In this document: piece by piece, positions 1-64,000 of the stretch
Position numbering within the stretch: the first letter of the stretch is position 1
Layout: each line of letters opens with the position of its first letter
Made by a program: the position numbers and the translations under genes
Notes under the pieces: generated by a model
Seen by the model: the letters and a program-made list of their open reading frames with translations, nothing else
Databases searched by the model: none
What the model was told of the DNA's origin: nothing
DNA from: Mytilus galloprovincialis
Lineage: Eukaryota > Mollusca > Bivalvia > Mytilida > Mytilidae
Direction: 5' to 3'
Length of the DNA: 64,000 nucleotides
Assembly (NCBI RefSeq): GCF_965363235.1
Contig: NC_134845.1
Coordinates: 60,541,261 to 60,605,260 of the forward strand

Positions 1-800
1 ACAGTCTTAATGTTCATCGGTTTCATCCCTTCATCATGACAAGCCTACCTCATATATGTGTTGTTTATTTGCTCTCGTCGTGTTTGGCATATATATACGC
101 AAGAAATATTTGTCAATGGGTGTAAAGCAACAAAAACCCAACACATTCCGACTATTAAACTAAAATACAAAATAAATCGAATCGACCTATCTGCACTAAA
201 TTTAACACACTGGTACAATTTAGAGACGGTATCTATTGCTATACTGGCATAAAGCAAACATTTGAAATATTTCTATATTCAGGAAGTTTTTTTCACCTTG
301 GACTTTATCAAATTATGCTAGTTTATACAATACACGAATAATGACTATTTTTGTGACAAATAATCTATAATTTCAAGGCTGTTGTTACTCAGGCTGAAAC
401 GAGAAAACAAACACGACCGAATTACGGTAAAGTACATTTTGCAGACGACAATCATTAAAATTCAGATTTATGTCATTGATTTTTATGCATGTGATTTGAA
501 ACAAAAACTTAATGTCAATATTTGTTAAGTTTTTATTTTGAATTTCGATCTCGCGTTACCTAATGCATTTGACAACCTTTTAAAACAAAGTAAACAGATT
601 TCTTGCTGTAAAATAAACGATCTAATATCAGATTGATTAAATGTCTGGAAAATTTTTAATTGAATTAAATTTTGTGTGAAAAGTACCAATTAGACCATAG
701 TGACATGAAAATATTTGTATAACACATTTATCCATCTCGAGACCTAGACATAACATATGAATTTTCAACATCTTATCTAAAACTCTTGACACATATTTGG
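1..800. other. AT-rich DNA, nothing recognised
   Basis: I see no gene, RNA or clear repeat in this stretch. The short open frames on both strands near its start are composed of AT-rich codons and overlap each other, as expected by chance. Confidence 0.5.
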
Positions 801-804
801 AGTT

Positions 805-1059
805 CTACTGCACTTCAATATAAAATCTAGAGTACGTTCGACTTTTCCCTGCGCACCACATAATATTCCAATGATTGACCTCTAATCGCCGGCGTTTGAT
901 TTTAAAGGAATGTGGTCCTTTATCAAACTTTAACGAAATAACGCAATCGGCCATCGTCGTGAAATTCCGATACTCGCCTTCTCGCTGTAAGATTAGAGAA
1001 CGGAAACGACCGAGTTCAGACGAGTGCATGTTAATATTTTCGACCATTTGATATTTCAT
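805..1059 (-). CDS. Possible small protein or exon, unknown
   Basis: This is an 84-codon ATG-to-TAG frame whose product I do not recognise. The predicted chain is mixed and charged, with an FKIKRRRL basic patch, two Cys and two Trp. That is unlike the Phe/Tyr/Asn-rich chance frames elsewhere in the window. The frame lies in a short island with more G+C and CpG (about 840-1030) than its surroundings. It could be a single-exon small protein, one exon of a larger gene or a decayed fragment. No conserved domain is visible and no splice sites force an exon reading. Codon composition is the only support. Confidence 0.25.
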   Translation of the reverse strand: MKYQMVENINMHSSELGRFRSLILQREGEYRNFTTMADCVISLKFDKGPHSFKIKRRRLEVNHWNIMWCAGKSRTYSRFYIEVQ

Positions 1060-1979
1060 TTAATTAGGATAATTTCAATGCAAAAGATATATCTTTAGCA
1101 GTCCTATGTTAGACTAGAAAATCTATTCAAAGTAAAAAATAATATCCACACTGGTATCTATCTGTAGTTTGCCGAAATAAACAGGGTTTCTACCACGGAC
1201 ATTAATTCTCTCTCTTTTTCTATTTGGATATGCAACAAGTTCAATATTGATCACGGTGATAACTATAGCGCGGGAATGGGGGACCGGGCAATTAATTTTT
1301 GCTATGAATGCAACAACACATTTGACTTTAAAATTTACTTAAATTAAAAGGCATGCTGCTTAGAATTGTATCTAATTTTATTAGTGCATTTTCACAAGTG
1401 TTACCAGGTTGCATTTTATGGAAACAAATTAAAGTGTGTTTACATGAACTGTTTAGTGCAAACGTGTATAGATTGACAGTTTTGTAACATGATTTGCGAT
1501 TGGTATTGAATTATTCACACGGTTTGTACGTTATGTTTTAACCAAAGGAGGAGAGGACGAAAGATGGCTAATTGTTTTGTTTTCTTTAAAAAACATAAAC
1601 AAAACTTATTTATCAGATTAATTTCATCATGTTCCATTTTTACAAACCCAACAAAAGAACTTTCTAAAGAGAAAACGAAATTAATAAGTTGGTCAATTTA
1701 ATATAGACGATAAAGGCGTACTTAACCATTTTTTGTCTAATAACTAGAGTAATAATTTGTAATAAATGGAAACGTTGCTTCGTCTTTAAGACCAGTGTCA
1801 ATTTATATCAATATTCTTTATCTTCGATCTATGTTGGTCAACAATTCCTTCTTAGTCTGCTAGCTCTGTCATATACAGTTCCTACACTTGGGTTATATTT
1901 ACCATGCATAGTTGAAAATATTTTTCGTTTCGATGCTTTCAGTATACAAGATTAAATTCATGATGGCCAGTAAGTTGCA

Positions 1980-2395
1980 TTTAAGGGAGTTCGCTTCTCA
2001 GTTTCAAAGTAATTAACTTTTCAAAAGACTAGTTTATATTGATAGGGAATTAATTAAGGAATCCAAAGAGCCAAAAAAATATGTAGGTCACCGTGCTTGT
2101 TTTCGAGATATGAGCCATTGAAATTTTGGCGGGAACATATTCTCTCTTGACTTTTCATAGCTTTATCATTGACAAGTTGAAGTTCTCAAAAACTTTTAAA
2201 AAGTAATTAAAATTTTATAAGACTTTTACAGATGGCTTATCATTATACATGTAAAAGATTTTCATAAAGAAAAATGGGGGTCACCGGTCAAATTTTTTCA
2301 AGGCATTCAAATGGATAAAACCAGAGGATTCCGAAAATCTGACAAAAAATCCAAAACATGACAAGCCAGCTTCCTTAAGTAGACTATAGATCAAC
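1980..2395. repeat. Interspersed bivalve repeat, unclassified
   Basis: The segment from gggagttcgcttctcag to about ccttaagtagactat matches my recollection of a dispersed mussel repeat, including internal phrases such as aggtcaccgtgcttgttt and ggtcaccggtcaaatttt. It has no long open frame. The boundaries are approximate and the class is unknown. Confidence 0.5.
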
Positions 2396-2429
2396 TAAGA
2401 CTAATGAAACTGACTGCTGACTGACCAAG

Positions 2430-2690
2430 TTCATGATTGACACAACGGGTGACACGTGTGGAGCAGGAACTGCACACCCTTACAGAGCATCTTAGATCAC
2501 CTCAATTTTTTGGTGGGGTTCGTGTTGCTTAGTCTTTAGTTATCTATCTTGGGTTTTGTGTAAAATTTTTCGTCTGTTGATATTTTTTTTTCTATTTAGT
2601 CATATCGTTGTCAGTTTGTTTTCGATTTATGAGTTTGAATGTCCTTCTGGTATATTTGGCCTCTCTTTCGAAAACACGCATACTCAAGAC
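2430..2690 (+). repeat. Interspersed repeat R1, plus copy
   Basis: The block holds gtggagcaggaactgcacac, then ggtggggttcgtgttgctta, then cgttgtcagtttgttttcga. The same order of phrases occurs inverted at about 20890-21110. The last third alone recurs at about 4000-4110 (plus) and, inverted, at about 4660-4760 and 21545-21640. It is a non-coding dispersed repeat shared within the window. Confidence 0.6.
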
Positions 2691-3459
2691 ACAGATCGCA
2701 ACAAGAGATGACCTTGACTTATATAGTTGAAAGCACTGAGTTTAGTTTGAAGCACTATTTATATGAGAAATCCATATACCTCACAGATAACGAACAATTT
2801 GTGTGAAAGTGTTTTTATACGAAATTGAAAATGAATTGAGCAAGGTACATTTTATTTAATACAAAAATAAACATCTTGCTCTTATATAAACCGTTTGTCA
2901 ATTTGTTATCTGTATCGTATTATGATCTGCCATCTAAAACCTAATCTAAGATGCTAATTAATAATACACTCATTTGCTAAAGGAAGATCAGCATGTATCA
3001 CGTCTTTAGTTTCTTTTTTAGTATTAGTATAATAAGGGATTTGCTGAGGTCATGTCGACTTCTTAATTTTCAAAAGAATTCATATAAAGTCTTCTAGTTG
3101 AATCAAGTGCAGTTTTTTTTTTAACATCCGAAACAATCTAGAAGCAGTAGTAGTTATCCGGTTGATGTTCAATTTCATCAATATATTCACAACAAATTTC
3201 AAAACAAAAACAAAAACATGAAGCTTAAGGAAACGCATGAAGGACCGAGACCGAGTTCATTTACGGACTAAACGTCTTCCTCTATAGTTATGCATTTAAC
3301 ATTCGCCTTACAATGGTACTAGTATTTCAAATGTAACAAATGTGAATAAGACATAATCTACTAATTTACAGATCAGACGACAATTTTGTCATCTAAAGAC
3401 ATTTTTTCCATATTGTCGATATATATCATTATCGTGATCTGCTGATTCTTCCTGAGCAA
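2690..3459. other. AT-rich DNA, nothing recognised
   Basis: No gene, RNA or confident repeat is seen here. The stretch runs up to the start of the minisatellite. Confidence 0.5.
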
Positions 3460-3497
3460 TTGAGGTCACCGACATTTTTGGAGAGACCGTTAGTGGT

Positions 3498-3990
3498 GCT
3501 CAGTCTTATGTTTTTGCTCAGTCTGATGTTTTTGCTCAGTCTGCTCAGTCTTATGTTTATGCTCAGTCTGATGTTTTGCTCAGTCTTATGTTTTTGCTCA
3601 GTCTTATGTTTTTGCTCAGTCTTATGTTTATGCTCAGTCTTATGTTTATGCTCAGTCTTATGTTTTTGCTCAGTCTTATGTTTATGCTCAGTCTTATGTT
3701 TTTGCTCAGTCTGCTCAGTCTTATGTTTTTGCTCAGTCTTATGTTTATGTTCAGTCTTATGTTTTTGCTCAGTCTTATGTTTTTGCTCAGTCTTATGTTT
3801 ATGCTCAGTCTTATGTTTTTGCTCAGTCTTATGTTTATGCTCAGTCTTATGTTTTTGCTCACTCTTATGTTTATGCTCAGTCTTATGTTTATGCTCAGTC
3901 TGCTCAGTCTTATGTTTATGCTCAGTCTGCTCAGTCTTATGTTTTTGCTCAGTCTGCTCAGTCTTATGTTTTTGCTCAGTCTTATGTTTT
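3498..3990. repeat. Minisatellite, 18-bp unit with 9-bp half units
   Basis: About 27 tandem units of ATGTTTTTGCTCAGTCTT fill this interval. Two unit variants alternate irregularly (tttttgctc and tttatgctc), and an extra 9-bp GCTCAGTCT is inserted at several points, so the array is built on a 9-bp period. Because 18 is divisible by 3, long open frames appear on both strands. They encode only repeated Leu/Ser/Phe/Met or Asn/Ile/Arg/Leu and are not genes. The array ends directly against an R1-type repeat tail at about 3991. Confidence 0.95.
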
Positions 3991-4115
3991 CTATGTAGAC
4001 TGTTATTTTCTTTCTGTCGTGTTTGTAGTGTGCATGGCGTTGTAAGTTTGTTATCAACTTGTGAATTTGCATATCCCTTTGGTGTCTTTCTGTCTCTCCT
4101 TCATAGTAAAATCAA
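3991..4115 (+). repeat. Partial R1 repeat tail
   Basis: The order tctatgtagactgttatttt, gcatggcgttgtaagtttg and atatccctttggtgtctttc corresponds to the last third of the R1 copy at 2430-2690. The 18-bp minisatellite abuts its upstream edge, so the array may have expanded from within this repeat copy. Confidence 0.5.
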
Positions 4116-4542
4116 GGTCTTGTTTGGTTATCTTTAGACGGGTGATTTAAGAGATGAGTACTACGATTCTCTAGACTACTATCTTTTCTATTATACAGAA
4201 ATAAACTTCCCAAGGCTTTGATGAATTGATGTATGCATTGTTTTGATTCCGTTTGACATTTGCAATTATTATTAGTGATATTTCAGACTATCAGGAGATT
4301 AAAGATAGCACAAAACAATTAGATCACATTAGTTTCAATAATATTGAAATCGATCTGCATCAACAAAACTATGACAATGCTGCATCGTGGATCCTTTATT
4401 TCAAGATGATGATGTTTTTCTTCCAGTCTAGTTATTTTTTTAGTTAACCTCATTCGACAAATGCTTTTGGCCGGCAAGTATTTGGAATATAGCAAGGTGC
4501 CCTCGACCGATGAAATTGTTGAAGGATTTGATGTTCCTATAT

Positions 4543-4760
4543 AGTGAATATAAATAAGGAGATTTTATTGCTAATGAAACAACTCTCCATCCAAGTAACA
4601 ATGTATAGAAAGTTAACAATTATAGATAAAGGACCTTCAACACGAACCCTTGTTAGAAAGCATATATAAGAAGGGCGAAAGATAACAGAGGGGACAGTCA
4701 AACTCATAGATTGAAAATAAACTACAACGCCATAGCTAAAAAGACAAAAGACAAATAATC
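4543..4760 (-). repeat. Inverted R2 end plus R1 tail
   Basis: Bases 4549-4605 hold an eroded inverted end of the R2 repeat (ctaatgaaacaactctcca). Bases 4660-4760 hold an inverted R1 tail with gcgaaagataacagagggga and ctacaacgccatagctaaaa. No coding potential is seen. Confidence 0.5.
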
Positions 4761-4882
4761 GTAAATCATGCTCTTAGTTAGGGATTATCCTATTGTGACG
4801 GTCGTTTTACAGTTAAAAGCAAAGAATTGATATATGTTTAAAAATTAGGAGATGTGGTATACTAGTTTAGAAGTTACAACTT

Positions 4883-5217
4883 CCCAAAGCATGTTTATTA
4901 AGACAGCTAACGCTCGAACCACGCTTATTAAGACAGCTAACACTCGAAGCACATGTATCAAGACAGCTAACACTCGAAGCACATGTATCAAGACAGCTAA
5001 CACTTGAAGCACATTTATCAAGACAGCAAACGTTCGTAGCACATTTATCAACACATCTAAGACTCGCACATTTATCAAGACAGCTAACGCTCGAAGCACA
5101 TTTATCAAGACAGCTAACGCCCGAATCACATTTATAAAAACAGCTAACGCTTGAGGCACATATATCACGACAGCTAACGCTCGAAGCACATTTATCAAGA
5201 CAACTAATGTTCGTACT
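4883..5217. repeat. Minisatellite, 30-bp unit
   Basis: Eleven or so diverged copies of a 30-bp unit run in tandem (core acatttatcaagacagctaa followed by cgctcgaagc). One unit near 5050-5070 is shortened. The 117-codon minus-strand frame across it, rich in Val/Leu/Ala/Ile, is a by-product of the period being divisible by 3 and should not be read as a membrane protein. Confidence 0.92.
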
Positions 5218-5229
5218 TAATCACGAAGA

Positions 5230-5975
5230 AACGGAATATCCATTTAACTGTTTTATTTTGTAAATTAAAACAAAACGATAGCAATCCGTTTTTTTAACTT
5301 ACATTTAGTTAAAACAATAACTGTAGCTGCCAAAACGATGAAAAGCAAAGGTCGCCAATAATGATATTGGCCTACATTATGTCATCAGTAATGGTAATGA
5401 AATAAAAAAAATCACATTAATTAAACGGTTTTGAACTTATTGCACGGAAACGACTTTAAGTGTCATATTTTCTAAACAAACAAGCAAGGACCATTACCTC
5501 TGAATGACATAAGTGAAACTCGTTAATTTTGAACTTGAATAAGAATTTGTAAAGCATTGGTTGAACGATTTAAAACAAATTGCATGGAAACAACTGAAGA
5601 GGAGGAGAACGACTAGGCCTGGCATATTGGTTATCCTGGTTCTCGATACTTCGTTCTAGGTATAATCTGATAGCCATATGTTATATTGTATATTTGTAAC
5701 ATATGATACTGAATATTGCGATCGGGAACCAATCTTCATCCTTGCCAAATTACGTCTTTTAACGTGTGCAGCGAACCAGGGTAGAGGACGACGATGACGA
5801 TGCTGGAATCGATGAGGAAAATTATAAGGATTGGTATGATGTATTGTCAAGTCAGTGACAAAAATATAAACAACTCATCAAGGGGGGGGGGGGATTTTAT
5901 TTACACTTTAAAGAATAGTTTTGCTTAGAACCATATCTGTTAAAATTAAGGTGGGGTCATAGAGTAAATATATGT
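5230..5975. other. Unassigned DNA with a G13 run
   Basis: I see no gene here. A run of about 13 G starts at 5881. A somewhat more GC-rich patch at 5600-5830 carries a short minus frame with no recognisable features. Confidence 0.45.
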
Positions 5976-5979
5976 TAAT

Positions 5980-6440
5980 TAAGTGTATGTAATACACAGT
6001 TTCCCATTAAAACAGAAAGATGGAGAAATGTACCACGAAATGAGAGAATTTGTCCACTTTGTAATGCTGGTCTCGGGGATGTGTACCACTATATATGTAT
6101 ATGTACCAAGGGTGAAGTTAAAGATTTAAGGGGGAAGTTCATACCTCCATACTATTCAAAATATCCAAATGTTAAAAAAAAAATACTGGGCATGCTTAAA
6201 TATTGTAATAATAATGTGCTATCGAAGCTGTCAATTTTTATTCAAAAGGTAGAAAAGATGCTTGTCTGATTTAAAATTGCAATAAACAAAGATTTATTTC
6301 TGAAGATGTATATAATCTAAAAATGTATACTGTATGTATTATGAACTATGTATACTGTATTTATTATGAACTATTGTGCATAATATGCTCCTGTTACGCA
6401 GTCTTCTGCGGCTGAGTTTTCTTTAATAAACTATGAAACT
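5980..6440 (+). mobile_element. LINE 3' end: Zn-knuckle C-terminus and tail
   Basis: The plus frame from about 5980 to the stop at 6269 encodes the last 90 or so residues of a non-LTR retrotransposon polyprotein. It contains W-R-N-V-P-R-N-E-R followed by C-P-L-C, H-Y and C-I-C, the Cys/His knuckle found after the reverse transcriptase in many animal LINEs, then a K-F-I-P-P-Y-Y segment. A TAA lies upstream in frame near 5966, so this is a 5'-truncated fragment. After the stop comes a short AT-rich 3' UTR with ttctgcggctgagttttctt and an end of actatgaaactatgg type. The clade cannot be assigned from this much. Confidence 0.6.
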
Positions 6441-6449
6441 ATGGTAATC

Positions 6450-7750
6450 ATTTCCATCATGTTAAGAATATAAGGTCCTATGAAACTACGGTGGTTTCAT
6501 TATTATTCATTGGATACAAATTTTCGTGGAGCTCGTGGGTACAGAGGAACCACAGATTTAAATGTTCACCACATTACGAATTTTCTGAAGGAATGCATGC
6601 AGACTTTGCAAAAACCACGAAATTAAATATCCGTGCAGGAATATGCAAGTTTTCCTCAAACCACGAAAATTGGTACCCACGAAGTAAAGGAATCCACAGT
6701 ATCTCATGCAAAATTTAACAAAGATTATTTTGTCTATTTGTTCACGGTATGTCCCTTTTGGTCATATAGCTATTTTAAAACGTTTCTGCGCAATCAAATG
6801 TTTAGTTTTAAGTGTTTCATTTGAAGCTAAATCGATTGTGGTCCGATGCAAGGAATCTTTAAGCGTCCTCTCATGCATTTTTTAATGCATTATGATACGA
6901 AGGAATATAACTTTATTGCAAAAAAGTGAAACCCTGACGGGTTAAAATGCAAACATAACGAGCCTTTGTAAAATTAGTTTTAGTTCATTGAAACGTTTTC
7001 TGTAATTATTTCATCTGATTGTAGTGAAAAAGTTCCAGTTCAGCCATGTTCCAAACGTCAAAATCGCGATTGCGTTTTATTAAAGGGACATCACTCTAAA
7101 CAAAGAACCACGTCCCACGTGTCATTAACATGTACAAGTCCGTTAACAGCCGCTTTTCTGGTCCATTTTTTTTTCTGTTAAAGAACGAATGTCATGTGGC
7201 CCCTAGTTTTCCAATAAGAGAAGCTCATTTTTAACTTTTATTTAACTTTATTGAAAAAGCACTTTAAGCCCATACGGGCCAATGGCTTAAAACATGATAC
7301 ATAATATATAGTTTACACAACCGTTATGAAATAAAAACATGTTTCAGTACGTTAAATTTTCACAATATGTTTGAAAACAGATTCGGCATATGTGGGAGAT
7401 GCTTTGTGTATGTGTGTATTGAAAGGTAAAACATGGAAATTTGAGAGTAACACTATGTTTGTTTAGTTTTCAATGAAATACATTATATACTGTGTACTGT
7501 AAATCATTTTTGACACGCACATTGCATGCGCAGATTCATTTGAATGTTCATGTGGGATAAGCCTTGAATATACGTCATTCCAAATCCCTTTTTCTAGGGA
7601 TTACCTACATGTACCATATTAACATTTGCCCTCATGCATAGACTGGGAAATGGTTTATTGGTAAAATCTCGTTCATTAACCTCATATAATTACAACTGGA
7701 AATTATTTACGGATCCCCCCCCCCAAAAAAAAGGCAACTTGCAAAAAAAC
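6450..7750. other. Unassigned DNA
   Basis: No gene is recognised. Two short blocks (about 6890-6960 and 7243-7310) with a phrase such as aaaagcactttaagcccata look like decayed retroelement tails. Short C and A runs lie at about 7717-7732. Confidence 0.4.
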
Positions 7751-7758
7751 AAGTTAAA

Positions 7759-7789
7759 CCATAGATGTATAGATGTATTACATCTATGG
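7759..7789. repeat. Small perfect hairpin
   Basis: CCATAGATGTA at 7759-7769 is repeated as its exact reverse complement at 7779-7789 with a 9-base loop. It may be a chance or remnant palindrome. No function is implied. Confidence 0.6.
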
Positions 7790-7799
7790 TTGCATAAAA

Positions 7800-8890
7800 T
7801 AGATACTCAACCAAATATTTACTAATAATTTCTGTAAAAGTCTTAACATAATGTCAGATCTAAAGCAAGGTTTTACTTAAAAGCTATATTCATTTTTGTC
7901 AGTGTAATTGTCACATTCAAAACAAGTAAATCAGATTTGCATTTTCCTTGAAGACAATTTTATAAGTGCAAATGTATCCAGAACAAGGTGTTAAATGCAC
8001 TGTTTTAATTCTTTGATTCAATATTACGCTTGCACTTTTGGTTTTCTTCCAAGATGAAACGATATTTATATGTTATAAGATCTACGTCTGGGGTCGTATT
8101 GTTATGACAACTGTAAATCGATTTAGATCTAAGAATAGGAAAAAGACTTTCGTCAATATGATTTATAATCTCTTGTGTGATAAAATATGATTTCTATAAA
8201 TGTTGTCGCCTACATTTGCGTATGATATTTCGAAATAAACTTTTAAAAGCATGCCAAAGAGCTATGAAAAATTAAATCTTGACTGGAAATAGAATTTTGA
8301 CAGATAAAATAGAATTATTAAGTCTCGCTGTAATTCAAATCTCATGTTAATCACGTTTATTATCACATGATTTTTTTTTAAGTATTTGTGTTTATCAATA
8401 AAATAAAAGTAACTTAAGCTTTACGACTGATTGTTTTTTTTTTCTTTTTCTTGAAAACATTTTCGTTCTTCTGATTTTTGAAAACCTTTCTAAATGTGTA
8501 AGAATGTTTCTGCATAACATATATTATTTTATAATTTTGTCTTTGGCAGTTCACGATTTTACAATCAAAAGGGTTGTTAATGTTAGGATTTTGATTTGTG
8601 TCAGATCAAATTTTGATATAACATATTATTTATAGAAATATATTAAAAATTGATAAAAGATACAAGACACGATTTAGTTCGACAAACGCGCGTTTTGTCG
8701 TCATAAGTCTCAGCAGGCAGTAGTACAATTTCGGACTGTATCGTATTTTTGCAGATTGACCTTCAAACACAAAATTTATTTTTCATTTGGCAAAGGTCAA
8801 TTTCTTGGTTGCCATCTATGAATTTTGTTATCAATTAATGAATTGCTCTATAGCTGCAGGGCAGCAGTATATGTGTTTGAATGTTTGTAC
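7800..8890. other. AT-rich DNA, nothing recognised
   Basis: No gene or confident repeat is seen. Confidence 0.5.
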
Positions 8891-9309
8891 ACAGCTACTT
8901 TTGCATAGGTACTATTTCTGTTTCTATTTAAATATGTAGTACTGGAAATTTACTTTTAATATTCAGTACTATTTTGTTACTTTAAAATTATTGTAATATT
9001 TAGGTACATGTATTTTACAGTACTTAATTTGTACTTGAAATTTAGGTACTACAGATTTTTGGTTACTAACGTTACATTTTCAGCATTTTGAAAGTTTTTC
9101 TATTTCGAATCTCTTAAATTTATGATTTTCAAACATGGAATATTGTATTATTTCTGTACCAAAATATTTAGTACAAATCAAGTACTGTAAAATACAAGTA
9201 CCTAAATATTACAATAATTTGAAAGTCAAGAAATAGTACTAAATATTAAAAGTAATTTCCAGTACTACATATTTTAGGACAGAAATAGTAACTATGTAAA
9301 AGTAGCTGT
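8891..9309. mobile_element. Foldback element with ~160-bp arms
   Basis: The left arm (8891-9053) begins acagctacttttgcat and includes attgtaatatttaggtac and tattttacagtactt. The right arm (about 9154-9309) is its reverse complement, with small differences, and ends atgtaaaagtagctgt. A spacer of about 100 bp separates them. There is no open frame, so this is a non-autonomous foldback or MITE-like element. The arms are imperfect, so it is not very recent. The target duplication was not resolved. Confidence 0.8.
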
Positions 9310-9576
9310 GTATGTTTGTTTTGATGATTTGTTTTTGCTTTTCTATAGATATAAGGCATTTTTGCTGAAAATGAGTTACCTGTGTTTATATACCTATTTT
9401 GCAAGAGAGAGGCTGATTTGTCGGAGTATACCTGTCTTGCTCGAGAATTTCTGTTTTACTGGAGTATTTTTCTGTCAGAGAGTAGCTGTTTCATTGTTAA
9501 AGGCCGCATTGTTTTCTGCAATTGCTTACATCCACTTACTTTGAACTTTGGTGGATATATAGTTGTCTGTTAGGCA

Positions 9577-9640
9577 ATCAAATATAAAAAAGAAGATGTG
9601 GTATTATTGCCAATGAGACAACTCTCCACAAAGACCAAAA
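9577..9640 (-). repeat. R2 repeat end, inverted
   Basis: The phrase agaagatgtggtattattgc followed by caatgagacaactctccaca is the reversed terminus of the R2 repeat, best seen in plus orientation at 12498-12822. Confidence 0.7.
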
Positions 9641-9649
9641 TGACAACTA

Positions 9650-11520
9650 CCTCCTAATTTATCATATTGTCACAAAGTGGTTGTTTTACAAGAGAGTAGC
9701 TCAGTTTTTACCCGAGAGTAATTGTTTGCCTAGAGAGAAGCTGTTTTGTCTGAAAGAAACTTTTTTGTAGAAGATTTTGATGTCGTCTTAAAGATTAATT
9801 CCAATTCATAAATTGTCAAATCAACAAGAATTTAAAAATGCAGATTACAACTGACCTTTAACTGCATTTATAACCTTGTTCGAGGCAAAAGAAAACAATT
9901 TAAACTTCACTTTTGGGTTATGGGTTTATCCTCAATTTCATACTTGCAGTACAATAACACTTGTTGTATCCTTGTTCATCTTAGAAATGATAAGTGATGT
10001 CACTAAAATATGATATATATCTATACCAAAATATTTTGGGTGTATACTGTAAAAGGATATAACAACTTTGAAATACGTCATCGTCTTATTTCATTTACTT
10101 ATTTATGTCTACAACTTCAAACTTTGCATCGGTTTGTTTTATTTTAAAAAAAATGTAAACAACACGTCATAAAAACTCCTGCGCCCAAGGAGCTTTTCGG
10201 AATTTACCCTCACCAGTACGCTCAAAGCCGAATATTTGAAAACAGTTACAGAGCTATATGACCAAAGAGACCAAATAATTAAGCAAATCCATCTGAGGTC
10301 AACTTTGTATTTAAGAATAACAGTAGCTGTAGTTGAAGAGTTGCCACCGTCAATTGTAGATTTGACGGTTGCAAATGTAGTTATACTGGCGACGCCTTAG
10401 TTACGACTGGTTAACTGTGGATTTGACGGCAACTTTTAGCCAATGAAAAATATTGTTACATCCAAATTGCAATAGAATCGGGTTTTTACGCATTAACATA
10501 CTTACTGTTTTTAATACCATTGTTGTGATTTCATATTTTTTCTTAATTTTCGTTTTTTCTCCTTAACACAGATTTATATAAATACATATTTAGACTAGTA
10601 CTCAATAAACCAAATTACATTGGTTTAAATATTATCTCGATCAGCTATTTGCGTAAACCGACAAACCATATATGTAGGTACATACAATATTTATTTTTTT
10701 TTAAATCAAAAATAAATTTTATCAGTTCTTTTAATGATCGCGTGACTGGAATGTTTCTCTAGTGTTTTAAGTGGTATTACTTTAAATAAAGAGACACTAA
10801 TATGTGATTATTATAGCCAACAGTACTTTAAATTATTTAGAATTATCAATTATCTCTAACGTTTAAAATTGTTAACATAACATAATCTTGTTGTCACCCT
10901 ATCCCTTCGATTAGCTGATATTAAGCTATTGTTGACCTTCTCAACAATTCATCCGGAAACGATTCGTGTATCGTCCGGTGTTGTTAAATTAATGGCTGAT
11001 CACGTTAAAGACAATCGTTAATGATTTAGGATGTTTTATTGAATTTTAAATGAGTTAAATGCATGCAACTACATAATGCATAGGCCAGATTGGAAAATAT
11101 CAGCAATTGCATGTAACTGATGGGTTAAGTCGTTCACCCATGTGTAAATTTTAAATTCTTTATTATGTAGACTGATTAAAATTTGATAAATGCCATAAAT
11201 TTTCTAGATTAATCGTTTTAAAACAATTTTATTTTAAACTAACCATTGATGCATTTAGGGTTAATTAACCAAAAATATAATAATTCATACAACCGTGCTT
11301 TGAAAAAAGCTTGCTATTATATGCTCCGCAGATGGACCAATAGTTGAATTCATGCAATGAACGCGTGGACAACTTAAGCAAACCAAAAAATACGTTTGAG
11401 ACTAAAGTTTCTCTCATTTTCATGATTGCAATAATTCTTCTGTGTTTGTTCACTTGTGTTAATATGTGTTTTGATTGAGTTATGCCATTTCAATTATATT
11501 TTATAGTGTGTCTTTCTATG
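9650..11520. other. Unassigned DNA
   Basis: No gene is recognised. A small CCGTCAA/TTGACGG hairpin lies near 10347-10370. The rest is AT-rich with no repeat that I can name. Confidence 0.45.
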
Positions 11521-11524
11521 TTGT

Positions 11525-11770
11525 GATGTTACACTATTGTTTCAGGTAAGGGTGAAGGTTGGTACCTATTGTAACGTTTAAACCCGCTGCATTTGTTTGC
11601 CTCTGTCATAAGGCAGGAACCTGATCTTCATGCAGTGGTTGTCGTTTGTTGATGTGGTTCATAAATGTTTCTCGTTTCTCGTTTTTTATGTAGATTTTAC
11701 CATTGTTTTTCCCGTTTGAATGGTTTTACACTAGTCATTTTTGGACAATGTATAGCTTGCTGATGGACAT
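11525..11770 (+). repeat. Partial R2 repeat
   Basis: The block carries the R2 order: aaggcaggaacctgatcttc, cagtggttgtcgtttgttga, then gaatggttttacactagtca and tatagcttgctg. It is diverged and lacks the terminal aatcataccacat segment. Confidence 0.6.
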
Positions 11771-11774
11771 GAAT

Positions 11775-12490
11775 CTAAAACTGCTTGAGAAAACATCATG
11801 ATTTTAAAAGTAGGAATCTAAGTTTTCAACCCAAAGAGAAAATAAATCAGAATTATGTGTTACTTTTTCTATATTTGATTTATTTATAGTCATCTCATTT
11901 CTTAGAATCAGAACTGACGCGATTCGGCAATGCTATGAGAATACTATATCTAGTACATATTACCTCTTGTACTTCCTGTACAACTTGAAGGCGGGTGTTT
12001 ATTTCAACGAGCTGTGCCAATAGATACTGTTTCAATTGTTTAAATAGGAATTTTGATTGCCAATTATTACACCCACGCCATTATAATAATAAATTCCTCG
12101 TTTATGTTCAATCTATCAACATAATGCATTTCCTGTATATAATTACTCAATTGTATGTAATAAACGTTTTTCTGTTTAATGCTGCTAAAACACTGTACGT
12201 TCACTTTGAGTGTTAAATTATTCGGTGAACACGAACTGATATAGTATGTGTCGCGCTTTCATTATTTGACGAGCTAGAACTGCATTGATATTGAAGAATA
12301 AAATATTTTTATTTAACCCGTTCGCTCTGAGCAACAGCAACATAACAAATACAAAAGAACCGAACTCGGCATACTAAATGCCAATCTGAAACAACCTGTG
12401 TTTTTTTGTTGTATGTACTTCTTATCTTATTTATCTTAAGTTAAACCTTTTTTAACTGTTTTTATAGTTCGTTTTTCCGTTGTAATGTTA
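11775..12490. other. AT-rich DNA between R2 copies
   Basis: No gene is recognised. Short plus frames near 11995-12216 have chance composition. Confidence 0.4.
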
Positions 12491-12497
12491 CCAACTG

Positions 12498-12825
12498 TCC
12501 CAGGTTAGGGGAGATCCCACTAAAATGCCTAACCCCGCCACATTATGTATTTATGTACCTGTTCCAAATCAGGATCCTGTTATTCAGTGGTTGTCGTTTG
12601 GTTTTTCGTTCTTTTTTTGTTTGTTCATTAATAGACCCATTATAGTTTTCTCGTTTAGATTGTTTTGCATTTGTAATTTTTGGTCCTTTTATAGCTGACT
12701 ATTTGGTTTCGGCTTTGTTCATTGTTGGAGGCCGTACGGTGACCTATATCTGTTAATTTCTGTGTCATTTGGTCTCTTGTTGAGGGTTGTCTCTTTAGCA
12801 ATCATACCACATTTTCTATATGTAC
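12498..12825 (+). repeat. R2 repeat, best plus-strand copy
   Basis: This copy runs from gtcccaggttaggggagatc through cagtggttgtcgtttggt, tttatagctgactatttggt and ggaggccgtacggtgaccta to the terminal gcaatcataccacatttt. Other copies or fragments in the window lie at 4549-4605, 9577-9640, 11525-11770, 13213-13290, 15505-15685, 35570-35690, 53747-53981 with 55099-55215, and 57486-57545. It is non-coding and its class is unknown to me. Part of its sequence is shared with the 3' UTR of the Naiad element. Confidence 0.7.
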
Positions 12826-13212
12826 TCATAGGAATTCATCAATACTTTACTATATTTTTTCAACGAATTAGAGAACTAAAGTTTTATATACAAAAAACCA
12901 CGAAGACGATTGAATAGTACTAAAGTGAATAAGTATTACCATTATCAATAAGTCAGTTGAGCCCAGGAGAAATAATTGAAGCCCAAGGGCACCTTATCAT
13001 GTGCTTTATATATAATACAACCATTAATGTTCAATGCAAAATATCACTTTGTATCAAATTCCTGCAAATGGAAGCATGACTCCACAATAAATGTCTACTG
13101 TTTCAATTTGTGATAAACTTTACTTGTTTTTTACCCATTTATTGATATGTATACCCAGGCTGTGAATTTTTCATGTAAATATAAATTTTAGTTTTATGTA
13201 ATCCCATTAACA

Positions 13213-13290
13213 TAAACATATTTCTGTGTCATTTGGTCTCTTGTGGAGAGTAGTCTCATTAACAATCACACCACATTTTACATATAACAA
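13213..13290 (+). repeat. R2 terminal fragment
   Basis: The phrases ttctgtgtcatttggtctct and acaatcacaccacatttt reproduce the last 70 or so bases of R2. Confidence 0.65.
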
Positions 13291-13664
13291 ACTGAAAAAT
13301 ATACATTTTTATATAAGAAGGAGCTAGCAAAATATTAGAATGAAGGAAAACGAAATTAACTAGTATTTAAGAAGAAAAAAAACTCGTTTTTCTTAAATTC
13401 AACAAAATCTAATATCAAGAATTAACCAAGAATGTGTGTCCATAGGTAGCATAACCCGCTCAAACATGTTCAGTAAACTGCAAAATTTGGGTCGAATCCA
13501 TTGGCCGACACTTTGTTGAAAACACACATCAAAATGAACATTTGTTCTAAGTTTTGGTCGTTTTGACCCAAACCTGATTTTAAACTACATGTACTCTTAA
13601 CCAACTATTTAACATATGAACCCACTTCAATATAAAATCTTGCAACGACTTTGTTTTGTTTCCA

Positions 13665-13881
13665 CACTGTAAAAATGTTGTTTACATCCTAAATACAATA
13701 CTAAAAGCACATCTTTTGTGCACTTTTTTTATACACGTTTAGGTCTAAACATGTCTCAGTACAATGTGTTAAGGATTGTGTTTAGAATCGTATTTAGCTT
13801 AGAAAAATGTGTTTAGAAATTAAACACAATCCTAAACATGTAACACAAGTGTTTAATTTCTAAGCACGATTTTTACAGTGC
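13665..13881. mobile_element. Short TIR element, CACTGTAAAAA ends
   Basis: The element begins CACTGTAAAAA at 13665 and ends TTTTTACAGTG near 13880, giving terminal inverted repeats of about 11 bp around 216 bp of DNA. The interior is dense in gtgtttag/ctaaacac palindromes. It has no coding capacity, so it is MITE-like. Confidence 0.65.
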
Positions 13882-14322
13882 ATTGTCAAAATGGTGTTTA
13901 GATCCTAAACACTAATCTAAGCACATCTTTCTGCACTGTTTTTTTTTACATGCTTAGGTCTAAACGTGTGTCGGTACAATGTGTTTAGTATTGTGTTTAG
14001 ATTAGAAAAATGTGTTTAATTTCTAAACACTTTCATTTTAAAACGTGTTTACATTCAAGCCATGTTTAAATAGTATGTGCTTACTGAGAAATGTGTTTAG
14101 AAATTAAACATAATCCTAAGCACGATCTAAAAATGAACTCATAGATATCAGGACTAAATTTTGTATACACGCCAGACGCGTGTTTCGTCTACAAAAGACT
14201 CATCAGTGACGCTCGAATCCAAAAAAGTTAAAAAGGCCAAATAAAGTACGAAGTTGAAGAGCATAAACATGTGTAACACAAGTATTAAATTTCTAAGCAC
14301 GATTGTTACAGTGCATATATAT
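13881..14322. mobile_element. Second copy of the same element, interrupted
   Basis: This segment repeats the order of the element at 13665-13881 (aggtctaaacgtgtgtcggt, tacaatgtgtttagtattgt, and a final acagtgca near 14313-14320). The matching distal part resumes at about 14266 with aacatgtgtaacacaagta. A different repeat occupies about 14148-14265 in between. Confidence 0.55.
14148..14265. repeat. Dispersed repeat inserted in the TIR element
   Basis: The block contains gccagacgcgtgtttcgtct, acaaaagactcatcagtgac and gccaaataaagtacgaagtt, a phrase set I know as a dispersed bivalve repeat. It separates the two parts of the 13881-14322 element. Confidence 0.5.
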
Positions 14323-14329
14323 GCGGCTT

Positions 14330-15500
14330 GTTGCAACGCCAAATGCCTGTCCCTGTCTAACGTACTTTCATTTTAATACAGCAGGCCAACTTTCCAGTCC
14401 TGACCCTTATATTTCAAGACATTGCAGAACAAACATATTGGATATATTGCTTATGTGACCTTATCCTGAATATGGATGAAATATTTGCCACTGGACGTTT
14501 TTGTTTGGTCAGTATGATCTTTATTTACAATGTATTGGCAAAATTTTACAAGTTGACAGTACATGTGTACTAATGAAAACTGCTACTTGAAAAACAACAT
14601 TCAGTTCAATATTAAACATTATATTTCATGACACTTTCTTTTGAAACAGCATATCAAGAAATTACAACTTTAAGCTTGAAGAGTTCTCTTAATCTCGGTT
14701 GAAGAACAAAAGAATTATATATCGATTGGTTATGTTTCCAATTGTTTTAACGTACTTAGATACTGGAATGAATATTCGTATAATGTGTTATACACATATT
14801 TGCTGGTACCAAGTTTTGGAAATTATCTTAAATTTAGGAATATATCTCTCTCATGCAAAGCTCTGAATGATCATTCTGGTTGGAAATTTAGATTTTCGAA
14901 TATTTTTGCCTCGAGCACCATTGAATTTAAGACTTTAATCGAAATGCGCAACCGGTGCAGAAAATTAGTATTCGCTATACTTTGATAAATTAGTGTATGC
15001 GTTATGATAAAATCTAGAATAGGTCTTTCTTTCAATAAATTACGAAATCAAGTGAAAAAAAAACTTTAAAAATTGTAAATAGTGTTTACTTTGAAACAAT
15101 ATATCATGCAAATTACAGTTACAAGGTCTTTAATCTTGATAAAAGTAAAAAGAAAAAGTAACGAATCGTCATTACTCATATCCATGAGATTGTTTGATCT
15201 ATATGATATACATATATTTTATTTATGGTATGTATATTTATATTATTGTATTACTGTTCAAGGTTACAACTTAATTAATGATTTCTTACCTGATTCATCC
15301 TGTCACAGACTCGAGGAATTTCATGTTTATAAGTAAAAAAATATATATAAGGATAATCTTTTACTTTACAATAACAAAATACTTAAGGGTTTGACCATGA
15401 TTTTTTTCAATCTTTGATTTTTTTTTTTTGTTTGTTTCAAGCAAACAACCAGGTTTTTTTTTTAGTTATTTTTAGCAGCGCAACATGTTTTTATAACTTT
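14330..15500. other. AT-rich DNA with one SINE-tail motif
   Basis: A short tail motif (gaaatatttgccactggacg) lies at about 14478-14500 and matches copies at 16385-16440, 16500-16560 and 32460-32520. The rest is AT-rich. The 84-codon plus frame at 15082-15336 has chance composition. Confidence 0.45.
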
Positions 15501-15504
15501 GTTG

Positions 15505-15685
15505 GTGTTCCCGTTTGAATGGTTTTACACTAGTCATTTTTGGTGCCCTATATAGCTTGCTGTTTTGTGTGAGCCATGATTCGGTGTTGAAGACCGTACT
15601 TTGAACTATAATGGTTTACTTTTTAATTGTGACTTTGATGGAGAGTTGTCTCATTGACACTCATGCCCATACCACATAGTATTAT
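15505..15685 (+). repeat. R2 repeat, partial
   Basis: It shares gaatggttttacactagtca with the 11.7-kb copy and ends gagttgtctcattgacact followed by ccataccacatagt, the R2 terminus. Confidence 0.65.
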
Positions 15686-15689
15686 ATCT

Positions 15690-16380
15690 ATTAACATTAT
15701 ATTAATTGTTTTACAACCATATCCTGTCCCCACTTAGACTTGGATTGCAAATCATACAAGAATTGCCACCAATATTGCATAATTGAAAACTATAGACTAC
15801 AGGAATTACCCAAATTAACTCATCGACAAAATACACATACAAACACGATCTCAAACACACCGAAAAGCACATTGTCCAGTTATACCTTACTTTGTTCATG
15901 AACAAGATGTCGAAGAATTAGATACGTGCCCAAAAACCGACTCGCGGTCTTTGTCTATGTTGATTAAAATTTGAGCCGCAGACATGTCCGATCGGGATAG
16001 GGACGTTGAATCATTCGATGGCGTGTACCACACTATCTGTACGTTGAAAAATATGACGATACAGGCACGTGTCTCTGAAAAATTTTCATACAAACCTTTA
16101 TATAGTATAAAGGTATTTTTTCAGACTTTATAACTCAATATGTGGAGAGGGCTTACATAGGCTATGCCTGTTGCCCAATCCAATTCAATTTATTTGAATA
16201 AAATATTGTTTAAACTAAATAACTCAATATAACATTCAGTATATATTTTTTTTGTAAAATCAGTTTGTGTCATCGATGAACGTCTAGGTTGCATATACTG
16301 AAAGGCATATTCCAACATACTCTCAATTTTTCCAAAGGAGATATACATTTTCCAATAATAAATGGTTAAATTGTTCTGTT
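15690..16380. other. Unassigned DNA
   Basis: No gene is recognised. Overlapping minus frames at 15711-16093 are not in one reading frame and show no domain. Confidence 0.4.
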
Positions 16381-16384
16381 CCAT

Positions 16385-16560
16385 AATAAACATGAAGTAT
16401 TTGCCACTGGACTGCATATATACAGTATTAAATCAATCAACAACTAGCGCGAAAGAACGGAAGACAAGAACAGTACAAATGAATCTAATGTGTAAATATT
16501 GTCCTAAACATGCATGAAATTTTTGCCACTGGACGTTAAACAACCTTTAATCAATCATGC
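16385..16560 (+). repeat. Two SINE-type 3' tails
   Basis: Two copies of ttgccactggac, each followed by a stretch leading to aatcaatca, lie at about 16397-16440 and 16518-16556. Tails of this kind, ending in an AATC run, close several SINEs in molluscs. The heads are not visible. Confidence 0.45.
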
Positions 16561-17300
16561 ATACACGAAAGACGACGGCCAGGAAAAACAAAACTGCATC
16601 ATATAAAAATGGGCGAAACCTTGAACGAAAATTACTCCGCGACATCTGCTTTGATCTTAAAGGATGGGATACGATCAACGAGATGGGGTGATTAAGAATG
16701 AAGCAAACTTACAACAAAGATAAATATAAAGATAAAAGAAAAAGGAAAGACTGAAATTAACCATTTAGTTTTATACTAATTCTTTGATCATTTTCAATGG
16801 GGTCAAACGGGGTGAAAACTGTCAATGTCCGGTCACATTTTCTTAAGCAGACGACAGATGGGATGAGTGCTTCTATTTTTACGATTGATTTTCCTCGTGA
16901 TCAAAACATAAACTGATTAACCTTACGATTTAATTAGTTTTACCTGAAACAGGTGATTGATTTTCATTTCTTCTAAGAAATAATCGATACAGTTTCAAAG
17001 GAGCACCACAAAGGTCTTAAAATGTCTTACAGGTTTTAGCATTAATATAGAACCTGATCAGTATTAATATTCAAATGACTATACTTAACTAGCTTGTATA
17101 GAGTTTCATGAGGAAATTAAAAAGATCCAGCCAGTACGAAAGACAATAATATACAAAAATATAGAGCAATAATTGCTACATTTTCCTAAGAATCGAGTTA
17201 AAGCTCAAAGCGGTTTTTTTGTAATAAGAAACGACCATAGTCTGTTTATAGTATTAATGAAACATTGAATTCAATTTAGGAATACAAAACATTATAGTTT
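16560..17300. other. Unassigned DNA
   Basis: No gene or confident repeat is recognised. Confidence 0.4.
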
Positions 17301-17480
17301 AGAGGACGTCTGCTCCGATCTAGTACACATTTTATTTAGGCGCCAGCTGAGGACCACATCGGTTGCGGGATTTTCTGGCTGTGTTGATCTCATTGGTGGC
17401 CTAAGGCTGTTATCTGATCTTTTGTCTGGTTGATGTCTCTTTGACATATTACCCATTATCATTCTCAACTTTATCTGTGT
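17300..17480 (+). mobile_element. Naiad-type 3' UTR fragment, plus strand
   Basis: The order gacgtctgctccgatc, ggcgccagctgaggacc, tgatgtctctttgacata and cattctcaactttat is the 3' terminal portion of the element at 59152-62900, in the opposite orientation. Only about 180 bases remain, so it is a strongly 5'-truncated copy. Confidence 0.65.
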
Positions 17481-17489
17481 CATTTCAAC

Positions 17490-18235
17490 CCAGAATCCAG
17501 GTGTGTTTAGCAGAAATTCGATCGTATTGCCCTAAAACAATGAAAAAATGTTTCTTAAACTAAACCACGTTCTTTAAAGATGTAATTTTGATTCCAGGAA
17601 GCCAGTGTTAGAACTTATTCGTGTTCTTGTAGTTTAAGCTGACACGAACAAAAAATTGCTGTGATTTATACAACATATCCATTTTCTTAAACAGCTAAGA
17701 AACAGTGCAAAATTTTCTTTTTATTTAAATTTAGATCCATGGCCAAAGAATATACACATATTTTTATTTCCTTCACCTTACAAAGCTGTGTGTGTATTTC
17801 AGTTAACCAAACATGGTAGCCTTCGTGTCGTATAATAAAAAAATCACTTCATTGTTTGCTTACTAGGTTCATAACTAAGTAATGTCACAGTTTAGAGTTA
17901 CCTCCCATTATTTCGTCAAACAAAAAGTTAAATCAGAAATAGATCGGCCACCGTACACTTTTAATGAATGATGGTTTGGTTACGTGCATGATGGCCATCT
18001 TTAATGTTGCTCGATTTACCAGTTTATCGAGTTTTTTTAGCAAAAATGTGTTGAACTAGATACATTCGTAATATAATAACACGCAAATGTCCAATTATTT
18101 CAAAAGCCTCTATTATATATATAAATGTAATCGCTACGTGTCGTCCGAGTGGTTGATTACGGTGGGTGGTGTCTTTGATTTGGGTCAAATTCCAAAATAA
18201 AAGCATTGCACAGCGTTAAGAAATGTCATTGAAAT
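17490..18235. other. Unassigned DNA
   Basis: No gene or confident repeat is recognised. Confidence 0.4.
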
Positions 18236-18237
18236 TC

Positions 18238-18430
18238 AATAGCTGATTAAAATATCAAAATCGTATCCCCCTAAATAAGACCGGCTGAGTTTCTGTATTG
18301 TTTCTTTTTTCTCTCAGATTCCACTGTTTTACACCACTAGGTGATTAAAAATCAAAATCGTATCGCTTCCTTTATAAGATTGCCCGAGTTTCTGTATTGT
18401 TTCGTTTTCAACAGTATTCACTTTTTTATC
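18238..18430. repeat. Two-copy direct repeat, ~100 bp
   Basis: The sequence gctgattaaaatatcaaaat with cgtatc and gagtttctgtattgtttc at 18242-18305 recurs in the same order at 18341-18400 with small changes. It is a local tandem duplication with no coding content. Confidence 0.65.
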
Positions 18431-20885
18431 GGCCCTATATATCTAACATCCAAACTATTTTTACACTTTATATCCCCCATCCCCCATCCCCCATTCTATA
18501 TACCCCACATCCCAAAAGCGTGTCACAACCCACATTTGAAACTAATATGTAAAGCCTGAATCTATAAAATTTCATTTGAAAATTCCTTAACTCACTTTCT
18601 GGGTTGAAATATGTTATCAGCAACTCAAACCACTTAATAACATTTTACTATTTATTGTCCCTTATAATATTTATGACAACAATTAATTTCAGCTACCCAA
18701 ATATTGTTTTTCTGACGTCTGTTATATTAATTTAATAAGAGCATGAATGATTTTTAATTTCAATTCAATAGAGAATTTTATCTGATAATAAATTGCTTCC
18801 TAGAAAAAGTTAATAGAACTATTGACTACTGCGCAGTCTTTTGCACAACTATATTCAGATTATGCAACGTCTGCCATCGATTTGTTTCCCGTTGGGAATT
18901 TGATTTAATTTGTAGTAAAACTGCAAAAAAAAAGTGAGAAGGCGTTATTTGTAGCAATATCGACCCTTGGCATGTATCTGCAATGAAACGTCGTATTTGT
19001 TGACGATGCAAAGTGCAATATCCTATTCATATCAGAAAATTGGACCAAAAATCCATAATAAAATCATTTCAAATTACAATTATCATACCCAATATTTAAT
19101 TTGACCATATTCCTATAATAACACTTTATATATCAAATATATTGTTTCCAGTAATCAGTATCGAGAACAATGCATTATGTGCTTCCAAGTCTTTTAAATA
19201 TGTATGATTATTGATAAATACAGCTTTTAGAACAGCCGTTCAGTTTTGAATAAACAGCGATTTGCCACATGCCAAACGGTCGTTTCAACAGCAACACAGA
19301 CAATGGTTTACTAAACAAACATTATCGAATGCACTCTTAAATGCATATCAAACGGACGCTTCAAGTTCCGACAAACGCCGAGACAAAGGTCTACCAAATA
19401 TACTCTAAAATGTTTCTGGTTTATAAATCCATGAACACTTATCTACGCTAAAGCTGTTTACACATATAGCCTCGATGGTCAAAGTTAACGCCGTAAATGG
19501 AGTTCTCTCCTGTTCAAATAAATCAACGTAATATGTTTATATACAATTTCCAGTGAGTTTATGAAAAGTAAATATGACTTAATTCGTTCACTATTACCAA
19601 TATTTACTTTAGATTAAATCACAATTTGTCCATTATATAGATATACTCCAAATATTATATTATACTGATACTGACCACTCTTCGTTTTCAATCCGGGCAA
19701 TAATGTAATATTTATTTGTCACTTGACAACTTCGTTAGAAACTGGAATTTCCAGGATTTTTTTGAAGTCATAAGAATCGATATAAATATCTATAAAAAAA
19801 AGAATTAAAAAGCAGAGGTCAAAAGGGAAAGCTGAGCGAAACAACATTAATAAATAATACACAAGTTCGTTGGTGTGAAAAATATAGGAGGGGCGTATGA
19901 CCACAATTTTTCATTCTCTTTATAGGCTGATGGTACATTGCTTCAAATAGACACCTGTTTGAGGTCAAGACTTTTATGAAAGGTGTTGGAGTATGAATAT
20001 AGATTACGATGCATTCGACTGCTTAGTAATTACAGTAAAAGGGATTTTGGTGTTATATAGGAATGATAGTCAGTGGCTTAGCTTTCATTACCAAATTTTT
20101 GAATAAATGAAAATTAGCATACGAACAGAGGTAAAAAGTACAACGTTTCCAAATTATTATATTGACCTTTATATCCTTTAAAAACGTATTTCTCATTATT
20201 TACAAAAAGCTATAAATTAGTCCAACTATGTTTCATCAAAAAGTACATAGGTAGATTGTGAGTTTAGGATCCGAACAAACGATACTTTGCAAAATAACTC
20301 CGTTTCAAACAAGAGGTCGGAGTGATTGATGCTTGAATTTTTATTAATATCATAGTTTCGTCGGGTGGACGCGATTTTCAACAGACACTGGGCATTCATA
20401 TGGGAACTAATTGTGCTTCTCTTTCGTCATTTTCTTATATTCATATGAGGCGATCTATCACTTTGTATAATGACAAACCTCAATAATCGTAAAAAATCGT
20501 AATATTTTGAACTTTATAAGCATTTATTTTTACGGGCCCGTCTTAATTTTAAAACAAAAATTATTACAGGTTAATTGTTTTAAATGTATTGATTTAATTT
20601 TCAATTGAAAGTGTGGTAAAAATGTTAAAATCATAATTTCTCATTGAAAAGAACTTAATGCCAGTGCGAGGCTACCCAAGAGCTCCGCTGTACGACAAAA
20701 AGCAAAAAAGGTAGTAAACTGGAGGGAAAACAAGAACCTGCTTAACATTTAGAGGTGGCTATGATCCCAATTATATATACGTAATTAATATAGGCACACA
20801 ACCAACATACATGCATGAAATTCGACTTTTTCAATTTTTAAAAAGCGAGACAGAATTAAGATACCGAAAGGTCATTAAAATCAAA
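18430..20885. other. AT-rich DNA, nothing recognised
   Basis: No gene is recognised. A CCCCCAT-rich stretch lies at 18474-18495. The remainder is AT-rich with only short chance frames. Confidence 0.4.
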
Positions 20886-20889
20886 ACAA

Positions 20890-21110
20890 GTTCTAAGCAA
20901 ACTGACAACGTCATGCATGGCAAAAAGGAAAAAAACAACAAAGGAAAAACAAGTCTACAAAATATGGCACAAAATAGAAAACCAAAGACTAAGCAACACA
21001 AATCTCACCAATATAACCAGGGTAATCTTATGTGCTTTGGAAGGGTCAGCAGATCCTACTCACCACGAGGAGATTCCTATAAAACGTGTTGATAAGTTGT
21101 AACAAAAGAT
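20890..21110 (-). repeat. Interspersed repeat R1, inverted copy
   Basis: Reading the minus strand gives the R1 order seen at 2430-2690. On the plus strand the marks are aagactaagcaacacaaatc, tggaagggtcagcagatcct and caccacgaggagattcctat. The overlapping Lys-rich plus frames here arise from the repeat and are not genes. Confidence 0.6.
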
Positions 21111-22690
21111 TAAGCATTTATCAATAGGGGTTACTACAATTCAAAACTCTACTGCGATACCACGGCATTATTTGAACCGCACAGAAGCTGTGCGTTCTGG
21201 AATTGGCTAACAACAGCAAATGCCATGTCGTACCATTAATGGGTAATTCCGTTCAATTGCAAAATAAAAATTAAGTCTAGAACATCAAATCGTCCAAAAC
21301 AAATGTCTTGCCTCGCTCCGCTCGGTCTTATCCATATCTTTTTACGAAAGTACGCCACCGTTTAAAAGTTAAAGATCAGCCCCTGCCATACACAGCACTG
21401 AATTTCATAACATACATCGCATGCATAACACATGCATGTACACCATTTCGTCACAATGCCGACTATGTTATTTGAGATGTCAATAAAGTTGAGCTTTATA
21501 GTCACATAACATACCAAATCTATATTGTTGAAGTTTGGATAATCATGAATCGAAAACAAATCGACAACGCACAAGCCCATGGTAAAAACGGAAAACGACT
21601 AAAAGACAAACAACAGTTAGAAAAACACAGTGACACCACAGAGAACAAATATAAAACAAGCAGTTTGGTCTCAGGAGCCAGAGCCTGTTCCATCTGAGGC
21701 AACAGTAATACAAACATTCTGAAGAATATTAGTCACGAATTATGTCACTGCGTGCTTGAATTGTCTTTGTTACGCCCTCGAACCTTTTTTTTTCCACAAT
21801 GAAAATAGTACACACCTGTTTCTGTGGCATTCGTCAGTCCTCGGTAGAATCCGCTGCTCTCCTTCTATAGATGAGGGTACGGAATCGAACGAGTTGAGAC
21901 GAATCGTTTCTGTGGCTGAGCGTTTTGAAACTGTGAACTTGTTCCGGGTTCTTTGAGTTCAATCAAGGTGTGTAAGTTGAATTGCATAAGGTTGAACAAA
22001 CATATTTTTATCATATGAAAAATTGTCGACTTTAAGAGAAAGAAAGAAAAACAATCAATAGCGATCAATAGCAAATTGCCAACTTTGCTGACGTAGACCT
22101 TTTCGGTTAAAAACTGGTGCCCTGCCATTGTGTTACTGTCTGGAGTTTCTACACTTACAAAAGTTTCGAAACAAAGTACAAAGTCAGCATATGGTATATA
22201 TGTGTTACTTGTACACTGACGTAATCACATCAATGGTTTTTAGTTCACACGTACTATAATTCTATTTCTAAAACGTATATTATAATCAATTTATTATCAA
22301 TGGCTATAAATGGATTAATAGATTGTTAAAATCTAATTCAGCGCTCCCATTGATCGGATTTATGGAAAGTAAATATTTGTCGGCAAAGATAAAACATTTG
22401 TGGTTCGGTGTAAAACGTCATGTGTTTTAGACATTTAATCGTGATCTGGCCATATCTATGATACATGTTGACATAACCTGATATAACTCAACTAAGCCAT
22501 GAATATGGCTATTTGTGTGAGGTCAAAGTTCTAATGACCGTATTGTCACATTTCTTAAACCACCCACACAAAGTATTTATAAGGTAATAAAAAATATTGT
22601 AAATATTTTTCAGATTTTTATAATTTAAACGAAAATATTAACATTGGCATATATAATTTTATAGTATTCTATACACAATCAATCTGTCTT
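21110..22690. other. Unassigned DNA with R1 tail remnant
   Basis: An eroded inverted R1 tail is visible at about 21545-21640 (aaatcgacaacgcacaagcc). A short GC-rich motif (cctcgctccgctcgg) lies at 21310-21328, and its reverse complement occurs at about 48861-48876. A minus frame with a more protein-like end (about 21865-21960) has no recognisable domain. Confidence 0.35.
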
Positions 22691-22699
22691 TTGATATAG

Positions 22700-22743
22700 C
22701 CCCCCCCCCCCCCAACACCACACCACCACCACCACCACCACCA
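22700..22743. repeat. Poly-C then CCA microsatellite
   Basis: A C run of about 14 bases is followed by aacaccacaccaccacca and more CCA units. It is a low-complexity tract. Confidence 0.9.
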
Positions 22744-22744
22744 T

Positions 22745-23960
22745 TTTTCCACTCCAAACTGTCATGTCACATCTAGAAAATATATTTGAAGTATAAACGT
22801 AAGCATCATTTTGGTTTCAATAATCTTCTTTTGTTAAGGGAGAAATAATAGTTTTTTCCGACTTGACCAATAACAACGAAATGTATTGCAGGCGTCCATC
22901 ATAGTCCCCTTTGCATCAACATCTCTATTTAGTCGTCAGTAGGCGTGAATAAATATCCATATAACAACATCTATGTGACTAAAATAGTTGTTGTCCTGGT
23001 CATGTGCATCCTAAGGCAATATTGGACAGACAGGTAGCAAATATATTGACACGTCTTAGCCACAAATATGTATAAAGACAGATCTCGATCTTATTAATAA
23101 ATACAAATATGTATATAGAGTTATTATAGACATATCTCGATCTTTTTAATAATATGATATCAAAAAAGTTTTTGATTGTTGAAATGAAATTTATTTTGTT
23201 TTCTCGGTTTGACATGGAGGAAATTCCAACGTCGTCGATGAAAGATATACTTGCATACTGATACTGACATGATTTATAGTAACATGCTTTTCTTAAATTG
23301 ATTAATAAATTATTTAAGAATTAAGGTTTCAACTTCCCAATGCAAAGTTGACGAAAGTTTTTTAGGGTATATTTTGTTTATAAAGCTCGTCACCTTTCCA
23401 TGTATTTATACACCTTAGACTTTTACAATTTTTCGGTTTTACTGGTCTTTATGAATGGAAAATCCAGAAAAGCCGCTGACTTATGACGAACCCAATTTTA
23501 AGTGTTGTTTTCAATTGATAGTAAGTATGTTGTTTAAATATAAACCGAGTGTTTATTTTCATGCCATAATACTGTCATATAGACCAATCTCATTTTTAGC
23601 AAAGCCTGTTCTCAAGAAATTTTCTATAGCAAGTTTCCATACCATTATCGGCATGCATGGAATTTGTATTGCGTCTAAAAATGCATATACACAATATATA
23701 TACATTGTTGGAAAATATCAAATGTATTTGTGAGTGCTTTAGAAACATGTTAAAAAGCGAGAATCTCCGAGCTTTTCTCTTCATTCGAAGCCAGTTCTCT
23801 GTTCTGTTATAAGAAAATATACTATAGTACTTCTTTGGTGATATCTTGTGAGATTGGGATATTGTTCTCATGTGTGTTTAAGACTGCTGCTTTCGTTTTT
23901 TTTTGTTTTTTCGAATTCCATTTTGCTATAGATTAGCATGAAAATAAATACGTAGACTGG
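22745..23960. other. AT-rich DNA, nothing recognised
   Basis: No gene is recognised. Overlapping 90-codon frames on opposite strands near 23455-23871 share the same bases and show no domain. Confidence 0.4.
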
Positions 23961-23962
23961 TC

Positions 23963-23964
23963 AC

Positions 23965-24033
<69 letters not shown>

Positions 24034-24034
24034 G

Positions 24035-24098
<64 letters not shown>

Positions 24099-24107
24099 TT
24101 CTGTCTT

Positions 24108-24154
<47 letters not shown>

Positions 24155-24173
24155 TTCTGTCTGTCTGTCTGTC
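23963..24173. repeat. TGTC tetranucleotide microsatellite, ~210 bp
   Basis: An almost pure (CTGT)n tract runs here. Occasional CTTT units and one single-base phase slip near 24034 break it. On the minus strand it reads as an open Thr-Asp-Arg-Gln repeat, which is not evidence of a gene. Confidence 0.97.
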
Positions 24174-24174
24174 A

Positions 24175-24890
24175 ATATTGGGATGACATTCTCATATTGT
24201 GGATGAAACTTTCGTGGCGTCAGAATAAGGAGAAGATTATAAACCAGAAGTTTAAGAAAACCATATAACATGGATAACATCTGCTTTGTCGTTTTAATTA
24301 ACACTTTTCCGTTGACTTCAGAGCATACTGTTGCAAAACATGTAAACATGATGTTACCCGTGCGAATTTTTGTTTCTGGGTTGTAAGGAGAGCCTAGTCA
24401 CTGTATTTGTTATTTTCTTATAGGGTACTGTTGTCCATATGTAGTCAATGGATGCCATCTTGCTGACTAGATGAGATGCTTTTCCTATGCAATTGTTATT
24501 TTGTAACATGATTTTGTTTGTTGATATAATGTTAATTCTTTATACTCTCTTTAAAGTTATTAAAGATTGAAATTCTTGTGTTTGATAACATGCTGGGTAC
24601 ATTTATTTTCAGTATCAACTTTTCAAGGAAAAACAAGGAAATTGACTTTGTTATCATAAATTTATAGAGTGTCTCCTTAATGTTGTTAGCTGTAACAATG
24701 ACGTTTTCATCGGGTCTTGGTGTTCTTTATTTGTCAGTAGAAACTCATCTTTCATGTTTTTTCTTGTAGTCAATCGATCCGATTTCTAAAAATCGAGACG
24801 CAGCTGACTACATGTGCACTCTAATGCCAGAGTACATTACACTGTAAATTGGTTATGTAATTCGAGCAATAAATTGCTCACATTGACGAA
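24175..24890. other. Unassigned DNA
   Basis: No gene or confident repeat is recognised. Confidence 0.4.
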
Positions 24891-25319
24891 TCAATTTTTC
24901 CATAACTTTGTGGTCAAGTGGAGTTCTTGGGAACAAATACATTGTAGATAAGTGTACAACGCGCCGGAAAATAGCATTGCACAATTATTATCTGTGTAAA
25001 CATCAACATTACTATCGTGTACTCTTCCCCGTTCGTTCTGGATAGACACATGTGTTATTCCAAGTACGTCCCTCAATAGAACAAAAACGTTTCTGTGTAC
25101 CATTTTGAAAGGTGAATTATAATAGATTCTGCGAACGGAGAAATGATTACGTATATGATAGAACGTAAATCTGTGATGCAAGTGAAAGTAAATGTGCCAC
25201 TTGTCATTCTGATTATGGACTTTCATTGGTATGTCTAAAGGGGGTCTAATGTAACAATAGATCATAAAAGAAGAGAGATTTTTCTCTTTTACCGATTGAT
25301 TGTTGATCTTTAACATCAC
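24891..25319 (-). CDS. Open frame of 142 codons, unknown
   Basis: This is the longest open frame in the window outside the retroelement and the tandem repeats, in DNA where chance frames rarely pass 95 codons. The predicted chain has a His/Tyr/Phe-rich middle and a more polar second half with several acidic residues and Cys. I recognise no domain, signal peptide or catalytic motif. It could be one exon of an unassigned gene or a decayed exon, but no flanking exon was found. It could also be chance. Confidence 0.25.
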   Translation of the reverse strand: MMLKINNQSVKEKNLSSFMIYCYIRPPLDIPMKVHNQNDKWHIYFHLHHRFTFYHIRNHFSVRRIYYNSPFKMVHRNVFVLLRDVLGITHVSIQNERGRVHDSNVDVYTDNNCAMLFSGALYTYLQCICSQELHLTTKLWKN

Positions 25320-26550
25320 CTTCGTAACTGTTGGCTTAAACGTGGGAATAGGTCTGAGGGCTAAGCTTTATTGTTGGGGCCGGAGAGGCCTGGTGACCTT
25401 CGTCAGGAAATGTTTTAATAGTATTATTTAGAATTTGTACTTTAAACCTTTTGATTCTCCTTTATTAGTACTTGTCACATAATATTATCTATGTCTATTG
25501 TTCATCGCATTCCAAATTATTATGAAAATATTTCGGGTTATTAGACGAACAACTGGAAAATATTCGAAAAATGACAAAAATGCGGTTGTACTGAAAAGGT
25601 TTTTTAAACCATTTATCTTTATATATGTTTTAAAATATATGTAATAAAACATTTGCTTACAAAAGCATTTCGTTCCTTTATACACTAATATAATCCTTAT
25701 GTAAACAACAAAACGCAACTATACCGCTTGACCAGTTTGTACTGAATTCAAACATGTATTGATATATCCGGCGGTCAATAAGATCAAATATAGTCTGACC
25801 GCGGTCAGTGGGTCATTCGAGTAGGAATATATATACTTGTTACATTTATAAATGGTTGATTTCCACATGAAATCAATCTATTGATTTAATTCTATGCGAT
25901 ATGTATTCATATCAAAAGCTGTGAAAAAGAAATTAAAATGTCAATTCATTCTTACGTCAAATGCTCTCATAGTGAGAAACTCGATCGATATATCTAACAA
26001 GACACTTGTAACTCCATTAGTCGAAAACGAGGTCAATGGCGTGGGCGTAATGATGCAGAAACTACAAGCAGCAGGAAATGAATAAAAACTTGAACAGATG
26101 TTTTCAAACAACCTGTTTTATCATTATATTTGAAAAAAATCCAATTTTAGTTTTTTCGTACTCTTTTATATTATCTTTTTAGAAATTAATAAGAGGATGT
26201 GCATTTCGATTGAAGTGATTTTAACTAAATGGCAAAACTTCTAAACTCTTCGTTAAAATGAAAATGTGATTCTTTTGGATTTAAAACGCAAAATTTTCGG
26301 CACATTTTTAAATGTACAGAGCACAAAAATCTTTTAAAAGCCTTTCGTGGTGTTTAAACTTTTCTTCTTTTGTGTGTGTGGGGGTGGGAGGACTTGATAA
26401 CGGAGATGGAAAACATTGCTTTCTATACATAGCTGAACAGAAGATCTTTGTAAAATAGCCTTGAACATATCCAGCCATATAGACTCTGATTTTTTCACAT
26501 CACATAACAAAATACGTTATCAAAACATGCGTTCCCCCTTTTTACCTTTT
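25320..26550. other. Unassigned DNA with one palindrome
   Basis: CTGACCGCGGTCAG at 25795-25808 is a perfect 14-bp palindrome, followed by gggtcat. No gene is seen. Confidence 0.4.
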
Positions 26551-26552
26551 TA

Positions 26553-27352
26553 GCACACCTTGCCTAATGGGCCAAGTGAACTTTTCTCGTCATTTGTCGT
26601 CCGTCGCCCGTCGTCTTCGCCGTCCGTCATCCTTTAACTTTTGCAAAATTATTTTTCATTGAAACTACTGGGCCAAATTTAACCAAAATTGGCCACAATC
26701 ATCATTGAGGTAACTTGTCAGTTTATAAATGTGTCCGATGACCTGTCCAACCAACCAATATGGCCGCAATGACTAAAATAAAACATATAAGGGCAAATCT
26801 GACATGGAGTTAAATTGTATATCAGGTCAAGATCTATCTGCCATGAAATTTTCAGATAAATCGGACAACATATGTTGGGTTGCTGCCCCTGAATTGGTAA
26901 TTTTAAGGAAATTTTGCAGTTTTTGGTTATCATCTTGAATATTATTATTATAGATAGAGATAAACTGTAAACATCAATAATTTTCAGCAAAGTAAGATAT
27001 TAACATGTGTCAACATGACCAAAATGGTCAATTGACCCCTTTGGCTTAAGGAGTTACTTTACTTTATAGTAAATTTCTAACAATTTTTGGAAAATTTTTG
27101 ACATCTTTTACAAAAGTCTTCTCTGATCGTGGCAAGAATCAGAATTAGGTTATCTTGTTTAAAAAAATAGACCGACGACTCTGTCTGCCAACCAACATAA
27201 ACGACATGTCTAAAAATAGAACAGAGGGGTAAACTCCAGTTTTGGGCTGTAGCTCAATAGTTCATTGGTTAATTACTTCATGCATAATCGCATGCATCAA
27301 TTGTTAACAAAAATTACAGGTGGGCGACACAGGCCATCTGGAGCCTCTAGTT
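26553..27352. mobile_element. ~800-bp bivalve interspersed repeat
   Basis: The block starts tagcacaccttgcctaatgg, carries a CpG-rich gtcgtccgtcgcccgtcgtc near its left end, and closes with gtgggcgacacaggccatct followed by ggagcctctag. I recognise this pattern as a common bivalve dispersed element. It contains no open frame of note. Class and target duplication are not determined. Confidence 0.55.
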
Positions 27353-27359
27353 ATTTATT

Positions 27360-28540
27360 TGAAAATTTGTGAGAATTACACCCGTTAATACACATCTCTT
27401 TCATGGAGATTAGTATGAAAAATCGATTTTCTAAAAATTAAAGATCCATTGAAAAAGTTTGAATTTCCCATTCATAATACCACTTGATACGACCCAGTAA
27501 CTTTCTTTCATACCAATGAGGCCATAGTTCCGTTATCTTACTCGTCTTAACTATAAACCAAGTAAACATAACATTCAACTCTCAGGTGATTTTAAAGCGT
27601 CAAAGATTTTTAAACTTCACTTTTAAAATTGATTTGAGACGATTTAATTCTTAAGCAAAACGCAAAAAAGGATTATTTAATGTTTGTTAATTTCGATACC
27701 AATCCCTTTCCTGGTTGGGAAATGCCATAAAAGTATTATGTTCCCAATAAAGCGTTGGAGTTGATAAAATTCGTGTCTCAAAGGGAAGCTGAATCGTGAC
27801 CGACAAACATATTTCAAACGTCTGAAATGTTATTATCATTAATAACTAATCAAATGGGGAAAATCGTTTATGAAAATGGGTTTTCAATACACTTGTTTAA
27901 AACCGACAATAATTTTCACTCAAATAATTAATATTACCATATATACAGTTACGTTTTTCTGACGGAGTAAACTGGGCAAAAATAAAAAGGAAAAATATTT
28001 TTTTTAGTGCAAATCAATAATATACATTATTTGAATGGCTAAACAAACAAAAAATATTGTTAAGAGTTTTTTTTTTAAATATGATAAACGGTTTGTTTGC
28101 ACTTCTCGGTTCCGTTTGTTGTTTCACTGGTCGAGATAAAAAAAAAAGGGGGGGGGGGGTAAAAATTGATCGTGGCCAGAATGATATATTTTCACTTGAT
28201 GCAAGACTATAGCAGAATCATGCATTTTCATTATTGTGCGCAACTATATGTTGCATTGTGTGTGGCAGAACATTCAGTTTCATCCTATCTTTAAAAACTA
28301 GTTGTTTTCACTTCTTACTGTATATAGGTCAACATGTTCATTTTTGAAATCCCGGCGTACCCTTTCTAAGTGGTTGTCCACTTATTATTTACCACTAGAC
28401 TGATTTGTTTCTCACCACTTGTCTTCAAATTGTTACTGCATTGTTATATTCTATATAAAAATATATACTCAACAAATTAAATGAAGCACAACTCCCATTT
28501 TAAATTCATCTTTTCCCACACCTATTTATAAAAACCACCA
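27360..28540. other. AT-rich DNA, nothing recognised
   Basis: No gene is recognised. A-rich and G-run low complexity lies at 28138-28160. Confidence 0.45.
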
Positions 28541-28542
28541 TG

Positions 28543-28687
28543 CAGTGGCGGATCCAGGGGGGTCCGGGATTGGAATCCCCCTTTTTATGGACGATCATGC
28601 ATTTGAATGGGAGCATATAGGTGGAACCCCCCTCCCTTTACTCTGGGTTGGGAAGCCCCCTATTTAAAATGGCTGGATCTGCCCCTG
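28543..28687 (+). mobile_element. ggcggatcc-type element, copy 1
   Basis: It begins cagtggcggatccagggg and ends ggctggatctgcccctgcca, with inverted-repeat-like ends about 145 bp apart. A second copy lies inverted 75 bp away. There is no coding capacity. Confidence 0.65.
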
Positions 28688-28760
28688 CCATGTTTGCTGT
28701 CATTTGATGCTTATTGTTCACGACCAATTTGATTAATTATTCATAATAATACATATATAT

Positions 28761-28904
28761 CAGGGGCGGATCCAGCCATTTTAAAAAGGGGGTTCCCAAC
28801 CCAGAGTAAAGGAGGGGGTTCCAATTATATGCTCCCATTCAAATGCATTAATCGTCCAAAAAAGGGGGTCCAACATCGGGGACCCCCCCCCCTGGATCCG
28901 CCAA
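28761..28904 (-). mobile_element. ggcggatcc-type element, copy 2, inverted
   Basis: The plus strand reads aggggcggatccagccattt through caacccagagtaaaggaggg to ctggatccgcca, the reverse complement of the preceding copy. Together the two could fold into a long hairpin with a loop of about 75 bases. Confidence 0.65.
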
Positions 28905-28909
28905 TGATA

Positions 28910-29725
28910 TATTGTGATAATGTTAATTTAAGAAAATATGGACCTCTTAGTTATTATCAAGGGTTTTTTTCTGAGAAAAATTATATGTATGCCAATTTCT
29001 CCTGAATTTGGTAATGTCATTGCTAGTATATAGATATAGTCTGGATACTAGAATTCAACAATTTTATATGAAAAAAATATAAAAATAAATTTAGCGCTAC
29101 TAAGGTTACATATTGCCGTTGAAGTCAGATTTGATATACTATTGCAAATTTACATGGCTAAGAGTCTTTTCCTTCTTTATCACGCAGAAAAGTTCAAGTT
29201 TTATCAAATTTCGATCAAAATGGCGAATTTGTTGAGTATATATCCGGTTATGGTTAAGGACTTGATTAGTGTGTCTTTTTGTATTTTCCATTCATGTCGG
29301 CTTAAAAGCAACTTGGTCAGTCAGTCATTTGCTATCTTCTTGTCCCTACAATAATAACAAATTAGTACCTAGTGTTACCTCCCATAATCTGAGTTTATGA
29401 ATGAAAAATCAACGAGCCAGAAAATGGCGGCCAGATTTGTATCACATCTGCTTGGTTCATTTTACACCAATCATCAGAATCAACGAACTGCAAGAATTGT
29501 TGTTAAAAGAACTTTCTTTTTACTATCTGATTGTATCTATTTTATTTACTTTGTAACCACATAAACTATACTTTTTTTCTTTGGATTTTTTTTATCTCGT
29601 GTGCACATCGAGGATCATCGAAGATTATTCGGTAAACAGGAAATGTTTGCCCTACAGCGGTATTTTTTAACTTCAGGAAGCTTTCGGATGCTCATGTCAG
29701 AAACATTGTTGAAAATCGATAGGAA
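28910..29725. other. Unassigned DNA
   Basis: No gene or confident repeat is recognised. Confidence 0.4.
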
Positions 29726-29727
29726 TA

Positions 29728-29889
29728 CAGTGGCGGATCATTTGGATCCGGGGTGGGGTGGGTGGGGGTTGAACCCCTTTTCATGATCAAAGCTCTTAAA
29801 TTGGAACTTATGGTTAAAACCACCCAATTATCCATCATCCATTATCCTGGGTTGTAAGTCCCTTTTAAAAGTACAAGATCTGCCCCTGG
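29728..29889 (+). mobile_element. ggcggatc-type element, copy 3
   Basis: It has the same termini (cagtggcggatcatttggat to agatctgcccctgg) and the same internal cctgggttgtaagtcccttt segment as the copies at 28.5 kb, with more decay. Confidence 0.55.
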
Positions 29890-29980
29890 CATAGAAACAT
29901 GTAGATCGACAATACAATTTTCAAGCAAAAAACTCACATTGACTTAAAATGGCGAGTCCAAGAGGACAAGGACTTGCAGT

Positions 29981-30311
29981 AAAATTGAGAATGGAAATGG
30001 GGAATGTGCCAAAGAGACAACAACCCGACCATAGAGCAGACAACAGCAGAAGGTCAACAACAGGTCTTCAATGCAACGAGAAATTCTCGCACCCGGAGGC
30101 GTCCTTCAGCCAGCCCCTAAAAAATATATACTGATTCAGTGATAATGAACACCATACTAAACTCCAAATTGTACACAAGAAACTAAAAGTTAAAATAATA
30201 CAAGACTAACAAAGGCCAGAGGCTCCTGACTTGGGACAGGCGCAAAAATGCGGCGGGGTTTTAACATGTTTGTGAGATCTCAACCCTCCCCCTATATCTC
30301 TAGCCAATGTG
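29981..30311 (-). mobile_element. Naiad-type 3' UTR fragment, minus strand
   Basis: This copy follows the 3' terminal part of the 59152-62900 element base for base over long stretches (aaaattgagaatggaaatgg, aacaacccgaccatagagca, aggccagaggctcctgactt, ctctagccaatgt). It stops matching just after ctagccaatgt, the equivalent of about 59481. It is therefore truncated before the SECIS and the coding region. Confidence 0.8.
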
Positions 30312-30314
30312 CAT

Positions 30315-31190
30315 GGAAACGAGATTATTAGCTTAGCAGGGGGTATTATTTTTGCATGGGGGTGGGGGGTGGGGCTCACCATTTGCTGAACGATTAAAGA
30401 AAAAATTCTTATTGAAAAATATGTTCTACAAAACTATTTGTAAGCACTATACTGCACTAGTGCTACGGCATTGTGCTACGGCACTGGGTCGATCAGCTCC
30501 CCTCTCCGTATGGTCGGAAATTTATAACATGTGTCTGACTTGTGACTGCATGGATTTCTTAGGCTTCATCATCCCAACATATTTCAAATCCTTTTAACAC
30601 AGCTGCGCGGATGATGTACCGGATTTCATAGAAAAAATTGAGAATTGTAAGTGGTAAATACTTTTTGACATCCTGTTTATGAGATGTACAGGTAGTTGTT
30701 TCTGATTTTTTCGAAAAAAAATATGAGTGTCCAGTATTTAAAGAAATTGGCTTTTTTTCTGAGGTAGCAATATAATATTCATCATTTTTATGTTTACGAG
30801 GTTTTTGTGTTTGTTATGAAAGTTATGAGTGACCGGTTCTTGCAAAAATTGAAGTCTTGGTTGAAGAACTTTTTGTTGCTTAACAGCCAGTGGCAAATAT
30901 TTCATTCATTTTAAAACTAGATCAAATTAATAATACATATTACAGGCAATCTCTTCATAGTTGGTCGTCATCGATTGGAACGACACGTGCACGACAATGT
31001 GGACTGCCACTAAAATGGAGAGCATTGTATATTAAAGGTCATTTGATCTTAGCAGCAATTGATATTATGATATTTTGCTAACTTATAATTAAAATATGAA
31101 GTTAATTCAAAGAATATACATCATTAAAATGTGAAGTTTATGCAAAGAATATCCATCATTAAAATGTGAAGTTTATACAATCAAATACAG
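30315..31190. other. Unassigned DNA with a SINE-tail motif
   Basis: The phrase cagccagtggcaaatatttc at 30883-30903 is an inverted SINE-tail motif. No gene is seen. Confidence 0.4.
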
Positions 31191-31232
31191 TCAAACCAGC
31201 ATATAAAAAATTCGTAAGGGTTCCACGGAACC

Positions 31233-31687
31233 CAGTGTCTCGCCTACTTTTGCTGTTAATCGCAGACTCAACAAAAATGAGGAAAAACATCAATAAAAAT
31301 TTCCCTCTCGATACTGTCTTTTGATTGAAAGAAGCTTCCAAGTTTGGTAAAAAATCCAGGATAGTTTATGAATCTAATAAATATTTTATAAACTTTAACT
31401 GCAGACTGTATGTAATGTTAACTGGAAGAAAAACTAAGTCCATTTATAAGTAAAATACGGAAAAGTGGAGATTTATTTTTACAAAATTTTCTTTTTGATA
31501 CTATCTTATGATTATAAACAAGCTTCTGTCCAAGTTTGGTAGAAATCAAGGATAGTTTAAGAAAGTTATTAAAATTTCAAAAACTTTAACCACAGAGTGA
31601 ATATTTGTGGACGCCGCCGACGACGACGGAATGTAGGATCGCTTAGTCTCGCTTTTTCGACTAAAGTCGAAGGCTCGACAAAAATGA
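31233..31687 (+). mobile_element. Repeat element, tgtctcgcct...gctcgacaaaaat
   Basis: The element starts tgtctcgcctacttttgctg and ends ggacgccgccgacgacgacg, then gtcgaaggctcgacaaaaat. Two internal tandem units of about 190-200 bp can be aligned (ttttgatactatcttatgat and accaagtttggta-type segments repeat). It shares both ends with the larger element at 32640-33718. It is non-coding. Confidence 0.6.
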
Positions 31688-31855
31688 ATACAATACGTTT
31701 TAAATCAAATGCGTCCGAAGCGCTAAATAAAGGTCGTCTTTAGGAACAGATACCCCTAACCTTATGTATGTATAAAAGAGATCTATAGAGTTGACCTTGA
31801 AATTGAGGTTTAAAATGTATATACAAATATATATATATTATAGCGTGATAAGGAG

Positions 31856-31945
31856 AACGTGACCTGACAAGGCAGGATGTTCTAAACAGAGGTGACCTGA
31901 CAAGGCAGGATGTTGATAAACACAGGTGACCCTTAAAGCAGGTTT
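31856..31945. repeat. Short tandem repeat, ~37-bp unit
   Basis: The phrase gtgacctgacaaggcaggat recurs twice, followed by a shortened third unit (gtgacccttaaagcagg). Confidence 0.75.
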
Positions 31946-31990
31946 GATTGTAGAATTAAGAACTATGGGCTACAATTATTCTCCTTAACA

Positions 31991-32131
31991 AAGTGGCACG
32001 CCGCAGATTCAGGAGGATTCTGGGGGTTGGAACACCCCCTTTTTTTTAAGTATCAATGCATTTAAATGGGGACATATGGTTGAAACCTCCTTTATCCTGG
32101 ATTGAGAATCCCCCTTTTGAAAACGGGTGCA
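31991..32131 (+). mobile_element. Decayed ggcggatcc-type element
   Basis: The internal order (aacaccccctttttttt, caatgcatttaaatgggg, tcctggattgagaatccccc) matches the elements at 28.5 kb. The left end is eroded. Confidence 0.45.
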
Positions 32132-32262
32132 GAGGCGGATTAAGGGGGGCAGGGGGCCACCCTCCCCCTTTTTGGGAAAAAAAATTGGTTGCTTATATAG
32201 GGAATCACTGAAGCGTGACTAGAGCGGGCCCCCACTTATGAAAATTTCTGGATCCGCCACTG
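32131..32262 (+). mobile_element. ggcggat...atccgcc element, second subtype
   Basis: It runs from agaggcggattaaggggg to tctggatccgccactg, with an internal ttatatagggaatcactgaa. The same subtype occurs at 49846-49993. Confidence 0.6.
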
Positions 32263-32639
32263 GGGTGGTCCCTAACGTAGTGGTAAATGAATGAAGCTGT
32301 GGCTTAGGTCTACTCGACTAAAAGGAAAAGCCGACTACCACTTTTTGTTAAGTATTAAGAATCAAAATAAATAAGTTGACTAATAGCTAAAAGACTTTTT
32401 TATGATAGAGTTGATACACAATGCTTTAAAAAAAAGTCGTCTAGTTTAAAAAGAAAATCCAATCTGAATATCCATGAAATATATGCCACTGGATGTCTAA
32501 CAAACAGCATGTAATCAATTAAATTTTGCATCAATTTCTTTAAACAAATTGAAATAATATTGTACTGGTAGGTGTTCGTTTTGTTCGAATGTGCTAATAA
32601 AGTTTTCGTTATAATTACTACAAGAGTGCACACGCTGAA

Positions 32640-33718
32640 ATGTCTCGCCTTCTATACTAATCATTGATATTATGTTGATAGTCCTAAGTAAAAAGCTAAG
32701 CTTTATAACAACTGTACCATAAACTTAACATTAACCAAGATAACTAAACAAAGACCAATGAACCTTGAAAATGAGGTCAAGGTCAGATGAACCATGCCAG
32801 GCAGACATGTACAGCTAACAATGCTTCTATACAACATATATAGTTGACCTATTACTTATAGTTTAAGAAAAATAGACCAAAACACAAAAACTTAACACTG
32901 TGCAATGAACCATGAAAATGAGGTCACGGTCAAATAAAAGCTGCGCGACTGACATAAAGATCATTAAATATTTCCATACACCAAATATAGTTGACCTATG
33001 GCATATAGTATTAGATAAAAAGACCAAAACTCAAAAACTTAACTTTGACCACTGAACCATGAAAATGAGGTCAAGGTCACATGACATCTGCCCGTTAGAC
33101 ATGTACACCTTACAATCATTCCATACAACAAATATAGTAGACCTCTTGCATATAGTATGAGAACAACAGACCAAAAACACAAAAACTTAACTATAACCAC
33201 TGAACCATGAAAATGAGGTCAAGGTCAGATGACACCTGCCAGTTGGACATGTACACCTTACAGTCCTTCCATACACCGAATATACTAGCCCTATTGCTTA
33301 TAGTATCTGAGATATGGACTTGACCACCAAAACTTAACCTTGTTCACTGATCCATGAAATGAGGTCGAGGTCAAGTGAAAACTGTCTGACAGACATTAGG
33401 ACCTTGCAAGGTACGCACATATCAAATATAGTTATCCTATTACTTATAATAAGAGAGAATTCAACATTACAAAAAATTTGAACTTTTTTTTCAAGTGGTC
33501 ACTGAACCATGAAAATGAGGTCAAGGACATTGGACATGTGACTGACGGAAACTTCGTAACATGAGGCATCTATATACAAAGTATGAAGCATCCAGGTCTT
33601 CCACCTTGTAAAATATAAAGCTTTTAAGAAGTTAGCTAACGCCGCCGCCGTAGCCGTCGCCGGATCACTATCCCTATGTCGAGCTTTCTGCAACAAAAGT
33701 TGCAGGCTCGACAAAAAT
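32640..33718 (+). mobile_element. Element with ~147-bp internal tandem repeats
   Basis: The element starts tgtctcgccttctatacta and ends ccgccgccgtagccgtcgcc, then gttgcaggctcgacaaaaat. Its body is six diverged tandem units. Each contains tgaaccatgaaaatgaggtc; these begin at about 32759, 32906, 33053, 33201, 33348 and 33503, spaced 147, 147, 148, 147 and 155 bases. It shares both termini with the shorter element at 31233-31687, so the two are one family with different internal satellite cores. No protein is encoded. Confidence 0.75.
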
Positions 33719-33719
33719 G

Positions 33720-35425
33720 CGCATGCAGAATCCTAAGAGGCAGAGTCGAGTCACTCCACAACTCCACTCCAGCACAGTGAGCACTCTAATACTACAATAT
33801 TCCACTCGACCTTTTAGAACATGCCTTTTTGTGGGGAAATCATAACTTGACTTCCCCCTTATCTAGTAGGAAAATAAACTCATCATATACACCAGCCTCA
33901 AAATTTAAAGAGACGTGAAAAAAGTCCATTTGAATGATTATGCATTTTTCAATATAATGTTTGTAAACAAGTTTTTTCTTTATATCTGTGAAATAAATGT
34001 GTCCCTCTAAAAATTGGGGTTTAAATTATCAACGCCTATTTTAAACAAAATATTTGCCTATCTTTCAATATAACTGACCCACTAACCATATTATTACAAT
34101 TAGATTAGCAAAATGAACGACATTGGCGGAAGTTTTATATTCAAGGTCAACAATGAAATGTTTACACGTCTCACAGCTGATGTTAACAGTCGATTTAGGT
34201 GAAGCGTTGAAGTTATTTGGTTCATTTAGCCAAAAATAGTGCGGCGTTTATATGCCTTAGTCTAGGATAAATTACATAACTCTCGTAAATGAAGTTTTAT
34301 TCGCTATAATATTCTGTGTATAATGTAAATTAAATATTTGGACAGAAAAGTGTTGTAAAACAAATATTTTAAAAATAGGACTAGGGCCATTTTCATTTAT
34401 TTTTAAAAAATATAAATCACATAAAAAAATCGATGGAAATTAGGACGCATGACCCCTTTTTTCCCATTTTTATGCGGCCATAGAAAAGGCCTTGAAATGT
34501 CCTTACAAGGACAAAGATTGGAAATCAGTCATATAATCATATTTTAACGGTCTGGTACATATTGACCACAACACGTTAATTATCAGAGATCGTCTGCCGG
34601 CGAAGCATCTTGCAGACGACAGCGCAACTCTATCAGACGATAAAACCGTCTAGCGGCTAACAAGCCATCTGCCCTATTGTGCTTTTAATATGGTATGGGA
34701 AGAATTTAATAATTGTTTACCAATATATTTTTCAATAATCAATATCATGGACGAGTGCCAGACGAGACGTAATTACTAAGTAATAAATTAGATACGTAGA
34801 TATTGACAATAAACGTCCTTTCATTAGTTTATGTTCGTTTCTGACGGTACTTTATTGTTTCCTAAGCCTTTTTCTGATTGGGGGATTAAGTGTTCTGATG
34901 CTTTTCGTCATGTAAACAATTAAGGGGCAATAGTTGCATGTATTTACTTTCAAAAGTGTACACAGACACATTTATAAATGTCTACGAGATTCGTTACCTT
35001 TTGGAGGGGCTTAGAATTTTGGAACTAAAGATATGGTTACCCCCCTTTTTTTAAAGTCCTCGGCAGTCTCTCCAGGTCGATTTTTGGTATAGAGGGTGTA
35101 GATATCATTTAGATACAAGCCGGGGGACTGTTGGCAAAATTCTATTTTTGCCCCCTCCCCCTTTTTTGTGGTGATTTTTTAGATGGATATAAACGTCTGT
35201 AAAAAGTGTTATCAATATTAAATTGTGCTGGGATATAGCTACTACATCTGTCCTTTAGTATTGGTGTATGTATTCGATACTATGATACCAACTGTATTCA
35301 CATTTCCTTTATATCTGATTCTTGATTCTGTGAACTTGTTACTCATAAATCGTTCTTTTCTGTTTTCATATAGGTATACTTTATAGTTCCTTTTTATATA
35401 TTATGCCCAACTTTGTCGGGAGCCT
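33720..35425. other. AT-rich DNA, nothing recognised
   Basis: No gene is recognised. A CGTCTGC/GCAGACG hairpin lies near 34591-34620. Confidence 0.4.
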
Positions 35426-35427
35426 GC

Positions 35428-35530
35428 TGGGGCGGATCTAGCCATTTTAAAAGGGGGGGATTCCCAACCCAGGACTACATGTCCCCATTCAAATGCATTG
35501 TTAATCCAAAAAAAGGGGGGGTTCTAACAT
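35428..35530. mobile_element. Truncated ggcggatc-type element
   Basis: It has gggcggatctagccatttta and caaatgcattgttaatccaa in the order of the inverted copy at 28.8 kb, but the far terminus is missing. Confidence 0.5.
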
Positions 35531-35569
35531 TTTAGTTGTTTGAGATTTGTAATGTCCTCTTCTTTTTAT

Positions 35570-35690
35570 AGTTTGTAAGGCTGTTTAAATTACGCTCTGA
35601 CATTGTTGAAGGCCATATAATGAACTATATTATTTGGTTTATGGTGGAACGTTTTCTCATTTGCAATCACATCACATCATCTTATTTTTA
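35570..35690 (+). repeat. R2 terminal fragment, decayed
   Basis: The phrase cattgttgaaggccatataa and the terminal gcaatcacatcacatcatct follow the R2 end. Confidence 0.5.
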
Positions 35691-35734
35691 TAATGAAAAT
35701 TTTAGTTAACAAATAGTTGATTTATATAACCCCT

Positions 35735-35808
35735 TTGGCTGTTGTCTGCTCTTTGGTTGGGTTGTTGTCTCTTTGACACATTTCCCATTTCCATTCTCAA
35801 TTTAATTT
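35735..35808 (+). mobile_element. Naiad-type 3' end fragment
   Basis: Only the last 70 or so bases of the family remain (gttgttgtctctttgacaca, ccatttccattctcaattta). It joins directly to the decayed R2 end just upstream. Confidence 0.55.
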
Positions 35809-35899
35809 AGTTGTAGAAAATCTCTCTGCACTGTTTATTTCTCCTTAGACAACTTGGCCAATTTAGTCTTTTAAGCCTCAAAAGTGCATTTAGTCAGTC

Positions 35900-36040
35900 A
35901 GGCCTCACGCTCATAAAACTTTCGAGCATGATTATTGGACTCAGACTCCAAAATTAACCAATCAAATTGCTGGATTTCATGTTTCGAGCATGATTTTAGT
36001 GCTCCGAGCACTGAGCAAAGTTTTATGCCTTCAAGGCCAG
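35900..36040. mobile_element. Small MITE-like inverted-repeat element
   Basis: CATAAAACTTT at 35912-35922 is matched by AAAGTTTTATG at 36017-36027. Outer ggcct/aggcc bases extend the imperfect inverted repeat to about 22 bp. The phrase cgagcatgatt occurs twice inside. The open frame across it is incidental. Confidence 0.5.
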
Positions 36041-38734
36041 GACTGTTCTGTCAGGATTTGAAGAAGAATGAAGAAAAACAATATTCTCATAACACATTTT
36101 TTATTCATCCACTGCAAGATTACTCGCAGAAGATTATATAATAAAACATTTGTGGTATTCATTCAAATCTATGTTGAACAAACACCAAAAACTAAACAAA
36201 TTAGCACTATTTGATACACGTTTTCAGTGGCCTACAGTCATTAACCAAGTTGTTTTACAAATTTTTACAACCAGACAATAAAATCCATTACCGGTCAGTC
36301 ATTTTAAAATTTTCTTAGGTCATCTCTTAATTTTGTGAAAGAAAATTAAAAACAAAACCCTTGCAAAAATGCAGATTTCCCAGTACAAATTAAACTCAAC
36401 ATTAACTACTTTTTGCAGAACAAGAAATAAAGTCCAAATTTAATGCCCCACTTTAAACCTAGCATCCCCCTTATAACATTGTCTGGTTGTAAAAACATGG
36501 AACACTTTAAGCGAAAGTTAAGATAAGGAAATGTTTGGATTATGGCAGAATATTACACACTTGACAAAATGCAGTTACTAGTCAACCTTATAGAAATTTG
36601 GGGAACAGAAATATAACACTATGTAAGAATCAGGCAAACAAAATGTGTGCACATTGGCATAACAATTTAAAGTAAAAATTAATAATATTTTTTATACAAT
36701 GTCCATTGTACTTCAGAAATTTTCTGTTCATCAACTATTTTTCACAATCGATATATAAATGTTGATCTTATCTCTTTATGTTTCTAAAATATTCTGGAAG
36801 CATAGTGCCCCCTCCCACCTTTTCTAAATTCATCCCAAATGTTAAAAAAAACCCACAAGTATATTCATTTTATGCTATCTGCCTTCCAGATTTTTAAATG
36901 CATGATATTTGATATTATGAAATACAAAACTAATTAATTTCAATTAACCAGAAAATTTAAATCAAAAGCTTTCGGTACTTAATAAATGACTTTAAAAAGG
37001 ATGTGCAGAAGATCCACTCCACTTCTTTTGCAACTTAATTACATTAGAGCTTCCTTAGAAACTTTATACTGTAAAATATATTTCGTTTGATGTATTGAAG
37101 GAAATGGCCAAATAAGGAAGAACATTATTTAGAAATTACCATGATCTCATTTCGATTTTTAAACTTGTGTGATTACATAATCCTGAAAGTCCATCTACTA
37201 AAAGGATATTTCCTTTGTAAGAAGTTATATAACAGAGAATGGATTTACCCTGATGTTCATGGTTCAGCTTAAAAAATCTTTTTAACATATATGGAATGGA
37301 ATTTTAATCTACACAAATTTTGAAAGGTGAAAGACTTGAAACAATATTTCTCTGGGTCAAAATGAAGGAGAGAGGTTCATGAACAGATAAAAGACTTTAA
37401 GTTATTATATTATATGAAATCCTAAGATTTATATAGAATGCCTTTCAAACTTTACAAATTCTTTGTATTCAATATGAAGTTCAAAAACATTTTTTGTCAT
37501 AGCAAAATTTTGTAAAAAGACATTTAGAATTTAATTAAGGTTTAAGAAAAGAAGTTCCATTTGAAAATGAAATAAGTCAGTATGTCGCAGTTGAAATGGG
37601 ACTTTGTGTGAAAATTCAAAATGAAATCTTTTGAAAAAATATACATATATCATAATATATATATAATACTTATAGACTTTTAAAAAAAAGAAATGCATAC
37701 AAAATTTATAGCATGTACAAATAAAGGTAATGCTAGCACACTGTAGTTTCTGCTGCCTCCAATAGCAATTTTAAAACCTTGAATTAAGTCCATATTTTAT
37801 TGTGTTCCTCCTATGCCCTGACTTAAAGATATTTTAAGATATGAATTCAAACCACTCTTATATGCCAATATCTGAAAAACTGGTAGTAGAATTCCTACTC
37901 TCTCATCATAATCCCTCCCAGGAAAAAGGTATTTATTTTTTCATTTCATTAAACCACTACTTTTTCTTTTGTTCACATTATCTTTAATTCCCCCCCCCCC
38001 CTTTTTTTACTTTGAAAAAAACCTTGACAGCCATTAACAGTTAAACAATAAAATATGGACATATATTCAAGGTGTAATGCATTTGTTTATAATTACAATT
38101 TATACAAAATTATACACAAATAAACAAAGTAATTTTCTAAAAAAAGAAAACCATAACAACTGATAAATGAATAATTAATAAATAAACAGATATATATACA
38201 AAATGAAATATGAAATAATATAATGAAATCAATTACAATCAAACAAATGTACATTTCAAACTGAAATTAACAATTCTCTAATATATTCAAAACAGAAAAT
38301 TATCACACAAACACTAATAAAAACTTATAAAATGTAGGAACACAAAATACATATCATCTTCTATAACATGTATAAAAGAAACGATTTAAGAAATATTTCT
38401 AACTTTAAGTTTGACATTTAGTTGAGTTAAGAAAGAGATGATTTTCGTCAGAATTATATTTTTTTTGGAAAGAATGGTCCCATTAAAAAACTTGGGAGCT
38501 ATGACCTGCAGAATTTTTCCCAATAGTAACATTGGGAAAATTTTCCAATATTCACTATTGAAGATTTTGTGAAGAAATAAACTGGAAAGAAAAATATGAA
38601 TTCATGCAAAAATTTATAAACTCAATGATCAATTATTTTCAGGTTCAACTTGAAAAAATACTTCTGGACGAAACATCTCACTTAAATTATATGCTTTGCT
38701 GAACACTGATAAAATATCAATGAATTTTAAATGA

Positions 38735-38815
38735 AGACAGGATTTGAACCCAGTGTTGACATTAGAACATTCCCGATCAGCTGTTCTCACGGAAAAAAAA
38801 CACCTGTGACATTTA
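38735..38815 (-). repeat. Decayed tRNA-derived SINE remnant
   Basis: On the minus strand GGGTTCAAATCCTGTC resembles a pol III B box. It is preceded by aatgtcaacact, similar to the SINE head at 42660-42765. No A box survives. Confidence 0.35.
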
Positions 38816-40149
38816 CTAGTTTTGTTTGATATTTTCGATCAATTTCATTGCATGTTCACATGATCAATGGCTGTTTACCATCAAAGCATCCAGGGAGATA
38901 TATTTTACGTTTGTCCTTGGAACTAATGTGCATTTATATTACGAATGATACAGTACAAGATTATGCAGTTAACTTATATTACTTTAAACCTGTTTTATTA
39001 ATGAATATTTGACACCAAATGTTACGTTTTACCACTTACAAAATTACATGTTGGAATTTAAATCTTAGCGCATAAAATTTCACTATTTTGCAAGTGCATA
39101 CAGGTGAAACTTTGTTTACAATTATAAATAGTAACAATCAAAATTAAGGGGATTTCCAAAAACAATGCAAATTACGTAACTTTACAAGAAGCACACCTTA
39201 ACATTAAAACACTGCACTAACAAGTCGAGTTAAGTTCACATGTACATAGTTTTTTGGAAGTAAGTCTTTTTATTTGAGGCTATTCCTGGAAGAAGAAGAG
39301 AATTACTCATGGATTATGTTTTTTGAAAGCAAAAGTTTCTGTTTCTGATCAACTGAAATCTTAACAATATAAAATTTAAACTTTCAAAGTTTCAGTTCTC
39401 TAAGAGCCAAAATAAGTTTTAGAAACTATTTAATTGCAATACAGGATAATTTTTTTTTATTCAATTCTCTTAAGAAAACTGATTTAAGGCCTAATATAAA
39501 CCCCAAGTTTTCTGGAGTAGCCTATTAAATTCATTGTAAATATTTACCCCTTATAATCTTATCATTTGCATATTTACCAATGAAAGAATGATATTGGAAT
39601 GTATTAAATTTGATGAAGATGGCTGAAGAAGCGTGTACATGTATTATTGCACGACTGCTGAAACTTATAGAAGCCTGCAATAAACAACAGTGCTGTGCAT
39701 ACCTTGTTCTAATTAATTTAATTTGTTAACTTAATTGAATATCATCGCCTGTCATTGTGAAAATCAATTATATATTATTTCAAATTCTAAATTGACTGAA
39801 TAATTTTAATAACAATTTCAATTTCAAATGATGAATATTTCTAAAACAGTTGTATTTGTGGAATTTGTTGACCATCTGACATGGTACAGAGTAATTATTC
39901 ACATCAAAAGCAAATGTTGCACAGAATTTAAGAAAGAAATGTCATTAAATGTCACAATGATGATAGTTAAAGCTATGAATGAAAATAGTACTAAACCACA
40001 AGCGTTTAAAAAAGAAAAAAAAACATAAGACATATATATGTATGTACACATGTAAACTTGATCCATCAAATTTTCTACTTTTCAAATGTAATCCACAGTC
40101 TATTTTACATGTAGCACTGTGACCTTTGAACTTTAAAAAAAAAAAACTT

Positions 40150-40155
40150 TTTATT
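40150..40155 (-). terminator. Candidate polyadenylation signal for TFAP4
   Basis: AATAAA on the minus strand, 333 bases beyond the TFAP4 stop. It is the nearest canonical signal I could pick out, but this AT-rich flank holds others, so usage is unknown. Confidence 0.3.
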
Positions 40156-40487
40156 TATGTATTTATATTCAACTTATACATCAAATCTTTAAAATTAAAA
40201 ATGTTTATTTTACAGTAATTCCATGAAACTTTGAACTCTACAAGCAGACAGGTATTAAACCAGCATTTTCCAACACTCTGTTTATGTTTAGTAATTCATA
40301 TGATCCAGCTGTCAGAGTTATGCTAGGAGAAAATATGTTGAATCAAGTTCATAAAGTGTAATTTGAGCAAAACTTCCTTTTTCTTATGATTCAAAAATGT
40401 ACAAAAAATGGCAGTTAGCAACAGAAATGAAAATGAATTGGCAATGAAATATTTACAAATGATAACGATGAGAAGGATGAAGTGATC

Positions 40488-43400
40488 CTAGGATTTCTGA
40501 ACTATAACACCGGGACGATATACATAATGTTCTAAATGGGGCGAGTGTAAAACTTCTGTGTGGTATTTAATGTCTATATGCTGTTGGGGTCGGTATGACA
40601 TCGGCGAATCACTGTCTGAATTCACCATGTCTTCTTGGTCACTTGTAACACTACTCTCTTTCTCATCCTCTTCGCTATGGGGAATGGAATGTTCATGCCG
40701 GTGTTCTTCAAAGCCTAGACGCTCACCTTCCAGATGACGAATAGCTTCTACAATCGTAGCAATGTTTCTACTCGACACAGATTCCTGAGAATCATGGTCT
40801 TTTCCTATTAGAACTGGTTTGTCCTCGTCTGTTTTCATTTCTATTTCCTCTTTAACATCTTCTGTGCTGTCAACATAGACCTGGGGAAAATGGAAACATG
40901 ACCTGCATTAAAATGTATCAAACAAATCTAAATGTCAGACTTTGAAAAAAAATATGACACTAGTCTACATATGTACACCTGAATAGATCCAATACAACTA
41001 TTGACAGATGAACATGTGCAGAAACAAAAGTGTCAGTATGGTAAAATGACTTAAGATTTCCGCTGCAAGTATACAAGTATGTTTCCTATTAACAATATAA
41101 TATATACGCCCACTACTGTTTATTTATATATATATTCCAGATATTATACACCAACAACAGATTATATCGCAATCAGACAGCAATACATGTACATTGTATC
41201 TTAAGTGCAGAAAGGTTATGGTACTCTTATTAAGCTAATGTTTCTGCCTAATTGACAATGTTTATGATAAATAAACATACAACTAGCCATAACAATACTC
41301 TAATAACCATTACCTATCAATAGTCATTATCTATTGTGCCTGTCAATAAACAATTCACCCCTAGGTTGAGGTCACAGGACATTTGCCAACAAGCGATTTT
41401 TATCTAGGTCTTTTTCACGGGTGGGTGGGTTAAAAAATAATGATGAATTAAAGAATTGAATTTCATAGGATGGTAGCCCAAACAATACATAAATCCTTCT
41501 AGGGGAGAACTAGGATGATGTGATATATACATACCACATTGTCAGTCTGCATTTGAACTATCTGCACTTGATTGGCAAGCTCTCTGATGTTGCTTGGGTA
41601 AGAATGTTTCTCTAATTCTATACGGAGTCGTCTTTCCCTTTCAAGCTGACACTTCATGGCTACCATTTCTCGTCGAACATCATCAATGGACAACTCGTCA
41701 TAGTCCGCTGTGATGCCTTCATCTGAAGATTCTGTAAAATAAATATTCATGTAAATCTGTGATAAAATTGAAATAAAAATATGATTTTTTTTTGTCTATC
41801 ATTGCACTGATCAGTTTTACAAAGTACAAAAAATTTGTTTTGTAAATTTCACAATAAATTATTTGTTTGTATCCTTTTCTGAAAGTGCATTAATCTTGCA
41901 GATTTGTTCATTATCAATCATTGCAATAATCGGCTCACAAAATTTAATTTTCATCAAGTCTTAAAACCAGTGTTGTCAATTCAGTGTAAGAAAACAACCT
42001 GTTTGCTACATGTAAGTGTAAAATGTTCACTGTACTTCACTGAAGTTGCGGTTTATTAAAAAAAACATCATCAACTTATCATTTTAACAATACAAGTGTT
42101 TTCTATATCAATGTTTAAATAAAGATGTTTTCCACCCACACTCTCTTGTTAATACAATGTATGTATTTCCTTGTCGGTCAAGTGTGCAGTTTTATACAAT
42201 ATAAAATAATTGTACACTAGGAAGGTAAGATAGCGTGTCAAGTCATTTTTTAATAGCTACATTTTGCATTAGAGTTGAAGTTTGTCATACCAACATGTAC
42301 AGTATGTGTAACAGTAAACCTTGCACCAATATTGTGTAAACATAACTTGGAAAGATTCAGTCTGCACGGTTAGCCACTAGTCCTATGCCCCAGACTAGTA
42401 AATATTGAATCGGACTAGTCAAAATTTTCAAAATTTTATATAGTCGTATTGGGACAAGTTTTGATATTTAGTTTCCGGACTAGTAGATGAAAAAGTTTTT
42501 GGCGCAGACTGAAGATTGATTGAAAATTGGTGTTAATAACACTTTCAACACAATTGGCTTTATATTGGTGATATCTAGGTTTTAATTGGTGGAGGAAGCC
42601 ATAGTTTTCTGAGAAAACCATGAAATTTAGGCACATCTAACTGATAATAATTGGAGTTTAGATGCACCTACAGGATTTAAACTCACAACCAGTGTTAAAA
42701 CATGACAGACTAGTGGAACAGCAAATAACTACTTGGACCACTCTGCCACCTAGACCCTCAGCTTTCAAAGATATTTGATGATTTACTGGCATTGGCAGTT
42801 GGGTCCAGTAGTAATAATGTACTACTTCGTAAATTTTCACTGGTCATTTTGGAATTTCAGAAATATAAATAATTCTTTATTGTAGAGTTAATATAAATTT
42901 TGAAAATTCTGCAGCCCTTTTTATTTCCTTACCTGTATCCCTCTTCCAGCGTTTCCGAGGTGGAGAGCCATATGCACTTCCAGTCAACATTTTCTGGAGT
43001 TGAGAATTTTCAGATTCAAGTCTATCCTTCTCTCTTTTCAGATTCTGGATGAAGTCGGCAGTATGCTGAAGAATAGCAGCCTAAAAGAAACAGAAATACA
43101 AGAATGTGTGATGTGTCAATTTGATACATGATTAAATACTTTTTAGGCAATATTTTTAATAACATGTAGTTTTTGAATGTATTATCATTATTTTTACCGA
43201 GTTATCAACATATATTTGCAAAAAATTACGATATCATACATGTAATTTTTTTCAGTTTTGTTTTTTTTTAATTTGAGGGGTGGTTACAATGTTATTATAA
43301 CTTTCTTTTGATTCTCTATTTGACTACATTTGCACATGAATGGATGATAAATAGTCAAACAATTGAAATATACATGTATATATTTCAGATTTTATTTTAT

Positions 43401-46400
43401 ATACAACTTCAATGATCATGATATGTATTAATTGACATCTACATGCATGTAGACTTCAATTTCTGGCTTTCTTGATTGACCCTGATTGCAACTGACATGT
43501 TAATTAAACAAGATAATTTCCAGAGTAAGACCAGCTGTCAGATGATTAAATCATGATCGATTTTTGTTTCACCTGAAACAAGATATAATCATAAACCGTC
43601 AGGGGTCAGGTGAAATGTCTGGTCACTTCAGGTCATGTTTGTTTACATGTACATTTGCATGTAAATAAATGTACACAAATCAATGTTATTCTGCATGTTT
43701 AACTTTTTGTTTTTAGACATGCCACACCCCTTTTGCTTTGTTTACATACATGTATGTTACGGTATCATCAACAAAATCAAGCATCCTTGAAATTTTAAAT
43801 TTTGTTTTTTTCGCAAGTTTAATTTTATTTATCCATATAAAATACAAGTATATAATATCTACCAATGTTTTCAATTCTTATCTTTCTATTGCCATTTATT
43901 TATGCATAACTTTATAACAAGTAAAACACAATTGTAAACATGATGCAGCAATTTTCAGCAAATAAAAAAGAATCTGCCACTTTCAGTTTTAGTTGTTTAT
44001 TGTGTGTTTCCATTTAACATAGCTTTGAAACAGACAAAAGAAAATTATGCAAATACAAAAGTTGTTAATTTCATTCAGTTTTTTATGTCCATTTTTATTT
44101 ATAAAAAAGTTCAGCCGCCTTTTCAATTCCTTTTTATTATTACCACAAAACACATAACTATGTAGGAGGTATAAGAAAATTATGCAAATGATGTACAAAA
44201 ATGTACCTGCATATGACAACAGCCAGAGATCACTGATTAATGTGTATTGCCTCTTCTACATGCATGAGTGGTTTCTATGTGTGTTATTACACCACAAAAA
44301 TGTCAATTATGTTGAGCTACCTGAACACTCCTTAAGAATGTGACCTCAATTTTCTTAAAAACAGCTGTTTTATATTTATATGATTACCCAGTTAATTCAT
44401 AACAGTTAAAAACCAAAATAAAGAAACTCTTTAAAATTTTCATACACCAATTCACTTTTCAAATAAGATTTATAATGCATATTGATAAACATCCTGGATT
44501 TGCACTTAGGAACTGTTTGAAAAGTGTAAATAAAAACTTCTCCATATATCTGCTGACCACAGATAAAATTTACCTATGTATATATATATATATTATGTAC
44601 CTTTTACCTTAGGAATTCAAGGAGTGTCAATAATCATAGCATCACATGATCTTGTGACCCACTTAAAAATATCTAATCAATGAGATTTAATTCCAGGTCA
44701 CAAACAACTAAACCCTCTTACAATACAACTACAAATTGTGCAAAGCGAATGCAGAGAAATTTATAGGGATCAATAATTGGTTTTATTCTGTAGACTAGCC
44801 AATAACTTAAGCAGACGAATTGATCTTCAGAAGGACTGATTGTTGTGCACCGATCAAGGTTTACCACTGGCAACAGATGCATAATTTTGGCGAGTTGCCA
44901 ACAGAAATTCATTTCTCATACTATAAAAATGATCAGCTGATTGATATTGATATTGAACAAAATCTAAACATTAGACCAAGTCAATGATCAAGGGTTGTTA
45001 TATAAAATGTTGATAATTGACTCCAATTTTTACGCCCAACTTTTTTTACTCTATAAATTTTCCATTGATAATTGCATTTTGTTAGTCAATAAATATGACC
45101 TTTTAAATTGATATACTGTATATACATGTATATATACATTGTATACGTACATGTACATACAGTTTGATAGGTCTTATCTGGTGTAGCGGTATTCTATTTA
45201 TAAAATATTTGTTTTTCTTTTATAAATGATACAATAAAATAGAAACCCTAATTTGTGATTTCGTCTGACACTTCAATAGTTCCCATGGCCCTCATTTACA
45301 AATTACAGTGGGAATAGAAAAGAGAGGATATATTAACCCCTCATGATCATTTTATTAATCTTTTTCATTCCTCCACAGAAATAAATAATTAAAATTTAAT
45401 ACAGTTCCTTGGAAACAATAGTTTAGCTTCAGTTTCAAATTTTCATCAACAAATTCTACTATTAAATATCAAGATGCATTACCTTGCTCAGTTTTTCTCC
45501 ATCACTATGTGGTATGAGTGTTTTCAGTGACTGAAATCCAGCATTAATGCTTTGCATTCGTCTCCTTTCATTGCTGTTGGCAATTTCCCTACGTACTTTC
45601 TTTTCACTTTCTAAATGACCATGGCCATCCTCCTGACTGTAAAATGATATTTACAAAATTCAAATATATGTACAAATGTAAGAACAAGCTATGAACATGG
45701 CATGGATTTCTGTCATTTTGTGAAGACCCTTAGTAAATGACAGTGAATTTATCATCCTAACATTTGATATTTTAAACTTTTATAATTTCTTTCATTCACG
45801 CATTTACCTAATATTATATTGTACATACATTTACATGTACAAAGTAATATAGAAACAGACCTACAAATGGCAAACTTTATAAGTGACTAGACTTAAGTAC
45901 ATTTTACACTATCACATCTAACATAGAGCTACATTTTTACAATGTACAACCTTAGTGAACATTTTGCTTGTATTTTTTAAACAGACATCTATTAACTGGG
46001 TCTCAAGCAATCCTGCTGAATGCTATTCGAGAAACAAACAATATGCACATGATTAATGAAAAATATTCACAAGTTTGAAGAAGTCCACGACTTTCCAACT
46101 TGCATCTACTATTATTAAGATTTTATATTTAACATGCAGAATTATTAATCAATAGTTATCTAGTTCTATCTATATATAGTCTATGGTTGTACCTTTAGGT
46201 ACATTGAAGGAAATGTATGCATTGATATTAGTAAACAAATGCTTCACTTTCACCTATTTTATTTTCTAAACTTAACGCTGATGCCTTGTAGCATCCAAAT
46301 AGTAATTTGTGTACTTGAAATAATTTGAAACAAAACATATTGTTTTACGTTATTGTTAAGTCACAATGGTCTTCCCACTTCCTTCATTTATAACATCTTC

Positions 46401-47586
46401 TTCCTGTTGTTTAACGCTATTGTGCGATAAGAAAGTGTTTTAAAGTAGACCAAATATGGAGCAACATGTAATCTTATCAGTAAAATATGGGAAATCAAAA
46501 CTGGTTGATCATGATCATGTGATGACTTTAATTATCCATTTACATGATTCACATGTTCTCCCCAAATATATTAAAGCAATTAATTAAACAAGCATTTAAT
46601 AATCAACTTCAGCAGCACTTCCATCAATTGTTAAAGATATTAGTTTCCTTATCTAACTTAAGGCAAATAAAATGCATGTACATGTATGTTTCTATTTTCT
46701 ATTTTTTTATATACATAATTAACAATAACAGGAAACATGGACAATGCATATGCATGTACCTTTCACCAATTTGTTTTTAACAATATAATATTCGTATCAT
46801 TTTAAAACTTTAAAAAAAAAAAACAACATTAAAAATGCAACATTGTCAGCTGTAAACAACACCATAAAACCTCCCAAATATTTTAAAGATAATAACATCA
46901 AAATATATTTGATATTTCTATGAATATGTAATCTTTTATGTATGTATTCCTACAAAATGCAAGTATAATGCTCATTAGTCCTGTGATTAAATTCCCATTA
47001 ACGATTATCACAAGTTACAAAGTTTCAATAATCAGCTGATTACCAGACATGAATGAGACACCTAACCGACACCATATGGAAAGCTAAATATCTCGTAAAA
47101 TTAAAATATCAAAAGTGGAAAATTAATTCATGTCAAACAATATCATTGTCATTTACATAAATAACTCCGACAAAGATGTTATCAACTGCTTAAAGCAGTT
47201 TTATAATTGACATTAATACACGTAACGCTAAGTAACACGAGTTATGTGCCCTTTGTTTTCTAAACAAGCCATGTGACCTGCCGGTCATAGACAAAGATGT
47301 ATTTTCATCAAAATCAATGAAACGGACAATAAACATTAAAATCATAATATGCATTTTGAAACTATAGTATATTAGCCATCATATGGCAGTATGTTCAAAT
47401 ACTAAGTCTAAATAGTAAAAGAGAAATTTACAAAACAAGCACTGGTTACTCACGTCTACGCCAATGTTTATATTTAGCAAGCGTGCGTACAACTCACCTT
47501 CCATAACATTGGGAATATTCCTTGTCTTCGTTGCAATATTCCGGTAAAACTCTCCGTCTTTCACTATTCCTTGAATAAACTGACAT
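40488..47586 (-). CDS. TFAP4: Transcription factor AP-4 (bHLH-leucine zipper)
   Basis: Five coding exons join into a 326-residue frame: 47586-47498, 45636-45483, 43080-42933, 41731-41535 and 40880-40488 (introns 1861, 2402, 1201 and 654 bp, all GT-AG, phases 2, 0, 1 and 0). The basic region around residues 44-57 (RREIANSNERRRMQ) and the helix-loop-helix to about residue 95 match vertebrate AP-4 almost residue for residue. A zipper follows (Leu 95, 102, 109), then a basic RKRWKR patch at 123-128 and the AP-4 hallmarks DEGI (134-137), REM..MK.QLERE (151-163) and QVQIVQMQ (185-192). The segment at 235-249 (NIATIVEAIRHLEGE) matches the AP-4 C-terminal block. VKEE at 205-208 fits a sumoylation motif. 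The human protein is 338 residues. The family binds CAGCTG E-boxes as a homodimer in the nucleus. The 29-residue N-terminus is lineage-specific. I chose the ATG at 47586 because it is in frame and ends at a GTGAGT donor whose phase fits exon 2. Confidence 0.93.
42660..42765 (-). repeat. tRNA-derived SINE head in TFAP4 intron 3
   Basis: Read on the minus strand, TGGCAGAGTGG (42748-42738) matches the pol III A box, and the segment 42690-42673 (GGTTGTGAGTTTAAATCC) matches a B box. Their spacing suits a tRNA of the long-variable-arm type. The acceptor stems do not pair well, so this is a SINE or tRNA pseudogene, not a working tRNA. Confidence 0.55.
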
Positions 47587-47703
47587 AATATTCCACTTTT
47601 TATAAAAATCCAATTGTAAATATAGGTTAAACTTGAATTATTTGTGATAGTACACCGACAGTTCACGCTCGGGTCGCCTTCGTTGAAGAAGAATGAGTAA
47701 TAA

Positions 47704-47713
47704 TTGGCGGGAA
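47704..47713 (+). promoter_or_regulatory. E2F-like site upstream of TFAP4
   Basis: TTGGCGGGAA fits the E2F consensus (reverse complement TTCCCGCCAA) and lies 118 bases upstream of the start codon, in a locally more GC-rich stretch. A cell-cycle input to TFAP4 is an inference. Confidence 0.4.
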
Positions 47714-47714
47714 A

Positions 47715-47720
47715 CAGCTG
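47715..47720. promoter_or_regulatory. CAGCTG E-box, proximal
   Basis: CAGCTG is the half-site dyad bound by AP-4. This copy lies about 130 bases upstream of the TFAP4 start codon, next to the E2F-like site. Confidence 0.4.
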
Positions 47721-47964
47721 TAGGTCGATTCAAGGTGCGAGGCGACAGACATCAATTTTAATACTCGTTATGTTACAACCAAGAATTTATAAAGATCGTA
47801 CTGGATTACAAGTTTTGAATCATTTGGGAACAAGGCGCACATTTGTTATTCCTTCATTTTGATAAAATTTCATAAAACATGGCGGATTATTTTACGACGC
47901 GGAAGAATCTAAAATTCCCAAGCCCATTCACTGTATGGTTGGCAAGACGCGCGAAACAAATCAA

Positions 47965-47970
47965 CAGCTG
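47965..47970. promoter_or_regulatory. CAGCTG E-box in AACAGCTGTT
   Basis: The CAGCTG core sits in the palindrome AACAGCTGTT, 379 bases upstream of the start codon. A third copy is at 48251-48256, where it would lie inside the candidate divergent exon. Confidence 0.4.
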
Positions 47971-48243
47971 TTTGGCAGTGTTCCAATATGACAGTTGGGA
48001 GAATTAGAAATATTAAAACATGTTTTGCAATATCACACAAAAACTTGTTGTTAAAAGCATATTGTTACTATCAAAATATATCGATTTTGTTGCAAGGAAT
48101 CCTATGATATCACATTGAAAAGTCAAAACTCACTTATTATTCTATAAAACTAATAAATTTTCCGCCATGACAGCTATGAGGCTATTATGTCTGGAATGCA
48201 GACAGCTCTATGACATTACCTTATTCGTTGTTACTATATTTAA

Positions 48244-48421
48244 ATGTCATCAGCTGGGAGTAAAAGTTTTACAAGATCTGCTGATCTTTACCAGAAACGT
48301 TGCATATGTTGTCAATTTCAAAGGTTAAGCACGTGTAATTGTTTTACACGTCATGTTAAACATGCTGAGTGCACAGGTCTGAGGATTAATTTGTCAAATG
48401 AAAAATATATATCCGGGAACC
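48244..48421 (+). CDS. Candidate divergent first exon, Cys/His-rich
   Basis: An ATG opens a frame on the opposite strand about 660 bases from the TFAP4 start. Its first 59 codons encode a basic chain rich in Cys and His (CICC, CNC, RHVKH, then C), resembling part of a metal-binding module, though I recognise no family. A good donor (GTAAGC) follows at 48422. It would end the exon in phase 1 just before a transposable element begins at about 48427. If real, TFAP4 and this gene share a bidirectional promoter. Downstream exons were not found, so it could also be a decayed or chance frame. Confidence 0.3.
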
Positions 48422-48426
48422 GTAAG

Positions 48427-49409
48427 CTAGGGACGACCATATGATATTCGGGGTGGGGGGGGGGGGGGGGGGGGCAGAAGAATTTGTTTTGGATCTGTTA
48501 TTTATATTTGTAAACTAAGAGGACAGATTATCAATTTTCTGCACTAGAGAAGCAAGATTTTTCATTTTCATTAAAGCAAGGGACTGATTATTTATTTTCA
48601 CAACTATCTTCGAAGACATACTTTTTAAAAATTATTAGTTTATTACAAATCATACATGTATAGTCAAGTCATGATGTACCATTTAATCAGAATTAATCCT
48701 CATCTTCTGCAGAAATTAATCTTCTATATTCTGATTGCCTATACCAAGGATTTGTATGTACTATACAAATACTTGCCTATACATGTATTGCATACATACA
48801 CAGTATTAAAGTTTGGTTGTATCTAGCCTTTTTTTAAAGTATTGGTAAACATATTCCGCCGAGCGGAGCGAGGCAAATTTTTTTTTTTGAAGTGTTTTGA
48901 TGCCACTGAAGGCCCAAGAACTTAGAAGCTATAGAACAAATGATTCAAAATCATGCTTTCTTGGTGTTCCCCAAACCATTTCTTAATCTGAAAAATGCAA
49001 GTTCTGTTTAATAATTTTTTGACAATATTTTGGTCTAAAGCAAAATGTACGATAGATTCAGTGTAAGTGTTCCTGCGAAAATATACCTCAAGTTAAATGA
49101 AACCAATTTTCAGACATTTCAAGTATATTTTAATAATATTTATACTTTAATTTATTATTAAAAGATTTGGGAAATTTTCCCGATTTTTTTTTTGGGGGGG
49201 GGGGGGGAAAGATGAATTTATGAAGAATCTGAGCCATCTCATACTTTCGATTAGACCTGCTGAGTTATTTATTTTCAATACATTGCAAGTCAGGTAATTT
49301 ATTTTCAAACTACCTAAGATCAAATTATTTATTTTTGTGATAATCAAGACCTGGTTATTTATTTTCAAAATCCTCCTGGCCCCCCAGAATATCAAATGGT
49401 CGTCCCCTA
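48427..49409. mobile_element. ~980-bp TIR element with G runs
   Basis: The left end ctagggacgaccatatgata is matched by the inverted right end (atatcaaatggtcgtcccct), giving imperfect TIRs of 25 or so bases. Both inner edges carry G/C runs (G tract at about 48451-48475; T10-G14 at about 49182-49207). A motif like ttatttattttca recurs several times inside. No transposase frame is present, so the element is non-autonomous. Confidence 0.65.
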
Positions 49410-49845
49410 AATGATAGTTTTAATAATTATTTGTTCAAAGTAATTGTGCTCGATATTTTGAATATATTCACCGACTTAATGCAAAGTGTCAAAGTGACCT
49501 ACCGATGATTTTGCTGTCGGGGAAGCTGATATAGGATAAATAAATATCGACTGTTTTAACTTTTTACGGTTTCCGTTTCGAACAGACGTGGAGCATGGTC
49601 GGAGTCCGAAGGTTTTGGGACGGAGCTACACAAATGTAGATAAAAAGGAATTCGAGGACCTGTTATATGTTGAAACAAATTTGGGGAGGAACAGGAGCCG
49701 GCAAACATGCACTGACCATTTCACAAAGACTGCATTTTTATAAATGTTTGACTAGTTCCATACACAATTTGTAAATCTACACATTAAACCAGTAACGGTG
49801 TTCGAATTTGCTATCGGCGGTCTATATAGATACAGTGATTGCCCC

Positions 49846-49993
49846 AAGGCGGATTTGGAGGGGGCCCAGGTCCCCCCTTTTCTGTAAAAAAATTGGTTGA
49901 TTATAGGGAATCACTGAAGCATGACCGGAGCGTGTCCTCTCTTAGGCAGCCAGTGGGCACCCACTTATGAACATTTCTGGATCCGCCACTGGT
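49846..49993. mobile_element. ggcggat...atccgcc element, second subtype
   Basis: It has the termini and internal attatagggaatcactgaag of the 32131-32262 copy, plus an extra segment (cctctcttaggcagccagtg). Confidence 0.55.
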
Positions 49994-50207
49994 GGGTGCC
50001 GGGCTAAACAAAATAAAAATGGTATTTGCAGGCAGCTTTTCGGCTAAGCACACGACATTAAGAAATAGTCGGAAGTTAGCAGAATTGGAGTGTATTCATC
50101 TTATCAAAATGATTTCGTCCCTCTAAATCCGCCTCTGCAACTGTCTACAAGAGACCAAAATGACACAGACCTTAACAACTTATTTAAACTGAACTAGTAC
50201 ATATGTT

Positions 50208-50335
50208 TTTAGAATCTCGCCTCCGGGTGTGGGATTTTTTCCGCTGTGTTGAAGACCGTTTGGTGGCATGTGACTGCTTTTTGCTCTTTGGTTGTTGTCT
50301 CTTTGACACATTATCCCTTTCCTATTTTATCTCTT
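50208..50335 (+). mobile_element. Naiad-type 3' end fragment
   Basis: The order ctcgcctccgggtgtgggat, tgttgaagaccgtttggtgg and ttgttgtctctttgacacat follows the family 3' end in plus orientation. About 130 bases remain. Confidence 0.6.
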
Positions 50336-50410
50336 TTAATTTGAGTTTAATTTTCAACGACATTATACAGACACCCTTCTTAACCATCCATCTATCCATC
50401 AATATATCTA

Positions 50411-50655
50411 TAAGGGCCTCGGCGGCCGAGTTGTCTACGAAGTCGAATAACTCTATCACTATTGCCTGTCAACACTGAGGTAGTTGGATCAAAATCTGCA
50501 CTTGGCATATCTCTCTACTCCATATATGAATTGACTAGGACTTTTCATACCGAAAGTCCTTGGTTCTCTGCTGGCACTCCGGCCGTCTTCCTCCACCAGT
50601 AAAAAATGACCGCCACAAAAAAAGTGCATAATAATAAAACCAATCAATCAATATA
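50411..50655 (+). repeat. tRNA-derived SINE with AATC tail
   Basis: The head (gggcctcggcggccgagttg then tctacg) resembles an A-box region of a tRNA-Leu/Ser type. A degenerate B box follows near 50480-50500. The body has tggcactccggccgtcttcc and tccaccagtaaaaaatgacc. The 3' end is accaatcaatcaatatat. This head-body-tail order is that of a mollusc SINE. Confidence 0.6.
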
Positions 50656-50659
50656 TCTA

Positions 50660-51720
50660 ATAGAGTCTTTAAATAGAATTCTGATCTGTATTATTCAAGA
50701 AATCAACTTGTCTGATTTGTGTCTGTTTATTTCTTTCGTGACTTAGAACTTAAGTTTATCACGGTTGCATGGAATGCCCTTTAACCTTCACATAACTTCA
50801 AGTTTGAACTGAAGAATTAGGGTTAACACAACTTGGTAAGAGCGGATGCATCATGGCAAGGCGGTCGGAGTCATGGTGATGTCATGTAACCCTGAACTAA
50901 ACTATAATCTTTGACCACAGTGATCCTTTTACATTGTCTAATTTGTGTATCGTGCACATGCAGTTTTTGTACAATAACATTTACATAATTTCAAAAAAAA
51001 AAAGTGTGCAGAAGCATCCCAGTGCACTGATGATGACCTTGACTTTAACCTTTGATCCCTATGATAGTAAAATATTGTTTGATTTGTATCAGGCTTCGTC
51101 CGTGGTCGCTTTGGTCCTACAGTCCGAGGTATGAATTAAATAGTTCTTTATATATGACTAGACTTAGAAACTGTCACAGTGCCCGGAACTGAGCAAGGTA
51201 TACATTTTAAGTTTTTCTTATTTTTTATCAGTAGGCTGGATTTGAAGATGTGTAAGTGTATATATGTTGTGAACAAGTTGTAATGTTGTACAAATTATAA
51301 TTTGCATGTAGAGATTATTTGTACAAGTTATCAGTGTTTTATGAACTGATTCACACAAATGGATGATACAAGCATACAGTATTTTGTTTCGCATATTTCT
51401 GTCATATTTTTAAAACTACATGATACAGTAAAATACTGAGCATTGATACCAAAAATAATTCCACAAAAGACTTTTTATGAATATGAATATGGTACATAAG
51501 GATCGAGAAAAATAGGATTAGAATTTTAACCATTGCAGATATATTTATTTCCAGTTTGAGGACAAGGAGTATAGCACAAAATGATATGTTGGCATATATA
51601 AATTTGAATTTAAAAGATAAAACTGGTACATTTAAGAAGATAAATCTGCATCACCTGATACAAGAAGGTATGCGTCAATAAACTTGTAACTTGTACAAAA
51701 TACCTGTACATCTTATACAC
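50660..51720. other. AT-rich DNA, nothing recognised
   Basis: No gene or confident repeat is recognised. A short plus frame at 50934-51134 shows no domain. Confidence 0.4.
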
Positions 51721-51725
51721 AATGT

Positions 51726-51801
51726 AATTAAAATATTGATCTCTGATTACGTTATACCGCATATATGTAGGATAACGTAATCAGAGATCAATATTTTAAT
51801 T
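51726..51801. repeat. Perfect 30-bp inverted repeat, 16-base loop
   Basis: The arm at 51726-51755 is the exact reverse complement of 51772-51801, with no mismatch in 30 positions. The 16-base loop between them is accgcatatatgtagg. Homology stops at both outer edges. Size and shape resemble a hairpin precursor or a minimal foldback element. Confidence 0.9.
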
Positions 51802-51804
51802 AGA

Positions 51805-52595
51805 TTGATCTTGTACACAACATATATAAGTAGACCAAAGTATATCAAAATATATATCACCACATCTGTTATGCCGAATGCCGCTCGGTAAAAAAAGAAA
51901 ATTAATCTATTTATTTGCTTCATTTTTGCTTGATTTATAATTGTCCTGGATTGAATGATAATTGTCTTTTCAAATACCTGATTCTACTATAGGTATACGG
52001 GTACCGTTGTGTATACTTAATTAGATAATTGGATTAGCTAAGGGATAAAATAAGTGTCAAAGTGATTGACAAAGGCGTGGGTTTCATAACAAACCAATCA
52101 ACTTGTTATTTAATTTATTAATTTCAGAACAAGACAGTCACAACTGAAACGACTTTTATCACATGGCCGAAACGAATATGACCGAACCGGCTTCATGGCC
52201 AAAATGATTTGTTTCCTACAAAAATCAAGTTTACTCAAAACTTGGTATGGTGTTGTATCCATGATAGGCTGGGGTTGTGTCATACGTATACCAAAGTCAC
52301 TTCACTGTGACTAATATGCTAGTAAAACCGTGTCTATTGTGTGTCATAGGCATACATTTTGCACCGTAGACCATAAGTCGACCTAAGTTCTTCTTATGCT
52401 GAATCATCATGGCATAGCTCTGGGCTTTGCATTCGGTGTATAGTTAAGTATTCTACAATTTAGATTGGTGAAACTTTGCATGTATGTCGAATCATTGGGG
52501 ATACATGTGTCAACTGGCAAAATCAGAGTACTCTGAACTTTATTCATTGAGCCTTGAATCTTTCACATCCAAATATATTAAAAAGTCATTGTCTC
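51805..52595. other. Unassigned DNA
   Basis: No gene or confident repeat is recognised. Confidence 0.4.
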
Positions 52596-52598
52596 AAT

Positions 52599-52685
52599 AC
52601 TGAAATTCACAGCAGCGACATGTTTCATATCTATATATACATGTACTGAAATTAACAGCAGCGATATGTTTCATATCTATATATA
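52599..52685. repeat. 46-bp tandem duplication
   Basis: The unit actgaaattcacagcagcga plus catgtttcatatctatatata is repeated once with two substitutions, separated by catgt. Confidence 0.8.
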
Positions 52686-52739
52686 TGGACACTTAATGAA
52701 CAAGTTTAGCTAACTTAAAAATGCCTGTAGCAAGTCAGG

Positions 52740-53740
52740 AATGTAACAGTTTGTATTCCTTCGTTTGATCTGAGATTAGTACATGTATCAGGTTTGATGT
52801 GTTTGACTGAGATATTGCTATTTGATTAGGGACATTCTGATTTTAAAACCAGGTTTAATCCACCATTTTCTACATATAAAAAGTCTGTACAAAGTCAGGA
52901 ATATGTCAGTTGTTATCCATTCGTTTGATAATTACGGACTTTCCGTTTTGAATTTTCCTCGAAGTTCATTTTTTTGTGATTTTCCTTTGTTGTTTTATTT
53001 TATGTAGAAAGAAAGATAACTCTTATGAAAAATAAATATTATTGGAAAGAAGATCGATTATTTCCCCTGCGAATTATACGTCACGACGACTGGGTTCCGA
53101 CTTCGTATTTGTTTGAAGAACCAGAAGAAGTTTTATTTTGACTTGCAAAGAAAAGCATGTAGGTCCATATTTAAGTTAAAAGGTATGATTTAAACTTCAT
53201 GACAAATAATTGAAAGTTTGTTTTACCTCTAAAATGACAACAACTTAATTGACTAACTTTAAAAATCCTACTGTACATGTTCAAAAGAAAAGAATAACAG
53301 AATAAAGATAAAAGTGTAGAAGTCTCTCTTTATTTTGCCAATTTTTGAAATATTTGGAGGCCTCTACAAACAGATTTAATCTCTAAATTCAAGTAACTGG
53401 AACAGCACATACTATTTTTGTTTGGCCTAATTGGGTTACGCAAAGTTACACTATCATCCCCATATGGATCTGTAGGTGGTCGGTAGATTCCATACACCTT
53501 ACCGCAAAGGCGCTATTTGGAAATATGTCCTGCTTGAACTTTTCCATTGTGGCGTCAGATATTTTCTATTATATAGGGTACCACGAAGTCACTGACAAGT
53601 CTACTACTGATGGTGACATCATTCATTATTCAATTTATTGTTTTGGATATATTTATTTGTAAACAAAACTTGGCAGGAAAGGTCCTTGTGAAAGGTCCTT
53701 ATGTGATGAATTGGTTATACAGTTAACTATTGACTCCCTT
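52740..53740. other. Unassigned DNA with an old repeat piece
   Basis: A segment near 52925-52985 (tacggactttccgttttgaa, ttttcctcgaagttc) resembles a dispersed mussel repeat. The rest is unassigned. Confidence 0.35.
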
Positions 53741-53746
53741 TATTAT

Positions 53747-55215
53747 CAAAAAGAAGATGTCGTATGATTTCTAATGAGACAACTCTCCACAAGAGACCCA
53801 AATTGACACAGCTATAAAAGGCTCCGAAATGACAATGTAAAACAATTCAAAAGAGAAAACTAATGGCCTTATTTATATAAAAAATATGAACGAAAAACAA
53901 ATATGTAACACATAAACAAACGACAACCACTGAATTACAGGCTCCTGACTTGGGACAGGCACATGTATACATTCATAATGTCAGGGGTGTGGAAATGCTA
54001 TGCCCGACTAGCCCGACTCATACATTTTAACAACCGGACAAGTAATTATTTTTGTCTTGGTTGCCCGTGGACAAATAAAATAATATACAAGTTCAAATTC
54101 AGCAAAAATACAGGATTAATTTCAAAACTTATAAAGATGTTTAATTTATGTAAAAGAAACCAATAATCAGCGAGTAAAACATATATTTAAGTATTTATAA
54201 ACATCAATGTTCATGACGATAAATATTACACAACTCCGGAAAAAGATCGCTTACCAAAATGAGTAAAAATAAGTATGCCAACCCGAGTCGCGTAATATTG
54301 CATTGGCTTTGTCCATTGACCCGGAATCGCCGATTATGTTTTATCCACTTTTCACCGGAAGTGTCATTATTTAAGATTTTGAATCGAGATTCAAATTGAT
54401 GAATACTTTTAAAATAAAACATCGGGCAAGCAAGACAAAAAGAATGACGAGTCAAGTCGAAAGCATGAAATGCAAACAGTGTATTTTTTAAAAAAAGACG
54501 GAAGCGAGAATATCAGACATCGTGAATATCAGATTAACTCTTGGAAAGAAATTCAGATAATAAGTTTTGTTTTTGTCTTATTTATAGATCAACGGCAACC
54601 TTATGTGTTGTCTAAGTGGTAAATAGAAGTGTTCAACTACCAAGAAAAAACCAAGTGTGTCAGTTGATATAAATAATTAGTTAGTTTCCATTTCTTTACT
54701 CACTGTCCTCTAAATTTAGTATATGTAGTCAGAGACATAGATATCTCTGATGTAGTGTACCTACTGGCTACAAATTTTATTAAAAACAATGCTGCAAACT
54801 TGTCCTTTACATGTCATTTTATTTAGTTGCTTTGCTTTTGAGTTTCTGTCCCATTGATGTTATAAACCCATTTCCAACATTCCTTAATTTTTACACATAT
54901 AAACCAATTGATTTCACTGATTTGTTTAGGATGCAAAACTGCTAAAAATCATATATTAGCTAACAATAAAATACTACAATATTTATTGGGACCGTCAGGG
55001 CAAGTAACTTTTTTTCAGGACAAGTAATTATATATATAAAATTTACAGTTTTACTTGCCCAGGGACAAGTGCTCACAACAAATAGTTCCACACCCCTGAA
55101 TGTGGTGGGGTTAAACATGTAAGCGGGATCCCAAGGTTTTTTTTTTATCCTCATGTGGATCCTTAGGGGTACAAAATGTAAGTAACAAACCGTATTACTG
55201 ATAATGTGGGGTACA
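53747..55215 (-). repeat. R2 repeat, inverted, split by a transposon
   Basis: The first part (53747-53981) begins agaagatgtcgtatgatttc and runs to caggctcctgacttgggaca, then ggcacatg and cataatgt. R2 sequence resumes at 55099 with aatgtggtggggttaaacat and gcgggatcccaagg. The intervening DNA is an inserted element (53982-55098), so this copy predates it. Confidence 0.7.
53982..55098. mobile_element. hAT-like element, 1117 bp, 5-bp target duplication
   Basis: The ends are CAGGGGTGTGGAA and TTCCACACCCCTG, a 13-bp perfect terminal inverted repeat. It is flanked by AATGT at 53977-53981 and again at 55099-55103. Subterminal ggacaagtaatta and cccgtggacaa motifs recur inverted near the other end (aggacaagtaatta, cccagggacaag), as transposase-binding repeats do in hAT elements. 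No transposase frame is present. The CAGGG-type end suggests the hAT superfamily. The 5-bp duplication is shorter than the usual 8, so the assignment is tentative. Confidence 0.75.
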
Positions 55216-55499
55216 GTAACACAGCTGGTCGCAACAATATACAATTATAGATGTGTAATATTTTTCTGATAATCATTAGTCCTACAGTTTGAACCAAAAT
55301 TTAAAAAAATCTCAAATATTGAAGATGTGCATTTGTTATCATGGAATTATCAGACATCGAATTGGGACTAACAAAATCTCATCTTTGATAGTCAAAGATC
55401 AAACAGAACCTAAGTGAATAGTGCTTATTTGTTATTTAAGGCGAGCTCAAATAGGAGTGCTGTCCCTTTAAACTTAGATTTGCTGACCTTAATTATAAT

Positions 55500-57030
55500 G
55501 CTTATATGCTACAGTTTTCCAATGCAACTCCTTTGATACCACACAACAGAATTTATGAAATCTATAGATAATAAGGACACACTATATAATGTACATGAGG
55601 TAGATGTGCATATAGAAAAAATAATGATTCAACTTTTTTCTAGCATGTACATCAGGGCTCACACTACTTCAGAATTATAGGGAGAAGTGACTTCTCTTTT
55701 TGAAACTGATAGGGAGAAGTGGTGAGATTTGAAAGAGAAGTGCTCATTCGCGCGGTGCGCTGCAAAAAGCCTGCAATGTTTGGATTTTACAATAGTATAA
55801 AGGGCAATATGTAAATAATGTTCTTTTTATATTGTTCAATTCATATCTAAGTAAAAAAATTACAATTAAAGTTACATTTGAAATTAAAAGTTGTTTAAGT
55901 TTTACTAAAGTTCTTGTGAAAAACTACCAACTAAATATCTAGCACTTAAAAAAAAATAATTTTAAAATGTAAAGAAATTATTATATATCAATTACAATTT
56001 AATTTAAAATTATCTTGTGTATGAAATTCAGTGTTTCTAATAAAAAAATATAAAAGTTATTAAGCTGGGCCATAATATATTGATATTAGTATGATAGTCT
56101 CAGAGTTAAGCAACTTTAATCAATAGTTTGAAACAATCCATAAAAAATATAGGGAATTATATACACCAATCAATTAGATCATGTAGATGTAACCAAAAGT
56201 CTCTTTATGCGTGTGGAATGCGTAAATTTTCCCTTTGGGATCAATATTCTTCTGTTAGCTGTTCCATTCGTGCGTCCGTAGTAATTATTGTAAAAGTACG
56301 GATTTCGGTCATATCTGCTCCGGTTCAGGTCCGTAGTTTAGAAATCCGTCAATGGCGGACGAATGCAAGAAAATTTACAAAAATAAACGATGTTTGACAA
56401 GTTATTTGGAAAGGAACATGACGTTTTTAATGCAATAAATGGATTTAAAATTTACTGGAGGCAACTTTTATCACGTTTAAATGAAGTAATAAACTTATTT
56501 TGCCGCCGAAATTTAGGTTGATGTACGTTTTCGAGTAACAAGCACAGGAACTTGCAGAAATGCACGAAGTGATAAAAGTTGTATTTTTATCAAATAACCT
56601 GCTGCACACTGCGAAGACAATGCTTCAACCTCTTTTCTAAAGATAATGAATCGTTTATGTCTGAATTTCTTTAATTATCAATAAAAAACTGATGTTTCAT
56701 CAACTTGGTAAAAATTGAAAATGTCCGATGACGGAAGCGAATGAAAGCGACTATCGTCATGGATAGGGCGACTTGTTTTCGCTTTTGGGGGTCGGGGAAA
56801 GCGAAGTGACGGTCGGGAAGGCGACTTCTTCGCCCAAGTCGCCTGGTAGCGTGAGCCCTGTACATGTACCTTTTGAATGTAGAATTTTGGCCTAAACTAT
56901 ACTCCTGCAACAGTTTGTCATCTGATCTCCTCTGAAACCATGGCAGACAGAATTTCATGAAACTTTGTAGTTAATAAAGACATAATATGTAGATGTGCAT
57001 ATCCAAAAGAAGTTGATTTATTTAGGAGTT
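55500..57030. repeat. Older repeat flanking the second hAT-like element
   Basis: Before the insertion, near 55550-55620, the text aatttatgaaatctatagat and ggtagatgtgcatatag appears. After it, at about 56950-57010, a similar order (aatttcatgaaactttgtag, gtagatgtgcatatcc) returns. The host sequence is therefore a diverged tandem-structured repeat into which the element at 55653-56860 inserted. Confidence 0.45.
55653..56860. mobile_element. hAT-like element, 1208 bp, 5-bp target duplication
   Basis: The ends are CAGGGCTCACACTAC and GGTAGCGTGAGCCCTG, an inverted repeat of about 15 bp with one mismatch. TACAT flanks it at 55648-55652 and 56861-56865. Both subterminal regions are rich in gagaagtgacttct-type and gcgaagt/cgacttc-type motifs. 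It has no transposase, and the open frame at 56128-56397 has no domain. It has the same architecture and duplication length as the element at 53982-55098. Confidence 0.75.
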
Positions 57031-57224
57031 ATGAGTCTTTAATCTTGTTGAGATTTTGTGTGCCTAATGACAATGTGGGGGCAGGGGGCATGTGAACTTG
57101 CTCTCAAAGATTCCTAAATTTCTGACCGTTTTCTATAATTTTATAATTTTAATTCACCAAGTGAAAAAAATATCTGATCATTTGACAAATTCTGAGAGAA
57201 TTGATATATATACATTAATTTCAG

Positions 57225-57400
57225 TAAAAAGTAAAATCACAAAAATACTGAACTCCGAGGAAAATTCAATCGGAAACTCCCTAATCACATGGCAAAATCA
57301 AATGACAAAACACATCAAACGAATGGATAACAACTGTCATATTCCTGACTTGTTACAGGCATTTTCAAATGTAGAAAATGGGTGATTGAACCTGGTTTTA
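57225..57400 (+). repeat. Interspersed mussel repeat R3
   Basis: The phrases tgaactccgaggaaaattca, tgacaaaacacatcaaacga, aacaactgtcatattcctga and aacctggttttatagc in this order match a dispersed repeat I recognise from mussels. The 97-codon frame over it comes from the repeat. Confidence 0.55.
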
Positions 57401-57485
57401 TAGCACAAGTTGTAAGTGAGTGAGAAAAATACTTTATCATTGGAAGTTTTAACCCTGATCTTAATGAATGCTTCTAGATTATGAA

Positions 57486-57545
57486 TGTAAAAATATGTGG
57501 TATGATTGCCAATGAGACAACTATCATGACTATACTGAAGACAAT
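57486..57545 (-). repeat. R2 terminal fragment, inverted
   Basis: The phrase atgtggtatgattgccaatg followed by agacaactatc is the inverted R2 end. Confidence 0.65.
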
Positions 57546-57569
57546 ATAAAATAGAAGTTAACATTTCTA

Positions 57570-59145
57570 GCATTACTAGTTTTTTATTTGCTTTTATTTA
57601 CAATATTTACAAAAACATTAAAAATTGTGAGTTCATGATTGCTTCTACTACACCTGACATATCTAATAATGTGTTTTTCTTATGGGAAAAGCATTCAAAC
57701 ATTTTAAATATTAAAAATCTTAGAAAGAAGTGAAAATACAAAATAATGTGTATACATGGTATATCATATTTCCAAAAGAAAATTAATGATACTTGTAGCC
57801 TCCCTTTGTCTTTGTTTTTGTTTCAGCAGTAATTCGTACACCAAATAACACAGGGACCGATTTTTTTGTTTTGTTTATTAATTTATCGACTTGTTGACAT
57901 TAAATCTATTGAATTAAAATATTGTTGATTTAATTATCTCAATCTGATTATAAAGGCGGAAAGATATCCTTAGATTTAAATATTTTATTTTTATTTACCT
58001 TTGCACTGTTGGGGATGTCTCAGTTGGGGGTCTGTTTACCTGTAATTTTCAGCTGAAAGAAGGTTTTAATTATTCCGCTATTGTTGAATATTGACAGAAG
58101 AAAGAATAAAATTTGGAATAATTATCAAAATTTAAAATATTTTTCAGAACATATGATTGACAAGTTTGAAATGTACGTGTGAAAAGTATTTCTTGATTGG
58201 AAACAGGTAAGGTCTGACTGTCTGATTTTATTTAATTTAATTTTTGAATAAAGAAGTTTATAAATGAATTTCATAGAGACGTAATGGTTGATGTACCTAG
58301 GTCTGTTAAAAAGTACATCTAAATATTTGGTTGATGTACCAATTATCAAGTTATTTGCCTATATATACTGTAACTTTTAAGTTGCAAATCATGCTATGAA
58401 GCTTTTTGTGGAGTGACGTGTATCAAACATGTTCAAAACCCTTCATATTTTGTTGAACAGTTGTCATTTTAACATGTTAAATGTATCAATATGCACAATA
58501 ACCTGAATTCTAAGGCCTAAAATAAAATATTGTTTGTTTCCCCAATCCCGACCGACCCCGCAAAAATGGTGCTACTCATAAAATTTTATTGTCAAAACCA
58601 AGTCGAGTGTTATTTTAATTCATTTTGGATTTTCAGGCTTCTCCAATAATGTTCAAGCTTTTTGGAAAAATAAAATCATTTCCCTACCTACCTAGCCACA
58701 CCTGGCTTGGTAGGGTCGGGATTGGGGAAACAAACAATATATTAATTTAGGCCTAAACAAATGTATTTTTCACAAACTAGGTTTCGAAAAAATGCAGAAT
58801 TAACCATGTTAACTACTTGGTTGTAATGTTTTGTCTTAAGATGAGGAAATCACATACTGTGTGTTTATAGTTTCGTCCTGCAGTTGTTTTGCATTAGTAT
58901 TTCTCCAAATGAAAACACACTTATTTGGTTATGTAGTTTTATCTTTTGACTTTCATAAGCAAGTCAAAGACAGGCGAAATAATGGTATAACAACGTCTGT
59001 CTGTTCATCTATAGATACTTCCTAAGATAACTCAAATTCTCTTTCACTAATTCTCGTATATCTTTAACAAAATGTTAAAACGGTCGAAAGCTCTTTTTTT
59101 TCAATTTTCGGATATTTTAATTTTGTCATTCCAGCGTTTCAGAAC
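57570..59145. other. AT-rich DNA, nothing recognised
   Basis: No gene is recognised. A loosely inverted pair (gtttgtttccccaatcccga near 58532 and gggattggggaaacaaaca near 58718) suggests a small decayed TIR element of about 230 bp spanning roughly 58510-58755. Confidence 0.4.
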
Positions 59146-59666
59146 TTATAAAATAAAATTGAGAAAGGAAATGGTGAATATGTCAAAGCGACAACCACCC
59201 GACCATAGAGCAAACAACAGCCGAAGGCAACCAATGGGTCTTCAATGTAGCGAGAATTCCCGCACCCGTAGGTGTCCTTCAGCTGGCCCCTAAAATATGC
59301 ATAATAGTACAGTGATAATGGACGTCATACTAAACTCCGAATTATACACAAGAAACTAAAATTTAAAATCATACAAGACTAACAAAGGCCAGAGGCTCCT
59401 GACTTGGGACAGGCGCAAAATTGCGGCGGGGTTAAACATGTTTATGAGATCTCAACCCTCCCCCTATACCTCTAGCCAATGTAGAAAAGTAAAAGAATAA
59501 CAATACGCACATTAAAATTCAGTTCAAAAGAAGTCCGAGTCTGATGTCAAAAGATGTAACAAAAGAAAATAAATAAAATGACAATAATACATAAATAACA
59601 ACAGACTACTAGCAGTTAACTGACATGCCAGCTCCAGACCTCAATTAAACTGATTGAAAGATTATG

Positions 59667-59744
59667 TCTTCATCATATGAATATCAGGTACAATCCCTCC
59701 CGTTAGGGGTTTAGTATCATACTATCATAAAATATATGAGAAGA
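59667..59744 (-). promoter_or_regulatory. SECIS-like element (selenocysteine insertion)
   Basis: On the minus strand, starting 50 bases after the TAA stop: lower helix UCUUC+UCAUAU (59744-59734) pairs with AUAUGA+GAAGA (59678-59667), with one bulged base. An internal loop follows. Then UGAU (59727-59724) faces UGAU (59686-59683), the non-Watson-Crick quartet. Helix II is GUAUGAUACU (59722-59713) with GGGAUUGUAC (59697-59688), nine pairs including G-U and one A/G mismatch. AAA lies unpaired at 59712-59710. A CCC/GGG ministem (59709-59707 with 59701-59699) closes the top. AUGA to AA spans 12 bases, as in eukaryotic SECIS. The ministem makes it form 2. Found by hand pairing, not by software. Confidence 0.75.
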
Positions 59745-59793
59745 ACATAACCCGTGTCATGCCAACAACTGTTTTTTTTAGAAGTAAATGTGT

Positions 59794-62700
59794 TTAGTTC
59801 CGATGCAAAGACCCTATCAGTGAATCAATGTTAAAGCCAAAATATGCAATCTTTAATGACCTGACAACAGTATCGTAACTATATCCCCTTTTAATAAGTC
59901 TATTTAAAGGTTTTGTTAGTTTCTGAGGAGAATACTGACATTTTTGTGCTTTATAAAGAATATTTCCATAAAATTTTGGATGTGAAATACCTGAACGTAT
60001 AAGATGTCTGCATGTTGAGTTATATTTACGAATTATTTCCTTATACCGGTGATAAAATTTAGTAAATGTTTTGACCAGTTTGTGATATCGAAAACCCTGG
60101 TGTAATAATTTTTCAGTAATACATAAATTTCTCTCGCTAAAATCTAATACATTGTTACATACACGAGCGAATCGTACAAGTTGAGATATATAAACACCAT
60201 AAGATGGTGACAAGGGAACGTCACCATCTAAAAATGGATAATTAACAATAGGAAATGAAAAATCATCTCTTTTATCATAAATTTTTGTATTAAGCTTCCC
60301 GTTTATGATATAGATATCAAGATCGAGGAAAGGGCAGTGGTCATTGTTATCATTAGCTTTATTTAAAGTAAGTTCTACAGGATAAATTTCTTTAGTATAC
60401 ATACTGAAGTCGTCATTATTTAGAGCCAATATATCATCCAAATATCTAAAAGTATTGTTAAATTTTTGTATCAAATGTTGTTTTGATGGGTCTTTGCTAA
60501 TTTTAGTCATAAATTGTAACTCATAACAATACAAAAACAGGTCCGCAATAAGTGGTGCACAGTTAGTCCCCATTGGAATTCCAATAACTTGACGATATAC
60601 GGAATCTCCAAAGCGAACAAAAATGTTATCAAGTAAAAATTCAAGTGCATAAATAGTATCAAAGCATGTCCAATTGACATAGTTCTTTTGTTTATTGCTA
60701 CTAAAAAATGATCTAAAAGAGTTTGAACATATGTACTCGCATTCCGACTTTTTAAATGCCCAGTTAATTAGGGATGTGAATTTTTTCTTAATAAGAATAT
60801 GAGGCAAAGTGGTATATAGGGTAGAAAAATCAAAACTTTGAACAGATTCAAAATCACCAATATATGCATGCAATTTATCAAGTACTTCCAACGAGTTTTT
60901 GACACTCCAAAAGTAATTAATTCCACTATTTTCAAAGGCCTTATTTGAACAATTTATTATCAGGTTTTTTATTGTACCAAGTGTACTAGTAAGTAAAACA
61001 GACAATTTAGTAGTTGAACAATGGCTGGAAGATGAAATAAATCTATATTTGTAAGGTTTTTTGTGCAGCTTCGGAAGCCAGTACATAGTTGGGACTTTCA
61101 TTGTGTTTGGTTCTGCTTGTAAAGAAGTAGCTAAAAGTTTATGTTTGTTACAGATGTCGTTTTCTGAAAATGAAGTCAGTTGGAATGTTGGTGAATTCGT
61201 GATTTCCTTTTGCAGAACCTCTATATAAAATTTACGTCAAACAATAATGATATTATTAGCAGCTTTATCAGCCGGGACAAAAACAAATTCCTTGGCTAGT
61301 TCTGTTAGTTTATTTTTGATACGCGAAATAGGGTTTTTATAGTTTTTGTTGAGGGTAAAATGTTCTTTAAAATGTTGTATTCGAATATCAACTATCTTCA
61401 TTACTGAATTAATAAAAGAGTCCAAAGATTTTTTGTCAGCTTTTTCCCGTTTTACCCATTTCAAACAGTAGGCGCGGAGTGAGTCGTTGATGATATTACG
61501 ACACTCATTCCAGTTAATAGTTGACGGGGGACGATATTTAGGTCCTTTACTGAGGAATGATTTTAACTCTCGGTCGCGAACGATGTTAAGGTCTCCTGTT
61601 ATAACATGGGAAATTGGTCCATAGGTGTATTCTGAATTACTGCAATTACACGACATAGGTGTATTTTCAGTGATATTTACATCTTTACACAATTGGCTAT
61701 AATTAAACACATATTTTCGGGTAGATTTCTTGTAAATATAACAAATGAGAGGGAGTTCAGTATTATCAAAATATCCAGGAATTTGGTCTTTAACAGAATG
61801 GTCGTTAAAAATACCGGCAATATTTACAAAATCAAAACCTTTATTGACATACTTTATTTTAATAAAATGTTTTTTATGATCTTCAGGTCGATCAATTTTT
61901 GGAAACAGTTTAGAATAACAATATGCCATTATAATTTGGACAATTTCATACTTAGGACTGTAATATGAAATTGTGTTGCAATCCTCTAAAATTTTATTTA
62001 ATTTATTTATAGGTAAAGAACAAAGCTTGGTTAACAGATAATGTCTGCCGTTGTTTTTTGAAATGGAAATTAGGTCCGAAATATTTGTATGGTTGGTCCG
62101 AAATTTTCTTTGATTGCGATTTTTTCTGCGTCCATGAGAACGATTTTTACGAACAGTTTTAGAAACTATATCCAAAATGTTAACAGAATCGGTTCTTGAT
62201 ATATTGCCAATTCCCATGATATTATCATTAAGACCGAGAGGGTAGACTGTCTGTAATTTTTTAATCCAATTTAATTCATTTATTTTTCGTGATCGTACAA
62301 ACTTGGAATGAGATTCACCAGGCTGCTTATTTACTACTTCTAAAGGTTGAACTGTTAAATATTTAATAGGATGACTGTGCTTCTTAAGATGTTGATAAAT
62401 GATACTTTTGAATTTATTGGGTCTTTTAAAACGATACAGGTGTTCTTGCGTGCGTTTAGATAAATATCGCCCAGTTTCACCTACGTACTGAATACCGCAT
62501 CCCGGTATGTTTCATGTGAGTAAATAAATAATACTGTTTGTTTTTCAAGTAATATCAGTTTCAAAATTTAGAGAAAATGTGCGACCATTAAATGTGGACC
62601 TTACTGTATTGTTGGTGGAAAGACGGGGACACGTAAGTCATTTTTTGGCATGACACTTATCGATAGAAGGGTAACCACGATTTTTATTGTTAAAAACGTT

Positions 62701-62856
62701 AGCTATCGTAGTATTTTTAGATAAGCGATTCTGAAGATTGAGACGTGTAGATACCCTTTGAACGAGTTTAGTATTTAATATTTTTCCATTTCTAAGCTTC
62801 ATATTTGTTTTTTGGTATGTAGATTTATAAACTGTAATTAGATTTATAAAAGACAA
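59794..62856 (-). CDS. GIY-YIG endonuclease-RT polyprotein with four UGA (Sec)
   Basis: One frame of 1020 codons, read with UGA as an amino acid. Order: a basic start (a second ATG at 62802, MKLRNGK, is an alternative start); Cys/His cluster with C68, U73, C76; U104; GIY-YIG endonuclease (IIY 109-111, YVG 124-126, Arg135, Glu194); CxC motif at 403-405 (CNC) followed by HVITGDLNIV; the RT entry segment FVPADKAANNIIIV just before U540; then RT motifs, with a KLHKKP segment near 595, motif A FDFSTLYT (Asp676), motif B GIPMGTNCAP (759-768) and motif C YLDD (Asp807, Asp808). N-terminal endonuclease plus CxC plus RT defines Naiad-type Penelope-like elements. The product would nick DNA and copy its RNA at the target. 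The four TGA codons replace residues that are Cys in the relatives I know. Confidence 0.85.
61237..61239 (-). other. In-frame TGA at residue 540 (putative Sec)
   Basis: The TGA follows N-N-I-I-I-V and precedes R-K-F-Y in the RT fingers entry. Related elements have Cys at this place, as I recall them. The frame continues without another stop to 59794. Confidence 0.7.
62512..62514 (-). other. In-frame TGA at residue 115 (putative Sec)
   Basis: The TGA lies between I-I-Y-L-L-T and N-I-P-G-C, four residues before Cys120. It occupies the first Cys of the pair that interrupts the GIY and YIG halves of the endonuclease in Penelope-like proteins. Confidence 0.75.
62545..62547 (-). other. In-frame TGA at residue 104 (putative Sec)
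   Basis: The context is T-D-I-T-(TGA)-K-T-N-S-I-I-Y. Relatives read a threonine-Cys-Lys pattern just before the GIY strand. Confidence 0.75.
62638..62640 (-). other. In-frame TGA at residue 73 (putative Sec)
   Basis: The context is K-C-H-A-K-K-(TGA)-L-T-C-P. Relatives read a Cys two residues before the second Cys of this cluster (C-L-T-C-P). Confidence 0.75.
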
Positions 62857-62899
62857 TTTTCACAAATTGTGGGCTATCTTTAGTATTCCTTAATTCACT

Positions 62900-63245
62900 G
62901 ATTTTTACCAATTATCGCACACTAACTCCAGTTTTCCTCTATTGATATCCCCTAAACTTTGCATTATTGTAATAATTGCTGAATATAAGTTTATGTTTTA
63001 TTTTTTATTATCCGATTTGTCATGCGAGAGTTACAAGACTCTAATTTTAGTAAAAATTTACATAATTGCTGCAATTATGAGTGAACATAACAAACTGGTC
63101 AAGTTTAAAAAAGTATTTTCAGGCATATTAAAACAGATCGATTTTATTTGCATATAATTGAAGGACTTTGAAATATATCCCATTTTAATCTTGCAACAAT
63201 TTCAATATGCACTTTAAGGGCTTATCATGAGATTTTGTCCCAGCT
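62900..63245. other. Possible 5' flank of the Naiad, unassigned
   Basis: AT-rich DNA upstream of the retroelement start. The element 5' boundary must lie in or near here but I cannot place it. No gene is recognised. Confidence 0.4.
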
Positions 63246-63254
63246 GTTTTATTG

Positions 63255-63420
63255 TTCTCATCCTGATGTAAACACACATATTTTGATCACAGTTTTGAAT
63301 TCATTCCTTTTTGTTTTTTTCAGGATGTAAACAAACATATATACTTGTCACAGTTTTGTATTTAGTTGTTTTTGTTTTAAAACGATGTTAACAAATTATA
63401 TATTTGGTCATAATGATAAT
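63255..63420. repeat. Three-copy tandem repeat, ~61 bp
   Basis: The phrase gatgtaaacacacatatttt then gatcacagttttg at about 63262 recurs at 63323 and, more diverged, at 63384. Confidence 0.6.
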
Positions 63421-63514
63421 TCTATCCTCAGTTGTTTTTATACAACTGCAAAAATTAAAAAAAATTGGTCGTACATTGTACATGTATATTGGTACAAGTC
63501 GTTGTCAGCGTCGT

Positions 63515-64000
63515 CCGAAGATGGGTGGTTTCCGGATAATAACTTAAGTATTAGTAAATAGAAATCAATAAAATTTCAACAGAAGGTTTATAACCACTAA
63601 AAAAAGGTTGGGATTGATTTTGGGGATTTTGGTCCCAATAGTTTAGGAACAAGGGGCCCAAAAGGGGTCAAAATAAGTATTTTTCTAGTTTCGAGACAAT
63701 AACTTGTGTGTAAGTGTATGGATCTTTCTGAAATTGTACCACAAGGTTCCATTTCAATAAAGAAAGGGTTGGGATTGATTTTGGGGGTTATAGCCCAAAC
63801 TGTTTAGGAATAAGGGGCCAAAAACAATACTTTTCTAATACTTTGTATAAATTGCTTATTTCTTGACCAATTTCAATGGGGTTTTATTCTTGAATTTTTG
63901 GGGTTCTCATTGATCTGGAAGGTTTTTTTTACTATGGGCCCAGGGCCCCTCAAAAATGAATTCAATGGGCCATTTTAAAAAATAATGGGCTATGTTGTCA
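63515..64000. repeat. Bivalve repeat with ~161-bp units, runs off the end
   Basis: The phrases ggttgggattgattttgggg and gtttaggaacaaggggccc occur at about 63607-63660 and again, with changes, at 63768-63820. The repeat begins near tggtttccggataataac and continues past the window. Confidence 0.6.

What the first reader, a model, noticed from the sequence alone, without database searches (positions are those of the whole stretch)
59794..62856. Mussel retroelement whose polyprotein appears to contain four selenocysteines
The three longest open frames at this locus (62856-62638, 62217-61237, 61101-59794) are all in the same minus-strand phase. The DNA between them is open too, except for TGA at 62640, 62547, 62514 and 61239. 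Over 1020 codons there is no TAA, no TAG and no frameshift before the final TAA. Each TGA falls where related Naiad-type proteins have Cys: three in the zinc/GIY-YIG part and one at the RT entry. Random decay would give mixed stops and indels at unrelated positions, and Cys to TGA needs a transversion. From the literature I recall that Naiad elements of spiders and clams independently became multi-Sec selenoproteins. Whether this mussel lineage has been described I cannot tell. Transposons that depend on the host selenium machinery are rare and would tie their activity to selenium supply.
Basis: partly seen in the sequence, partly recalled or inferred. Interest (0 to 1): 0.92.

Follow-up and report, generated by a model that had tools for sequence, protein, structure and literature searches.

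The report
Mussel retrotransposon with four selenocysteines
A very abundant jumping gene in what looks like a mussel genome seems to be translated straight through four UGA stop codons read as selenocysteine, so its ability to copy itself probably depends on the host's selenium machinery; related selenium-using elements were, as far as I recall, already known from clams and spiders.

Summary
Observation confirmed; interpretation supported. Minus strand 62802-59794 encodes one 1002-residue protein interrupted only by TGA at 62640, 62547, 62514 and 61239. All aligned relatives covering those columns have Cys there.

Added here: (1) a SECIS-type hairpin 55 nt after the stop, also in a diverged subfamily, though below Rfam's cut-off. 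(2) TGA in all near-identical copies read (39/39, 41/41, 41/41, 21/21) and at all four sites in 8 of 8 copies of a subfamily with dS about 0.27 and dN/dS about 0.12, low before, between and after the TGAs. (3) Of 1142 genome-wide matches around the fourth site, 10 read Cys. (4) Of 74 environmental relatives, 37 end exactly before the fourth site and 8 before the first Cys of CxC; 11 of 212 proteins have Trp, probably TGA read by code 4, at these Cys columns. Fourth-site Sec lies in one clade (100/98).

Architecture (N-terminal GIY-YIG, CxC, telomerase-like RT, tandem copies) fits Naiad Penelope-like elements. Sec-Naiads of clams and spiders are known (recalled; paper not held): new member of a known kind. 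Sec incorporation is untested.

The parts
59150..62828 (-). retrotransposon copy (5'-truncated at 62828; 3' end at 59150-59154)
   Evidence: 99.3-100% identical to the main match in each of the other fetched loci, common 3' end, different flanks; L034, L035 and L045 go on further 5', sharing 126-185 bp, and L034 has about 350 bp
59794..62802 (-). single coding frame, ATG to TAA, 1002 residues with four in-frame TGA
62638..62640 (-). TGA 1 (frame residue 73, U-x-x-C motif), proposed Sec
   Evidence: 12/12 covering relatives have Cys; TGA in 39/39 young copies
62545..62547 (-). TGA 2 (residue 104), proposed Sec
   Evidence: 17/17 Cys in covering relatives; TGA in 41/41 distinct young copies
62512..62514 (-). 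TGA 3 (residue 115), proposed Sec; probably first Cys of the endonuclease CCHH motif with C120, H139, H156
   Evidence: 17/17 Cys in covering relatives; TGA in 41/41 distinct young copies; invariant C120, H139, H156
61237..61239 (-). TGA 4 (residue 540), proposed Sec, at entry to the RT domain
   Evidence: 22/22 Cys in relatives; TGA 21/21; 37 of 74 environmental proteins end exactly before it
62212..62679 (-). N-terminal GIY-YIG endonuclease domain with preceding Cys/Sec cluster (residues 60-215)
   Evidence: AlphaFold2 pLDDT 87 with TGA read as Cys; Foldseek top hits I-TevI and UvrC GIY-YIG, best E 0.07; Pfam GIY-YIG in 6 of 7 relatives scanned, 3 of them above the curated cut-off
61642..61650 (-). 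CxC motif (C403, C405); Cys here, but in other relatives 8 proteins end just before 403 and 7 have Trp there
59797..61236 (-). telomerase-like reverse transcriptase (residues 541-1020; fold match begins about 374)
59674..59738 (-). SECIS-like hairpin, 55 nt 3' of the stop codon (AUGA ... AAA ... UGAU core)
   Evidence: Rfam SECIS_1, 30.9 bits, E 0.004 in 6 kb, below the gathering score of 35; 30.7-32.8 bits in 8 of 8 copies of subfamily B

Best explanation
This is a 5'-truncated copy of a young, very abundant Naiad-type Penelope-like retrotransposon whose single protein is a selenoprotein with four selenocysteines. The mRNA carries one SECIS hairpin just after the stop codon. By the standard eukaryotic pathway this recruits host SBP2, eEFSec and tRNA-Sec so that all four UGAs are read as Sec (inferred). 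The Sec residues replace Cys that are otherwise near-universal: three in the Cys cluster and zinc motif of the N-terminal GIY-YIG endonuclease and one at the entry to the telomerase-like RT. The protein then nicks DNA and copies its RNA by target-primed reverse transcription (inferred from domains, common 3' ends, 5' truncation and tandem copies). Mobility should therefore need host selenium (inferred).
Against: The SECIS scores stay below Rfam's gathering cut-off (30.7-32.8 against 35) and the free-energy z-score is only -2.25 (7 of 200 shuffles as good). Close relatives P0001, P0002 and P0095 (76-79% identical) have Cys at the fourth site, so Sec there is dispensable in some lineages. Ten copies read TGY at the fourth site. 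The environmental stops and Trp are read from proteins, not DNA, and Trp is also seen (2 or more proteins) at 19 other columns where the window has none. Host Sec machinery in this genome was not tested, and there is no protein or ribosome data.
Confidence: 0.93

Rival explanations
1. The TGAs are decay inherited from one defective master copy, amplified in trans by intact Cys-coded elements.
For: The young copies are 99.3-100% identical and share recent ancestry, so fixation among them alone proves little. Ten TGY copies exist at the fourth site. A search of this genome for an all-Cys Naiad family did not complete.
Against: A subfamily at dS about 0.27 has the same four TGAs in 8 of 8 copies with dN/dS about 0.12. 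Of the ten TGY copies, seven gave no match at the expected N-terminal place, one matched elsewhere, and the two covering N-terminal sites keep TGA at the sites covered. Relatives at 40-60% identity stop at the same Cys column.
Confidence: 0.03
2. UGA is read through, but as another residue (near-cognate read-through, Cys or Trp), not Sec.
For: The sequence cannot show the residue; the SECIS match is below the gathering score.
Against: UGA stands only at Cys columns and no TAA/TAG is used. A SECIS-like hairpin with the canonical core sits after the stop in both subfamilies and was not found in the all-Cys relative. Mytilus coruscus deiodinases with TGA and SECIS have been described (PMC8481496, passages seen).
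Confidence: 0.04
3. The frame makes several separate proteins by termination and re-initiation; the UGAs are real stops.
For: Two of the segments are long and open with an ATG.
Against: The stretch TGA1-TGA3 (41 codons, cut by TGA2) is as constrained as the rest (dN/dS at most 0.17), and it is conserved Cys positions that are TGA. It would split the endonuclease domain, which is modelled as one unit across these sites.
Confidence: 0.02

Closest known systems
Naiad Penelope-like elements that are selenoproteins, in spiders and clams (Craig et al. 2021, Mol Biol Evol 38:5005; content recalled, paper not held; reference seen)
   Same: N-terminal GIY-YIG, CxC, telomerase-like RT, several Sec, animal hosts including bivalves (all as recalled)
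   Different: This copy is in what looks like a mussel. Whether the published clam elements belong to the same clade, use the same sites or carry Sec in CxC could not be checked.
All-Cys Naiad-like relatives (P0004-P0022, L095)
   Same: Same domain order and Cys pattern, 25-35% identity
   Different: Sites are Cys wherever covered; no SECIS match in L095 (the others' DNA was not seen)
Canonical Penelope/Poseidon elements (PMC11167929, passages seen)
   Same: GIY-YIG plus telomerase-like RT in one ORF, tandem copies and pseudo-LTRs
   Different: There the endonuclease is C-terminal and a hammerhead ribozyme is present; here it is N-terminal and no hammerhead match was listed in the element
Mytilus selenoproteins such as deiodinases (PMC8481496, passages seen)
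   Same: In-frame TGA and SECIS in the 3'-UTR
   Different: Single-Sec host enzymes, not transposons

Membership tests
Naiad (N-terminal EN+ Penelope-like element) | N-terminal GIY-YIG endonuclease upstream of the RT (recalled as defining) | tested here: met
   Foldseek of residues 60-215: top hits I-TevI catalytic domain (prob 0.96, E 0.07) and UvrC; invariant YVG, R135, E194 and near-invariant N210; Pfam GIY-YIG in 6 of 7 relatives scanned, 3 above the curated cut-off. No direct Pfam GIY-YIG hit in the window protein.
Naiad (N-terminal EN+ Penelope-like element) | Telomerase-like RT | tested here: met
Naiad (N-terminal EN+ Penelope-like element) | CxC motif between EN and RT (recalled as defining) | tested here: met
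   C403 and C405: Cys in 20 of 20 and 21 of 21 rows with a residue in A1, window included
Naiad (N-terminal EN+ Penelope-like element) | CCHH motif of the EN (recalled as defining) | tested here: met
   Column 115 (TGA here, Cys in relatives) with invariant C120, H139, H156; that these four are the published motif is my inference, zinc binding not tested
Naiad (N-terminal EN+ Penelope-like element) | Tandem or partial-tandem copies, pseudo-LTR | tested here: met
   L034 has a 637-bp 3' piece followed, after about 350 bp of 5' region, by a longer copy; N-terminal hits 4031-4032 bp apart on C1 and C13
Naiad (N-terminal EN+ Penelope-like element) | No hammerhead ribozyme (recalled) | tested here: met
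   None listed in 58000-64000 at E up to 5 nor in L034/L035, which include part of the 5' region, at E up to 2
Naiad (N-terminal EN+ Penelope-like element) | Insertion bias for microsatellites (recalled) | tested here: inconclusive
   Flanks printed for 30 loci (window's own included) and read by eye; many AT-rich, few simple repeats; no statistic made
Naiad (N-terminal EN+ Penelope-like element) | Insertion-in-fingers domain in the RT (recalled) | not tested
   Not examined
Naiad (N-terminal EN+ Penelope-like element) | Groups with named Naiads in an RT tree | not testable with these tools
   No named Naiad sequences at hand
Eukaryotic selenoprotein | In-frame UGA at positions that are Cys in homologues | tested here: met
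   Four of four
[quoted passage not shown]
   RF00031 30.9 bits, E 0.004, 55 nt after the stop; 8/8 in subfamily B; every score below the gathering score of 35, so by Rfam's own cut-off not a called hit
Eukaryotic selenoprotein | Host Sec machinery | not tested
   Search for tRNA-Sec did not complete; Mytilus coruscus deiodinases with TGA and SECIS in PMC8481496 (passages)
Eukaryotic selenoprotein | Selenium in the protein | not testable with these tools
   Needs mass spectrometry or 75Se labelling

The most novel reading that the evidence does not exclude
Sec-coded Naiads form one old clade, spread over many hosts and represented in public data mostly as ORFs cut at the Sec sites. In it at least five conserved Cys have become Sec: the fourth-site Sec arose once and was sometimes lost, while Sec at the first Cys of CxC came and went (at least six changes on the tree). 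A transposon lineage has thus lived for a long time on its hosts' selenium supply, with Sec and Cys exchanging site by site.
Probability: 0.55. Interest if true: 0.72.

Novelty: new member of a known kind. Interest (0 to 1): 0.6.

Why it matters
A transposon that needs host selenocysteine machinery would tie its mobility to selenium supply and make that dependence testable. This family is young, and its fourth-site context is found in over a thousand places in one genome, so copy activity could be compared directly between selenium states. The environmental set suggests that ordinary gene calling cuts such proteins at the Sec sites, so they would be overlooked in annotations. Cys-Sec exchange at single sites is a natural experiment on why Sec is used where Cys works.

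Tried and rejected
Pfam on the read-through protein gave no significant family, only ATE_N at E 0.04 below its cut-off; relatives and folds had to carry the domain assignment. A profile search against PDB sequences gave four weak matches, best an acetyltransferase at E 0.025, one an RT maturase at E 0.15. Viral-contig scans found no relative and the phage collection no match. Genome contigs gave one all-Cys relative on a contig binned as Flavobacteriales, which I take for mis-binned animal DNA. The paper on Naiads is not held. Paper searches with Naiad/selenocysteine/Penelope-like, Penelope-like/selenocysteine (11), retrotransposon/selenocysteine/SECIS/bivalve (14), selenoproteins/Naiads (29), Penelope/selenocysteine/retroelement, two of three (70; 15 of 364 listed), Naiad/Penelope/retrotransposon (101) and selenoprotein/transposon/in-frame UGA/mollusc, three of four (102; 12 of 17 listed) showed no paper on Sec transposons among the titles and abstract openings listed; (Penelope-like elements/Naiad) gave one TE library paper that lists Naiad as a PLE group (passages). 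That is absence from this library's listings, not from print. A search for the host species' genome paper found nothing. A search for an all-Cys Naiad family in this genome (query P0004) and for host tRNA-Sec did not complete. Decay, alternative decoding and split products were considered as rivals.

Limits of counts: the genome search scored 97 of 57217 candidates, 40 of 751 and 74 of 55793, best first, so absence of other stops in the young set is partly selection. In one search, 65 rows were used (window's own copy left out), segments under 97% identity were dropped, and three copies (L021/L062, L022/L060, L023/L081) were counted twice at the second and third sites; one search recounts without them. 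5 of the 65 rows have an indel in the frame. In one search, 10 of 20 regions gave no match and one more covered no site. In one search, 7 of 10 gave no match and one matched elsewhere. In one search only the best 120 of 3235 proteins were listed and used. In one search rows with under 180 residues in residues 121-560 were left out, and one search dropped 11 long-branched or gappy rows. In one search, 74 of 145 rows were kept. Proteins cut at one site say nothing of the sites beyond, so their states count as unknown in the trees.

Full report
WHAT IS THERE. Read through, window 62856-59794 has TGA at 62640, 62547, 62514 and 61239 and no TAA or TAG until the TAA at 59796-59794. Random sequence of the same bases would hold about 60 TAA/TAG in such a frame, never fewer than 38 in 2000 shuffles.

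THE TGA SITES ARE CYS SITES. Of 26 proteins found by sequence search, 22 were aligned with the window. At residues 73, 104, 115 and 540 every relative with a residue there has Cys: 12/12, 17/17, 17/17 and 22/22. Residue 115 lines up as the first Cys of a C-C-H-H set (115, 120, 139, 156) inside the GIY-YIG domain; 73 begins a U-x-x-C; 540 sits where the RT fold begins.

SECIS. Scanning 58000-64000 against all Rfam families gives SECIS_1 as the best match, at 59738-59674 on the same strand, 55 nt after the stop (30.9 bits, E 0.004). It is the only SECIS match listed in the 64-kb window (E 0.042, list to E 2). It has the AUGA / AAA / UGAU core. It stays below Rfam's gathering score of 35, and its folding z-score is -2.25 (7 of 200 shuffles fold as well). 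The same hairpin is found in four further young-copy loci out of four searched (five matches) and in 8 of 8 copies of a second subfamily (30.7-32.8 bits), where a mismatched pair next to the core has become G-C. The all-Cys relative L095 has no match.

COPIES IN THE SAME GENOME. The window is part of a 1.385-Gb assembly with 14 chromosome-sized contigs. A Mytilus edulis gene model (P0089) contains a 55-residue piece 82% identical to this protein, so a Mytilus-like mussel is likely; the species was not identified. In the 29 other loci fetched the main match is 99.3-100% identical over its length; a few loci also hold older pieces at 78-96%. Copies end at the same 3' base within a few nucleotides, are cut at different 5' points and lie in different flanks: recent retrotransposition. 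Codons at the four sites are TGA in 39/39, 41/41, 41/41 and 21/21 distinct copies. No other stop appears in 25,404 codons compared, but this set was chosen for high identity; 5 of 65 rows have an indel. Outside the RT query, distinct variants number 32 synonymous to 22 non-synonymous (crude pN/pS 0.18).

A SECOND, OLDER SUBFAMILY gives the stronger test. Querying with P0001 brought 74 scored copies; 74 of 74 carry a TGA inside the matched part, which covers only the fourth site, and 63 of 74 have no further stop; the other 11 hold six TAG, four TAA and two extra TGA. In eight copies fetched nearly whole, all four TGAs are at the same places in 8 of 8; one has an extra TGA in a Leu codon, two have a one-base indel. 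These eight were picked for a long open frame. In 20 further copies read only around the N-terminal sites, TGA is found in 8/8, 8/8 and 9/9 of those covering each site. Against the window, dS is 0.27-0.29 and dN/dS 0.11-0.13; in the segments before TGA1, between TGA1 and TGA3, between TGA3 and TGA4, and after TGA4 it is 0.22 or less in every copy. Selection has thus acted on one protein read across the TGAs.

THE REFUTATION TEST. A genome-wide search for the fourth-site context with a Cys codon, one mismatch allowed, gave 1142 places (3 for the reversed control). Only 10 match a Cys codon exactly; six of these ten have the same letters. The 90 one-mismatch places listed, all on C1, are 88 TGA and 2 TGG; the remaining 1042 were not listed. 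At the 10 Cys-like places, the N-terminal region gave no match at the expected distance in 7; of the other three, one matched elsewhere and two keep TGA at the sites covered. I read them as point-mutated, mostly 5'-truncated copies, perhaps with a small sub-lineage, not a Cys-coded parent family.

RELATIVES ELSEWHERE. Searching with the piece between TGA3 and TGA4 found 74 environmental proteins. Of these, 37 end exactly at residue 539 and 8 exactly at 402, that is, just before the fourth site and just before the first Cys of the CxC motif. In 11 of 212 proteins gathered, Trp stands at one or more of the Cys columns 73, 104, 115, 403 and 540. There are none at the conserved Cys columns 68, 76, 120, 405, 613, 766 and 900, and one at 777; Trp in two or more proteins is also seen at 19 other columns, none of them a Cys column of the window. 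One of the 11, P0031, is 96% identical to the window and has Trp at 73, 104 and 115, as expected if the gene caller used code 4 and read TGA as Trp. So TGA is the likely codon at the cut sites too, though I could not see that DNA. On a tree of 76 rows the Sec540 proteins fall in one clade of 53 (support 100/98) with one known Cys540 and ten of unknown state inside; Sec540 needs two changes, Sec403 six (two and seven in the larger quick tree). An RT tree places Cys540 proteins P0001, P0002 and P0095 near the mussel family, so Sec and Cys exchange at this site. This counts against Sec being indispensable there.

KNOWN OR NEW. I recall that Craig et al. 2021 reported multi-Sec Naiads arising independently in spiders and clams; the paper is not held here and was seen only as a reference. 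This family is therefore a new member of a known kind. What may be new is the size and age of the Sec clade, Sec at the CxC motif and the site-by-site exchange, but I could not check these against that paper.

Noticed in passing
L095 (QIJL01000205.1, MAG Flavobacteriales SZUA-72), 1262-2515 and around: An all-Cys Naiad-like protein frame without in-frame stops on a contig binned as a bacterium; I take it for mis-binned animal DNA.
   Followed up: partly
P0089: A Mytilus edulis gene model called sulfotransferase 1A1-like includes about 55 residues 82% identical to this retrotransposon protein: perhaps an annotation that swallowed a transposon piece.
   Followed up: no
window 28644-28803 (-): Rfam MIR7526 match of 60.1 bits, E 2.3e-10, well under its gathering score of 110; perhaps a hairpin-forming repeat.
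   Followed up: no
window 14169-14212 (-): Hammerhead_1 match of 28.8 bits, E 0.0057, under the gathering score of 34.
   Followed up: no
window 3497-3990, 4887-5215, 23964-24173, 32742-33373: Tandem arrays: 18-bp, 30-bp, CTGT and 147-bp units; the 18-bp array is open on both strands and yields repetitive ORFs.
   Followed up: no
window 62506-62508 (-): The codon two after TGA3 is ATA in this copy but AAA in 41 of 41 other distinct copies covering it: a private change of this copy.
   Followed up: no
environmental proteins ending at residue 402 or 539: Public gene calls of this clade are often cut at the proposed Sec sites (45 of 74) or carry Trp there.
   Followed up: partly
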